A DNA stretch of 49,525 nt from Pseudomonadota bacterium (GTDB lineage Bacteria > Desulfobacterota > Desulfobulbia > Desulfobulbales > Desulfocapsaceae), in the NCBI GenBank assembly GCA_018817385.1, contig JAHIUA010000008.1:1-49525 (forward strand), in the 5' to 3' direction. Under the pieces are notes generated by a model. That model did not search any database and was not told where the DNA came from. It was given only the letters and a program-made list of their open reading frames with translations. Positions 1 through 49,525 of this stretch are shown here, piece by piece. A program made the translations under genes and the position numbers. How positions within the stretch are numbered: the first letter of the stretch is position 1; each line of letters starts with the position of its first letter.

Positions 1-224
1 CTCCGAAATATGCAGTGTCGCAAGTAGTCGGCTATATGAAAGGCAAAAGCGCAATTCACATTGCTCGGATTTATCTTGGGCAAAGAAAGAATTATGGGGG
101 GATGAGTTTTTGGGCACGAGGTTATTTTGTTTCAACTGTTGATACCGATGAAGAAGTTGTACGGGCATATATCCGTGATCAAGAAAAAGAAGATCAACGT
201 GTTGAACAACTGAAATTATTTTAA
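1..224 (+). CDS. tnpA: IS200/IS605-family transposase TnpA, C-terminal part
   Basis: The reading frame is open from the window edge (first full codon at 3) to a stop at 222-224. The visible residues, including VVGYMKGKSAIHIAR and the later FWARGYFVST, are hallmarks of the C-terminal half of IS200-type Y1 HUH transposases, which cut and join single-stranded transposon ends through a tyrosine. The helix that carries the catalytic tyrosine normally lies in this region, but I do not assign the residue. The charged tail ending in KLF is typical of the family. The N-terminal half, with the HUH motif, lies outside the window, so I cannot tell whether the gene is intact. The GTG at 15 is an internal codon and not the true start. 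Confidence 0.85.
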   Translation, partial: PKYAVSQVVGYMKGKSAIHIARIYLGQRKNYGGMSFWARGYFVSTVDTDEEVVRAYIRDQEKEDQRVEQLKLF

Positions 225-229
225 CAATT

Positions 230-312
230 GACCACCGAATGGTGGTCAGTGAATCTTTTTAACATACCGCTTTGAGCGGTCCATAATTTAAAGCCACCGG
301 TTTTACCGGTGG
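230..312 (+). repeat. Three subterminal hairpins of the IS200 right end
   Basis: Three short palindromes follow the transposase: 230-247 (GACCACC/GGTGGTC), 266-280 (ACCGC/GCGGT) and 294-312 (CCACCGG/CCGGTGG with loop TTTTA). The last one resembles the recognition hairpin that TnpA binds near IS200 right ends. The first lies 6 bases after the stop codon and could also block read-through transcription. Confidence 0.6.
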
Positions 313-327
313 ATACTTACTTTTTAG

Positions 328-384
328 TAACTAGTCACAGAGCGGTTGGCTGCCTATTATTGGGCATTACCTGAATAGTTAAAC
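328..384 (+). repeat. 57-base dispersed repeat, copy A
   Basis: This segment aligns without gaps to 23410-23466 and 28173-28229, roughly 70 percent identical to the latter by eye. The best conserved part is ATTATTGGGCATT followed by CCTGAATAG. It lies between the IS200 end and the start of the next gene. Its nature is unknown: a fossil transposon end or a small non-autonomous element are both possible. Confidence 0.5.
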
Positions 385-412
385 TTTTCACAGATCTTGC
401 TGAGTTGAGGCG

Positions 413-670
413 ATGGTTGCGAGAAAAGGAAAAAAAGCAGTAAAAATGGTCAAATTCCAGGTGACCAAAAGCGGGATTGCCGGGATTGGCGTCGTCTGTT
501 TCTGTGTGTTTCTCTGGATGTTTCTTCTCGGGGTCTGGGCCGGACAATCTCTTCTCTTTCCCCCGGTATCAGGCGATCAGCTTGCCCCGGTAGTGCAAGA
601 CAGCGGTGGAGGAAAACAGGTACTTGATGTCATCCGCATAGAGGCTGAAAAGAAAAAGGTAAAAAGTTGA
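413..670 (+). CDS. Small single-pass membrane protein of unknown function
   Basis: The 85-residue product has a lysine-rich N terminus, one strongly hydrophobic segment at about residues 22-45 (GIAGIGVVCFCVFLWMFLLG) and a short polar tail rich in Lys and Glu, so it probably sits in the inner membrane with its N terminus in the cytoplasm. The N-terminal part resembles the membrane anchors of SPOR-domain proteins that I associate with related genomes, but no SPOR domain follows, so it may be a shortened relative. A weak Shine-Dalgarno (GAGG) lies just before the ATG; the in-frame ATG at 446 is an alternative start. No function can be assigned. Confidence 0.55.
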   Translation: MVARKGKKAVKMVKFQVTKSGIAGIGVVCFCVFLWMFLLGVWAGQSLLFPPVSGDQLAPVVQDSGGGKQVLDVIRIEAEKKKVKS

Positions 671-798
671 AAATCCTGGCATTTGCCATAAAAAGAATTA
701 GTGTACAACACGACGATGGCCAGCTTCTCCCTTCCAGGATTATGTGAACACTGGCACATACTGTTAACTGTATATTCCGGTAGGGTTGGTTCTCTCCT

Positions 799-1284
799 AT
801 GATACGAAATGCAAGGATGGGGGACGTGAAGGAAATTCACTCCCTGCTCAACCACTTTGCCGACAAAGGTCTGTTGCTAGGCCGATCTTTCAGTGCACTT
901 TATGATCAGCTCCGTGATTTTAAGGTCTTTACTGATGAGAAGGATGTAGTTCTCGGGGTCTGCGCTTTGCATATAAGTTGGGAAGATCTTGCTGAAATTC
1001 GCTCTCTGGCTGTCAAGGAGGATGCCCAGGGACAGAAAATTGGGACTAAACTGGTACGTTGCTGTCTTGAAGAAGCAAAAGAATTGGGAATTTCCAACGT
1101 TTTCACCCTGACTTACCAATCAGGTTTTTTCCGTAAACAGGGGTTTACTGAGGCAGACAAGAGGGATCTGCCGCATAAGATCTGGGGTGATTGTCTGAAC
1201 TGTCATAAATTTCCAGATTGTGATGAGGAGGCCCTGCAGTGCAAGGTCTTCGATGTCATTCCTGATACCGTGAGGAAAGCGTAA
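799..1284 (+). CDS. GNAT-family N-acetyltransferase, probable short-form N-acetylglutamate synthase
   Basis: The 161-residue protein has a full GNAT fold: an N-terminal beta-alpha start (MIRNARMGDVKEIHSLLN), a central strand (LAEIRSLAVKEDAQGQKIG) with the acetyl-CoA pyrophosphate-binding Q/R-x-x-G-x-G/A-like segment near residues 74-80, and a late GFFRKQGF segment. The C-terminal part with several Cys (WGDCLNCHKFPDCDEEAL) matches my recollection of the short N-acetylglutamate synthases of deltaproteobacteria, which lack the kinase-like domain of classical ArgA. That would place it at the first step of arginine synthesis, and argJ lies about 8 kb downstream. Another GNAT substrate cannot be excluded. 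No strong ribosome binding site precedes the ATG. Confidence 0.7.
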   Translation: MIRNARMGDVKEIHSLLNHFADKGLLLGRSFSALYDQLRDFKVFTDEKDVVLGVCALHISWEDLAEIRSLAVKEDAQGQKIGTKLVRCCLEEAKELGISNVFTLTYQSGFFRKQGFTEADKRDLPHKIWGDCLNCHKFPDCDEEALQCKVFDVIPDTVRKA

Positions 1285-1328
1285 GAACGCTGCCCGCCAC
1301 TGCTTTATAACCAAGGTGATTTCTTGAA

Positions 1329-3884
1329 ATGATAGGTAAAGTACTGACAAAAGTTTTTGGTAGTAAGAATGACAGGGTGCTCAAACAGATACAGCCCTTA
1401 GTCAATAGAATTAATGAACTTGAAGATACTGTGACATCCCTTGATGATGCACAGCTTGCAGCCAGAACTGTTCAATTTCGTGAGCGTGTAGCCAAAGGGG
1501 AGGATCTGGACACCCTCCTTCCCGAGGCATTCACCACCATCCGTGAGGCTGCCAAGAGGGTGCTTGGAGAACGTCATTACGATGTTCAGCTCATTGGTGG
1601 CGTCATCCTCCATCAGGGGAGGATAGCAGAGATGAAGACCGGTGAGGGGAAGACATTGACCTCAACTCTTGCCGTCTATCTGAATGCCTTGACCGGAAAA
1701 GGGGTACACCTGGTCACGGTCAATGACTATCTGGCTGCTCGTGATGCCGACTGGATGGGAAAAGTCTATAATTCACTTGGCATCAGTGTCGGCAAGATCG
1801 TTCATGATATGAATGATCAGCTTCGTCGTGAAGCATACGCGGCTGATGTCACCTACGGTACCAACAATGAATTCGGCTTTGATTATCTCCGTGATAATAT
1901 GAAATTCGAGATGAGTGATTTCTGTCAGCGGGGCTTCAATTTTGCCATTGTTGATGAGGTGGACTCTATTTTGATTGATGAGGCGCGGACACCACTCATT
2001 ATTTCCGGTCCGGCAGAGATTTCCACAGAGATGTATGTCGCTGTTGATAAAATCATGTCAGCTTTCAAGGTCGAAGAGCATTATCAGGTGGATGAGAAAT
2101 CCAGGCAGGTTGCCCTGTCCGAGGAAGGTATCAGCCTTGGCGAAAAGTTACTGAAGGTGGACAATCTCTATGAACCTGATGCCATTGAACAACTGCATCA
2201 TCTCAACCAGGCCTTGAAGGCCCATGTTCTTTTTCAGCGTGATGTTGATTATATCGTCAAAAACGGTGAGGTGGTCATTGTCGATGAGTTCACTGGTCGA
2301 ACCATGGAAGGCCGTCGCTACAGTGATGGCCTGCATCAGGCTCTGGAAGCCAAGGAAGGTGTGAAGATTGAAAAGGAAAATCAAACACTTGCCTCGATTA
2401 CCTTCCAGAACTACTTCCGCATGTATGATAAGCTTTCCGGAATGACCGGTACTGCAGATACCGAGGCCCCTGAATTCAAGAAGATTTACAATCTAGACGT
2501 GGTTATCATGCCCACCAATATGCCCATGGTGCGTCAAGATTTTCCCGATGTTATTTATAAGAATACAAAGGCCAAATACAGGGCAATCGTTCGTGAGGTC
2601 AAGGAACTGCACGAAAAAGGACAGCCAGTCCTTGTGGGCACCATTTCCATTGATGTCTCGGAATTGATTTCTAATATGTTGAAAAAGGAAAAAATTGCCC
2701 ACGAGGTGCTCAATGCCAAGCAGCATGACCGCGAAGCAGAGATCGTTGCCAATGCCGGTCAGTTCGGGAAGGTAACCATTGCTACCAACATGGCAGGTCG
2801 TGGTACCGATATCAAACTCAGTCCAGAATCCCGTGAGGCCGGTGGGCTCCATATTCTCGGTACCTCTCGTCATGAATCCCGGCGTATCGACAATCAGCTG
2901 CGTGGGCGTTCAGGCCGTCAGGGTGATCCTGGTTCTTCCCGCTTTTTCCTTTCCCTTGAGGATGATCTGCTTCGTATTTTCGGCTCTGGCCGGATCTCCG
3001 GGATCATGGATAAACTTGGGATGGAAGAGGATGAACCCATTGAGCACAATATGATCTCCAAGGCCATTGAAAATGCCCAGCGCAAGGTAGAGGGCCACAA
3101 CTTTGATATTCGTAAACACCTGCTCGAGTATGACGATGTCATGAATAAGCAGCGTGAGGTGATCTACAGGCAGCGTCGCGAGTTGCTCTCCGGAGAAGAT
3201 ATCGCGCCAGTGATCAAGGATATGATTAATGATCTCGTTGATCGGGTTGTGAACGAATTTGTCAATGACCGCCTGGCCTCAGAGGACTGGGACTGGCAAG
3301 GTTTTGATGAACGGATGCTGGAGTTTTTTCAGATCACCCTTGCCTGGAACGATGAAGATCGGAGCGGCATGAACCGGGAAGGGTTTCGGGAAAAACTAGA
3401 TGGTCTGGTGAAAGAGCATTACGCTGCTCAAGAGGCCCATAACGAAATCGAGGTCCAGCGCCATATTGAACGGGTTATCCTTCTCCAGACTCTGGATACC
3501 CATTGGAAGGACCATTTATTGTCCATGGATCACCTCAAACAGGGAATTGGTCTCCGTGGTTATGGTCAGAAAAACCCGCTGGATGAATATAAGAAAGAGG
3601 GGTACAATCTCTTCTTGCATATGGTGGAGACCGTTAAGCAACAGACCGTGTCCACCCTCATGCGTGTGAGGATAGTGCATGAGGAGGACGTGGAACGTCT
3701 GGAAGAGGAAAGACGTCGGAAGCGCATGGAGTTGGAGCGCCTCACCATGAATAAGGGTGCTGCCGGTGAAGAGGCTATTGCAGGTCAACCGGAGAAACGT
3801 GAGGGGGACAAAGTAGGGCGTAATGCATCTTGTCCCTGCGGTTCCGGCAAAAAATTTAAAAAATGTTGCGGGAGGCCGAATTGA
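1329..3884 (+). CDS. secA: Preprotein translocase ATPase SecA
   Basis: This 851-residue protein is a full-length SecA, the motor that drives unfolded preproteins through SecYEG. Visible parts in order are the N-terminal [16 protein letters not shown] segment, Walker A (MKTGEGKT, near residue 100), a DEAD-like Walker B region ([13 protein letters not shown]), the preprotein cross-linking region, the second nucleotide-binding domain with GRGTDI and [11 protein letters not shown], the scaffold/wing regions and a C-terminal zinc-binding SEC-C motif ([13 protein letters not shown]). The length is within the family range. An AAGGTG Shine-Dalgarno lies about 10 bases before the ATG. It starts 44 bases after the acetyltransferase gene and ends just before a strong terminator, so the two genes may be co-transcribed. 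Confidence 0.98.
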
Positions 3885-3904
3885 TTGGCCGCAGTTTTAG
3901 AGAA

Positions 3905-3945
3905 TAAAAAAAGGCTTCGGAGGACACTCCGGAGCCTTTTTTTTA
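3905..3945 (+). terminator. Intrinsic terminator after secA
   Basis: A near-perfect stem (AAGGCTTCGGAG / CTCCGGAGCCTT) with loop GACA is followed by an uninterrupted run of T. An A-run before the stem would also allow some function on the minus strand. It begins 20 bases after the secA stop codon. Confidence 0.93.
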
Positions 3946-3992
3946 TAGAACAGCCCAAAATGTGGTTATGGGATGCTTGCAGAAGGGGATAA

Positions 3993-4565
3993 ATGATGAG
4001 TGCTACATTTGGAATAAGTCGTGATGAGGCCATGGCTTTGTTACTGGAACAGGTCTCAAATCCTAACATGATCAAACATTGTCTGGCCACAGAGGCAGTG
4101 CTGAAGAGTCTGGCCCTTCATCTTGGAGAGGATCAGGAAAAATGGGGGCTGGCCGGCCTGCTCCACGACCTTGATGTGGAGACTCACCAGGATCTGGCTG
4201 TGCATACCCATGGGACTGTCCAGATCTTGAAAGAGAAGGGCGTTGATGGAGAAATCATTGATGCCATTCGTCTCCATAACGAAGAGGCCCATTCTGATAA
4301 ACGGAGCAGTCTCTTCCAACATGCCCTCGCCGCTGGAGAAACAATAACTGGCTTGGTTACGGCGACGGCCTTGGTCTATCCTGACCAGAAAATTGCCTCG
4401 GTGAAGCCTAAATCCGTACGTAAACGCTTTAAGGAACAGGCCTTTGCGAGAGGGGCTAATCGTGAGATCATCAGGGAATGTGAAAAACTGGATATGGAGA
4501 TAAATGAGTTCTGCGATCTGGCCTTGGCAGCCATGCAGTCTATAGCCAAGGAACTGGGTTTATGA
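3993..4565 (+). CDS. HD-domain protein, putative metal-dependent phosphohydrolase
   Basis: The 190-residue protein has the HD-domain signature: an upstream His (NMIKHCLATEA), the HD doublet in GLLHDLD near residues 55-60, a further His region (HTHGTVQIL) and a conserved Asp/Asn stretch (AIRLHNEEAH). Such domains use bound metal to hydrolyse phosphoester bonds of nucleotides or signalling molecules; the substrate here is unknown. An AAGGGG Shine-Dalgarno precedes two tandem ATG codons (3993 and 3996), either of which could be used. The gene stands alone between the secA terminator and the convergent ppk2 genes. Confidence 0.8.
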   Translation: MMSATFGISRDEAMALLLEQVSNPNMIKHCLATEAVLKSLALHLGEDQEKWGLAGLLHDLDVETHQDLAVHTHGTVQILKEKGVDGEIIDAIRLHNEEAHSDKRSSLFQHALAAGETITGLVTATALVYPDQKIASVKPKSVRKRFKEQAFARGANREIIRECEKLDMEINEFCDLALAAMQSIAKELGL

Positions 4566-4642
4566 AATTTCTTCAGCCCATAGTTTCATCAGGGAAATGC
4601 TATTTCTTGGCGGGGATGAAGTGACGCGTGGAGAAGTGAAGG

Positions 4643-4675
4643 GACTGCTGACAGTGCTAGTCGCCGTCAGCAGTC
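4643..4675. terminator. Inverted repeat between convergent genes
   Basis: Perfect 10-base arms (GACTGCTGAC / GTCAGCAGTC) with a 13-base loop lie between the HD-domain gene and the convergent ppk2 gene. No T-run follows on either strand, so termination is likely weak or Rho-assisted. It may instead be an mRNA 3'-end stabiliser. Confidence 0.45.
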
Positions 4676-4682
4676 GTGCTGG

Positions 4683-5612
4683 TCATCCGTGTAGATTTTC
4701 CGGGTTCATGATGTTCTCCTCCATGTGTCTGAGTTCATTAATTCCGGAGACGATGATCTCGGGATCATATTCCAGGTAGCGTGCCGGGAGTTTCCCTTCG
4801 TACTCCATATTGGAGAGGAGATATTTCATGCAGTTGATGCGGGCTTTTTTCTTCACATCTGAACGGATAATTGTCCATGGGGCTATGGTCCGGTTTGTCT
4901 CGGACAGCATCTGGAACTTACGCACCGAGTATTGATCCCAGTATTCCTGGGCCAGATTATCCACCGGGGAGAGCTTATACTGCTTGAGCGGGTCTTTCTT
5001 TCTGGAATCAAAGCGTTCTTTCTGGATATCTTTAGAGACTGAGAAGTAAAACTTGAAGAGTTTGATTCCGTCTTTGACTATCAGCTCTTCCACCATGGGG
5101 GCATCTTTGAGAAAGCGCTTGTTCTGTTCATCGGTACAGAATCCCATGACCGGTTCCACCATGGCCCTGTTATACCAGCTGCGGTCAAAGATTACCAGCT
5201 CACCAGCCGCAGGCAGGTGTGGGGTGTAGCGCTGGAAATACCACTGGGTCATCTCGGTCTCGTTGGGCTTGGTCAGGGCCACTACGCGCGTGTTCCTCGG
5301 GTTGAGGTTGGCCGTTATCCGTTTGATGGTGCCACCTTTTCCTGCAGCGTCGCGGCCTTCAAAAATAGCCAGCAGCCGGCTGCCATTGGCCTTCATATGC
5401 CGCTGCAGTTTCATCAGTTCGATCTGCAGGAGTTTGAGCTCTCTTTCGTAGTCGATATGCCAGCTTTTGACATAGATGGCTTGTGTCCCTTTACTCTCTT
5501 TCGTTTTTTCATTTTTCAGGGCCGTGCCTTCCAGCAGTTTTATTTCCACTTCTTCGATCTTTTTCAGTTCCTTCTTGTTGATTTTGTTTTTCTTGTTGTT
5601 TTTTTCTGCCAT
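4683..5612 (-). CDS. ppk2: Polyphosphate kinase 2 family protein (first of tandem pair)
   Basis: The 309-residue product is a single-domain PPK2, which transfers phosphate between polyphosphate and nucleotides; the direction and the substrate class cannot be read from sequence alone. Walker A is GRDAAGKGGT (residues 86-95), Walker B is VIFDRSWYNRAMVEP (about 140-154) and the lid region includes FDSRKKDPLKQYKLS. The first 45 residues are very rich in Lys and Glu and form a charged extension. A GAGGA Shine-Dalgarno lies 7 bases before the ATG. It follows the second PPK2 gene by 25 bases on the same strand and is the last gene of a probable four-gene operon with a metallophosphoesterase and a cardiolipin synthase. 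Confidence 0.93.
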   Translation of the reverse strand: MAEKNNKKNKINKKELKKIEEVEIKLLEGTALKNEKTKESKGTQAIYVKSWHIDYERELKLLQIELMKLQRHMKANGSRLLAIFEGRDAAGKGGTIKRITANLNPRNTRVVALTKPNETEMTQWYFQRYTPHLPAAGELVIFDRSWYNRAMVEPVMGFCTDEQNKRFLKDAPMVEELIVKDGIKLFKFYFSVSKDIQKERFDSRKKDPLKQYKLSPVDNLAQEYWDQYSVRKFQMLSETNRTIAPWTIIRSDVKKKARINCMKYLLSNMEYEGKLPARYLEYDPEIIVSGINELRHMEENIMNPENLHG

Positions 5613-5637
5613 GATTAATTCCTCGAAAAGGGGGCGC

Positions 5638-6609
5638 TCATCTCAATGGTGCCCCGTATTGTTTTTTCTCTTGTTTCATTATCTTTAATTCTCGATTTCC
5701 TGAGATAACGATATGGGGGTCGACCTTGAAATTGAGTTTTCTGCTTCGTCCCCGGTATTTGACGGAGTTGAGGATGAGTTTCATGGTCTCGCGGCGGGCC
5801 AAATGTTTGTCATCAGAGCGGACAATCCACCATTGGGATTCCTTGGTGTGCGTCTTCTGAAGGAGAACTTTCTTCTTTTCCGTGAACTCATCCCAGAGAT
5901 CCTGGGCCTGAAGATCTACCTCGCTCAGTTTCCATTGCCGCAAGGGATCATTTTTTCTCCTTTCAAAACGTCTTGATTGCTCTTCCTTGGTCACGGAAAA
6001 ATAAAGTTTGAGAAGAATGGTACGTCCGGCATCGAGAATGAAATTTTTTTCATAGGTGGTAACCTTTTTCAGAAAGCGACGGTATTGATCCATAGAGCAG
6101 AATCCCATAACTGGTTCCACCATGGCCCGATTGTACCAGCTTCTATCAAAAAGGACGATTTCACCGGCATGAGGAAATCGCTCTATATAGCGTTTCATGT
6201 GCAATTCGGTTTTTTGAGTTTCAGTTGGTTTGCCCAAGGCTACGACCCGATAGCGCTTTTCATTCATATAGCGGGCGACTCTGCGGATGGTGCCTCCTTT
6301 TCCTGAGGCATCACGACCATCAAAGAGGATGATCATTTTTTTTCCGGTCGTTTCCAGGTGGGACTGCATCTTAATGAGTTCGGCCTGGTAGGGCTTTAAT
6401 TCTTCGGCATTGTAGTATTTGAGCAGTGCCGCTTCAACTATCTCCTCCTTGTGACTTTCTTTGATGACGGAGAGTATTTTGCGGCTCTTCTCATCTGGTG
6501 GATGAGAATGGAATTCAGCGTCCAGTTTTTCAACTAACTTACGAATAATGGCCGTGGTGCCTTTGGGCTCAAAATCTGTCATTTTATTTTTTTTTTTCCT
6601 TGATGTCAT
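5638..6609 (-). CDS. ppk2: Polyphosphate kinase 2 family protein (second of tandem pair)
   Basis: This 323-residue PPK2 paralogue keeps Walker A (GRDASGKGGT, residues 98-107), Walker B (VLFDRSWYNRAMVEP) and the lid segment (FERRKNDPLRQWKLS). It differs clearly from its neighbour in the N-terminal 80 residues and in the C terminus, so the pair is an old duplication or two PPK2 types with different nucleotide preference. The start at 6609 has an AAGGA site 7 bases upstream. A second in-frame ATG at 6582 follows an 11-A run that could slip. The genes upstream are a metallophosphoesterase and a cardiolipin synthase. Confidence 0.93.
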   Translation of the reverse strand: MTSRKKKNKMTDFEPKGTTAIIRKLVEKLDAEFHSHPPDEKSRKILSVIKESHKEEIVEAALLKYYNAEELKPYQAELIKMQSHLETTGKKMIILFDGRDASGKGGTIRRVARYMNEKRYRVVALGKPTETQKTELHMKRYIERFPHAGEIVLFDRSWYNRAMVEPVMGFCSMDQYRRFLKKVTTYEKNFILDAGRTILLKLYFSVTKEEQSRRFERRKNDPLRQWKLSEVDLQAQDLWDEFTEKKKVLLQKTHTKESQWWIVRSDDKHLARRETMKLILNSVKYRGRSRKLNFKVDPHIVISGNRELKIMKQEKKQYGAPLR

Positions 6610-6680
6610 TATGGTTCCTTTTGCTAAATATTTTCAAATAAGGATTAACAATAGCAGTAATAACCTTGGAACTGCAATTA

Positions 6681-7397
6681 TTAATTGAGTTTTTTTCCCT
6701 GGATGTACATGGATTGGTAAATTTCAGGCATGTTATGCAGTTCCAGGGTCTTGAGCATACGTTCCACCGGCCAGTTGATTCGATAGTGGTGGACCTGCAC
6801 ACTTTTTTTATCCAGAGTGAGAATGGCACAGGCGGCAGCGGGGTTGGCGTCAAACATGCGCCCGACACTGCCGGGGTTGATAAAATGAGTTGTGCCGACA
6901 ATTTTATGATAAGGGCTGTGGGAGTGACCGGTGATGATGATGGGACAGGCTGTTTTTGCGGCCAGTTCCTCGAAGCGCCTGCGTTCTGTGTCAGCAAAGA
7001 GAAATTCGTGAGGATGTTCAGGACTGCCGTGAAAGAGGCAGATGTCCTGCCCGCCAATGGTGAGCATGTACGAATTTTCCAGTGAAAAGAGATAGTCTCT
7101 GGCGATTGGCTCGAGGTGTTCTGCCGTCCAGGTGTACATGATTCGTTTTTCCGCATTCTTTGGTTTTGTAAGCGGTTTCCCGAGCAGTAATTTTTTCACC
7201 TTCTTGTCCGTATTCCCGAGAATGGAACAGGCTTGATGGTCTCTCAGCCAGTGCAGTGTCTCATTGGGAAAGGGAGCATACACCAGCGAATCACCGCAAT
7301 TACAGATTGCGGCAAAAGAAGTCCCTTGGAAATAGGTCTCAATGGCTGAGAGGGCCGGATAATTTCCGTGAATGTCGGAGAGAAGAAGGATTTTCAT
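6681..7397 (-). CDS. Metallophosphoesterase, YfcE/calcineurin-like superfamily
   Basis: The 238-residue protein begins MKILLLSDIHGNYPAL and contains the ordered metal-binding motifs of calcineurin-like phosphoesterases: DIHGN near residue 8, CGDSL near 36, GNTD near 61, HGSPEHP in the middle and GHSHSPY later. The reading frame stays open further upstream through the cardiolipin synthase gene, but the ATG at 7397 has a GAGGAA Shine-Dalgarno and starts 7 bases after the cls stop codon, so I chose it. The natural substrate is unknown; phosphodiesterases of this size often act on cyclic phosphodiesters in vitro. Its position in an operon with a phospholipid enzyme and two PPK2s suggests phosphate or nucleotide metabolism, but that is inference. 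Confidence 0.85.
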   Translation of the reverse strand: MKILLLSDIHGNYPALSAIETYFQGTSFAAICNCGDSLVYAPFPNETLHWLRDHQACSILGNTDKKVKKLLLGKPLTKPKNAEKRIMYTWTAEHLEPIARDYLFSLENSYMLTIGGQDICLFHGSPEHPHEFLFADTERRRFEELAAKTACPIIITGHSHSPYHKIVGTTHFINPGSVGRMFDANPAAACAILTLDKKSVQVHHYRINWPVERMLKTLELHNMPEIYQSMYIQGKKLN

Positions 7398-7404
7398 CTG
7401 TTCC

Positions 7405-8910
7405 TCAAAGCAGGGGGCCAATGAGGAGGGCCGTGTTTTCAAAGAGTTTTTCAATGAAAGAGCGTCTGGCCATGAGTTGGAGATCCAGGGGCTGGGCTTG
7501 AGATTCATAACGCATTTGGACCTCCCGGAGTTCTGTTGTGAAGGACGCACTGTAAATAAAGAGAGTCGCCTCGAAGTTGAGCCAGAAACTGCGCATATCC
7601 AGATTGACAGATCCGAAAAGAGCAAATTCATCGTCTACGGTTATGGTCTTGGAGTGCAGCAACCCTCCACTGAAGAGCTTGATGGATACCCCGCTGCTGG
7701 CAAGAGTCTCATACCTGGCTCGGCTGGCGTAATGGACAAGTTTGGAATCATTAATTTTGGGAACGATGATGCGGACATCAACGCCCCGTTGGGATGCAGA
7801 CTGCAAGGCGGTAAGTAATGAATCGTCGGGGACAAAATAGGGGGTGGTCAAGGTGATACTTTTTTGTGCTGCATAGATGCTGGTCAGAAGGAGGTTGTGA
7901 ATGGCCTCAGGGGTGAAGTCGGGTCCGGAGGGAACCAGTTGCACTGGAATGGTACCGGAAAAGGGCTGGGGAAGGATATCGGCTACGGTCCGTACGTGCT
8001 CAATATCTTCTTCAAGAGAGCGTGAATTGACTGTTTCAGCGTCTGTCTCCAAGAACCAGTCACTGATAAAGGTACCGGCAATGGCTTCGACCACAGGACC
8101 TTGGATCCGAACCATGATATCCACCCATTGGCCAACCCCTGATTCCTGTTTGAAAAATGCTGGGTCAACCATGTTCTGACTTCCGGTATAGGCAATCTTT
8201 CCGTCTATTACCACAATTTTACGATGGTTTCTGATGTCTATCCTGACGAAAATGGCCTTGAGGAATCCGGCCGGCAGGGCTTCCAGCACCTTGATCCCTG
8301 CAGCACGCAATTCTTTGACCTTGGTCCCTTTTAAGAAAGCTTTGCTGCCGATGGCGTCCACCAGAATCCGGCAGGTAACTCCCCTGTTCTTTGCCCGGAT
8401 CAGGGCGGCAATCACCTCGTCGGCTGTACCGCCTTCATGCCAGAGATAAAACTGGAGGTGACAGGTGGAGGTGGCTGCATCTATATCCTTAATGATGGCA
8501 TGCATGATTTTTTTCGGTTCTTCAATCAGCTCCATGCTGTTTCCGTCAAGGGTTGGGATACCGATAAGGGCCTCTGCCTGGCGATGGATGGGTTCAAGTG
8601 CAGGGTTGAGCTCGAACCAATTTACAGCTGTTTTTTTTCTCAGCGATGCCAACCAGTTGTGGTAATGTTCCAACGATTTTCTGGTCCGTGATGCCCTGGT
8701 TTCGCCAATCCTGTTTTCTCCGAGAAAGAGATAGACGATGGCACCGATGAAGGGGAGAAGAAGGATAACAATAAGCCAGGCAAGGGTGACGCCATATTGA
8801 CGTTGGCGCATGATTACCCGAATAGAGAGTCCGAGACGAATGGCAAGGTCTGCCAGGGGGAGAAGGAAGGGAAGAATCGTACTGCTCCAGTGGTAAGTCT
8901 CTGCTGCCAT
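7405..8910 (-). CDS. cls: Cardiolipin synthase (phospholipase D superfamily)
   Basis: The 501-residue protein is a bacterial ClsA-type enzyme that condenses two phosphatidylglycerol molecules into cardiolipin at the inner membrane. It has two N-terminal membrane segments (LLPLADLAIRLGLSI and LAWLIVILLLPFIGAIVYLF), the first HKD motif as NHRKIVVIDG with the following GSQN, and the second HKD as LHSKTITVDDEFALFGSVN. Length and order are as usual for ClsA. The ATG at 8910 lacks a strong ribosome binding site. The gene heads the probable operon cls-phosphoesterase-ppk2-ppk2 and is divergent from argJ. Confidence 0.95.
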   Translation of the reverse strand: MAAETYHWSSTILPFLLPLADLAIRLGLSIRVIMRQRQYGVTLAWLIVILLLPFIGAIVYLFLGENRIGETRASRTRKSLEHYHNWLASLRKKTAVNWFELNPALEPIHRQAEALIGIPTLDGNSMELIEEPKKIMHAIIKDIDAATSTCHLQFYLWHEGGTADEVIAALIRAKNRGVTCRILVDAIGSKAFLKGTKVKELRAAGIKVLEALPAGFLKAIFVRIDIRNHRKIVVIDGKIAYTGSQNMVDPAFFKQESGVGQWVDIMVRIQGPVVEAIAGTFISDWFLETDAETVNSRSLEEDIEHVRTVADILPQPFSGTIPVQLVPSGPDFTPEAIHNLLLTSIYAAQKSITLTTPYFVPDDSLLTALQSASQRGVDVRIIVPKINDSKLVHYASRARYETLASSGVSIKLFSGGLLHSKTITVDDEFALFGSVNLDMRSFWLNFEATLFIYSASFTTELREVQMRYESQAQPLDLQLMARRSFIEKLFENTALLIGPLL

Positions 8911-9323
8911 TTGGCCAAATCCGAGAAAGGTGAAAAACGTCTTTTTAATGTACCTTTTGTCAGTTTACACGGCAGGACTGAAATGTAAAAGATCTAATTT
9001 TTCACTGGCATAATCACTCCTGAGAATGGTAGAAAGAGAATTCTTGTCAGCTTTTTGGCTGTCCAGGAAAAATTACTTTTTTGCCCAGGGGAGCGGCTGC
9101 GAAGTTGCGCTTACCTGTCCCTTTGCCTTATGCGAAAATGTTATCTTCGGAATTTTAATGAGATGCAGGTTGAGGGTGTTTCCAGCAGCGCAGTCGCGCG
9201 ACATTTTTTGTCTGCCCTGAAGGTATCACAGACAAATGGAGACTGCGAATTCGTCCATCTGCTCGTGGGCCAAAAAACGTAACTTGTTCAGGTCTCTTTT
9301 ATTTTATATTGGGAAAAGGAAAA
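8911..9323. other. Intergenic region between divergent cls and argJ
   Basis: About 410 bases separate the two divergent genes. I see no conserved reading frame, no RNA gene and no convincing promoter pair. Both divergent transcripts must start here or be read from further away. ORFs in this stretch have no protein character. Confidence 0.4.
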
Positions 9324-10508
9324 ATGAATATCAAAGGATTCTCAGCTTCTGCCGTTGCCGCAGGAATTCGCTATGCCGGGCGACTTGATCTCGGTCTTAT
9401 ATATAGTAATACTCCAGCTGTTACTGCCGGAGTGTTTACCAGGAATCAGGTCAAGGCAGCCCCGGTCATCATTGACATGGAGCGACTCAAACAGGGACGT
9501 GCCCAGGCGATACTGGTTAACAGCGGCTGTGCCAACGCCTGCACCGGCGCAAAGGGAGTGGAAGCGGCCTTGACCACCAGTTTATTCCTTTCGAACAGTC
9601 TTGATATTCCGGATGAAATGGTTCTCCTCTCTTCTACAGGAGTCATAGGCGAGCAATTGAATGTCGATGCCTTCGCCACCTCCATGGGCAAACTCGTGGC
9701 AGGGTTGGATGAGGGGAAGTTTGAAGAGGTGGCCCAAGCCATTATGACCACGGATACGGTCCCCAAAACAGTCTACCGGACGGTGACTATCGGTGAACAC
9801 GAGGTCAATTTTATGGGAATGGCCAAAGGGGCTGGAATGATTATGCCCAATATGGCTACCATGCTCTCTTTTGTTGTCACTGATGCGCAAATCAGTTTTC
9901 CTGAACTGCAGAATTCGCTCCGCAAAGCAGCGGACAGGACCTTTAATAGAATTACCGTGGACGGCGATACCAGTACCAATGATATGGTCCTGGTGATGGC
10001 CAACGGCACTGCCACCAATGAATGGATTGACGAAGATAATCTCGTTGATCGCCAGGTCTTTCAGGATACACTGGAAGATGTGCTCAAGGAATTGGCCCTG
10101 AAGATCGTCAATGACGGTGAAGGCGCAACCAAGTGTATTACCATACGGGTCTGCGGTGCAAAAGAAGAGGCGGAAGCAGAACAGATGGCAAGGACTATTG
10201 CCAATTCAAACCTGGTCAAAACAGCCTTTTTTGGAGAGGATGCCAACTGGGGCCGGATCATTGCTGCGATGGGCCGTTCCGGGGTTCGTTTTCATCCGGA
10301 TCGCGTTGATATCGCCTTTGATCATGTGGTGCTGGTGAGAGACGGGTTGGGGGTGGGCAAAGAGGCTGAGGCTGCTGCAACAGAGATTTTGAAACAGAAA
10401 AATATAAGCGTCTGTATTGATCTCAAGGATGGTACAGGATGTGAGGAAGTCTATACCTGTGATTTTTCTCTTGATTACGTAAAGATTAATGCTGATTACC
10501 GTTCGTAG
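9324..10508 (+). CDS. argJ: Bifunctional glutamate N-acetyltransferase/amino-acid N-acetyltransferase ArgJ
   Basis: The 394-residue product is an ornithine acetyltransferase that moves the acetyl group from N-acetylornithine to glutamate in the cyclic arginine pathway. The self-cleavage site is visible as KGAGMIMPNMATML, where the Thr at about residue 179 becomes the nucleophile and N terminus of the beta chain. Other family segments are LVNSGCANACTG (oxyanion region) and FGEDANWGRIIAAMGRSG. The ATG at 9324 has an AGGA a few bases upstream; the TTG at 9309 is in frame but lacks a ribosome binding site. Only 12 bases separate it from the CHAD gene, so arginine synthesis and that unusual operon are probably co-transcribed. 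A short N-acetylglutamate synthase candidate lies at 799-1284. Confidence 0.95.
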   Translation: MNIKGFSASAVAAGIRYAGRLDLGLIYSNTPAVTAGVFTRNQVKAAPVIIDMERLKQGRAQAILVNSGCANACTGAKGVEAALTTSLFLSNSLDIPDEMVLLSSTGVIGEQLNVDAFATSMGKLVAGLDEGKFEEVAQAIMTTDTVPKTVYRTVTIGEHEVNFMGMAKGAGMIMPNMATMLSFVVTDAQISFPELQNSLRKAADRTFNRITVDGDTSTNDMVLVMANGTATNEWIDEDNLVDRQVFQDTLEDVLKELALKIVNDGEGATKCITIRVCGAKEEAEAEQMARTIANSNLVKTAFFGEDANWGRIIAAMGRSGVRFHPDRVDIAFDHVVLVRDGLGVGKEAEAAATEILKQKNISVCIDLKDGTGCEEVYTCDFSLDYVKINADYRS

Positions 10509-10520
10509 GGAGATCGGCTG

Positions 10521-12098
10521 ATGACTCTGCTGCAGGTTGCATATGCTTTTGCTTCAGACACCGATGGTAGCAATTTGTTGGAGCATGTGAAGACGATCGG
10601 TGAGCTTGTCGAGCAGGAAGTCCTGGAAGATCCGTTTCAGTATCTGGATACCTTTGACTGGCAACTGTATACTAAAGGCAGGGTCTGTATGCGTCGAGGA
10701 GTTAATCAGTACACACTCTCCGATTTTGCTGGCTTGGATGTGAGAGAAGGAATAGGTCCGGAAAACGCTGTTCCTTTGGCGAGGGAATTTGTTTCTTCTC
10801 CCTTCGCGGAGGAACTGCTATCCCTTGTCGGGATACGGGCCCTGATTCCCTGTGTTGATGTCGAGCGGAAGAAACATTTTTTTCATCTCCTAAATAAGGA
10901 CCAAAAGATAACCTTACGTCTCTGTCTCGAACTACATAACTGTTTTTGTGAGGGAGCAGTACAGGAGACAGGGGGCTGTATCCGCCTTTATGGACTGCGT
11001 GGATATGAAAAAGTCTACCAGCGGCTGCGCCAGATATTTATTGAAAAGGGGCTTCAGGAAAGATGTGGAGAGGATTACCTTCTTCAGCAAGCACTGCTGG
11101 GAAGGAAACGGCGACCGCTCGATTACAACTCGAAATTCAATGTTACCCTGAATGACAGGGATACCATTGCTGAAGCCGCTCGGGATATCTTCCTGCTTTT
11201 GGCAGATGATATGAGCAGAAATCTTCCCGGCATTATTCAGGATTGGGACAGCGAATTTCTTCATGACTTCCGCGTTGCCTTGCGCAGGAGTCGTTCTCTT
11301 CTCTCTTCTTTAAAAAAAATGGTATCGGGGGATGAGTGTTCCGAGATGCTGGATGGACTCAAAGCGATTGGTACGGCAACTGGACCGGTACGTGACCTTG
11401 ATGTGTATCTCCTGGAAGAAGAGGCTTATCAGGCCCTGTTGCCCGAGAGCCTCTATCAGGGGTTGAAAGCATTTTTTGCAAGTCTTGCTGCAAGGCGTGA
11501 TCAGGAGTTTGAACAATTGCTTCGGACCCTGCAGTCTCCCGAATTTAATACCTTCATGAGTCAGTGGCTGGATTTTCTGCAAAACCGATTTTGTTCCCTG
11601 ACAGGCGGTAAAGGAAGACAAGGATGCCACTCTGCGGCGGTAAAATTTATCAGAAAACGGTTTGAGAAAATTATCCAGCTCGGAGAAGCCATAGGAGCAC
11701 AGTCTCCTGATGCGGAACTGCACAACCTTCGTATTGAATGTAAAAAACTCCGTTATCTCCTTGAATTTTATCGTTCTCTTTTTCCGGAAAAGGCAGTGGA
11801 TGCCTGTATCGGGCAGCTAAAAAAACTTCAGGATAATCTGGGAACTTTTAATGACCTCTCTGTGCAGCAGGAGATGCTGGCTACCTATCGCGCCGATCTG
11901 GCTCCGGGGTCGAAAAAAAATATGCATATCGCCGCTGCTCTGGGTGGTCTGATTACCCATTTGCAAAGCGATCAGCAGAACGTACGGAAAAAATTCGCAA
12001 AAATCTACTCCAATTTCGCTACTGCCGAACACAAGACCCTTTTTCAGGATATGCTGGATGCTCCAGTCGTTAGGGAAAAGAAAGGAGAAACGAAATGA
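10521..12098 (+). CDS. CHAD-domain protein with CYTH-like N-terminal region
   Basis: The 525-residue protein has a CHAD domain from about residue 215 to 500, seen in HDFRVALRRSRSLLSSLKKM and the later LHNLRIECKKLRYLLEFYRS. CHAD domains are helical bundles with surfaces of conserved His, Arg and Lys, and they are known to bind polyphosphate. The first 200 residues include YLDTFDWQLYTKG and KKHFFHLLNKDQKITLRLCL, which look like a degraded CYTH (triphosphate tunnel) domain, the usual partner of CHAD; whether it keeps catalysis is doubtful. The gene starts 12 bases after argJ and overlaps the ParA gene by 4 bases (ATGA), so translation is probably coupled. With two PPK2 genes divergently placed nearby, a role in organising polyphosphate is the simplest idea. 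Confidence 0.88.
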   Translation: MTLLQVAYAFASDTDGSNLLEHVKTIGELVEQEVLEDPFQYLDTFDWQLYTKGRVCMRRGVNQYTLSDFAGLDVREGIGPENAVPLAREFVSSPFAEELLSLVGIRALIPCVDVERKKHFFHLLNKDQKITLRLCLELHNCFCEGAVQETGGCIRLYGLRGYEKVYQRLRQIFIEKGLQERCGEDYLLQQALLGRKRRPLDYNSKFNVTLNDRDTIAEAARDIFLLLADDMSRNLPGIIQDWDSEFLHDFRVALRRSRSLLSSLKKMVSGDECSEMLDGLKAIGTATGPVRDLDVYLLEEEAYQALLPESLYQGLKAFFASLAARRDQEFEQLLRTLQSPEFNTFMSQWLDFLQNRFCSLTGGKGRQGCHSAAVKFIRKRFEKIIQLGEAIGAQSPDAELHNLRIECKKLRYLLEFYRSLFPEKAVDACIGQLKKLQDNLGTFNDLSVQQEMLATYRADLAPGSKKNMHIAAALGGLITHLQSDQQNVRKKFAKIYSNFATAEHKTLFQDMLDAPVVREKKGETK

Positions 12099-12829
12099 AA
12101 AGTATAGCTGTTTATTCAAGTAAGGGGGGGGTGGGTAAAACAGCTGCTGCTGTTAATCTTTCTTATGTCTGTTCCCAGAGGGGGAAAAAAACTCTGCTCT
12201 GCGATATGGATCCCCAAGGAGCTGCTGGATTTTATTATCGAGTTCGACCCAAACCTAATTTTAATCGGAAGAAATTTCTCAAAGGTAACCTCCAGTCTTT
12301 TATCCGGGAGACGGACTATCCACACCTTGATCTCCTGCCCGCTCATTTTTCCTTCAGAAATCTGGACCTGGCCCTTGATCGGGAGGGGAATGGCAAGTTG
12401 AAACATATTTTTGCCGGACTTGCCGATGACTATGACTACCTGATCCTTGATTGTCCCCCTAATATGACCTTGCTTTCGGCAAATCTGATCATGGCCGCAG
12501 ACAGAGTGGTCACCCCCGTTGTCCCCTCAACCCTTTCCATCCTTGCCCTGGCGCAACTGGTTAAATTTTTCGATAAAATAGATGCGGACAGGAAAAAATT
12601 GCAAGCCTTCTTCTCCATGGTTGAGTGTCGGAAAAACATGCATGGGGATACAATAAAACGTTTTGGTAAAAAGAAGATTTTTTTACGGACCCAGGTCCCC
12701 TATCTGGCTGATGTGGAAAAGATGGGTCTTACCCGTCAGCCGGTGGCTGTCACACGGCCCGATTCAGTGGCTGCCGAGGCATATGATAAACTGTGGATGG
12801 AGGTCTGGAAAAGTCTTTTTCGAAAATAG
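12095..12829 (+). CDS. ParA/MinD-family ATPase (orphan, coupled to CHAD gene)
   Basis: The 244-residue protein starts with a deviant Walker A (SKGGVGKTAAAVNL, residues 8-21), followed by DMDPQGA, the second ATPase motif LILDCPPN and the C-terminal segment VAAEAYDKLW. These are features of ParA ATPases, which form dynamic patterns on DNA or membranes to position cargo. No ParB gene or parS-like site is visible nearby, so plasmid-style partitioning is unlikely. The start codon overlaps the CHAD stop codon (ATGA). I infer that it may position the polyphosphate-binding CHAD protein or polyphosphate granules, in the way McdA-like ATPases position other cargo; this is not shown by the sequence. Confidence 0.9.
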   Translation: MKSIAVYSSKGGVGKTAAAVNLSYVCSQRGKKTLLCDMDPQGAAGFYYRVRPKPNFNRKKFLKGNLQSFIRETDYPHLDLLPAHFSFRNLDLALDREGNGKLKHIFAGLADDYDYLILDCPPNMTLLSANLIMAADRVVTPVVPSTLSILALAQLVKFFDKIDADRKKLQAFFSMVECRKNMHGDTIKRFGKKKIFLRTQVPYLADVEKMGLTRQPVAVTRPDSVAAEAYDKLWMEVWKSLFRK

Positions 12830-12850
12830 AAACTTTTTCCTCAATAATTC

Positions 12851-14035
12851 ATGGAGCAAAACTCGCTCTCCCGGGCCCTCACTGGTCTACTCTTTCTTGC
12901 AGCTCTTTTTTTTCTGAATTTCACCTCACGGGTGATCTTTTCCCCCCTCCTTCCTTTTATAGAAGAGGAAATGGGGCTAGCTCATGCCCAGTCCGGTTCG
13001 TTCTTTTTCTTTATCTCGGCAGGATATTTCGTTGCCATTCTCTCCTCTGGATTCGTCTCTGCCAGGATTGGCCATAAGCTGACCATTGTTTTTTCAGCCA
13101 TTGCTTCCGGGGTGGTCCTCTTTGGCCTTGGATTTTGCACGAGTCTCTTTACCCTCCGTCTCACTCTTTTCTGTCTTGGCCTGGCATCTGGCCTCTATCT
13201 TCCCTCCGGCCTGGTAACCATATCGAGGATTGTTGCTCCTGCTTACCTGGCCAGGGGCCTGGCCATTCATGAAATTGCTCCTAATCTTGGTTTTGTGGCT
13301 GCTCCTCTGCTCTGTGAGATACTGCTCTCTTTTGTCTCTTGGCAGGAGGTCCTGGCCTGGCTTGGTATTGTTCTCATTGGCATCGGAATGACATATGGTC
13401 TCAGTTCCCATGGAAGCGGGGAAAGGGGAAAGGCGCCTGATCTTTCTGCCTCAGGTTTTCTGCTCCGTATGGGGGCTTTCTGGGCTATGTGCCTCTTTTT
13501 TTCTTTGGGGATTTGTTCAACGTTAGGCATTTATGCCATGGCCCCGCTTTTCCTGGTAACTGACCATGGCATGGATCCCCAGGAAGCCAACAGGCTGCTG
13601 GCCTTTTCGCGGACAGCTTCCATTTTCATACCACTGCTTGGTGGTTGGCTAGGGGACCGCTTCGGGAATCGACGTGTTATGGGCACGGTTCTTTTGATCA
13701 CAGGTATTCTGACCATACTGATGGCAATGGTTGGAAACGGGATCTGGCTGATGGTCTTTGTGGTGGCGCAACCACTCTTTGCTGTTTGTTTTTTCCCCTC
13801 AGGCTTTGCTGTACTCTCAAAACTTGGTCCACCCGAGTATGGAAATCTGGCCGTATCGCTCTGTATCCCCTTTGCCTTTCTCTTGGGTGGAGGTGTGATA
13901 CCGACTCTCATCGGCATGATTGGCGATGTAGCCTCTATCAGTTTAGGCTTTATCCTCGCTGGAGTCGCCTTGACCTTAGGAGGCTGTTTTTCTTTTTTTC
14001 TCACTTTCAAAGGGGAAAACAGAGGGGAAATGTGA
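12851..14035 (+). CDS. MFS transporter
   Basis: The 394-residue protein has about twelve hydrophobic spans. An MFS loop 2-3 signature is visible near SGFVSARIGHKL, and the equivalent GGWLGDRFGNRRV occurs in the second half. N-terminal (about 1-190) and C-terminal (about 205-394) halves are separated by a polar stretch (SSHGSGERGKAPD). The substrate cannot be predicted; the general look is that of efflux or small organic anion carriers. It starts 21 bases after the ParA gene without a clear ribosome binding site, and is probably the last gene of the argJ operon. Confidence 0.85.
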   Translation: MEQNSLSRALTGLLFLAALFFLNFTSRVIFSPLLPFIEEEMGLAHAQSGSFFFFISAGYFVAILSSGFVSARIGHKLTIVFSAIASGVVLFGLGFCTSLFTLRLTLFCLGLASGLYLPSGLVTISRIVAPAYLARGLAIHEIAPNLGFVAAPLLCEILLSFVSWQEVLAWLGIVLIGIGMTYGLSSHGSGERGKAPDLSASGFLLRMGAFWAMCLFFSLGICSTLGIYAMAPLFLVTDHGMDPQEANRLLAFSRTASIFIPLLGGWLGDRFGNRRVMGTVLLITGILTILMAMVGNGIWLMVFVVAQPLFAVCFFPSGFAVLSKLGPPEYGNLAVSLCIPFAFLLGGGVIPTLIGMIGDVASISLGFILAGVALTLGGCFSFFLTFKGENRGEM

Positions 14036-14214
14036 TGATCGTTTTCTCTCTGGACAGGTGCCAGTTCATGTCATTGATGGTAATTTTACCTGGTCCATTA
14101 AAAACAGCGATTCTTGTATTCCCATCGTGATATTGTTTCTTTCTGGCTTCATTCACTGCGTTGCATGCCTGAAGGGTTCCTTAACAAAAGAGGAGTTTCT
14201 TTTTTGTCTGTCGA

Positions 14215-15516
14215 TCAGTGCTTTTCTGCCAGAACCGCATCAATTTCTTGCCGTTTGAGGATGGGCCTGATACTGGTTCCGCTTTCGTTGTCACTTGCAA
14301 CGAGCAGGCGAATCATGTCCATGCCTGCTGTTTTTACAATTTCAGATGATCCTGTTGCCCAGAATATGGTGATCTGTTGAGAAAGGTTGCGGATAAATGC
14401 GTTGAATTCATACAAGTTGGTGTGGCCCAGGTCCTTTTCCGGTTCATCCAAAAGCAGGATCGTTTCTGGTGTCGTGTCTTTCGTAGCTGTCTGTAAGAAA
14501 AGGCAGAGAGTGACAAGCCATCTGAATGGATATCTTGCCTGGTTCAAGGGGAGTTCTTGTCCTGTCAGGCTCTTTTGATAAAAGGTCAGGCTGTCGTCTT
14601 GTAAGCTATGACTGAGTCTGGCAGTGGTGTCTGGAGAAAACGTCTGTAGTTTCTTGTTTACATCGTCAACCAGGTTCCTTATCCGCTCCGGGGCCAAGGT
14701 GGAATCCAGGTCGATAAGGTGATGTGCCAGGCAATACTGTGTCGATTCCTCAATCGTGGAGGGAAGACTCTGGCGTTGGGCCAGGAGTCGCTTGACAGAG
14801 AAGTGCTCCTTGAGCAAAAGATCGGAGGCAAGATAGAGGAGCGAGGGCAGCTGGGCAGTGAGGACCTTTTTTGCGGCCTGGAAACGTTGATGCCGATACA
14901 CGGAGTCGAGGGTTGTGCTGGAGAGATCGATGTCTTCGGCGCCAAGGTGGGGCTGTATGGCAAGGAGCCAATTGGCCAGGGAATGCATGCTCTCCCCTCT
15001 GATTCGCTCTGTTGCCGCCAGGTTTGAGATATGGGGAGATTCAGTCCTGAAACCGGTTAATGCTGATTTGTCGGTAATACTATGAGCAAGGGTTGTGAAG
15101 GCAGGGGAAATTTCGCTCCAGCGGGTGGAAGAAGCAATTTCGATAAAGTTTGTCCAGCGTGACCAGTCAATTCGACGTCCGACCTCAATTTTATCGGTTT
15201 CGATAAGGATGGGATCAATTTCAGCAAGCTTGTTGCGCAGATCGTCGCTGCAGGTGAAAATGGCAAGGGCAGCAGTTTTTTTGTGGGGATTTATTTTTCT
15301 TTTATGGCCTCTGCTGAAAAAGAAATCGGGATAGGTGGTAAAAGGGTTGTCGTACTCTTGCAGAGGATGAGGGTTGATTGATTGCAGACCACGGAGAAGA
15401 GAAGTCTTCCCCGAACCGCAACGGCCAGCAAATATTGTCAGATGCGGGTGAAACTCAAACCAGCCGCTGTTCTTGATGATGTGGTGGCCACATATTTTTG
15501 CCTTTTTAAAATGCAT
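14215..15516 (-). CDS. AAA-family ATPase of the SMC/RecF/OLD-like type, function unknown
   Basis: The 433-residue protein has an N-terminal Walker A (FAGRCGSGKTSLL, about residues 29-41) and a late ABC-type Walker B (TILLLDEPEKDLGH, about 350-363), with a long helical middle. This split arrangement is typical of the AAA_15/AAA_21 ATPases related to OLD, RecF and SMC proteins. No nuclease (Toprim) domain is seen, since the chain ends about 70 residues after Walker B. It stands alone on the minus strand between the argJ operon and apbE, with no partner gene next to it. Related solitary ATPases occur in defence and DNA repair systems, but nothing here assigns one. A weak GGGAAC lies before the ATG. 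Confidence 0.8.
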   Translation of the reverse strand: MHFKKAKICGHHIIKNSGWFEFHPHLTIFAGRCGSGKTSLLRGLQSINPHPLQEYDNPFTTYPDFFFSRGHKRKINPHKKTAALAIFTCSDDLRNKLAEIDPILIETDKIEVGRRIDWSRWTNFIEIASSTRWSEISPAFTTLAHSITDKSALTGFRTESPHISNLAATERIRGESMHSLANWLLAIQPHLGAEDIDLSSTTLDSVYRHQRFQAAKKVLTAQLPSLLYLASDLLLKEHFSVKRLLAQRQSLPSTIEESTQYCLAHHLIDLDSTLAPERIRNLVDDVNKKLQTFSPDTTARLSHSLQDDSLTFYQKSLTGQELPLNQARYPFRWLVTLCLFLQTATKDTTPETILLLDEPEKDLGHTNLYEFNAFIRNLSQQITIFWATGSSEIVKTAGMDMIRLLVASDNESGTSIRPILKRQEIDAVLAEKH

Positions 15517-15941
15517 GCTGTTCCCGCGATAAATGAGATGAGGAGAGATGCTTTTACAATTTTCAGATACGGGTCACAGGTCAGGCTTTTCTCTGGCCTG
15601 ACCATTACAATAAGCATTGTCGGGAGAGAAAAAAAGCAGGAGAAAAAAAAGGAGCGGTGTCTTGAAAGCTCAGTGCCAATGGAATCTGCTTTTCTCCACA
15701 GTCAGTTTGTCTGGGTGTGACAGGTGAATGTTGTTGTATTACGGTACGTTACCGGTTTTCTGTCGTTGACGCTGACATCGTAGAATGGTGGTTCCAGGAG
15801 GGTGACCGTAAAAATCGGCTTCTGATTGTGTGAAAAAATGATACAATTGGGTATGAGATCAAGTTGTCTTCCCATATAATAGCCGTTACCAGCTACTCAA
15901 CGTCTCCTCATATCAGTTAATTTTCCACTAAGGACATCTTT
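15517..15941. other. Intergenic region upstream of apbE
   Basis: No gene is visible in these 425 bases. A hairpin with 8-base arms lies at 15579-15603 (GGTCAGGC / GCCTGACC). A TATAAT at 15875-15880, about 60 bases before the apbE start, could be the -10 box of the apbE-nqr transcript, but no matching -35 box is at the right distance. The region should hold the promoter of the nqr operon. Confidence 0.4.
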
Positions 15942-16967
15942 ATGGAGTATGTGACAAGAAAACCGGTCATTCTTAATCGGCGCAGATTCATGCACATTGT
16001 GGCTGTCGCAGGTACAGCCGTAAGCTGTTGGCAACTTGGTCTCTTCGGAACAGGGAAGGCGTTACAAAAAGTGTATAGAAGCCAATCTATTATGGGTACG
16101 GTGTTGAACCTCACCGTTTATGGGCCTGACCGGGACAGTTGTGAAGAGGTTCTCGCCCGCACCATAGAGAAGATGGTGATGCTCGAGGGCCATCTGAGCA
16201 GGCACAAGGCAGACAGCGAGCTGGCCGAACTGAACAGGAGCGGCAGTCTTGCCAATCCGAGTCCCCATCTTTTAGATGTCCTGCGCCTGGCTGAAGGTAT
16301 CAGTAAAAAGACCTCTGGTGCCTTTGATGTGACAATTCTGCCACTTTTACAGATGCATGAGTCGCTCCGTGGCCAAAATGATCATCCCGATGAGCAGAAT
16401 CTAAACACTGCAAGAGGGCTTGTCGGCTATGAAAATCTGTCTCTGGATAAGGATATGGTCCGCCTTGCCAAGGATGGGATGGGGATTTCTCTGGATGGGA
16501 TAGGCAAAGGCTATATCGTTGATCAGGGTGTCTCCACGTTGAGAAGCTACGGTTTTACCAATGTCTATGTGGAAGCGGGGGGGGATTTGATGGTCTCTGG
16601 TCAGAAGGAGCAGGGCTTACCCTGGCGTATCGGACTCCGCAGTCCTCGACCACAGCAACAAGACAAACCGGTGGTTATTGAAGTGAGCAATAAGGCAGTG
16701 GCCACTTCCGGTGATTATCTTCAGGCCTTCACCCCAGATCTGAAACATCACCATATTGTTCATCCGCGAAGTGGCTTTTCCCCCCAGGAACTGGCAAGTT
16801 GTACCATAACAGCTCCCACTGTCGCCCTGGCTGATGGCCTGGCCACTGCTGTCATGGTCCTGGGGAAAAATGACGGTCTTGACCTTGTCAGGTCCATGCC
16901 TGGCTGTGAAGGCTATGTCGTTGACAAGAAACTCAGCCACTTCAATACTGCGGGATTCTTCGCCTGA
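15942..16967 (+). CDS. apbE: FAD:protein FMN transferase ApbE, exported
   Basis: The 341-residue protein is an ApbE flavin transferase, which moves FMN from FAD to a threonine of NqrB and NqrC. Family segments are SQSIMGTVLNLTVYG near residue 48, AFDVTILPL, MGISLDGIGKGYIVDQG and YVEAGGDLMVSG. The N terminus has a twin-arginine-like motif (LNRRRFMHIVAVAG) followed by a hydrophobic stretch and a Cys in TAVSC, so it is probably exported by Tat and might be lipidated, although the lipobox is imperfect. This agrees with flavinylation on the outer face of the membrane. It lies one base before nqrA and heads the operon whose products it modifies. Confidence 0.95.
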   Translation: MEYVTRKPVILNRRRFMHIVAVAGTAVSCWQLGLFGTGKALQKVYRSQSIMGTVLNLTVYGPDRDSCEEVLARTIEKMVMLEGHLSRHKADSELAELNRSGSLANPSPHLLDVLRLAEGISKKTSGAFDVTILPLLQMHESLRGQNDHPDEQNLNTARGLVGYENLSLDKDMVRLAKDGMGISLDGIGKGYIVDQGVSTLRSYGFTNVYVEAGGDLMVSGQKEQGLPWRIGLRSPRPQQQDKPVVIEVSNKAVATSGDYLQAFTPDLKHHHIVHPRSGFSPQELASCTITAPTVALADGLATAVMVLGKNDGLDLVRSMPGCEGYVVDKKLSHFNTAGFFA

Positions 16968-16968
16968 T

Positions 16969-18318
16969 ATGAAAACAATTCAGCTAAGCAGAGGGCTTGA
17001 TCTTCCCATCTCGGGACATCCCGGGCAAGTGGTACGAGAGGGACATGTGCTCGAACATGTCGCCCTTCTCGGTGATGATTATATCGGCTTGAAACCGACA
17101 ATGGAGGTTAAGGAGGGGGACCGGGTCAAAACTGGTCAGCTGCTTTTTGTCGATAAAAAAAACAAGGGGGTCAAATTTACCTCTCCGGGTTGCGGCACAG
17201 TAGTGGCCATAAACCGAGGCCCAAAACGAAAATTTGAATCGCTTGTTATTGAACTGGGGGGAGAGGAAAACATCTGCTTCCTAGCCCCTTCAGGTCATTC
17301 AATAGCAAAGATGGAGCCGGAAAAAATCCGTGACCTGCTGATTGATTCCGGGATGTGGACCAGTTTTCGTACCCGTCCCTATGGCAAGATTCCAGCGGTG
17401 GATTCGCTCCCGCACTCCCTCTTTATTACCGCCATCGACACTTCTCCTCTGGCCGCAGATCCGCAGCTCAGTATTGCCAGGTATGAAAAGGAATATGGCC
17501 TGGGGTTGAGGCTGCTCCGTCAATTCCTTTCTGTACCGATCCATTACTGTTCCGGGAGGGATCACTTGTTACCGGTCGAAGAGCTCTATGGTCTTGAGTA
17601 CTCAGTCTTCCATGGACCTCACCCGGCCGGTCTGCCTTCAACCCATATCCATTTTCTCGATCCTGTTCATGAGGAGAAGACCGTCTGGCATATCGGTTAT
17701 CAGGATATTATTGGTGTCGGTCATTTGCTCAACAGCGGTTACCTGTTCACTGAAAAGATAATTTCCCTGGCCGGTCCAGCGGTGACCAACCCTTCTCTGG
17801 TCATCACCCGTCCCGGTGCCTGTCTTCCTGAACTCTGTCAAGAGGAACTTGCCAGGGGAGCGTTGAGAATCCTCTCCGGATCAGTACTCGATGGCCGCGA
17901 GGCCAGCGGCAATAATAGCTTCCTCGGCCGCTATCATAATCAGGTATCGGTTCTTGAAGATGACAGTGGTCGAGCTTTTTTTAATTGGGCTCTGCCTGGA
18001 AGGGATCGGTTTTCCATCAAATCTGTCTTCCTCTCAGCACTGAAAAAAAATCTCTGCCTTCCCATGAATACCGCGCTCTGGGGAGGGAGGAGGGCAATAT
18101 ACCCGCTGGGCACGTATGAGCAGGTTATGCCCCTTGATATTATCGCCACCTCATTGTTGAAGGCTCTCTCTACCGGAGATACAGAAAAAGCAAAAGACCT
18201 TGGCTGCCTTGAGTTGATTGAAGAAGATCTGGCACTCTGCGGTTTTGTCTGTCCCGGAAAAAATGAATTCAGCACTGTACTGCGTCAGGTGCTGACAACC
18301 ATTGAACTGGGCGGCTAA
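16969..18318 (+). CDS. nqrA: Na+-translocating NADH:quinone reductase subunit A
   Basis: The 449-residue product matches NqrA, the cytoplasmic subunit of the sodium-pumping NADH:quinone reductase. Recognisable parts are the N-terminal MKTIQLSRGLDLPISGHPG, the biotinyl-lipoyl-like segment VKEGDRVKTGQLLFVDKK, SPGCGTVVAINRG, and the late region MNTALWGGRRAIYPLGTYE. A longer open frame reaches back into apbE, but the ATG at 16969, one base after the apbE stop codon, gives the standard NqrA N terminus, so translation is probably coupled. Confidence 0.96.
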   Translation: MKTIQLSRGLDLPISGHPGQVVREGHVLEHVALLGDDYIGLKPTMEVKEGDRVKTGQLLFVDKKNKGVKFTSPGCGTVVAINRGPKRKFESLVIELGGEENICFLAPSGHSIAKMEPEKIRDLLIDSGMWTSFRTRPYGKIPAVDSLPHSLFITAIDTSPLAADPQLSIARYEKEYGLGLRLLRQFLSVPIHYCSGRDHLLPVEELYGLEYSVFHGPHPAGLPSTHIHFLDPVHEEKTVWHIGYQDIIGVGHLLNSGYLFTEKIISLAGPAVTNPSLVITRPGACLPELCQEELARGALRILSGSVLDGREASGNNSFLGRYHNQVSVLEDDSGRAFFNWALPGRDRFSIKSVFLSALKKNLCLPMNTALWGGRRAIYPLGTYEQVMPLDIIATSLLKALSTGDTEKAKDLGCLELIEEDLALCGFVCPGKNEFSTVLRQVLTTIELGG

Positions 18319-18355
18319 GGCTGTAGTTCTCAAAGGTAAAGGGAAGAAGATAACC

Positions 18356-19564
18356 ATGAAAGCACTGAGTAAGATATTGGAAGATGCTGGCCGTTTCTTT
18401 GCAAAGGGAGGGCGTTTCGCGCGCTACTACTCACTGTACGAGGCTGTTGATTCTTTCCTCTTTGGCAGCAATCAAAAGACTCAAACGGCTCCCCATGTCC
18501 GGGATTCGATAGATCTGAAACGGATAATGAGCACGGTGATTATTGCGCTGATGCCCTGTGTATTGATGGCACTGTGGAACACGGGATATCAGGCCAACTC
18601 AGCCATCCAGGTCTTGGGGCTTTCCGGGCCGGATGGCTGGCGAGGGACACTCCTGTCTTTTGTCGGCTGCGATCCGGAAAACATGCTTGCCAACTTTGTT
18701 CATGGGGCACTGTATTTTTTACCTGTTTATCTGGTTACCCTCGTTGTTGGCTCTTTCTGGGAGGGCTTATTTACTCTGATCAGGGGCCATGAATTTTCCG
18801 AGGCCTTTCTGGTTACCAGTCTTCTCTTTGCCCTGATCCTGCCGCCCACCATTCCCCTCTGGCAGGTCGCCATCGGTATCAGTTTTGGTGTCATCTTTGC
18901 CAAGGAAGTCTTCGGAGGTGTCGGCCGGAATTTCATGAATCCGGCCTTGGTCTCCAGGGCCTTTATCTTCTTTGCCTATCCCGCGCAGATGTCTGGCGAT
19001 CAGGTCTGGACTGCTGTGGATGGCATAACCGGTGCCACCGCTCTCAGCCAATTCGCCGGGGCCAGGCCTGGAGAGATCATGGACTCTGTTTCCATTACCT
19101 GGTTGCAGTCTTTCCTCGGCACGGTGCCAGGTTCCATGGGGGAGACCTCGACACTGGCATGTCTCTTTGGTGCCTTTATTCTCCTCATTACCGGTATAGC
19201 TTCCTGGCGGATTATGCTGTCAATGCTTCTGGGCGGACTGATCTGTAGCGGATTTTTCTGGCTCCAGGGCAGTGCTGTTCATCCCATGTATAATATCCCA
19301 CCTCACTGGCATCTGGTCCTGGGAGGGTTTGCCTTCGGTCTGGTCTTCATGGCCACCGATCCGGTTTCCGCCGCCCATACAGCCACTGGACAATGGCTCT
19401 TCGGACTGTTGGTTGGAGGGCTGGCCATTCTTATTCGAGTGGCTAACCCTGCCTATTCTGAAGGGGTTATGCTGGCAATTCTTCTCGGGAATGTCTTTGC
19501 TCCTCTGTTTGATTATTTTGTCATCCAGGCCAATATAAAGAGGAGGAAATTACGTCATGGCTGA
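18356..19564 (+). CDS. nqrB: Na+-translocating NADH:quinone reductase subunit B
   Basis: The 402-residue integral membrane protein matches NqrB, which carries a covalent FMN and forms part of the sodium path. The flavin attachment motif is DGITGATALS, with Thr about residue 228 as the FMN-linked residue, close to the position known in Vibrio. Roughly ten hydrophobic spans follow the polar N terminus. The ATG at 18356 has a GGGAAGAAG Shine-Dalgarno; an in-frame ATG at 18302 inside nqrA lacks one. The gene overlaps nqrC by 8 bases. Confidence 0.96.
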   Translation: MKALSKILEDAGRFFAKGGRFARYYSLYEAVDSFLFGSNQKTQTAPHVRDSIDLKRIMSTVIIALMPCVLMALWNTGYQANSAIQVLGLSGPDGWRGTLLSFVGCDPENMLANFVHGALYFLPVYLVTLVVGSFWEGLFTLIRGHEFSEAFLVTSLLFALILPPTIPLWQVAIGISFGVIFAKEVFGGVGRNFMNPALVSRAFIFFAYPAQMSGDQVWTAVDGITGATALSQFAGARPGEIMDSVSITWLQSFLGTVPGSMGETSTLACLFGAFILLITGIASWRIMLSMLLGGLICSGFFWLQGSAVHPMYNIPPHWHLVLGGFAFGLVFMATDPVSAAHTATGQWLFGLLVGGLAILIRVANPAYSEGVMLAILLGNVFAPLFDYFVIQANIKRRKLRHG

Positions 19565-20342
19565 AGCATCTGCTGCCAAACCTTTTTACTCAGCTCTTCT
19601 CCTCGCCTTTGTCTGTTCGCTGTTGGTTGCCGGTGCCGCAGTGAAGCTCCGTCCCCTGCAGGAAGCCAATCGACTGCTGGACCAGAAAAAGAATATTCTT
19701 TATGCCGCCGGGCTGTATAGAGAAGGGAAGAGTGTTGAAGAACTCTTTGCTTCCATTGAGACGCGGGTCGTGGAACTGGCTTCAGGTCGCTATGTGCCTG
19801 CGGAGGAAATAGATCCCGCGTCCTACAGGCAACTAAAGGCTGCACTTCGTGAAGACGGCGGACATCCTCTCGACAGCAAGGTTGATATCGCTGGAATGCG
19901 CCGTCTGGAAAAATACTCTCTTGTCTACCTGGTCAAACATGGTGAACAGCTTGAGCAGATTATCCTGCCGGTCCGCGGCAAGGGGCTGTGGTCAACCATG
20001 TATGCCTACGTCGCGGTTGCTGGGGACTTGAGCACAATCCGCGGGGTCTCTTTTTACGAGCATGGTGAAACACCTGGGCTTGGCGGGGAAATAGAGAATC
20101 GAAGATGGAATGAGGGGTGGCAGGGAAAAAGGCTCTATAACCCAGAAGGCGAGATGGAACTGAAGGTCATCAAGGGGAAGGTCGTTGCAAGCGGAGATCA
20201 GGCCTTCTATCAGATCGATGGCCTTTCCGGGGCAACGCTTACCTCCAAAGGGGTCAGCAATCTGCTGGAGTTCTGGTTTGGAGATCATGGCTTCAAACCC
20301 TATTTCAGACAACTGCAAAAGAGGGATAATTCCAATGGCTGA
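19557..20342 (+). CDS. nqrC: Na+-translocating NADH:quinone reductase subunit C
   Basis: The 261-residue protein has one N-terminal membrane span ([21 protein letters not shown]) and an FMN-binding domain with [11 protein letters not shown], where Thr about 227 receives FMN from ApbE. The segments [14 protein letters not shown] and [13 protein letters not shown] are typical of the family. The first codons overlap the end of nqrB and the last codons overlap nqrD, so the subunits are made in a coupled way. Confidence 0.96.
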
Positions 20343-20958
20343 AACCAGAGCGGAGCTCTTTCTCAGACCGATTTTCAAGCGTAATCCCATAGCGTTACTG
20401 GTGCTCGGGATCTGTTCTTCTTTAGCCGTTACCGGACAGATGAGCACTGCCTTTGTCATGTCTGTCTGTGTGACCCTGGTGGTGGCCTTTTCGAGTTTGA
20501 TAATCTCAATTGTCCGTTTTCAGATACCCAGCAGCGTTCGCATTGGTATTCAGATAACTGTAATTGCAACTCTGGTTATCCTGGTAGACCAGATTCTCAA
20601 GGCCTACTCCTTTGAACTGTCCAAAAAGTTATCCATCTATGTCGGTTTGATCATCACCAACTGCATCGTTATGGGGCGAGCCGAAGGCTATGCCATGAGT
20701 AATCCACCCATTGCCAGTTTTATTGATGGAATAGGAAATGGTCTCGGCTATGGATTCATTCTGATGGCAGTGGCCTTTGTCAGAGAACTCCTGGGAGCCG
20801 GCACCCTGTTCGGCTTCGAAGTTCTGCCGTTGGTAAGCCAGGGTGGCTGGTATGTGCGAAATGGCCTCCTGGTCCTCCCTGCCAGTGCCTTTTTTCTCAT
20901 AGCCCTGCTCATCTGGCTTCTGCGAAGTATTGACCCGGAACAACAGGAGAAGAGCTGA
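20335..20958 (+). CDS. nqrD: Na+-translocating NADH:quinone reductase subunit D
   Basis: The 207-residue protein consists almost entirely of six membrane spans and matches NqrD, which together with NqrE holds an intramembrane iron-sulfur centre and forms the core related to RnfE. Landmarks are [30 protein letters not shown] (with the Cys expected for the cluster) and [15 protein letters not shown]. The ATG at 20335 has AGAGGGA upstream and overlaps the end of nqrC; the longer open frame upstream lies within nqrC and is not used. Confidence 0.96.
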
Positions 20959-21566
20959 TGAGCCATTATTTCGATATCATCTTAAGAGCCATATTCCTGG
21001 AAAACCTGCCCTTGAGTTTCTTTCTCGGGATGTGCACCTTTATGGCCATTTCCAAACAGGTCAAAACCGCCACCGGCCTCGGTGCTGCAGTACTGGTTAT
21101 CATGGTCATCACCGTTCCCATTAATAATCTGATCCTCAATCACCTGCTTAAACCCGGTGGACTGGCCTGGGCCGGCCAGCCCGATCTTGACCTCACCTTT
21201 CTTGGTCTGCTTACCTATATTGCTGTCATTGCCGGTGTCGTCCAGATACTCGAAATGGTACTCGATCGTTTCCTGCCCGCTTTGTACAACAGCCTGGGAA
21301 TATTCTTACCGCTTCTCACCGTAAACTGTGCAATCTTTGGTGGCAGCCTCTTTATGGTGGAACGTGATTATAGTTTTGGCGAGAGTGTGGCCTACGGTTT
21401 TGGTGCCGGAGGTGGATTTTTCCTGGCAGTGGTCTGTCTTGCTGGAATCCGGGAACGGCTGGAATATGCTAATCCACCTGCAGGGCTGCGTGGCCTCGGC
21501 CTCACCTTCATTACCACCGGCCTCATTGCCATCGCCTTTATGGGATTGGCAGGCATGGATATCTAA
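20958..21566 (+). CDS. nqrE: Na+-translocating NADH:quinone reductase subunit E
   Basis: The 202-residue membrane protein matches NqrE, partner of NqrD. It has six spans, [21 protein letters not shown] near the start (first Cys) and [19 protein letters not shown] (second Cys), the positions that ligate the shared iron centre in NqrDE. It starts inside the nqrD stop codon (TGATG). It is followed by an unusual 247-base gap with a structured repeat before nqrF; elsewhere in this operon the genes touch or overlap. Confidence 0.96.
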
Positions 21567-21676
21567 TACCGGTGATGAACGGTAAGCCGGCACTCAGCAC
21601 AGTACCCCCCTTGAGGGGGAAAATTACCTTCCGGCATGCTATTCAAAAAAACACGAAAAGAATCTCTAAGGTACTA
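21564..21676 (+). repeat. Structured repeat element, copy 1, between nqrE and nqrF
   Basis: This segment repeats at 23861-23973. Shared parts are TAATACCG-TGATGAACGGTA (hairpin), GGCACTCAG-ACAGTA, a G/C hairpin (here CCCCCTTGAGGGGG), and AAAAAAACACGAAAAGAAT with TAAGGTACTAA at the end. Compared with copy 2 the left arm of the long terminal stem is degraded here. It begins at the nqrE stop codon. The paired changes in the G/C hairpin hint that the RNA fold is what matters. Confidence 0.65.
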
Positions 21677-21724
21677 AGCTGCCTTGCTCCGTCAGGGGAT
21701 TGGCATGAGGAAAGAGGAATGGGA

Positions 21725-21763
21725 ATATTGAAAAACAGAGTATCTCAGATGGTACTCTTCAAT
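21725..21763 (+). other. Hairpin between the structured repeat and nqrF
   Basis: The arms TATTGAA/TTCAATA and, inside them, GAGTA/TACTC form a stem of 12 pairs with a bulge of five bases. It lies 50 bases before the nqrF start. It has no T-run, so it is more likely an mRNA processing or translation-control structure than a terminator. Confidence 0.4.
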
Positions 21764-21813
21764 ACGAGTCAGCAGTTTGCCAGACATACTGCCGAGACCA
21801 CAGGGCCAGGCAA

Positions 21814-23034
21814 ATGAATGAAATAGTCTATGGGGTGCTTTGCTTTCTAGGGATTCAGTTTGTCTTGGTCACCCTCATCGTTATTGCCAAAAAGACGCTT
21901 TTGCCAGGCGGTGAAATTACCATTGAAATCAATGGCACGAAACAGGTCGTTGCCTCCCCTGGAGGCAAACTGTTGACGACCCTCGCAGATAACGGCATAA
22001 TTCTCTCCTCGGCTTGTGGCGGTGGTGGCAGCTGCGGGCAGTGTCGATGTGTAGTGAAGAAGGGTGGCGGCAGTATCCTGCCCACTGAGAGATCTCTGAT
22101 CAATAACAGGGATGCAAAAAAAGGTATGAGACTCTCCTGCCAGGTCCCGGTTAAACGCGATTTGGAGATTGAAGTGGCAGCGGAAGCACTTGAGGCCAAA
22201 AAGTGGCAATGCATAGTCCGTTCCAACAGGAATGTGGCAACCTTTATCAAAGAACTTGTCCTTGATCTTCCTGAGGGCGAGGACGTCAATTTCCGGGCTG
22301 GGGGGTATATTCAGATTGAGGTGCCTCCCCATACCCTCGAATACGCCAATTTCGATATAGATGAACGGTTTCTTTCCGATTGGACCAAGTTCAAGATGTT
22401 TCAATATAAATCTCATGTCCATACTCCAGTGAGCAGGGCATATTCAATGGCCAACTATCCGGGAGAAAAGGGCATAATTAAATTGAATGTGCGCATCGCC
22501 AGTCCGCCGCCGAGAAGTGATGGGGGCATACCACCGGGGCAGGTTTCTTCCTATGTTTTTAACCTGCGTCCCGGTGATGCGGTCACCATAGCTGGTCCTT
22601 TCGGCGATTTTTTCATGGATGACAGCGATTCCGAGGCCATGCTGATAGGTGGTGGTGCAGGAATGGCACCTCTGCGCAGCCATATTTTTGATCTCTTTAA
22701 GGCCCGGCAGACCAAACGTAAGGTTTCCTTCTGGTATGGCGGTCGGAGTCTGGGGGAAGTTTTTTATGATGATGAGTTTACCCAACTGGCCAGAGAACAT
22801 ACCAATTTTTCCTTCCATCTTGCCCTCTCCGACCCGCAGCCTGAGGATAACTGGGAGGGGGCTGTCGGTTTTATTCATCTTGTAGTGCTTGACCAGTATC
22901 TCAATGATCATCCGGCTCCTGAAGACATAAACTATTATATCTGCGGGCCTCCTCCGATGTCCAAGGCTGTATTTGAGATGCTTGAAAATCTTGGCGTTGA
23001 AAAGGGAAACATCCATGCAGATAACTTCGGTTAA
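21814..23034 (+). CDS. nqrF: Na+-translocating NADH:quinone reductase subunit F (NADH dehydrogenase)
   Basis: The 406-residue protein is NqrF, the electron entry subunit. It has an N-terminal membrane span ([18 protein letters not shown]), a 2Fe-2S ferredoxin domain with Cys at residues 68, 74, 77 and 109, an FAD domain with RAYSMANYP, and an NADH domain with [12 protein letters not shown] and CGPPPMSK near the end. The start is ATGAATGAAATAG; a second ATG lies 4 bases later but out of frame. The ribosome binding site is weak. The gene is separated from nqrE by the structured repeat, so its expression may be set apart from that of the other subunits. Confidence 0.96.
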
Positions 23035-23072
23035 CTGCTGAAAGGGACGCGAAAGATGATTAAGGTTTGCTT

Positions 23073-23285
23073 ATGACCAGCTCGGTACTTGTTTTTCTTA
23101 TAACGTTGCTTATTACCTTCTCCCTCATTGTGTTCGTTGTGGTCCTTATCAGCTACTGCAAGAAAAGACAGGGAAAAACAAGGCACGGGCTTACCGGTAT
23201 GTGCCATCAGAACGGTGGTACAATGTGCAGCAGCTGCAACTCGCAGTTACAGTCTATTCCCGGAAAGGATGGCGAGGATATCTGA
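23073..23285 (+). CDS. nqrM: NQR maturation protein NqrM
   Basis: The 70-residue protein has one N-terminal membrane span (VLVFLITLLITFSLIVFVVV) followed by a Cys-containing tail (TGMCHQNGGTMCSSCN). This is the pattern of NqrM (DUF539 family), which is required to insert the iron centre between NqrD and NqrE. An AAGG site lies 7 bases before the ATG at 23073; a TTG two codons earlier is less likely. It is the last gene of the nqr operon, 38 bases after nqrF. Confidence 0.85.
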   Translation: MTSSVLVFLITLLITFSLIVFVVVLISYCKKRQGKTRHGLTGMCHQNGGTMCSSCNSQLQSIPGKDGEDI

Positions 23286-23336
23286 AGAGCTTTTGGGTGA
23301 GTAAAAAGGAAGGAAACTATTCAGCAGCACTTCATC

Positions 23337-23396
23337 TTCGTCCAGTTAGGTCTTCTCGAATAGCACTAGTATGCTTCGAAGTCCTAACTGAACGAA
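23337..23396. repeat. 60-base near-perfect inverted repeat
   Basis: The left arm 23337-23360 (TTCGTCCAGTTAGG then TCTTCTCGAA) pairs with the right arm 23375-23396 (TTCGAAGTCCTAACTG then AACGAA) with few mismatches and a 14-base loop. It lies 52 bases after nqrM. No T-run follows, so a plain intrinsic terminator is unlikely; a small palindromic mobile element or a 3'-end structure of the nqr mRNA is possible. Confidence 0.6.
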
Positions 23397-23409
23397 TATA
23401 AAGCATTGC

Positions 23410-23466
23410 TAAACAGTTACAGACCGGTTGTTTTCCAATTGTTGAGCACTACTTGAATAGTTACAA
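23410..23466 (+). repeat. 57-base dispersed repeat, copy B
   Basis: It aligns without gaps to copies A (328-384) and C (28173-28229). It begins TAAACAGTTACAGACCGGTT and ends TTGAATAGTTACAA. It directly follows the long inverted repeat downstream of nqrM. Confidence 0.5.
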
Positions 23467-23860
23467 AGGAAGGTAACCGGAGGGCATCTTTTTTGAGGAC
23501 GGGAGGGAGAAAATGGTTTGTCACTGGTCTGTTTTCCGAGTTCCTTCTGGTCCACCAAATTGTCTGGGAAGGAACAGGGGGGACCGGAAATTTTCATTCC
23601 GGGTTTTTGTCTTTTGACAATTGGTTGAGGTTAGAGATTTCTTTTCTTCCTCAGTATTCACCCTCGTCATTATTTCAATATTCCTCAATGGATGTCTTTC
23701 GCTTTTTCTTGTTTATCCTGTCTTCATTCATAGAGAAAGTGGCAAAAATCAGCCATGGTTTCCTGCAGTTGAAAAAAGCACTTGTTGAATAGAGCTGTGC
23801 TGGATAATGTGATGCTGAGAGTTTAAGAGAACGATGTGTCTTGGAGGTGCTGGAGGGAAG
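23467..23860. other. Non-coding stretch inside the repeat nest
   Basis: These roughly 390 bases contain an open frame of 99 codons (23493-23792), but its sequence has no family character and no ribosome binding site. I see nothing else that can be supported. Confidence 0.35.
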
Positions 23861-23973
23861 CTAATACCGTTGATGAACGGTAAGTCGGCACTCAGTACAG
23901 TAACCCCTTGCGGGGTGAAAGTACCTTAGAAATTCTTTTCAAAAAAACACGAAAAGAATTTCGAAGGTACTAA
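23861..23973 (+). repeat. Structured repeat element, copy 2
   Basis: It is the better preserved copy of the element at 21564-21676. It can fold into three hairpins: TACCGTT-GATG-AACGGTA; CCCC-TTGC-GGGG; and a long terminal stem GTACCTT + GAAATTCTTTT pairing with AAAAGAATTTC + AAGGTAC around the loop CAAAAAAACACG. It is followed at once by an intrinsic terminator. A regulatory RNA or a palindromic mobile element are the two main readings. Confidence 0.65.
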
Positions 23974-24032
23974 TACTCAAGGGCGAACCCCAGGAAAACC
24001 TGATCAAGCCCCTTGCTTCAGGGAGTATTTTT
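23972..24032 (+). terminator. Intrinsic terminator after structured repeat copy 2
   Basis: The arms AATACTC/GAGTATT close the structure and AAGGGC/GCCCCTT form an inner stem, with a small inner hairpin AGG-AAAA-CCT. Five T residues follow (24028-24032). It is directly adjacent to the long stem of the structured repeat, an arrangement reminiscent of riboswitch expression platforms. Confidence 0.6.
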
Positions 24033-24173
24033 GCTCAAGTTTGCATGGTCCTGGCGGGATGCTTCTCTTTTTTTGGCACTTTTTGGAAAAAATGCTATTC
24101 TTGACTATTTTTACCCTGTCATCATTATTGATAATGATCTTATTTCATATTTTTTGAGAAGAATTATAGCCCA

Positions 24174-24383
24174 ATGTCCGGTCGTCCAAGCTGTATACAG
24201 TGTGTCCATTATTTTGTTACCCATAATCCCAGCAAACCTCATGGCTGCAGGGGGTTAGGTTTTAAGTCTGCCCAGAATCCGGCAGCAGTGGTGTTTGCCT
24301 CTTCAGGGATTGAATGCCAGCTCTTTGTTTCAAAAAAGAAGCATACTGATACTGGTGGTTCCAGGGGCGGAATAGTGGCTTGA
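24174..24383 (+). CDS. Small conserved Cys-rich protein, putative metal binding
   Basis: The 69-residue product has CIQCVHYFVTHN near the start, KPHGCRGLGFKSAQNPA in the middle and GIECQLF later, giving four Cys in the pattern CxxC...C...C. I recognise the segment order (CxxC-x-HY...YGC..MGFKS...V...G..C..F) from small hypothetical proteins of deltaproteobacteria; it probably binds zinc or another metal. Function is unknown. The ribosome binding site is weak (AGAAG). It stands alone, downstream of the repeat nest and 56 bases before the tautomerase gene. Confidence 0.65.
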   Translation: MSGRPSCIQCVHYFVTHNPSKPHGCRGLGFKSAQNPAAVVFASSGIECQLFVSKKKHTDTGGSRGGIVA

Positions 24384-24439
24384 CCCGATCTGCCGAGAGT
24401 TAACCGAGAATATATGAGTCCCTGTAAAGGATAATCGAA

Positions 24440-24643
24440 ATGCCTTATGTGAATATTAAAGTGACAAAAGAAGGTGTCACTGCCGAACAAAAATCTGAAC
24501 TAATCGTTGGCGTAACTGCATTATTAAAGAAAGTCTTGAATAAAAATCCAGCAACAACTGTTGTTGTTATCGATGAGGTAGAGACCGATAACTGGGGTAT
24601 TGCAGGTGAGCAGGTAACGTTACATCGAAAGAGAGGAGAATAA
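24440..24643 (+). CDS. 4-oxalocrotonate tautomerase family protein
   Basis: The 67-residue protein starts MPYVNIKVTKEGVTAEQK. After removal of Met, Pro1 is the catalytic base of the tautomerase superfamily. The segments LIVGVTALLKKVLNKNPATTVVVIDEV and the central Asn/Trp region (DNWGIAG) fit the short 4-OT type, which works as a hexamer. The natural substrate is unknown. An AAAGGA Shine-Dalgarno precedes the ATG. The avtA gene follows after 73 bases. Confidence 0.88.
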   Translation: MPYVNIKVTKEGVTAEQKSELIVGVTALLKKVLNKNPATTVVVIDEVETDNWGIAGEQVTLHRKRGE

Positions 24644-24716
24644 TGATCAGTTGCGGAAGTCATCAGCAGGATTTGCTGAAAAACAGTATAACAACACCTT
24701 CTGAGGGTGGGAGAGA

Positions 24717-25970
24717 ATGAAGTTATCACTTTTTGGAGAACAGTACACCAGCGGCGCCGGTATTCTCAGCCTGATGGATGATCTTGGTAATGCCTTGGCT
24801 ACTGGTGGTGATGACATGATCATGATGGGTGGCGGTAATCCCGGACATATTCCCGGGTTTCAGGACGTCATGCAGAAACGCTTGCAGGCCCTTGCTGCTG
24901 ATAGGGGATCGTTTCAAAAGCTCATCGGTGTCTATGATCCGCCTCAGGGTGAGAAAGATTTCGGGGAGGCCCTGGCAAAACTTCTCCACCGTGAGTACGG
25001 CTGGGATCTCGGCCCTGAGAATATCTGTCTCACCAATGGCAGTCAGGCCGGTTTTTTTCTCCTCTTCAATATGTTTGCCGGTCCCTATCGGGACGGTGGA
25101 GTCAAGAAGATCCGTCTCCCCTTAGCTCCAGAATATATAGGGTATGCCGACCTTGGTCACGGCGATGATTTTTTTGTCTCCAGCAGACCTCGTATTGAAC
25201 TCCTGGCAGAACGGTTTTTTAAATACCATGTGGATTTTGCCAATCTGGAAATAGGGGATGAAACCGGGGCAATCTGCGTTTCGCGGCCGACCAATCCCAC
25301 CGGCAATGTGATGAGTGATGAGGAAATCGCAGCCCTTGATGTCCTTGCCCGCAAGCATGATGTGCCCCTGATCCTCGATAACGCCTATGGTGTACCGTTT
25401 CCTGGCATTATCTATAGTGAAGCCAAGCCGGTCTGGAATGAGAATATCGTTGTCTGTCTCTCTTTGTCAAAACTCGGCCTGCCGGCAACCAGAACGGGAA
25501 TTATTGTAGCCCGTAAAGAGATAATCAAGGCGGTATCGGGGATGAATGCTATTATGAACCTGGCTACCGGGAGTTTTGGGGCAATGCTTGCCCAGGAAAT
25601 GGTAGAAACTGGGGAGGTCCTGAAGCTCAGTCGGGAGGTGATCAGGCCATTTTATCAGAATAAAATGGAAAAGGCTGTATCCCTCTTTCAGAAGGAATTG
25701 GCAGGTACCCCCTACAGGATACACAAACCAGAAGGGGCAATGTTTCTCTGGCTTTGGTTCGAAGATCTGCCCATCAGCAGTCACAACCTGTATCAACGAT
25801 TGAAAGCAAGAAATGTTCTGGTTGTCTCCGGCCATTTCTTTTTTCCCGGATTGAAGCAAGGATGGAAACATCGTGACGAATGTATCCGGGTGACTTATTC
25901 CCAGGATGAAGAGCAGGTAGCAAAGGGAATCAAGATTATTGCCGAAGAAGTCAAAAAGGCTTACTCGTAA
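24717..25970 (+). CDS. avtA: Valine-pyruvate aminotransferase AvtA
   Basis: The 417-residue fold-type I PLP enzyme matches AvtA (valine-pyruvate transaminase), which exchanges amino groups between alanine/pyruvate and valine/2-oxoisovalerate. Visible landmarks are MGGGNPGHIPG near residue 37, the LTNGSQAGFFLL stretch, SRPTNPTGNVMS, LDNAYGVPFPG and the PLP-lysine motif SLSKLGLPATRTG with Lys at about residue 252. The C-terminal substrate arginine region is HRDECIRVTYSQ. The gene starts right after a GGTGGGAGAGA ribosome binding region. Confidence 0.92.
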   Translation: MKLSLFGEQYTSGAGILSLMDDLGNALATGGDDMIMMGGGNPGHIPGFQDVMQKRLQALAADRGSFQKLIGVYDPPQGEKDFGEALAKLLHREYGWDLGPENICLTNGSQAGFFLLFNMFAGPYRDGGVKKIRLPLAPEYIGYADLGHGDDFFVSSRPRIELLAERFFKYHVDFANLEIGDETGAICVSRPTNPTGNVMSDEEIAALDVLARKHDVPLILDNAYGVPFPGIIYSEAKPVWNENIVVCLSLSKLGLPATRTGIIVARKEIIKAVSGMNAIMNLATGSFGAMLAQEMVETGEVLKLSREVIRPFYQNKMEKAVSLFQKELAGTPYRIHKPEGAMFLWLWFEDLPISSHNLYQRLKARNVLVVSGHFFFPGLKQGWKHRDECIRVTYSQDEEQVAKGIKIIAEEVKKAYS

Positions 25971-26004
25971 TTGAAGAGCAGTATTGTCTACAAGAGGATT
26001 GTTG

Positions 26005-27744
26005 GTGCAGAGTAGAAAAAAAATAATTGGACTGTTGTGCGGGCTTTTACTTCTCTGGTCAGGCATGGCCTTGGGAGAGTGTGTGGAAGGGGATTGTCGG
26101 AACGGTTCTGGTACGCTGGTCCATGAGGATGGCCGACGCTATAGTGGTGAATTTAAAGACGGACGTCTTCATGGCAAAGGAGTTCTTAGTTTTTCTGATG
26201 GCACGGAATATAGAGGGGAGCTGAAGGATGGGAGATACTATGGAAAAGGTGTTCTCACCAGCCCTGATGGCCGCAGGTATGAGGGAACGTTTCACGATAA
26301 CGTCATAGATGGAGAAGGCGTTCTCACTTTCAGAGACGGGTCGCAGTACAGCGGGGCATTTGTCCTTGGCCGCTACCATGGAACAGGAAGGCTTGTTTTT
26401 GTCGATGGACGTCATTATGAGGGTGAATTCAGGAACAATCTGATTGAAGGACAGGGCAAGCTCACCTATGCAGATGGAACCTGGTTCGAGGGTGAATTTC
26501 ATAATGGTAAACCTGCGGGCAGGGGAATCAAAACCTATGCCGACGGCAGCAGATATACAGGTTATTTTTTTAACGAGCAACGTCATGGCCAAGGGGTGTG
26601 GGAAGGAGCCGATAAGAATCGTTATGAGGGCTCTTTTGCCAGAGATGCCTATAATGGTGAAGGCATTCTCGTTTATGGTGATGGTCGAAAATACAGCGGC
26701 CAGTTTCTCGATAATTACAGGCATGGGAACGGTGAATTAAACTATATCGACAAGACTCGCTATGTGGGACAGTTTATTCATGGTAAGAAACAGGGATATG
26801 GAATTCTCTATTATCCAGACTCCAGCCGCTACGAGGGGGAGTTCTTTCAGGATCAGCGCCATGGCCAGGGAAAACACTTTTATGCCGACGGTTCCCGTTA
26901 TGAAGGTGAGTTCCGTGATGGCAAGGCCCATGGCCAGGGGATGCTTGTTGGTGCCGATGGTCGAAGGTTCAGTGGAGAGTTTGTAGACGGGAAGCCCGTA
27001 ACAAAAGAGGAGTTCCAAGAAAAGATCAGCGAGGTTCAGAAAGATAAGAAGATTCAGGAAGTGAAAGAGCAGAAGCTGGTCGTCGTTCCGCAAAAGGCAG
27101 AGACACAAGTGGTGCCTGCTGCAGAAAAGCATATCCTCAATCAGGGGAGAGTGTGTACGGCAGGCAATAAAAAACCGTTGCAGGGCAGAGTCGAGTTCCT
27201 CTATCCCAATGGCATGTTCTACCAGGGCGAGATGAAAAATGGCCTCATGGATGGAGACGGACAGATTGAATACAGTAACGGCGATACCTATGAGGGAGAA
27301 TTTCGACAAGGAAAACTGCACGGCACTGGAACATATGAATACAGTAATGGACGCAGGTATGAGGGAACATTTGTCCAAGGGAAAAAAGAGGGAACAGGAA
27401 TATTCAGTTACCCTGACGGCTCCCGGTATGCTGGTGAGCTGAAAAAGGATCATTTTTCGGGGATAGGGAATTATTTTTTCAGTGATGGGAGCCATTACCA
27501 AGGCCACTTTAATATAGGCCGTTTTGAGGGCAGGGGGGTGTTAACCTATGCAGATGGGAGTGTCTATAGTGGAGAGTTCCGTGATGATATGCCCCATGGC
27601 AAGGGCCAGCTTCTTTCAGCAGATAGCAGTCGCTATGAGGGGGAATTTTCCGGAGGAAGAAGAAACGGGTTCGGCAAACTGGTTCTGGCCAATGGAAAGG
27701 TGTACGAAGGTCAATTTAAGGATGATGAGTTTCTTGTCCCTTGA
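26005..27744 (+). CDS. Exported MORN-repeat protein
   Basis: The 579-residue product starts with a signal peptide (KKIIGLLCGLLLLWSGMALG) and consists of two MORN arrays: about 13 repeats (roughly residues 45-345) and about 8 repeats (roughly 415-579). They are separated by a charged linker with KEEFQEKISEVQKDKK. Each unit is 23 residues of the type YEGEFxxGxxHGxGxxxYxDGSR. MORN arrays form elongated beta structures that bind lipids or proteins, so an envelope or periplasmic scaffold role is plausible. I chose the GTG at 26005 because AGAGGA lies 6-7 bases before it; TTG codons at 25984, 25999 and 26002 are alternatives. It follows avtA by 34 bases. Confidence 0.88.
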   Translation: MQSRKKIIGLLCGLLLLWSGMALGECVEGDCRNGSGTLVHEDGRRYSGEFKDGRLHGKGVLSFSDGTEYRGELKDGRYYGKGVLTSPDGRRYEGTFHDNVIDGEGVLTFRDGSQYSGAFVLGRYHGTGRLVFVDGRHYEGEFRNNLIEGQGKLTYADGTWFEGEFHNGKPAGRGIKTYADGSRYTGYFFNEQRHGQGVWEGADKNRYEGSFARDAYNGEGILVYGDGRKYSGQFLDNYRHGNGELNYIDKTRYVGQFIHGKKQGYGILYYPDSSRYEGEFFQDQRHGQGKHFYADGSRYEGEFRDGKAHGQGMLVGADGRRFSGEFVDGKPVTKEEFQEKISEVQKDKKIQEVKEQKLVVVPQKAETQVVPAAEKHILNQGRVCTAGNKKPLQGRVEFLYPNGMFYQGEMKNGLMDGDGQIEYSNGDTYEGEFRQGKLHGTGTYEYSNGRRYEGTFVQGKKEGTGIFSYPDGSRYAGELKKDHFSGIGNYFFSDGSHYQGHFNIGRFEGRGVLTYADGSVYSGEFRDDMPHGKGQLLSADSSRYEGEFSGGRRNGFGKLVLANGKVYEGQFKDDEFLVP

Positions 27745-27767
27745 GCAGTATCCCCAGGAGAGGAATA

Positions 27768-28160
27768 ATGCGTTGGAGTTATAAGACAGTCCGTTTTGGT
27801 TTGAAAAAAGAGGGGATCCTCGGCAATGCCTTTCTGGATGAGTCTGAAATAGAGTTATCACTCAATGAATTCGGAAAGTTCGGTTGGGAACTGGTTTCCT
27901 TCATGGAAGTTCAGGATGGGGTGATAGGGGTATTCAAACAACCCCTTGGCCAGGGATGGTCACGCCTCGAAAAGGACTCGAGAGAAGAAGAAACAGAAGG
28001 AAACTACGTAGTTAAAGATGTTCCACCGCTTATTAGAAAAACTGCAACTGGTGTACCAGATGGTCAGGGCCAGGCCAGAGAGCAAGTATTGGAAGAGGAT
28101 CTGGGGCAGGAAGAGGCAGAGCCAGACGAGAGAGATGTCGGCTCTATCCGAATAGAATAA
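27768..28160 (+). CDS. DUF4177-family protein
   Basis: The 130-residue protein has an N-terminal DUF4177-like domain (WSYKTVRFGLKK ... LNEFGKFGWELVSF ... GVIGVFKQP, residues 2-62) followed by a disordered acidic tail rich in Glu and Gln. The biochemical role of the domain is unknown. The ATG at 27768 has an AGGAGAGG Shine-Dalgarno; the longer open frame overlapping the end of the MORN gene is less likely. It is probably co-transcribed with the MORN gene. Confidence 0.8.
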   Translation: MRWSYKTVRFGLKKEGILGNAFLDESEIELSLNEFGKFGWELVSFMEVQDGVIGVFKQPLGQGWSRLEKDSREEETEGNYVVKDVPPLIRKTATGVPDGQGQAREQVLEEDLGQEEAEPDERDVGSIRIE

Positions 28161-28172
28161 ACGAAGTAAATA

Positions 28173-28229
28173 TAAACAGTTACATGGTTGTTGTTTGCCA
28201 ATTATTGGGCATTGCCTGAATAGATACTA
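28173..28229 (+). repeat. 57-base dispersed repeat, copy C
   Basis: It aligns without gaps to copies A (328-384) and B (23410-23466). It begins TAAACAGTTACATGGTTGTT and includes CCAATTATTGGGCATTGCC. It begins 13 bases after the DUF4177 gene and ends about 70 bases before the amidohydrolase start. Confidence 0.5.
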
Positions 28230-28296
28230 GACCCATTGAGTACCGATTGGGAAGAGAACTGTATGTGTTTCTGGGAATCTGTTACGAGAGATCAGG

Positions 28297-29481
28297 ATGG
28301 AGCAAGGAAATGGATATCCGCAGATAGTCGGATCTGAACTCTTCGACTGGATGCGGACGATTCGTCACCACCTCCATCAGAGTCCGGAATTGTCTTTCCA
28401 GGAATTTAAGACCGCTGCCTATATTTGCGAAAAATTGAGTGAACTTGGGATCAGTCCGCGACCAGGTGTGGCCGGGACCGGTGTCCTGGCTGAAATTGGT
28501 CCTGCCCATAGCGATTGGATCGTTGGACTCCGTGCAGATATGGACGCTCTTCCCATTGGGGAACGAACGGGTTTGCCATTTGCCTCCACGGTGAGTGGAA
28601 GTATGCATGCCTGTGGCCACGATGGTCATATGGCAATGCTCCTGGGGGCTGCAGCACTGCTAAAAAAAATGGATCTTCCTGGTCGGGTCAGGTTTATCTT
28701 TCAACCAGCAGAGGAGAGTGGCAACGGTGCTGAGAAAATGGTCGCAGAAGGTGCTGTCAATGGGTTGGATGCAATTTTTGGGGGGCACATCGACACCCAT
28801 TATCCCACGGGAAGTATCACCGTAGATGAAGGTATAATCTGTGCCTATGCTGATCCCTTTATTGTCAGGTTAAAGGGAAGTAGTGGTCATGCCGCCAGGC
28901 CCCATGAAGCCAGGGATAGCATTGTGGCTGCAGCAACTCTGATAACCGCCCTCCAGTCGCTGGTCAGCAGAGAAGTGGATCCCAATCAAGCCGCAGTGCT
29001 TACTGTTGGACGTGTCCAGGCCGGAGACGCCCATAATGTCATAGCAGAAGAAGCCATCCTGGAAGGGACTATTCGTTCCACCCATCCTGAGGCGCGCAGC
29101 AGACTCCTGGCTGGGATGGAAAGAATGGTCATGGGTATCTCTTCCCTCTATGCAGTGGCTGCCCATCTGGAATTTCCCGACTTCCTGCCGGCAGTGGTCA
29201 ACAGTGCTTCAGCAACAGAGGTGGCCCGCAGGGCAGCAGCTGCCGTGATTCCTGAAGACAGTATCCTCTCTCAGGGGCCATCGAGCCTTGGAGGGGAGGA
29301 TTTTTCTTTTTACCTCCAGAAGGTTAATGGCTGTCTGGTTCGTTTTGGGGCGAATATCTCAGCAGAGACGGGTCCAGCCCATAGTTCGACCTTTGACTTT
29401 GATGAAGCAGTCCTGGCCACAGGTGCTGCCTGGTATGCCCAGGTAGCCTTGGCATTTTTACAGGAGAATGTGTCGCCATAA
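28297..29481 (+). CDS. M20D-family amidohydrolase (aminoacylase/amidase type)
   Basis: The 394-residue zinc hydrolase has the M20D landmarks: RHHLHQSPELSFQEF near residue 25, GLRADMDALPI near 78, the metal motif HACGHDGHMAMLLG near 105, FQPAEESGNGAEKM near 135 and GGEDFSFY near 332. The family removes acyl groups from amino acids or hydrolyses related amides; ten or more substrates are known and none can be chosen here. No signal peptide is seen, so it is cytoplasmic. It is followed after 19 bases by a YbdK-type ligase and then a gamma-glutamyltransferase, which suggests work on gamma-glutamyl or N-acyl compounds. Confidence 0.9.
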   Translation: MEQGNGYPQIVGSELFDWMRTIRHHLHQSPELSFQEFKTAAYICEKLSELGISPRPGVAGTGVLAEIGPAHSDWIVGLRADMDALPIGERTGLPFASTVSGSMHACGHDGHMAMLLGAAALLKKMDLPGRVRFIFQPAEESGNGAEKMVAEGAVNGLDAIFGGHIDTHYPTGSITVDEGIICAYADPFIVRLKGSSGHAARPHEARDSIVAAATLITALQSLVSREVDPNQAAVLTVGRVQAGDAHNVIAEEAILEGTIRSTHPEARSRLLAGMERMVMGISSLYAVAAHLEFPDFLPAVVNSASATEVARRAAAAVIPEDSILSQGPSSLGGEDFSFYLQKVNGCLVRFGANISAETGPAHSSTFDFDEAVLATGAAWYAQVALAFLQENVSP

Positions 29482-29500
29482 TCAGCACTAAGGAGTCTCA

Positions 29501-30634
29501 ATGATGCCCGGTGCCAAAGCTCCACCGTTGACATTTGTTTCAAGCCGTTCCTATACCTTGGGAGTGGAACTTGAATTTCAGACTCTGGATAAGGAAAGCC
29601 TGAATCTTGCCCCCCTGGCTCCAGTCCTTCTTGCCACGGCCCCACCGATTCTCCGACCTCGCATTACCCACGAATGGATACGCTCTATCCTCGAAATTCG
29701 CACAGGCATCTGTCGCTCTGTTCGAGATGTTGAAAATGACCTGCTGCAGACCTGTGCCATGGCCGAAGAGCTGGCTGAGGAGAACCATTGTCTCCTCTAT
29801 GCTGCATCTCTGCACCCATTTGCCCGATCAGAAGATCAGATGTTGACCAAGGATGAACGGTATGAACGCATCATGGCGGAGTTGCAGATTGTCGGGCGCC
29901 GTTTTATCTCACAGGGGTTTCACGTCCATGTGGGTATGATTGACGGCGATACGGCCGTCAGAGTATGTGATAGGGTGCAGCCCTATCTTCCACTCTTTGT
30001 TGCCCTCTCTGCATCTTCTCCTTTTTTTCATGGAGAAGATACTGGACTCATGTCTTACCGGACAAAGTTGTTTGAGGCCCTGCCCCTGGCTGGAAGTTAT
30101 GAGCAGCTTGGAGATTGGGATAGTTTTCTCGAGGAGATCACAACGCTCAAAGAGGCTGGGGTGATAGAATCTATCAAGGATTTGTGGTGGGATGCCAGGC
30201 CTCATCCGGGGTTTGGCACCTTGGAGATCAGGGTCTGTGATCTGCCCACTCGCTTTGCTGATATTCTGGGGCTCACTGCACTTATCCAGTCTTTTGTTGC
30301 CGCCCTTGCCGAGTCTTCTCTGCAAACAACGCCCTGCAGGCAGGAGCTCCTGCGGTGGAATAAATGGCAGGCCGTGCGCTATGGTCTGGAGGGGACTTTT
30401 ATTGATCAACTGGGCTATCTTGGCGGAGGACGGATGCAACTGCGTGAGGCAGTGGATCGTCTGCTTGAGAAAATACAGCCCCTGGTAACACGCTTTGGTT
30501 CGGAGCGATATGTTCGGATGGTGGACAGGATTCTGAAAGATGGAACGGGCGCTGATTGTCAACGGCGAGTATATGCCGAGCATAAGGATTTTAGAAAAGT
30601 TATCCAGCAATTACAGCGGGAATTCTGGCAATGA
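29501..30634 (+). CDS. YbdK-type carboxylate-amine ligase (glutamate-cysteine ligase family 2)
   Basis: The 377-residue protein fits the GCS2 family: YTLGVELEFQTLD near residue 18, the ATP/metal segment HEWIRSILEIRTG near 57, GFHVHVGMIDGD near 139, and FGTLEIRVCDLPTR near 239. Proteins of this family join glutamate to an amino compound using ATP, and YbdK itself has weak glutamate-cysteine ligase activity. No glutathione synthetase gene is visible nearby, so glutathione may not be the product. It sits between the M20 amidohydrolase and the gamma-glutamyltransferase; the three genes form a plausible gamma-glutamyl cassette. Confidence 0.88.
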   Translation: MMPGAKAPPLTFVSSRSYTLGVELEFQTLDKESLNLAPLAPVLLATAPPILRPRITHEWIRSILEIRTGICRSVRDVENDLLQTCAMAEELAEENHCLLYAASLHPFARSEDQMLTKDERYERIMAELQIVGRRFISQGFHVHVGMIDGDTAVRVCDRVQPYLPLFVALSASSPFFHGEDTGLMSYRTKLFEALPLAGSYEQLGDWDSFLEEITTLKEAGVIESIKDLWWDARPHPGFGTLEIRVCDLPTRFADILGLTALIQSFVAALAESSLQTTPCRQELLRWNKWQAVRYGLEGTFIDQLGYLGGGRMQLREAVDRLLEKIQPLVTRFGSERYVRMVDRILKDGTGADCQRRVYAEHKDFRKVIQQLQREFWQ

Positions 30635-30737
30635 CTATCTGTTCCTAAGTGTTTGGCCGCAGCCATTTGATCCGAAGAGAGAGCGTGCCTGCAGAACAGC
30701 TGTCCCCTGCTGATTTAAAGAGGTCTTTTGTCTAGAA

Positions 30738-32279
30738 ATGAAGAGTTCTAAATATACAAAGTCCATAGCGGCCACTGGTCATCCCCTGGTCAGCGAGGCA
30801 GCTGCAACCGTGCTCAGGGCTGGAGGAAATGCCTTTGATGCGGTGGTGGCCGCAGGTTTTGCCTCCAGTGCTGTAGAACCTGCTCTGAACAGTCTCGGCG
30901 GAGGCGGATTCCTTGTTGGCCACTCAGCCGCGCAGGGACAAAATCTATTTTTTGATTTTTTTGTCGATACGCCAGGGCTTGGCTCCGGTCCTGCCTTGAT
31001 CGAGCCCCATTTTTTCCCGGTGACCGTTCAATTTTCCGGATCACAACAGGATTTTAATGTGGGGTTAGGGGCTGTAGCCGTACCTGGAACCCTGAAAGGA
31101 CTGCTGCATATCCATCGTCGCCTTGGATTCATGGATCTTGCTGAAGTGCTTGCTCCTGCCATAGAGCTTGCCAGGGAGCACCGGCTCAATAGCAGTCAGG
31201 CCTATTTTCTGAAACTACTTCATCCCATTATGACCCTTTTCCCTGCAGGACAGGCAATATATGAACCGGATGGGAACTATCTGCAGGAAAATGATCAGTT
31301 GAGGAATCAGCTTCTGGCGGATTTTCTCGAAGAAATAACAGTCGATAAGGGAGACAATTTTTATCATGGTGAGATGGCTGCCCGCATGGGCGAGGATATG
31401 ATCGAAAATCAGGGGCTTCTTACCCGAGAAGACCTTGGCGCCTATCAGGTAAGAGAGCGAACTCCATTGGCGGTTCCTTTTCGTGACTATCAGTTTCTCA
31501 CCTCTTCTCAACCATCCATGGGAGGTCCATTGGTGGGTCTTTCCCTGTCCTTGCTTTCTCTGGAGAATTCTCCAGCTTTCGAGTTTGGCTCAGCGGAGTA
31601 TCTTCTTCATACCACGGGATTGATGCAGGAAGTGGAATTGAGACGGAAGTCGGGGTTTTTGACCCCTGCCGATCTGGAAAATTTTTTACAAAACAATGAA
31701 TATCTGCCTCGGAGAGGAGAGGACATTCGGCTTTTTTCCAGAGGGACTACCCATATTTCCATTGCTGATAAGGATGGAAACTGCGCTGCCATGACCTGCT
31801 CCAATGGAGAAGGTTCCGGTTATTTTGTCCCAAACAGTGGGGTGATGCTGAATAATATGATGGGGGAGGATGATTTGCATCCCCAGGGCTTTCATTCCAT
31901 TCCTCCGGGGCAGCGCGTTGGCTCGATGATGTCGCCTTCTCTGTTGATCAAGGATGGAGAGGTCTGTCTGGTCATTGGCAGTGGTGGTTCTAAAAGAATT
32001 CGAACTGCTGTGAGCCAGGTTCTGACTCAGGTCGTGGATTTTGGGCGAACGATTCAGGAGGCCGTCAACGCTCCTCGTCTGTATTGGGATGGTGAAAAAG
32101 TTCAGCTTGAACCAGGATTTCCTCCTGAGGCGGTTAACTGCTTGCGTCATAGGGTAGAGGTCAATGAATGGAAGTCCTGTGGGGTCTATTTTGGTGGGGT
32201 TCATGCTGTGATACCTGGAGTGGAAGGAGCAGGAGATCGGCGCCGAGGCGGTTCTGTGATCGAGGTGAATATTCTCTGA
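30738..32279 (+). CDS. ggt: Gamma-glutamyltransferase
   Basis: The 513-residue protein matches gamma-glutamyltranspeptidase. It has AATGHPLVSEAAATVLRAGG near the start, the GGGGFLV segment, and the autoprocessing site RGTTHISIADKDGN, where Thr 337 becomes the N-terminal nucleophile of the small subunit. Later come GSMMSPSLLIKDG and a GSGGSKRIRTAVSQV segment for oxyanion and gamma-glutamyl binding. No signal peptide is visible, unlike the classical periplasmic enzyme, so it probably acts in the cytoplasm. The Shine-Dalgarno (AAAGAGG) is rather far from the ATG. It closes the M20-YbdK-ggt cluster. Confidence 0.93.
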   Translation: MKSSKYTKSIAATGHPLVSEAAATVLRAGGNAFDAVVAAGFASSAVEPALNSLGGGGFLVGHSAAQGQNLFFDFFVDTPGLGSGPALIEPHFFPVTVQFSGSQQDFNVGLGAVAVPGTLKGLLHIHRRLGFMDLAEVLAPAIELAREHRLNSSQAYFLKLLHPIMTLFPAGQAIYEPDGNYLQENDQLRNQLLADFLEEITVDKGDNFYHGEMAARMGEDMIENQGLLTREDLGAYQVRERTPLAVPFRDYQFLTSSQPSMGGPLVGLSLSLLSLENSPAFEFGSAEYLLHTTGLMQEVELRRKSGFLTPADLENFLQNNEYLPRRGEDIRLFSRGTTHISIADKDGNCAAMTCSNGEGSGYFVPNSGVMLNNMMGEDDLHPQGFHSIPPGQRVGSMMSPSLLIKDGEVCLVIGSGGSKRIRTAVSQVLTQVVDFGRTIQEAVNAPRLYWDGEKVQLEPGFPPEAVNCLRHRVEVNEWKSCGVYFGGVHAVIPGVEGAGDRRRGGSVIEVNIL

Positions 32280-32647
32280 GTCATTTCCTGTCAGGTACAA
32301 AGGTGTTACGTGCTGTAGGCCTCTGAATGGCAGGCCGTATTTCTCGTCAAAATCTACTGTGAAGCAGACAAGCACTATCTCCTGCGTTACAGGCCCAAAA
32401 AACATTTTCCCCATCCTGGTAATGGGTTGCAGGTATGTGGTGTTATCCCGGTGCTGCGGACCAGCCCCACTTTCCAGTTTCACCTAACGATGTTGATCTG
32501 AAATGAACTCTGGTGGGTAGAAACTATACAGGTGCCACAAAAGGCGGGTAAAAAAGAAACACATCTGTGGCATGGGTTTTGTGAAAGGAAAAAAGAAACT
32601 GATGATAAGTTGAGTTATTCTCATTGATTGTGTTCTTTTTTTTAGGG
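32280..32647. other. Intergenic region after ggt
   Basis: About 370 bases hold no supported gene. A minus-strand open frame (31686-32483) covers part of it but runs antisense through ggt and has no family features. The right part becomes AT-rich and leads into the sigma-54 promoter. Confidence 0.35.
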
Positions 32648-32663
32648 TTGGCACGTTTGTTGT
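32648..32663 (+). promoter_or_regulatory. Sigma-54 promoter (-24/-12) of a mini-transcript
   Basis: TTGGCACGTTTGTTGT matches the sigma-54 consensus: TGGCACG at -24 and TTGT in place of TTGC at -12, with exactly 10 bases between the GG and the GT. The start point would be near 32674. The only things downstream are a 14-codon ORF and a strong terminator. Confidence 0.7.
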
Positions 32664-32682
32664 AATATAAAAGGAAAGGAAA

Positions 32683-32727
32683 ATGAAACTTCATTTTTTC
32701 TTCCCCTCCCAAGGCCCTTCTGATTAA
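32683..32727 (+). CDS. 14-codon ORF behind sigma-54 promoter
   Basis: The ORF encodes MKLHFFFPSQGPSD and is preceded by AAGGAAAGGA, a good ribosome binding site 3-4 bases before the ATG. Its last codons lie in the left arm of a terminator hairpin. This resembles a leader peptide, but no attenuated gene follows the terminator directly. It may equally be a chance ORF in a small RNA of about 75 bases. Confidence 0.35.
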   Translation: MKLHFFFPSQGPSD

Positions 32728-32750
32728 CTCCAGAAGGGCCTTCCTTTTTT
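32711..32750 (+). terminator. Strong intrinsic terminator
   Basis: Perfect 12-base arms (AAGGCCCTTCTG / CAGAAGGGCCTT) with loop ATTAACTC are followed by CC and six T. It ends the short transcript that would start at the sigma-54 promoter 32648-32663. Confidence 0.92.
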
Positions 32751-33499
32751 CTGTCAGAAATATTCCGTCATACAGCTATCAGGGTTCCCAACGAAACAGA
32801 GATCTTGTTGGCCTGCTGAACATACTGGGGCGATTAACAGCTTCATCTTGTCAGGTGATAAAGCACTAGTAGATTCATAGCGTATAGCTGAGAGGGGAAC
32901 CTTTCTTTTTTTTAGGAGAACAGCGATATCGTTTTTCTCTTTCTTTTTCTCGCAGTTCCCCTTGGAGCGTTTTTGTTCCTTATCACTTCCTGATCCTCCC
33001 AGTTACGGCCGGGAATGACAATGGTCCTGGTGATGGTACTGGAAACGGACCGGGAACAGGGGACTGTATTTGGGACGTTTGCCAGCTGTTTCATCCTGGA
33101 GCAGCAACTCTTGCGCCAAAAAGGAGTGGGTTCCCTCCTTCCCATTTTTGTTGTTAAGAGGAATAAAAGAAATTATAAAATAGTGAGCATCGCAGGTTGC
33201 TTTAAAGAGGATTTGGTCTGTAAATTGTCCCTTTCCTCATTGCCGGTCACATTGACTGGCAATGAGTGAACAGGGCTGGTAGAGGTAAGACGGGTTGTGG
33301 GGCAGGATGTATTTCAATCTGACCATACAGCTTCTCATTTGGTCCATTCTTCGTGGATAGTCAGCCAGGGTGTTTTTTGTCCGAATTCGGGTGGCTTGTG
33401 GATGACAGACAGCATCGCTAGCATAATGCGATTATCCAATGTGGGTTGAAGTCTTATGCTTTCTGGCAATATCGGTACGTCGCCCATCCTTCATGTCAT
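32751..33499. other. Long intergenic region between terminator and ZraP-like gene
   Basis: About 750 bases contain no convincing gene beyond the Gly-rich remnant. Near the right end are small palindromes (CCGAATTCGG near 33390, and ATCGC/GCGAT flanking a 9-base spacer near 33415-33433). They lie 70-120 bases before the sigma-54 promoter at 33500 and are candidate enhancer sites for its activator. Confidence 0.35.
33011..33157 (+). pseudogene. Possible remnant of a Gly-rich small exported protein
   Basis: One frame reads GNDNGPGDGTGNGPGTGDC followed by a Cys- and Pro-containing tail up to a stop at 33155-33157. The Gly/Asn/Asp pattern resembles short Gly-rich exported proteins that I have seen in deltaproteobacteria. 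No start codon with a ribosome binding site or signal peptide is in frame upstream, so it looks like a decayed gene. Confidence is low. Confidence 0.25.
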
Positions 33500-33516
33500 G
33501 TGGCACGGTGTTTGCC
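33500..33516 (+). promoter_or_regulatory. Sigma-54 promoter of the ZraP-like gene
   Basis: TGGCACGGTGTTTGCC is a textbook -24/-12 element: GG at 33502-33503 and GC at 33514-33515 with 10 bases between. The start point would be near 33527, about 50 bases before the start codon. Regulation of zraP by a sigma-54 response regulator (ZraR) is established in enterobacteria, which agrees. Confidence 0.85.
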
Positions 33517-33576
33517 TATAAAGGTGAGCGGCTTACATCAGGTGTTTATCTTCAATAGCCAACAAGGGGATTTGTA

Positions 33577-34032
33577 ATGAAAAAGATAGTTGCAGTGTCA
33601 GCTTTGGTTATCATGATTGGGTTGAGCGGAGTCTGTCAGGTTTCTGCAAATTGGGGGCCCGGTAATATGATGGGTGGAGGTTCAGCAAATTGTCCTCAGA
33701 ATAGAGGCCAGATAACTGCCCCCATGGATGCTGAAACCAAGGCCAAATTTGATAAGTTTTATGAAGAAACTCTTGATCTTCGTAAAGAGATTGTTGTGAA
33801 ACGTGCTGTGAAGCACGCATTGATGCGTGCTGAGCAACCTGATTCTGCAGCTATTGGCAAAGTAACCGGAGAGCTGTTTGATCTCCACAATGCCATGCGA
33901 ATAAAGGCACAGAAAGATGGTTTGCAGGGCTTTCGGGGAATGGGCCAATGCGAGGGCTGTTGTGATGATCCTGGTTGTCAGAATGGTTGTAGAGGGATGC
34001 GATGTGGGCAAGCTCTGATGGACAGCCAGTAA
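33577..34032 (+). CDS. ZraP/Spy-like periplasmic metal-stress protein
   Basis: The 151-residue protein has a signal peptide (KKIVAVSALVIMIGLSGVCQVSA, cleaved near residue 24), a Gly/Met/Asn segment (WGPGNMMGGGSANCP), a helical LTXXQ-like core (MDAETKAKFDKFYEETLDLRKEI) and a Cys-rich tail (CEGCCDDPGCQNGCRG and one more Cys). The core resembles ZraP, a zinc-binding periplasmic chaperone that modulates a two-component system. The seven or so Cys near the end are unusual and may bind metal. The ATG has AAGGGG 7 bases upstream. A sigma-54 promoter lies upstream and an intrinsic terminator downstream, so the gene is monocistronic. Only the tail of a ZraR-like regulator remains nearby. Confidence 0.82.
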   Translation: MKKIVAVSALVIMIGLSGVCQVSANWGPGNMMGGGSANCPQNRGQITAPMDAETKAKFDKFYEETLDLRKEIVVKRAVKHALMRAEQPDSAAIGKVTGELFDLHNAMRIKAQKDGLQGFRGMGQCEGCCDDPGCQNGCRGMRCGQALMDSQ

Positions 34033-34055
34033 TCCTTTTTTTCGCTTTGTTGCAA

Positions 34056-34087
34056 AACCCGCCAGGAAAAATCTGGCGGGTTTTTTT
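34056..34087 (+). terminator. Intrinsic terminator after the ZraP-like gene
   Basis: Perfect 10-base arms (AACCCGCCAG / CTGGCGGGTT) are followed by a run of T. It lies 23 bases after the stop codon. Confidence 0.93.
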
Positions 34088-34294
34088 GTGTCGATATCCT
34101 TTTGCGACATTGGTGTCGAACTGAAACCCGATTATCGGAAAAGGTGTCGCCATCTTGACTCTTGTTGCGACCATTTATTTATCTTCCTCTGAGAGAGTGA
34201 CTTGGTGTGGTATGAAATAAGATAGGGAACAGCTTTATAGCAAAATCAATATCTCCAATAATACATTGAATTAACAAGTTAATATGATTGTTAT

Positions 34295-34552
34295 GGGAAT
34301 GTGAGGGCGCATGAGTATTTCTTCCAATTTCTCATCACTCTGGTCCGCAGTAAGGGGATTCGTGTTGCAGATCTTCCCCCTGAAGTTCGTCAAAACCAGG
34401 TGAGTGGTGGAAACCTCATTCAGCGACTGGCAGAGGTAGAAAAGAAGATGCTCCTTCATGCCCTGGAAGAGTATGGTTGGGTGCAGACCCGAGTTGTAGA
34501 ATCTCTGGGAATCAGCGAAAAGGTTTTGCGATAGAAGATGGGGAGGTCTGGG
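34295..34552 (+). pseudogene. Remnant of a sigma-54-dependent response regulator (ZraR/NtrC type), C-terminal end
   Basis: From GNVR (the end of the AAA+ domain WPGNVRELEN motif, here GNVRAHEYF) the frame reads VRSKGIRVADLPPEV and the Fis-type DNA-binding domain LAEVEKKMLLHALEEYGW ... ESLGISEKVLR. A TAG at 34532-34534 replaces the tyrosine codon expected in VLRYKM, and the frame continues with KM after it. The receiver and nearly all of the AAA+ domain are missing, so it cannot activate sigma-54. It is probably the fossil of the regulator that once controlled the adjacent ZraP-like gene. Confidence 0.75.
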
Positions 34553-34651
34553 ATTGATCGGGATCATGATTGGTGTTTCAGGGCAGCGGCGACGGGTGGT
34601 GGGTTGGCGATGCGATAGATACAATATGTTGTGCCTTTGGCCCGGAAGTTC

Positions 34652-34680
34652 TTGACAGATAAGTATCGTTAGTATATTTT
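34652..34680 (+). promoter_or_regulatory. Sigma-70 promoter of the cobalamin riboswitch transcript
   Basis: TTGACA (34652-34657) is followed after 15-17 bases by TATATT/TATTTT (34673-34680). The predicted start point, near 34686, lies just before the first riboswitch helix, which supports the call. Confidence 0.65.
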
Positions 34681-34687
34681 TAAGCTG

Positions 34688-34905
34688 TATTCAGGTGTCT
34701 GTAACAGGACTGAAAAGGGAACTTCGTGAGAATCGAAGACGGGCCCGCCGCTGTAACCGAGGACAAATCCTGCATCCATGCCACTGACAGTTATTGAATA
34801 CCCTGGAAATGAATTGTTGTTTTTTTTATTCTAGCTGGGGTCAGAAATGCTGGTTGGGAAGGCGCAGAGGGAGAGTGATTCGGAAGTCAGAAGACCTGCC
34901 TGGAA
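34688..34905 (+). promoter_or_regulatory. Cobalamin (B12) riboswitch
   Basis: The conserved segments appear in order: TCAGGTG near the 5' end, AAAAGGGAAC, GAGAATCGAAGACGGGCCCG, CCGCTGTAACCGAGGAC (the B12 box core), GCCACTG, then after a variable loop GGGAAGGCGCAG, GAGTGATTCGGAAGTCAG and AGACCTGCCTG. This is a full-length aptamer of the cobalamin class and looks intact. An intrinsic terminator follows at 34971-35005, so control is probably by termination when cobalamin binds. No cobalamin transport or synthesis gene lies downstream. Confidence 0.92.
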
Positions 34906-34970
34906 ACTGAAGTGGTTGCCGTCGCGGAATATCGGTGATCAACTGATCTTGTGGATAAAAAAGGGAAATC

Positions 34971-35005
34971 CCCGGGTCTGAATATTTTTCGGCTCGGGCT
35001 TTTTT
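34971..35005 (+). terminator. Terminator of the riboswitch expression platform
   Basis: The arms CCCGGGTC and GGCTCGGG pair with two wobbles and are followed by a run of six T (35000-35005). It lies 65 bases downstream of the aptamer, the usual place for a termination switch. Confidence 0.7.
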
Positions 35006-35081
35006 GTTCCGGGCCATTGCTGGATTGTTAGGATTTGCATCCTGTGCAAGCAACAATCGCTTACCTGAGGAGGGTAGAACA

Positions 35082-35174
35082 ATGGTGTTACCTGAAAGGA
35101 GTTTGACAAAGTTGGTTTTTTGGCGTGTAACAGACTGGGATTCTTTCCAGAGAATCCTGCGTTACTTGCTGTAA
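35082..35174 (+). CDS. 30-codon ORF downstream of the cobalamin riboswitch
   Basis: The ORF encodes a 30-residue peptide (MVLPERSLTKLVFWRV at its start) and has a very good ribosome binding site, GAGGAGGG, 7 bases before the ATG. It is the only reading frame between the riboswitch terminator and the 3' end of the opposing feoB gene. The peptide has no known family and a basic-hydrophobic character. It may be a real small protein controlled by cobalamin, or what remains of a lost riboswitch-controlled gene. Confidence 0.4.
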   Translation: MVLPERSLTKLVFWRVTDWDSFQRILRYLL

Positions 35175-35180
35175 CATCGG

Positions 35181-35214
35181 AGGCCAAGTCTGCATTGTTG
35201 GGCAGGCTTGGCCT
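35181..35214. terminator. Hairpin between the riboswitch transcript and feoB
   Basis: Thirteen-base arms (AGGCCAAGTCTGC / GCAGGCTTGGCCT, one wobble) lie between the convergent small ORF and feoB. No T-run follows on either strand. It probably serves both transcripts as a weak terminator or 3'-end barrier. Confidence 0.5.
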
Positions 35215-35223
35215 CTTGCGGCA

Positions 35224-37443
35224 TTATCCCAGCATACTGCCTATCTGAAAAACAGCAACGGCGGCGAAAAAGGCAAAGGTCGTATTAAAAGCCATGGAGA
35301 AAAAGGCCCACTTCCAGGAGCCTGCTTCTTTGGCAATACAGACAACAGTGACAAAGCAGGGGGCATAAAACATGATGAAAATCAATACGGCCACTGCTAC
35401 GACACTGTTCCAATGCGGGTCTCTGACCAGCCGTTCGCCAAGAGAATCAGATACATCAACTTTCACTTCACCCATGGAGTAGGCAGTTCCTAGAGTGGAG
35501 ATGATCACCTCTTTAGCTGCAAATCCTCCAAGAAGGGCAATATTAGTCCGCCAGTCAAATCCGGCAAGGCTTGAGACCGGTTCAAGAAAGGTTCCGATTT
35601 TACCGGCAATGGAATATCGCAGGCCGGCTCCGGACTCCTGCTGATCTATAATGGTCAGTGCTTCTCTCAGTTGTTGTGCTTCTGGGGACAGTTTCCCTGC
35701 TTCCTCATTATGGGTGAGAAGTTCTGTCCTGATTGGTTGAGGATAACTCTGCCTTGTCACTGTCCGTTTTGCTTCAAAACTCTCTGATTGAGAGTCTGGA
35801 AGGCCTGGGTAGGTCATCAATGCCCAGAGAATAATAGAGATTCCCAAAATGACAGTTCCGGCTTTCTTGATATATTGCCAGGTCCGCTCCCAAGTATGGA
35901 TGAGAAGTCCTCTCAGGGTAGGAAAACGATAGGGCGGTAGTTCCATGACAAAGGGGGTCGCTTCCCCTTTGAGTACGGTCGTTCGTAAAAATTTGGCAAC
36001 CACAAGGGCGACCAGCCAGGCCAGCATGGTGAAAAGAAACATATAGAGTGCCTGATGATCGGTAAAGAATGCACCGATAAGCAGGACCAGGACAGGCACT
36101 TTCGCTCCACAGTTCATAAAGGGAACAGTGAGCAGGGTGGCCATGCGTTCTTTTGGTGAGCGTAGGGTTCTGGTAGCCATGACTCCAGGGACTGCGCAGC
36201 CGCCAGCTATTCCGCCAGATACGATAAAAGGCATTACCGAGGAGCCGTGGAGGCCAAAAATACGGAAAATTCGGTCCATCATAAAGGCAACTCGAGCCAG
36301 ATAACCGGAATCTTCGAGGATGGCAATTCCAAAGAACATGAACATGATAAGGGGAACAAAGCCTAACACACCGCCAACCCCATCAATAACCCCTGAGATG
36401 AGCATTGATTTAGCTGGTCCGTCAGGAAGAGTTGCATCTACTACTCCTCCCAGCCAGCCGAAAAATGACCCCATCAAGGAAACCGGCAGTTCACTCCAGG
36501 AAAAGGTGAACTGGTAAAGGCCAAAGAGGATGAGCAGCATGACAATTGGACCTATGAGGCGATTGGTGAGAACTTTATCAATTTTATCTGAGGCATAAAG
36601 ACGGTCTATATCAAACTTGTGGGACAAGACTCCCTGGCGGACAATGGATTTTATAAATCCGTAACGATGGTCAGCAATCATGGATTCCGGATATACGTCC
36701 ATGGTCTTGAGCAGATGGTCGGAAATGCTGGCCACCATCTGTTCGAGTTTTTGAGTTACGAGTGGATCAGCTTTCTGGCCCATGGCAAGAATCTGGTCGT
36801 CATGTTCGAGATATTTAATGGCGGTATAGTGAGGAGGGTAGGTTGTAATAAGAAATGAAGAGTCGGTGATGATAGAGACGAGCTCCATGAGTACCTCATC
36901 AAGATCATCTCCGTAGGAAATATCCTTTGGGCACCATATCTTTTCAGAATGGGCGACTTCAAGGGCCTGTTTGATTAACTCCTTTGTTCCTTCACCAGAC
37001 CTGGCAATGATGGGCACTATCTGAACACCGAGCAACTCTGCCAATTTTTCATAGCGAACTTCTATTCCTCGATCTTTTGCTACATCAATCATATTCAAAG
37101 CAATAATCAGAGGCACTCCCATTTCCAGGAACTGGGTTGTGAGGTAAAGGTTTCTTTCCAAATTAGAGGCATCAACAATGTTGATGACCACGTCAGGCCG
37201 ATTGGTGGTGAGAAAATCTCTGCTTACTATCTCTTCAACGGAATAAGCTGTCAGTGAGTAGGTCCCGGGAAGATCGGTAATAACGATTTCCTGGCCTTCA
37301 TAGGAAAAACGACCGATTTTATAGTCTACGGTAATCCCAGGGTAATTCCCAACATGCTGTCTGGCCCCGGTAAGTTCATTGAAGAGGGTGGTCTTGCCGG
37401 CATTCGGGTTGCCTGCTAATGCCATGGTAATGTGTTGTTTCAT
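35224..37443 (-). CDS. feoB: Ferrous iron transport protein FeoB
   Basis: The 739-residue product is FeoB, the inner-membrane Fe2+ importer. The N-terminal GTPase domain has G1 GNPNAGKTT (residues 11-19), the G2 region with YPGITVDYKIG, G3 DLPGTYSL and G4 NMID. The membrane part has the two Gate motifs, with GGIAGGCAVPGVMATRT in the first and GGFAAKEVIISTLGT in the second. The length is normal. It is the last gene of the minus-strand operon feoA, small Cys-rich membrane protein, feoB. An antisense transcript from the riboswitch promoter could reach its 3' end if the terminators are read through. Confidence 0.97.
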   Translation of the reverse strand: MKQHITMALAGNPNAGKTTLFNELTGARQHVGNYPGITVDYKIGRFSYEGQEIVITDLPGTYSLTAYSVEEIVSRDFLTTNRPDVVINIVDASNLERNLYLTTQFLEMGVPLIIALNMIDVAKDRGIEVRYEKLAELLGVQIVPIIARSGEGTKELIKQALEVAHSEKIWCPKDISYGDDLDEVLMELVSIITDSSFLITTYPPHYTAIKYLEHDDQILAMGQKADPLVTQKLEQMVASISDHLLKTMDVYPESMIADHRYGFIKSIVRQGVLSHKFDIDRLYASDKIDKVLTNRLIGPIVMLLILFGLYQFTFSWSELPVSLMGSFFGWLGGVVDATLPDGPAKSMLISGVIDGVGGVLGFVPLIMFMFFGIAILEDSGYLARVAFMMDRIFRIFGLHGSSVMPFIVSGGIAGGCAVPGVMATRTLRSPKERMATLLTVPFMNCGAKVPVLVLLIGAFFTDHQALYMFLFTMLAWLVALVVAKFLRTTVLKGEATPFVMELPPYRFPTLRGLLIHTWERTWQYIKKAGTVILGISIILWALMTYPGLPDSQSESFEAKRTVTRQSYPQPIRTELLTHNEEAGKLSPEAQQLREALTIIDQQESGAGLRYSIAGKIGTFLEPVSSLAGFDWRTNIALLGGFAAKEVIISTLGTAYSMGEVKVDVSDSLGERLVRDPHWNSVVAVAVLIFIMFYAPCFVTVVCIAKEAGSWKWAFFSMAFNTTFAFFAAVAVFQIGSMLG

Positions 37444-37500
37444 CGTTCTCTGCGTTGGTGGAATATAGGATATTGAAAAGGGTCAGGGAATTGGGAAAAA

Positions 37501-37758
37501 TCAAAAGGGACGATTTTCCTTACTGGAGATGATGGTGTTTGTTTGTATTTGTGAGTGGCTGGGGGGGGGACTGTTACCCCTGTCGCTGTCAGCGACGGGT
37601 TGACTATTACATTTATTGTCACTGCAACCGGAACAAGCGCAACCGCAGGAAATCTGTTGGGATGTATCTGCAGCTTTGCGAAATTGATGATATAATTTTC
37701 TGCCAATAAAAAAAAGGGTAAGACCTAAAACAAGTAGAACGATTACATTCTGCCACAT
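37501..37758 (-). CDS. FeoB-associated Cys-rich membrane protein
   Basis: The 85-residue protein has one N-terminal membrane span (WQNVIVLLVLGLTLFFIGR) followed by a Cys cluster (CGCACSGCSDNKC) and a polar tail. This matches the small FeoB-associated Cys-rich proteins often found next to feoB, which may take iron at the cytoplasmic mouth of FeoB, in the manner of FeoC-like accessory proteins. The ATG at 37758 is preferred over the GTG at 37767. It lies 57 bases before feoB. Confidence 0.8.
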   Translation of the reverse strand: MWQNVIVLLVLGLTLFFIGRKLYHQFRKAADTSQQISCGCACSGCSDNKCNSQPVADSDRGNSPPPSHSQIQTNTIISSKENRPF

Positions 37759-37837
37759 AATTGCCACCGTTGTTAGTTGAGCCTAAAACTGAGACCCAAA
37801 AAAAAGACAGCCTGCTGAAAAGGGCTGTCCGTTGTTC

Positions 37838-38149
37838 TTATACTGATTGTACGATGATACTGCTGCTTGTTATATGGTCCAGGCTTAATGTTCCACCCTG
37901 TATTTTTAGCAGACACTGCGAACCATTTTTTTGGCAGATTATTTCTGCCTCTTCACCCTCCAGTACACCGAGAGAGGCCATTCTGGCACAGAGCTTTCTG
38001 TCACCGGTGATTTTACATATTCTTACCTTTCCGGCGCGACAGGTTTCGGACAGAGGACCATGTTTTCCGGCACAGTGTTGTGGTGCTGTATGCTGATGCA
38101 TCTTTTTGGCTAAGCAGCGACATTTTTTATTTAAGTCCTTCAGGGTCAT
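37838..38149 (-). CDS. feoA: FeoA-family protein with Cys/His-rich N-terminal extension
   Basis: The 103-residue protein carries a C-terminal FeoA (SH3-like) domain: GDRKLCARMASLGVLEGEEAEII then GSQCLLKIQGGTLSLDHITSSSIIV. The first 45 residues are an extension rich in Cys and His (KKCRCLAKKMHQHTAPQHC and ETCRAGKV), unusual for FeoA and probably able to bind metal. GGAGAGG lies right before the ATG at 38149. It heads the feo operon. Confidence 0.88.
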   Translation of the reverse strand: MTLKDLNKKCRCLAKKMHQHTAPQHCAGKHGPLSETCRAGKVRICKITGDRKLCARMASLGVLEGEEAEIICQKNGSQCLLKIQGGTLSLDHITSSSIIVQSV

Positions 38150-38174
38150 ATTCCTCTCCTTGGATACCAATGTT

Positions 38175-38203
38175 TAGGTACTCCAAACTTTAACTATTGT
38201 CAA
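38175..38203 (-). promoter_or_regulatory. feoA: Putative sigma-70 promoter of the feoA-feoB operon
   Basis: On the minus strand TTGACA (38203-38198) and TACCTA (38180-38175) are 17 bases apart, 25 bases before the feoA start codon. The upstream part of the second feoA gene has the same TTGACAATA -35 context. A Fur- or DtxR-type site could overlap but I cannot identify one with confidence. Confidence 0.5.
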
Positions 38204-38518
38204 CTGAATTATCAAGGCCTCCGCTTCATTTATTCTGTTATTGATGAGAGATAAGGAGGTCAAAAAGGGAAGGAAACTTGCTGGCTATGGTCCTATAATT
38301 TAAAAGACAGATCGGTGACAATACGGTATGTGGTATGAGGGAACTGGAGAAAGCATATTGAAGATAGCATTGTTTCTTGAATGGTCAAAGCGTTACATGC
38401 AGGACTTCGAAAAACTTCGTAGGGTGATCTGGCCAGGGTAAGGGCAGTGGCGGCAAGTTCGGATCAGTGAAGTTGGGGAAGTGTTTCTACGGCGTCATCA
38501 AGGAGAAGGAAACGGTTT

Positions 38519-39691
38519 ATGCTTCCTACCCAATCTCAAAAAAAATTAGCAGCCGCCAGAAAACAGGCAGCTATTTCCATCTTTCTTAATCTTTTTCTTG
38601 CACTGGGCAAAGGAATAGCCGGTATTCTGTCCGGCTCGGCTGCGCTGCTTGGTGATGCAATCCATTCTGCCACCGATGTCTTTGCCTCCACTGCCGTATT
38701 TGTCGGTATCTGGGTGGCGGGACGTGAGCACCCTGCATTTCCTTACGGATTGTATAAGGCTGAAACCGTTGCCGCTTTGATTACCTCAATTGCAGTTATT
38801 TTGGCCGGCTATGAAATAGGACGTCAGGCCTTATTCGGTGTTGCCGGACTCCCGGATATAAAAATTGCCTTACCTGTGGCAACTATTTCTTTTGTGATTG
38901 CCCTGGGGTTTGGCGTTTTTCAGCTTCGTTCCGGGCGGAGGCTCGATTCTCCGGCTCTGATCGCCGATGCTCGCGACTATCTTGCTGACTCACTCTCCAC
39001 CGCAGTTGTTCTGCTCAGCCTCCTGGTCGTTCCATTAGGATATAACGTGGATCGGCTTGCAGCAGGCATCGTTTCTCTTTTTGTTTTCTATGCAGGGGGG
39101 CAGTTATTAGTCGGAGCGTTGAAAGATCTCTTGGATGCCTCCATCGATAGAGAGACAGAACGGGAAATTATAGCTTTTGTGGAAGGGTATCCCAGAATTA
39201 TTCGTGTGAAGAAGTGTTTCAGCAGGAATGCGGGAGGGCGTTTTCTGGTAGATATGGATGTGGTCTTGCATACGCCTTCGCATAAGATGGCGGATCAGGT
39301 GGCTGACCGATTAGAAGAAGAACTGCTGCGCCAATTTCCCGGGCTCATCCTTGCCCGTATTCGCCCCCATTATGCTCCGGGGCAGTTGATACGGAGGGTT
39401 ACACCGGTGGAAAAACCCGAAGGACAACTCTGTCCGCACCTTGCTTCTGCACCATGGTTTCTTGTTGAAACCATGGTCACTGAGACCAGAGAGGTAAAAA
39501 GACGTCAGTTTATAGAAAATAGATACAAAGATGCAAAAAAAAGAAAAGGACTGTTGGTCGGACGTTGGCTCCTGAAACTGAAACCGGATGAGGTCGTGGC
39601 AAAGAACGAGGAAAGTGTTGCAGTAATATTACTGAAAGAAGCTGGTGTTGATATGGTTCAACCTTCTTCGCTGATCTCGACGACGATATGA
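38519..39691 (+). CDS. Cation diffusion facilitator (CDF) transporter with NifX-like C-terminal domain
   Basis: The 390-residue protein has six membrane spans with the CDF metal site residues in GDAIHSATDVFAS and ADARDYLADSLST, then a cytoplasmic CDF dimerisation domain (GGRFLVDMDVVLHTPSHKMADQVADRLEE). After it comes a further domain of about 100 residues (FLVETMVTETREVKRRQFIENR ... SVAVILLKEAGVDMV in part) that resembles the dinitrogenase iron-molybdenum cofactor (NifX) fold. CDF proteins export divalent metals by proton exchange. Its location between two feoA genes suggests Fe2+ efflux. Its last 34 bases overlap the opposing feoA gene. Confidence 0.88.
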   Translation: MLPTQSQKKLAAARKQAAISIFLNLFLALGKGIAGILSGSAALLGDAIHSATDVFASTAVFVGIWVAGREHPAFPYGLYKAETVAALITSIAVILAGYEIGRQALFGVAGLPDIKIALPVATISFVIALGFGVFQLRSGRRLDSPALIADARDYLADSLSTAVVLLSLLVVPLGYNVDRLAAGIVSLFVFYAGGQLLVGALKDLLDASIDRETEREIIAFVEGYPRIIRVKKCFSRNAGGRFLVDMDVVLHTPSHKMADQVADRLEEELLRQFPGLILARIRPHYAPGQLIRRVTPVEKPEGQLCPHLASAPWFLVETMVTETREVKRRQFIENRYKDAKKRKGLLVGRWLLKLKPDEVVAKNEESVAVILLKEAGVDMVQPSSLISTTI

Positions 39692-39900
39692 TCCGCCTCA
39701 TTGTTACGCAGGGTAAGCGTTCCGCCCATGACTCGCATGGCCACAGGGTCATAGAGTGGTGCTCGTCCTTGAATGGTGATCTCAGTACCGGGAACAAGAC
39801 CCATTTCCCGAATTCTTCTCCCCAGTTCACCGCTGACCTTGACAGCCTTAATGACACCAGACTGGTTCTTTTTCATTAGTCTCAGATTTATTTCTGCCAT
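39658..39900 (-). CDS. feoA: FeoA-family protein (second copy)
   Basis: The 80-residue protein is a classical single-domain FeoA: GVIKAVKVSGELGRRIREMGL, VPGTEITIQGRAPLYDPVAMRVMGGTLTLR and NNEADHIVVEI. FeoA proteins assist FeoB through an SH3-like fold. An AGGATG Shine-Dalgarno precedes the ATG. Its 3' end overlaps the CDF gene on the other strand by 34 bases, so the two mRNAs are complementary at their ends. It stands separate from feoB and is probably transcribed alone. Confidence 0.93.
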   Translation of the reverse strand: MAEINLRLMKKNQSGVIKAVKVSGELGRRIREMGLVPGTEITIQGRAPLYDPVAMRVMGGTLTLRNNEADHIVVEISEEG

Positions 39901-39978
39901 TGTTACTTCATCCTAAAAAAAAATAGACCTGAATTCATAGGGCTTTTATGAAAATCTAATTATGAAGGTACCTTTCTT

Positions 39979-40007
39979 CAAGTATTTTTGAGATCTGGTA
40001 TTGTCAA
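39979..40007 (-). promoter_or_regulatory. Putative sigma-70 promoter of the second feoA
   Basis: On the minus strand TTGACA (40007-40002) and TACTTG (39984-39979) are spaced by 17 bases, about 80 bases before the start codon. The palindromic GGTACC sits just downstream (39968-39973) and might be part of an operator. Confidence 0.45.
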
Positions 40008-40684
40008 TTAGTGGTTTTATAGTCGTGTCCCCCTTTTCTGTCAAGGAGCTTTGGATAGGAGTGAATAATATTCTCTTCTGGTATTCTTTCCCGTGGTCTG
40101 GCTGATGTCTCTGAATTTGCGAAAGGATGGAAAATCAGTGTCTGTTGCCTGTATCCGTTCAAGGAGAGAATGAATCAAAAGCCTGTGTCTTCATTTCACG
40201 AGAATAATTGCGTCTTCAGTCATCTACTGCCGTATGAATGAGAGTCATTGTGCGTGTTAACCGTGAAGGCCAAGAGCTCAAAACCCGTTTTTATTGCAAG
40301 TGTTTTTGGGAATCCAGGAAGAGGGCCAGGAAATACTCTGCTCAGGTGTTGGCAGGTGGGTCTGATTTTTAACTGAAAGAGGTCACAGGGAGTGACGGGG
40401 AAGTTGTTGCGGCAAGGACAAAAAGAATTCGGTCTGAACGGGCAAGGCTCCGGATTCCTGGTGATAATCCCAAGGGGAAAATTTTAGTTGTTTATTATTT
40501 GCACCATACCTGGTGCCGAAGTGATGACCTTTAACAGTATCTTATGGTTGAGGAATAAGGTTTCAGGTTGAGATGTTGTTGGTGGTACTATTTTTCATAT
40601 TTGCTTAATTATCTTTTATCAGTATTACTTAACAGAGAGACAAGTTAGTTAGCTCAATTCTTTATCTGACAGGAAAATATCATT
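40008..40684. other. Intergenic region upstream of the MOT1-like gene
   Basis: About 680 bases hold no supported gene. A perfect 6-base dyad GCACCA-TACC-TGGTGC lies at 40501-40516, some 170 bases before the transporter start. It could be a regulator site or a short terminator-like structure. A 44-codon ORF near 40238 lacks a ribosome binding site. Confidence 0.35.
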
Positions 40685-41884
40685 ATGTCAAAGCACTTCA
40701 AATTCAGTCGAATGGAACTCGCAGGTTCTCTTGGAGATTTAGGTACGTTACTCCCCTTGGCTGTTGGTATGATTATGATCAATCATCTTAATCCTGTTGG
40801 CATCTTCATTGGTGTGGGCTCATTTTATATCCTCTCAGGTCTTTACTTTAGAGTAACAAGTCCTGTTGAACCGATGAAGGTCATAAGCGCTTATGCCATT
40901 GCCACAGGTATTACTGCGGTCCAGATTCAAGCATCCTGCCTGTGGATTTTTATCATGTTGATACTCATCGGAGCCACTGGCTTGATCAATGTTATTGGTC
41001 GCAATATTCCAAAATCGGTGATTCGTGGCGTCCAGCTTTCGACAGGAATCCTGCTTTTGTCTCAAGGTGTACGATTGATGCTCGGCACATCATCCTTCCA
41101 GATTATGCAAAAAATGGCAGAACCACATTTGCTCATTCAACACATCGGTTTTCTACCAATTGGAGTAGTCATCGGTTCTATTTTAGGGGTGTTAACCCTG
41201 TTGCTCCTTGACAATAAACGTCTACCGGCCGCTGTGGTGGTTGTTGGCGTTGGTATAATAGTCGGAGTGTTCTTTGGCAATCATGACGGTTGGGCTCAAG
41301 TGGAAATAGGATTTACTCTGCCGCAGCTGTTACCCTATGGTTTGCCAACACTCAATGATTTTAGCTTTGCCTTGCTTCTCCTCGTACTTCCACAGGTACC
41401 AATGACCATTGGAAATGCCGTGATCGCCAATGCTGATCTGTCGGCCCAGTATTTTCCCGAAGAAGGTCGTCGGGTCACTTACAAAGGGTTGTGTATCAGC
41501 ATGGCTCTTGCCAATCTGGGGAGTTTCTTTATAGGGGGGATGCCCATGTGTCAAGGGGCAGGAGGCCTTGCCTCACGCTATCGTTTTGGAGCTCGAACTG
41601 CAGGATCGAATATGATCATTGGCACGATTTTCTTGGTGATAGCGCTTTTTTTCGGGGCTCAAGTATTACCAATTGTCAATTTGTTGCCCATGTCCGTGCT
41701 TGGTGTCTTGCTTATATTTGCCGGTGCCCAACTTGCTTTGACAATTCTCGATATGCAAACACGGAAAGATCTTTTTGTTATAGTGTTGATTGTCGGAATC
41801 ACTCTTGCTTCTAATCTGGCTGCTGGTTTTTTGACAGGTATCGTGGTTGTCGCGCTATTGCGCTGGGAGAAACTTTCAGTGTGA
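40685..41884 (+). CDS. MOT1-type molybdate (or sulfate) transporter
   Basis: The 399-residue protein has ten to twelve membrane spans and begins with MELAGSLGDLGTLLPLAVGM, the signature of the MOT1 branch of the SulP superfamily. A second repeat-like segment FIGGMPMCQGAGGLASRYRFG is also typical. Members carry molybdate, sometimes sulfate. No cytoplasmic STAS domain is present, as expected for MOT1. The nearby TunR-type regulator supports molybdate or tungstate as substrate. The ribosome binding site is weak (CAGGAAA, 8 bases before ATG). Confidence 0.88.
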   Translation: MSKHFKFSRMELAGSLGDLGTLLPLAVGMIMINHLNPVGIFIGVGSFYILSGLYFRVTSPVEPMKVISAYAIATGITAVQIQASCLWIFIMLILIGATGLINVIGRNIPKSVIRGVQLSTGILLLSQGVRLMLGTSSFQIMQKMAEPHLLIQHIGFLPIGVVIGSILGVLTLLLLDNKRLPAAVVVVGVGIIVGVFFGNHDGWAQVEIGFTLPQLLPYGLPTLNDFSFALLLLVLPQVPMTIGNAVIANADLSAQYFPEEGRRVTYKGLCISMALANLGSFFIGGMPMCQGAGGLASRYRFGARTAGSNMIIGTIFLVIALFFGAQVLPIVNLLPMSVLGVLLIFAGAQLALTILDMQTRKDLFVIVLIVGITLASNLAAGFLTGIVVVALLRWEKLSV

Positions 41885-42125
41885 AAGGGCGGCAGATGGA
41901 TAATTCACTGCTTGGTTGAAGGTTGAAGTACCTTTTCACAGGTGGCTTTAATAAAACCCACCCATGGCATGCTATTATGCCATCACCAAAGCAGGCTGTC
42001 ACGATGTCTGCTGCAACAGGAGGAACAAGGTTTTGTGGGGGGAGGATACAACAGACGTTTTAATGTCAAAATGGTTCTTCTCCTTACCGCAGAGATCCTG
42101 CAACAGGTGGGCTCTTCTTGATATG
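41885..42125. other. Intergenic region with a small palindrome
   Basis: Between the convergent MOT1-like and TSUP genes, a hairpin with arms ATGGCAT/ATGCCAT lies at 41964-41983 with a 6-base loop. No T-run is present. Nothing else is recognised in these 240 bases. Confidence 0.4.
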
Positions 42126-43085
42126 TTAATACCCTAAAGATTCAGAGAGATACTTGGTTGCTGTGAAAATGATAATGGCAGCCAACATCCATTTGATGGT
42201 TTTGGCGGGTACGAATTTCTGGCAACGTGCCCCGAGGTACATGCCAACCATTCCGCCTATTCCGAACAAAATTCCCAGAAACCAATCGGGAGCCACTGAT
42301 ATGTTTGGATAAAACGGTGCGATGATTTGGTAGAATGTAACACCGGCGATTGATGTGACGAAGGTTCCCATCAGGGCGGCTCCGGCCACGGTGTAAACAG
42401 GTAATCCAAAGAAGGTAACAAAGAATGGAGCGATAATTGAGCCGCCGCCTATCCCATAGATTCCTCCCACAATGCCGACAAGTAAGCTGAGGGCAAAGAT
42501 ACCCCAAAATGAAACGTCAAAACTTTCACCATAAAATGTGTATCCAAGTCGTTTCAGATTGAAGTGAGTAACCTTGACAGTCGAGAAATCATCATTGGCG
42601 GGTTCCTGCTGCATATTTTTTGAGTGCTGCTGACGCACCATCTCTTGAAAACGATTCTCGCTGTTTGCTTTGCCGGTATTGGCAGATTTTTTCTTCACCA
42701 GATCCCTTATCATCTTGACGCCGATATAGAAGAGTACGGCAGCTGCAAACACTTTAAAATTCTTTGGATTTGGCAGGTAGGAGATTCTTACGAAAGCACC
42801 GATGAGAACCCCCGGCAAGGTGCCGGCTACAACGACCCAAGTGAGCGGCCATACCATACGTCCTTCTTTCCAGTAACGATAGACACCACTGGGAATAGCC
42901 ACAATGTTAAACAGTTGATTGGTGGCACTCACCGAAGGGGCTGTGTAGCCGAGAAAAGACATCTGGAAAGGTAGCAGCAGGAAAGCGCCGGAAACGCCAC
43001 CCATGGAAGTGAAAAATGAAATCACGAAAGCGACCAGGGGGGGAATCCAGAGAGCGACTTCGATTCCTGCGGTTTGAAAGAACAT
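42126..43085 (-). CDS. TSUP (TauE/SafE) family sulfite/organosulfonate-type exporter, TunR-controlled
   Basis: The 319-residue protein has two TauE-like halves, each with a hydrophobic repeat: FISFFTSMGGVSGAFLLLPF near the start and LLVGIVGGIYGIGGGSIIAPF in the middle, separated by a polar loop (about residues 140-180) with KKKSANTGKANSEN. The ATG at 43085 has GGAGG 5 bases upstream; the longer open frame up to 43226 would run through the operator and is unlikely. TSUP genes are known targets of TunR repressors, and the perfect dyad lies 28 bases upstream. The transported anion may be tungstate, molybdate or a sulfur oxyanion. Confidence 0.88.
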   Translation of the reverse strand: MFFQTAGIEVALWIPPLVAFVISFFTSMGGVSGAFLLLPFQMSFLGYTAPSVSATNQLFNIVAIPSGVYRYWKEGRMVWPLTWVVVAGTLPGVLIGAFVRISYLPNPKNFKVFAAAVLFYIGVKMIRDLVKKKSANTGKANSENRFQEMVRQQHSKNMQQEPANDDFSTVKVTHFNLKRLGYTFYGESFDVSFWGIFALSLLVGIVGGIYGIGGGSIIAPFFVTFFGLPVYTVAGAALMGTFVTSIAGVTFYQIIAPFYPNISVAPDWFLGILFGIGGMVGMYLGARCQKFVPAKTIKWMLAAIIIFTATKYLSESLGY

Positions 43086-43108
43086 GCGACCTCCAATACG
43101 AGTACGAC

Positions 43109-43137
43109 TTGACATACAGTCACGAATGTTATTATAT
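43109..43137 (+). promoter_or_regulatory. tunR: Putative tunR promoter (plus strand)
   Basis: TTGACA (43109-43114) and TTATAT (43132-43137) are 17 bases apart; an 18-base spacing gives TATATT. The dyad operator overlaps it almost completely, so tunR would repress itself. Confidence 0.65.
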
Positions 43138-43149
43138 TCGTGACTGTAT
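43114..43149. promoter_or_regulatory. Perfect 14-base dyad operator, probable TunR site
   Basis: The arms ATACAGTCACGAAT (43114-43127) and ATTCGTGACTGTAT (43136-43149) are exactly complementary around an 8-base spacer. The dyad covers the -10 box and start point of the TSUP promoter on the minus strand and the spacer and -10 box of a tunR promoter on the plus strand. TunR-binding motifs are about 30 bases long according to published work on the family, which fits the 36 bases here. Confidence 0.8.
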
Positions 43150-43174
43150 ACCAGAGCGTTTAAATAGGTGTCAA
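43146..43174 (-). promoter_or_regulatory. Putative TSUP gene promoter (minus strand)
   Basis: On the minus strand TTGACA (43174-43169) and GTATAC (43151-43146) are 17 bases apart. The -10 box overlaps the right arm of the dyad and the start point would fall inside it, a typical geometry for repression. Confidence 0.65.
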
Positions 43175-43310
43175 GCTGTTTTTGTCTGTCTTGCGAAGTG
43201 GTTATGCTGGAAATAGCCAACCGCACAGTTCTTAAGCGAAAAATATTACAAATGATACTATCAATTTGAAATCACAAATAAAAAAAGAGAAGATTCGACC
43301 GGAGTCACCA

Positions 43311-44375
43311 ATGTCATTGTCAAAAAATAAGGATCACGGACGCATCGTTTCAATTCCTGATGTAGATGAATATCTTGATACTACTCAACTCAACCGGATG
43401 GAGCAGTCATTTCGGGAATGGGTGGATAGCACGCCACGTGCAGATATACACTTTTCTCGCCAACGCATTTTGATCATTTTTCTTTTGATCCGCTACACTG
43501 GTGCCAAGTTGAACGAGGTTTTGGTATTGAATCCGTTTGAGGATATAGATTGGGTTAGCCATACTGTGCTTTTTCGTGGCAGTGCTACTGGCAAAAGCAT
43601 AGATTCAAGAGAGGTGCAGATCTCGGAAGCACTATCTCGTGGAATCAGGAATATTTTAGCAGGACCTTCTTTTCGGGAAGCTTTGGGGGACGTACTCAAT
43701 GTAGATCCCGGTTTTGTGCGTCGTAAGTTTTATGAACGTGCTCAGGGGAGCGGTTTTTTAAAACGATTAGGAGGCCCGGAGATAATTCGCAAGTCGCGGG
43801 CTGTAGAGTTGATGCAGAGCAACATGCCGTTACCGGCAGTTCAAATGATGTTGGGACATTCGACACCCAATCTGACATCGGCTTATGTTTCCTTTTCCAA
43901 AGATGAAATCCAGCAGGTTGCAAAGCTTTTCGTGGAAAAGGAGTCCATGCGTAAGACCAGCGCGCGGAACGCTTTTTTTGGTAAAATTCACAACATTCAG
44001 CGAGGCGACATACAAACACGTGTAGGTTTGACTACCATCGATGGTCTTTTGATCACCACGGTGATCACCAATAATAGCGCTGAAAGACTTGGCTTAAAAC
44101 AAGGTAAACTGGTTACAGCCGAGGTCAAGGCTCCGTCGGTTATTTTGCAAAGCGGTGCCACAGAGCCTATGTGCAGCGCTGAAAATCGGTTTAAAGGGGT
44201 TGTCGTGAAGTTAACTAGAGGCAAAATCAATGTTGAATGTGTTGTCCAGATTTCTGATGGGATCGAATTGTGTGCCGTTATTTCCAGTGCAGAAAACTGC
44301 TGCCTTAGATTGAACGAAGGGGATAACATTTGGGTGCTGTTTAATTGTTTTTCCGTAGTCCTGCATGTGGATTGA
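43311..44375 (+). CDS. tunR: TunR-type transcriptional regulator (integrase-like DNA-binding domain plus two Mop domains)
   Basis: The 354-residue protein joins an N-terminal tyrosine-recombinase-like domain (about residues 1-210) to two Mop/TOBE molybdate-binding domains (about 225-285 and 290-354). In the integrase part the first catalytic region reads RYTGAKLNEVLVLNP, with Lys where recombinases have the catalytic Arg. The later LGHSTPNLTSAYVSF is kept, so it probably binds DNA without recombining it. The Mop domains (SARNAFFGKIHNIQRGD and ENRFKGVVVKLTRGKINVEC) sense molybdate or tungstate. This fusion defines the TunR family of sulfate-reducing deltaproteobacteria. I chose ATG 43311, with GGAG 6 bases upstream, over the TTG at 43266. 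Confidence 0.92.
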   Translation: MSLSKNKDHGRIVSIPDVDEYLDTTQLNRMEQSFREWVDSTPRADIHFSRQRILIIFLLIRYTGAKLNEVLVLNPFEDIDWVSHTVLFRGSATGKSIDSREVQISEALSRGIRNILAGPSFREALGDVLNVDPGFVRRKFYERAQGSGFLKRLGGPEIIRKSRAVELMQSNMPLPAVQMMLGHSTPNLTSAYVSFSKDEIQQVAKLFVEKESMRKTSARNAFFGKIHNIQRGDIQTRVGLTTIDGLLITTVITNNSAERLGLKQGKLVTAEVKAPSVILQSGATEPMCSAENRFKGVVVKLTRGKINVECVVQISDGIELCAVISSAENCCLRLNEGDNIWVLFNCFSVVLHVD

Positions 44376-44829
44376 TAATTGTGATTTTCATGACTTGGCA
44401 AGAGGGCAGGGACAAACAAGATGCCTTTCATGCTATTCGGTATTTGACTGCCAATCTTTTAGCAAGCAAAGATGTTTCTGTGATAGCTACCTAATTAGTC
44501 TTTAGATCTAAGAAGTAAGCGACAACTGAAAGGTATATAAAAAGGATAGATAATTTGGAGTTGTGTGGGGGAGTGATTAATACAAAACCTTATGGATAAA
44601 GGGAAGAAAGGTTAAAAGGTTTTAGTATTGTTGTAGAAAATTGGATTTAAAGTGAAAGATGGTTTTGAATAAATCGCAAAGAGAAAAAAAGAGAAAAAGA
44701 AACATTTTGCGTTTGATTTAGAACTAGATGCAGAATGGTTCTGTTGAGGATCACATGTTATGTAATCTGTTTTTGGCGTAACTATCGCAAGCCTACTGTA
44801 CTGCTTTTCAAAGTGCCTCTTGTTGTTTG
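44376..44829. other. AT-rich junction between host genes and prophage
   Basis: These 450 bases hold no gene. The left end of the Mu-like element should lie here, since the repressor gene is usually the first prophage gene, but I cannot fix the terminal TG or a target duplication without the other end. A weak inverted repeat (AAAACCTT 44584-44591 / AAGGTTTT 44616-44623) may end transcription from either side. Confidence 0.4.
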
Positions 44830-45627
44830 TCACGTCCCGCTTATCAAGTCACGGTTGAAGAAGATTATTTGACCGATGATATGGATGTCTTTTCGTTTTG
44901 CTTGATAAGTTTCAAATTCTTCTTTGTTGTCTGATATTACGTTGACTATGCCGCCAGGGCGGTGAGTGAGGCGTTTTAGCATTATGGTGTGATCGATGCG
45001 GATAGCGTAGATCATGCCTTCTATTATTTCCATGCGCCCAGTGTCGATCATGACTGTATCTTTATCTAAGATAGTCGGGGACATGGAATTTCCTTGTACT
45101 CCCATTAATACAACATGCTTGGGGCTGCTTGCGACTCTGTTTAACCATATTTTCCTAAACGCATAATAGTCCGAGATGTCCTCAGAAAGAACAAAAGATC
45201 CTCCACCAGCTGAGAGCTTCGTCTTTGCCATGGGTACATAGTGGAACATATCCGGGTCTGGATGTTCCCATTGGGGGATGTGCGTATGTGGCTGCTGGAC
45301 GTGTTCTGTGTCTTCGTCTGGATGTTCTGCCTCGTTGTCCTCTGGTAAGCCACGGTAGTCTTCGTGAGATATTCCCTCTACTTCATCAAAAACGTGCTTG
45401 TCTCCTGGCCGCATCGGCCCTTTGCCGGTAGCGAGCCATTCTAGATTCACATTGCCGACCTGTGCCATAGTGATCAGCTTGTCCATTCGTGGAAATGAAC
45501 CTTTCAGGTATGGTCTTAACGAGCTGTCGCCCATTTCACACTTTTTCGCAAATGCGTGCGGGCTATCTTCACCAATTACCGCAAGAAGTCTTTGTGAAAA
45601 ACCATCAATATTCGCGTCAATGTTCAT
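44830..45627 (-). CDS. Prophage repressor, HTH plus LexA-like S24 peptidase domain
   Basis: The 265-residue protein has an N-terminal helix-turn-helix (FSQRLLAVIGEDSPHAFAKK through GNVNLEWLATGKGPM), a charged linker with many Glu, Asp and His, and a C-terminal S24 domain. The self-cleavage site is likely Ala-Gly in KLSAGGGSF (about 140-141), the catalytic Ser is in GNSMSP (about 181) and the Lys in IMLKRLT (about 218). This is the CI/LexA-type repressor that responds to DNA damage by autocleavage. I chose the ATG at 45627, because two operator-like repeats lie just upstream of it. The ATG at 45672 is in frame but would put those repeats inside the coding region. Neither has a strong ribosome binding site. 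Confidence 0.88.
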   Translation of the reverse strand: MNIDANIDGFSQRLLAVIGEDSPHAFAKKCEMGDSSLRPYLKGSFPRMDKLITMAQVGNVNLEWLATGKGPMRPGDKHVFDEVEGISHEDYRGLPEDNEAEHPDEDTEHVQQPHTHIPQWEHPDPDMFHYVPMAKTKLSAGGGSFVLSEDISDYYAFRKIWLNRVASSPKHVVLMGVQGNSMSPTILDKDTVMIDTGRMEIIEGMIYAIRIDHTIMLKRLTHRPGGIVNVISDNKEEFETYQAKRKDIHIIGQIIFFNRDLISGT

Positions 45628-45633
45628 GTTATT

Positions 45634-45748
45634 AACTTTGACCAAGTGACGTTGCCTAACTTTGACCGTCATAGTTCATGGCAACTCATTGTATTTATTG
45701 GATATTCTATGTTAAGTGCAACTAAATAACGCAAAGCCAACTTTGACC
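45634..45748. repeat. Three direct repeats AACTTTGACC, probable repressor operators
   Basis: AACTTTGACC occurs at 45634-45643, 45658-45667 and 45739-45748. The first two are 24 bases apart, just before the repressor start; the third lies between the two divergent promoters, 12 bases before the -35 box of the early promoter. A related GTTGACTTTG overlaps that -35 box. Such arrays are typical of lysogeny control regions. Confidence 0.65.
45693..45721 (-). promoter_or_regulatory. Putative repressor promoter
   Basis: On the minus strand TTGCAC (45721-45716) and ATAAAT (45698-45693) are separated by 17 bases. The start point near 45686 is about 60 bases before the chosen repressor start and upstream of two operator repeats. 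Confidence 0.55.
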
Positions 45749-45760
45749 AACGAAATTACG

Positions 45761-45789
45761 TTGACTTTGTTGCGTTTAAACGCTAAAAC
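45761..45789 (+). promoter_or_regulatory. Putative early promoter of the prophage
   Basis: TTGACT (45761-45766) and TAAAAC (45784-45789) are 17 bases apart. A perfect 12-base palindrome GCGTTTAAACGC (45772-45783) fills most of the spacer, and operator repeats lie directly upstream. It would drive the early genes from 45958 onward. Confidence 0.5.
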
Positions 45790-45957
45790 ATCCTTATCAG
45801 CCTGTGGAAAACTACACAGAAATCTTTAAACAAGAATAGCAGCAAATAAGACTGAAAACAATGTGAGAATTCCAACAGAGTTTGGATGGTGATCCGAGGT
45901 AGTTTCGGACAGTGAAAAAAAGAAGGCATTTGCAAAGGAACCAAAGAAGATCTGACC

Positions 45958-46374
45958 ATGAAGCAACTTTCCTTATTTAATCAGCCGAGTCTGAATATCA
46001 ACCGGGCTTTGAAGGAGTAGATTGCTCTATCAGCCAAGGATAGCCAGTGGTCTCGTGAGGAAATACTGGCTCGGATGAATGATCTTGCCGAGCGGTATGG
46101 AGTGCGGTTGATGAAGGGTAATGGCAGGACGTTGACCATGACCACATTTGAGAAGTGGCTGAATGTTCAGGCCATGGAACATATTCCGCCTGTTAACTCA
46201 CTGGTGATCTTCTGTGCTGCCATAGATGACGCCAAGGCAATGCATGTACTTATGCAGCCCTTGGGGGCAGAGGTGATTGAAGAGCCGGATGCAAAGCTGC
46301 TGTTGTGGGCAAAAGAATATCAGCGGGCCAAGGACGCTCGAAAACAAATGAAGAAACTGGAAGCGGAATTATGA
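45958..46374 (+). pseudogene. Phage early protein (putative DNA-binding) interrupted by an amber codon
   Basis: The frame starts MKQLSLFNQPSLNINRALKE, meets TAG at 46018-46020 and continues IALSAKDSQWSREEILARMN through to a stop at 46374, 138 sense codons in all. The N-terminal part and the region MNDLAERYGVRLMKGNGR belong together in a protein that I recognise from related Mu-like prophages. The amber replaces a codon expected to be Gln or similar (CAG to TAG). The ATG at 46075 is in frame after the stop, so a shortened 99-residue protein could still be made. Function unknown; co-location with transposition genes suggests regulation. Confidence 0.7.
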
Positions 46375-46601
46375 AAAAACTGCCAGCGAAAAAAGACCGG
46401 AGACAGGCAAGGGCATGGATGATCCTGCAGGGTATTCGGCAGAAAGATATCCAGAACGACCTGGGCCAGCGGCACGAGACCCAGGTGAATGAAACCTTAC
46501 TCGGCTTAAGAAATGATCGGCGGGTACTCCAGTATCTATTGGATAACGGTTGTCCGGCTGGATATCTCGAATTGCCATCGGATATGTTTGAGGCTGCCTG
46601 A
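46371..46601 (+). CDS. Small phage protein, probable HTH DNA-binding
   Basis: The 76-residue basic protein (MKKLPAKKDRRQARAWMILQ at the start) contains a likely helix-turn-helix at about residues 20-55 (GIRQKDIQNDLGQRHETQVN then ETLLGLRNDRRVLQYLL). It overlaps the preceding gene by 4 bases (ATGA) and the transposase gene by 1, so the three are translationally coupled. Its place matches the small regulators between repressor and transposase in Mu-like phages. Confidence 0.65.
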   Translation: MKKLPAKKDRRQARAWMILQGIRQKDIQNDLGQRHETQVNETLLGLRNDRRVLQYLLDNGCPAGYLELPSDMFEAA

Positions 46602-48712
46602 TGAAGAAGTGGTACACCGCAAAAGAGCTAGCTGGACTGGATGACATGCCGAAAAGCGTAAGCGGTGTCATACGCAAAGCCAATTCTTTGAAATGGAAAA
46701 ACCAGCTTCGACAAGGCCGAGGCGGTGGCAAAGAATATCACATCTCATCTCTCCCTGAAGCCACAAAAGACAATCTGCACCGCCTGGCCATGGACGCAGA
46801 TAGCGAAGCCAATTTGCCGGTTACAACACCATCAAAACAACTGGCCAACCTGGAACCAAAGGAGCTGCAGAACTTCACCGCCCTTAAGGGCTGGCAACGA
46901 GATGTCTTTGACGCCAGACTTCCCCTTTATAACGAGTTTAAACGGCTTAAAGACCTGCACGGAACCACCAAGGCCTGGAAAAAGCTCGTAACTATGGCAG
47001 ACACCAAGACCTTACCCGAACACCTGCAGCCACTTGTTCAAAAAGCAAATGCCCGCCGGGGCAACAATGGCCGTACCTTATCAAAATCGATGATCCTTGG
47101 CTGGGACCGGGTTGTGAAATCTCACGGCATCATGGCCCTGGCTCCCACACCTATCAAGAGCAGAAACCTTCCGCCCTGGACACAATACTTTGTCAAATGC
47201 TACGGGACACCGGATAAACCCTCCATAACCCAGGCCATGGAGCGGATGACGAACATCTTACCCGCCAACATCCCCATGCCCAGCTACCACCAGGTGTACC
47301 GCTTCCACACCAAACGCAGCCGCCTGGACCGGGAACGTGGAAGAAGAACCGGCTCCGAACTCAAGGCACTCAAAGGATACCGCCAGCGAGACACCAGCAA
47401 CATTCTCCCCATGGAAATCGGCACCTGTGACGGCCATTCCTACAAGGCCCGAGTTGCCCATCCGGTACATGGCCAGCCCTTCAAGCCGGAAATCTGTTCT
47501 GTGGTCGATGTGGCCACCAGGATGCTGATGGGCTGGTCTGTAGGCCTTGCCGAATCGGCTGTCACTGTTGCCGGAGCACTCAGGCACGCAGCCACTGTGA
47601 ATGCCCAAAAACCATACGGCGGCGTGTTTGGCATCTTTTATACAGACGGCGGCTCAGGCAACAAGGCCAAGGTGAATACTGATGATTTTGTAGGAATTTT
47701 CCCACGTATCGGCACCACCCACAAAACAGGTATCCCCGGCAATGCCCAGGGACGCGGCCTGATCGAGCGCCTGAATTCATCGGTATGGATTCCTGCCGCC
47801 AAGGAGCTCCCCACCTTTGTCGGCAAAGAAATGGACTCTCTGACCAAGAGATATATGTACCTGCTGGTCAACCGGGAGATCAAAAACAAGGGCCGATCAG
47901 AACACCTCCCCACCTGGCCACAATTTCTTGCCCACTGCCAGCAGGTGGTCGACGCCTACAACCACCGACCACACTCAGCACTCCCCAAGATCAACGACCC
48001 GGAAACAGGACGAAGACGGCACATGTCTCCCCTGGAAATGTGGGCCTGGCATATCAAGCAGGGATGGGACCATAAGGCGTGCCAGCTCTCAGAACAGGAA
48101 ATTGAAATCCTCTTCCTGCCACGGATGAAATGCAAGGTGCGGCGCGCCTCTGTAAAGCTCTTTACCAACACCTACTACAACAAAATATTGGAGCACTACG
48201 AAGGGGAAAACGTGCAGGTGGCCTACGACATCCACGATGGCGAAAAGGTCCAGATCTGGGACGCAGAAGGAAGGATGGTCTGTCACGCCATCTTTGAGCA
48301 AAACAAAACCAGCTACTTTCCCCGTTCTTTTATCGACAAGGCCAACGACGATCGTGCCAAACGGCGAGCGCAAATCAAGCTGGATCAGCTGGGAGAAATT
48401 GAGGCCGAGCGCCGGGGCATTATCGATATCGCGCCCGAAGCCCAGATAATCGACATCAGCGCAGCATCTCCAAAAATCCAGGCAGACCGGCAAGAGCTGC
48501 AGCTGGAAATGGAGAAAAAGGCCACCACCGTTGAAATCCCGGAGGACGACAAAGGCAAGTTCACCTTCTGGAACAAGTTGGATGCGCGTTTAAGTAATGG
48601 GGAAAGTCTGGCTGAAAGGGAGGTACTCTTTTACGAAGCATACCGCAACAGTGCAAGCTACCGAGCTTTTAAGTCTGTAGCAGACACTCTAGGTCAACAG
48701 CACGCAAAATAA
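46601..48712 (+). CDS. Mu-type transposase A (DDE recombinase)
   Basis: The 703-residue protein has an N-terminal Mu DNA-binding winged helix (KKWYTAKELAGLDDMPKSVS) and a second DNA-binding region. Its rve-type catalytic core has Asp 277 in IGTCDGHSYK, Asp 349 in FYTDGGSGN and Glu 389 in GLIERLNSS. A Mu-transposase C-terminal beta-barrel follows (KVRRASVKLFTNTYYNKIL) with a charged helical tail. Length and order match MuA homologues, which cut and join phage ends during replicative transposition. The frame looks intact. It is coupled to the small gene upstream. Confidence 0.94.
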   Translation: MKKWYTAKELAGLDDMPKSVSGVIRKANSLKWKNQLRQGRGGGKEYHISSLPEATKDNLHRLAMDADSEANLPVTTPSKQLANLEPKELQNFTALKGWQRDVFDARLPLYNEFKRLKDLHGTTKAWKKLVTMADTKTLPEHLQPLVQKANARRGNNGRTLSKSMILGWDRVVKSHGIMALAPTPIKSRNLPPWTQYFVKCYGTPDKPSITQAMERMTNILPANIPMPSYHQVYRFHTKRSRLDRERGRRTGSELKALKGYRQRDTSNILPMEIGTCDGHSYKARVAHPVHGQPFKPEICSVVDVATRMLMGWSVGLAESAVTVAGALRHAATVNAQKPYGGVFGIFYTDGGSGNKAKVNTDDFVGIFPRIGTTHKTGIPGNAQGRGLIERLNSSVWIPAAKELPTFVGKEMDSLTKRYMYLLVNREIKNKGRSEHLPTWPQFLAHCQQVVDAYNHRPHSALPKINDPETGRRRHMSPLEMWAWHIKQGWDHKACQLSEQEIEILFLPRMKCKVRRASVKLFTNTYYNKILEHYEGENVQVAYDIHDGEKVQIWDAEGRMVCHAIFEQNKTSYFPRSFIDKANDDRAKRRAQIKLDQLGEIEAERRGIIDIAPEAQIIDISAASPKIQADRQELQLEMEKKATTVEIPEDDKGKFTFWNKLDARLSNGESLAEREVLFYEAYRNSASYRAFKSVADTLGQQHAK

Positions 48713-48730
48713 GCCCTTAAAAACAGGATA

Positions 48731-48795
48731 AGTGGCATCACAAAATCAATAGAATTTTTATGCCACTAAAAAAGCCGTGGCTGCAACCACGGCTT
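48731..48795 (+). terminator. Two hairpins between the transposase and MuB genes
   Basis: AGTGGCA (48731-48737) pairs with TGCCACT (48761-48767), and AAGCCGTGG (48772-48780) pairs with CCACGGCTT (48787-48795). Neither has a following T-run of use, so they probably attenuate or protect the mRNA between muA and muB. Confidence 0.45.
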
Positions 48796-48838
48796 CAATC
48801 GGCTCGGCAAGGGGCCACAACCAATATCAGGAGAAATT

Positions 48839-49525
48839 ATGCCACAAATAGAACCACAAAGCAACATCCCAAATAACGGGATGGCGCCTAACACTGCCCC
48901 ACTCACCAACGTGAGTCTGTGCAGCAAGGCCCTGATGCGGGCCGTTGACCGGCCAGGCCACCTGCCCGGTTTCGTCTGTTTTTACGGTCCATCCGGCTGG
49001 GGCAAGTCAACGGCTGCAGCCTATGTAACCAATACTCAAGACACCTACTATATCGAGTGCAAATCAAGCTGGACGCGCAAAGCAGTCCTCCTGGCAATCC
49101 TCAAAGAATCCGGCCAAGACCATCTACGAGATGGTGGAGCAGGTCTGTCAACAGCTGGCCCTCAGCAGAAAACCACTGATCATAGACGAACTCGATCACC
49201 TGGTCACCAAAGGTGCCGTGGAGATGATCCGGGACATCTACGAAGGGTCACGGGCAGCCATCCTCCTCATCGGCGAAGAACGTCTTCCGGAAAAGCTCAA
49301 ACGCTGGGAACGCTTCCATGGCCGGGTGCTGGACTGGATACCGGCCCAACCAGCAGACTTTGACGATTGCCGCCACCTGGCCAGGCTCTACTGCCAACAG
49401 GTAACGATAACAGACGATCTGCTTACCGCTATTCATGGTGTCTGCAAAGGATCAGCCCGCCGTATCGCAGTCAACCTGGAACGGGTGCAGGACGAGGCCA
49501 GGAATATGGGCCTTGCCGAGATCAC
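48839..49525 (+). pseudogene. MuB-type AAA ATPase, frameshifted, runs past the window end
   Basis: The frame starting at 48839 (with AGGAG upstream) contains Walker A (YGPSGWGKSTAA) and runs as normal MuB up to AILKES near 49110. There the homologous reading moves to the +1 frame: PAKTIYEMVEQVCQQLALS, then Walker B PLIIDELDHLV, the sensor region ILLIGEERLPEKL, and on to the end of the window without a stop. MuB binds DNA and selects targets for MuA. An indel near 49105-49115 therefore inactivates the gene unless it is a sequencing error. Coordinates cover both parts. Confidence 0.8.

Follow-up and report, generated by a model that had tools for sequence, protein, structure and literature searches.

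The window, i.e. the whole stretch of 49,525 nt that was analyzed, contains a locus at which a cobalamin riboswitch is followed by an open reading frame (ORF) of only 30 codons and by the end of the convergent gene feoB. The following features were assigned:

34620..34633, no strand assigned: near-palindrome TACAATATGTTGTG, candidate operator, 18 nt 5' of the -35 box
34652..34680, + strand: promoter of the sigma-70 type, TTGACA-17-TATTTT, by sequence pattern
34673-34678, + strand: TATATT, alternative -10 box of this promoter
34676..34917, + strand: cobalamin riboswitch aptamer RF00174, full length by covariance model
34971..35005, + strand: intrinsic terminator of the expression platform, by sequence, fold and relatives
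35067..35074, + strand: Shine-Dalgarno (SD) sequence GAGGAGGG; a purine-rich SD is also present in relatives
35082..35174, + strand: microprotein gene of 30 codons, MVLPERSLTKLVFWRVTDWDSFQRILRYLL, by conservation and in-frame pN/pS
35179..35216, no strand assigned: strong hairpin in the interval between the ORF and feoB, by fold energy; no T tract
stop at 35224, convergent: feoB, FeoB_N and FeoB_C by Pfam

The first-pass annotation, made from the sequence alone, had claimed a full aptamer, a sigma-70 promoter directly before it, a termination platform, the 30-codon ORF with its SD, a hairpin of 13 bp and the opposing end of feoB, and all of these elements were found again. The aptamer matches positions 1-189 of the RF00174 model with 103.7 bits and an E-value of 5.7e-25 (gathering score 31.5), and the TTGACA of the promoter is identical in 11/11 same-genus rows that reach it (12 rows aligned, of 16 loci in the genus). 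The terminator consists of a hairpin (34971-34998) followed by a C and six T, and it is found at the equivalent place in same-genus relatives. The ORF extends from the ATG at 35082 to the stop codon at 35172-35174, and in the window no long gene lies on the + strand between it and feoB. The hairpin behind the ORF comprises 15 pairs, including G-U pairs, and has a fold energy of -29.3 kcal/mol, compared to -15.1 +/- 2.5 kcal/mol for shuffled sequences (z -5.65); it is perhaps the shared 3' end of the transcripts of the ORF and of feoB. On the other side, the locus is adjoined by a gene for a Metal_resist (PF13801) protein whose N-terminus is signal-like (33577-34032, + strand). A Fis-family HTH (PF02954) is encoded by an ORF of 77 residues (34301-34534, + strand), which may be what is left of the C-terminus of a response regulator.

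Besides RF00174, Rfam reported nothing in the window at its gathering threshold. The minimum free energy fold of the leader (34681-35012) is no stronger than those of shuffled sequences (z +1.17), and the identification of the riboswitch therefore depends on the match to the covariance model. The genome carries six cobalamin riboswitches, and the other five precede genes for a TonB-receptor plug protein, two CbiK proteins, a FecCD permease, and a ThiC-family protein. Some paralogues of ThiC synthesize the lower B12 ligand; the gene found here matches plain ThiC best in NCBIfam, and a BzaB-like model stays under the cut-off. Behind the TonB-receptor and CbiK riboswitches of the genome no such short ORF is present. 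At the loci of relatives, a simple scan detected terminator-like hairpins in the last 150 nt 5' of the ATG in 7/10 g1 loci (g1 being the genus of the window; f and g numbers are our handles for families and genera), 1/2 g9 loci, 7/13 g5 loci, where the matches are unlike the usual stem, 23/24 other f1 loci, 5/5 f12 g60 loci, and 22/23 loci with a TonB-dependent receptor.

The peptide was initially searched for in 144 relatives, and the better matches lay on contigs that also match the riboswitch DNA. Each of the 30 loci from this search that were read was assigned an ATG behind a purine-rich SD, as picked by scripts that favour an SD, and E5, K10, D18, W19, D20, and Q23 are shared in their alignment. 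A scan of genome contigs yielded 30 loci, two of which, in Patescibacteria (L091, L096), were left out as probably due to chance. When the class, which we take to be Desulfobulbia, was searched with a profile in all 257 genomes, 113 genomes had a match at E<=0.1; 110 of these were judged real and three were rejected (G104, G088, G067). Relatives of the peptide, with the core KDWDxFQxxMR, are thus present in 110/257 genomes and in 11/15 families, and the named loci include MAGs of Desulfocapsa, Desulfocapsaceae, Desulfobulbaceae, Desulfurivibrio, and Candidatus Desulfatifera. The conservation in relatives indicates that the ORF is not a chance frame, which its length of 30 codons by itself would have allowed; on these sequence grounds it is a real gene.

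A cobalamin riboswitch lies on the same strand within 500 nt upstream of the peptide ORF, by our own count, in 108/110 genomes, in 107 of them detected by Rfam and in one (G256) by eye. Regarding the remaining two, the aptamer of G084 (L094) was recognized by a BLASTN match, without an Rfam scan, and the locus of G213 (L219), a weak member with an E-value of 0.0017, is cut off by a contig end. Because the matches were chosen by the peptide alone, this association is independent evidence. Viewed by batch, cmscan with RF00174 found the upstream riboswitch in 30/30 loci, 59/60 loci, 17/20 weak matches, and 3/6 class loci (L230, L231, L235). The seven loci without an Rfam riboswitch include two at contig ends (L135, L219) and one with a long insert (L210), in which the aptamer boxes are in order by eye. 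L135 is cut by the contig end, and its 5' half is found again in this genome, with a riboswitch, where a contig ends (L148). The other four peptide matches (L229, L232, L233, L234) lack a riboswitch and are regarded as chance; L232 is the second match in G084, a genome that also has a real copy. Two further second matches of 8-9 residues (G031:C1:2966244, G001:C222) were kept outside the locus set.

About half of the good genomes lack the peptide: among 148 high-quality genomes of the class 74 have a match, and two of these 74 were rejected. The genome of the window has one real match, and its extra matches, at E-values of 2.1 and 5.7, were taken as chance. Among 395 genomes of the phylum, some of which belong to the class, eight had a match at E<=0.01, two of them outside the class (E 0.005 and 0.0096). 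L183 and L184 were not counted, the former because it lacks both an SD and a riboswitch, the latter because the scan showed no likeness. In L183 (1501-1659) a 19-residue stretch, MTPVETSFDKTTLFRIQDW, resembles the peptide; judged by its sequence it would be a chance likeness or a remnant. All 24 genomes sampled among those without the peptide still have cobalamin riboswitches. Since half of the good class genomes lack the peptide and all of the sampled ones keep riboswitches, cobalamin control as such does not require the peptide.

In an alignment of 83 rows, W19 and Q23 are invariant, and conservation is also high for D18 (82), D20 (82), E5 (81), R27 (77), and K10 (76), while residue 22 is F in 74 rows and Y in nine. 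This alignment leaves out L086, L092, and L095, which are the same genes as L117, L125, and L118, as well as L148 (contig end), L139 (identical in its letters to L138), and L168 (uncertain start). The selection acting on the ORF was characterized by comparing pN/pS in frame with pN/pS in the two shifted frames. As uncorrected difference counts with synonymous sites near saturation, which makes the ratios rough and leaves the frame contrast clear, the values are 0.281 versus 1.26 and 1.55 for the genus of the window (16 loci), 0.235 versus 1.36 and 1.35 for g5 (10 loci), 0.221 versus 1.31 and 1.30 for g14 (nine loci), 0.260 versus 1.74 and 2.15 for other loci (11 loci), and 0.551 versus 1.23 and 0.99 for the more divergent TonB-operon set (19 loci), in which the frame contrast is weakest. 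This clear frame contrast in the sequences argues for purifying selection at the amino acid level.

The protein of about 30 residues is probably cytoplasmic. None of the 83 sequences has a transmembrane segment (0/83 above 1.6 in a 19-residue Kyte-Doolittle window), and by this simple hydropathy measure a hydrophobic membrane microprotein or type I toxin was rejected. An AlphaFold2 model of modest confidence consists of one helix (pLDDT 74.6, pTM 0.27). The helical moment of hydrophobicity has a p-value of 0.02 over residues 17-30, and of 0.09 and 0.31 for two longer stretches; no face of the helix is favoured by conservation (p 0.14-0.44). A scan of 30 members against Pfam-A and NCBIfam revealed no significant family. 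The best Pfam matches, Hemocyanin_N (E 0.037, two members) and Knl1_RWD_C (E 0.11, one member), were taken as chance, and NCBIfam yielded nothing up to an E-value of 10. The same applies to a PDB profile search, which returned five distinct sequences, all of them ACTL6A with a stretch DWDSFQ (E 0.14-0.15), likewise taken as chance.

The genomic neighbourhood was tabulated for 84 loci, and ORFs of less than 70 codons were not counted as neighbours. In the family of the window, 38/49 loci have no co-directional gene of at least 70 codons that starts within 150 nt; nine have such a gene or a continuation into CbiK, and two end too soon. The convergent feoB is the next gene in 9/9 g1 loci besides the window and in 2/2 g9 loci, a convergent gene for a 4Fe-4S protein follows in 10/13 g5 loci, and a co-directional gene of the GFO/IDH family in 6/10 g14 loci. 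Directly behind the ORF, a canonical terminator was detected in 11/13 g5 loci (1/13 in shuffles), compared to 1/10 g1 loci, 0/2 g9 loci, 3/24 other f1 loci (2/24 in shuffles), 0/5 f12 loci, and 0/23 TonB loci. Because so few canonical terminators were found outside g5, the designation "monocistronic" is based there on the lack of any co-directional gene with at least 70 codons.

Two other arrangements place the ORF in front of genes for exported proteins. In 23/84 loci (families f3, f4, f5, f8, and one of f12) the next gene encodes a TonB-dependent receptor, and the stop codon of the ORF overlaps the start codon of the receptor gene in 19 of these 23 loci, by four bases in 17 and by one base in two. 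In several of these loci, the genes behind the receptor gene belong to clusters represented by TonB, ExbB, ExbD, and a periplasmic binding protein to which CbiZ is joined. Four genomes, from two families, have an ORF that continues in frame, past a hydrophobic segment, into the cobaltochelatase CbiK (PF06180), in each case on the - strand, namely in L223 (1835-2911), L224 (1633-2736), and L226 (1405-2514) of family f6 and in L154 (1-638) of family f1, which is cut by a contig end. In these continuations, no clear SD accompanies the start codons that lie ahead of the hydrophobic segment; L223 has an additional ATG behind the segment, which GGAGG precedes at a distance of two bases. Judged by sequence, the four continuations appear to be fusions, with separate starts possible in L223, L224, and L226. 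CbiK as an obligatory partner was rejected, because its presence does not track the peptide: it is found in 23/25 genomes chosen with the peptide versus 19/24 chosen without it. Furthermore, the two riboswitch-controlled CbiK genes in the genome of the window lack the peptide, and G102 and G142 have the peptide, while CbiK was not found in them.

A second layer of control is suggested by the near-palindrome TACAATATGTTGTG upstream of the promoter, which is probably an operator for a transcription factor and is treated here as a candidate. The best match to TACAATATATTGTA is located 17-21 nt before the -35 box in 13/13 same-genus loci examined, and 11/13 of them match in at least 10/14 letters, compared to 3.2% of shuffles. 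An activator centred at about -61 would bind at such a position. The exact pattern of operator, spacer, and TTGACA is present in 5/20 genomes of the genus, each time only at the microprotein gene, and never in the reversed control. In g5, 9/13 loci reach at least 10/14 letters (8.6% of shuffles), with a varying distance, and elsewhere this applies to 3/21 other f1 loci, 0/5 f12 loci, and 0/12 TonB loci. In the genome of the window, 122 operator sites with up to two mismatches versus 108 in the control do not allow a regulon to be read.

From the architecture, conservation, selection, and context, which are all read from the sequences, we infer both the regulation of the gene and an action of its product in trans. 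In line with the known behaviour of such leaders, the terminator would form when cobalamin is bound and transcription would stop near 35005, and under scarcity of cobalamin the polymerase would read through and the peptide would be made. The comparative context suggests that the peptide may act in trans in cobalamin acquisition or in tetrapyrrole/cobalt handling, and it might do so by binding a partner protein via W19, Q23, and the near-invariant E5, K10, D18, D20, F22, and R27. It is the position in TonB operons and the continuations into CbiK that point to cobalamin acquisition. We regard it as probable that the locus is a self-contained gene whose product, a protein of about 30 residues, is repressed by cobalamin, is made when B12 is short, and has a role in trans in the acquisition of cobalamin. 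A broader proposal is put forward tentatively, with slightly less than even chances of being correct: the peptides could form a dedicated family of cobalamin-starvation effectors, found so far only in this class and in the genus of the window under the double control of an operator and a B12 riboswitch, which would steer cobalamin uptake or cobalt insertion by direct contact, be it from a gene standing alone, from the first position of uptake operons, or as a built-in cytoplasmic head on exported CbiK.

The first-pass annotation had left three interpretations side by side, i.e. a cobalamin-controlled small protein, a small RNA that is possibly antisense to the 3' end of feoB, and a riboswitch that remained after a recent loss of its target. 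The small protein is strongly supported by its occurrence in 110 genomes, the frame-specific selection, and the riboswitch that accompanies it. A deletion scar, for which the lack of a long + strand gene before feoB could be quoted, has practically no probability left: same-genus relatives do not have a btuB-type gene downstream, feoB being next in 10/10 loci examined including the window (16 genomes of the genus carry the gene), and the ORF is under selection and conserved in lone as well as operon contexts, including those loci in which a TonB receptor, i.e. a btuB-type gene, follows. Very unlikely is also a cobalamin-controlled regulatory RNA, or an RNA antisense to the feoB 3' end, in which case the ORF would be incidental. 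It would agree with the constant convergent feoB in g1 and g9 and with the cobalamin riboswitches of Listeria that control non-coding RNAs (PMC8079631, in the parts available), but it is the codons that are constrained, the ORF ends short of feoB, the convergent gene differs in other genera, and Rfam found no other RNA family in the window at the gathering threshold.

Of greater weight, though unlikely, is a role as translational leader, in which translation of the short ORF opens the following gene for an exported protein, TonB receptor or CbiK, and is coupled to it, so that the peptide itself matters little and lone copies are leftovers. The stop/start overlaps in the TonB loci and the CbiK continuations would be explained in this way. 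However, the mostly lone sets show the strongest amino acid constraint (0.22-0.28) with the same conserved residues, and the genome of the window has its own TonB-receptor and CbiK riboswitches without such an ORF. An attenuator leader has its regulated gene directly 3' on the same strand; such a gene is absent in the window and in all nine other g1 loci, yet the TonB receptor takes this very position where it is the next gene. Small size and a short conserved core would also fit a secreted or modified, RiPP-like peptide precursor induced by B12 shortage. We hold such a precursor to be highly improbable, because no modification or export gene is evident beside the lone loci, some neighbour clusters of which were scanned with Pfam, and because a continuation into CbiK would be unexpected.

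The preferred reading, a cobalamin-repressed small protein acting in trans, resembles several known systems in part. Like other RF00174 riboswitches, that of the window has a full aptamer, a terminator platform, and a promoter just 5' of it; unlike them, its only product found in the genus is a 30-residue protein and not that of a gene for transport, synthesis, or an isoenzyme. AspocR and Rli55 of Listeria are non-coding RNAs under cobalamin riboswitches, and there, too, the riboswitch controls a trans-acting product instead of a metabolic gene behind it, according to the passages available (PMC8079631). Their products are RNAs, whereas the locus of the window is constrained on its codons. RNAs of this type are marked by an ANTAR element or an antisense target; in the window, Rfam reported RF00174 alone at its gathering threshold. 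A glutamine synthetase inactivating factor is under the control of a glutamine riboswitch. Passages on cyanobacteria describe PirA (51 residues) and the glutamine synthetase inactivating factors as small proteins that regulate metabolism via protein-protein contact (PMC8092223), a mode of action that is only proposed for the peptide of the window. The ligand and the organism are different, and these passages do not place PirA under a riboswitch (PMC8092223). Our literature search, by title and abstract start and with most subscription journals outside its range, found no paper that describes a protein of this kind, and the available parts of PMC2667541 contain nothing on one.

The locus thus shows that the conserved product under a cobalamin riboswitch can be a microprotein, of a size that ordinary annotation may overlook, and 110 genomes provide a motif that can be tested. 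Similar genes may lie concealed behind orphan riboswitches in other places. Sulfur bacteria split tetrapyrrole precursors between cobalamin and siroheme, and the discovery of a partner of the peptide could bring to light a further level of B12 economy in these organisms.

A few loci have unusual riboswitch arrangements. In L132 and L065 the microprotein ORF is located between two tandem cobalamin riboswitches. The aptamer of L210 (1060-1400), with its boxes in order, is interrupted by an insert of more than 100 nt and is not reported by Rfam at the gathering threshold. Inserts of about 170-180 nt that are alike by eye are present in L039 (about 1063-1257) and L046 (about 1706-1885), in G018 within the variable part of the aptamer and in G011 just after the aptamer; they look like a small mobile repeat. 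A group II intron match was found near the locus in L128 (4944-5025).
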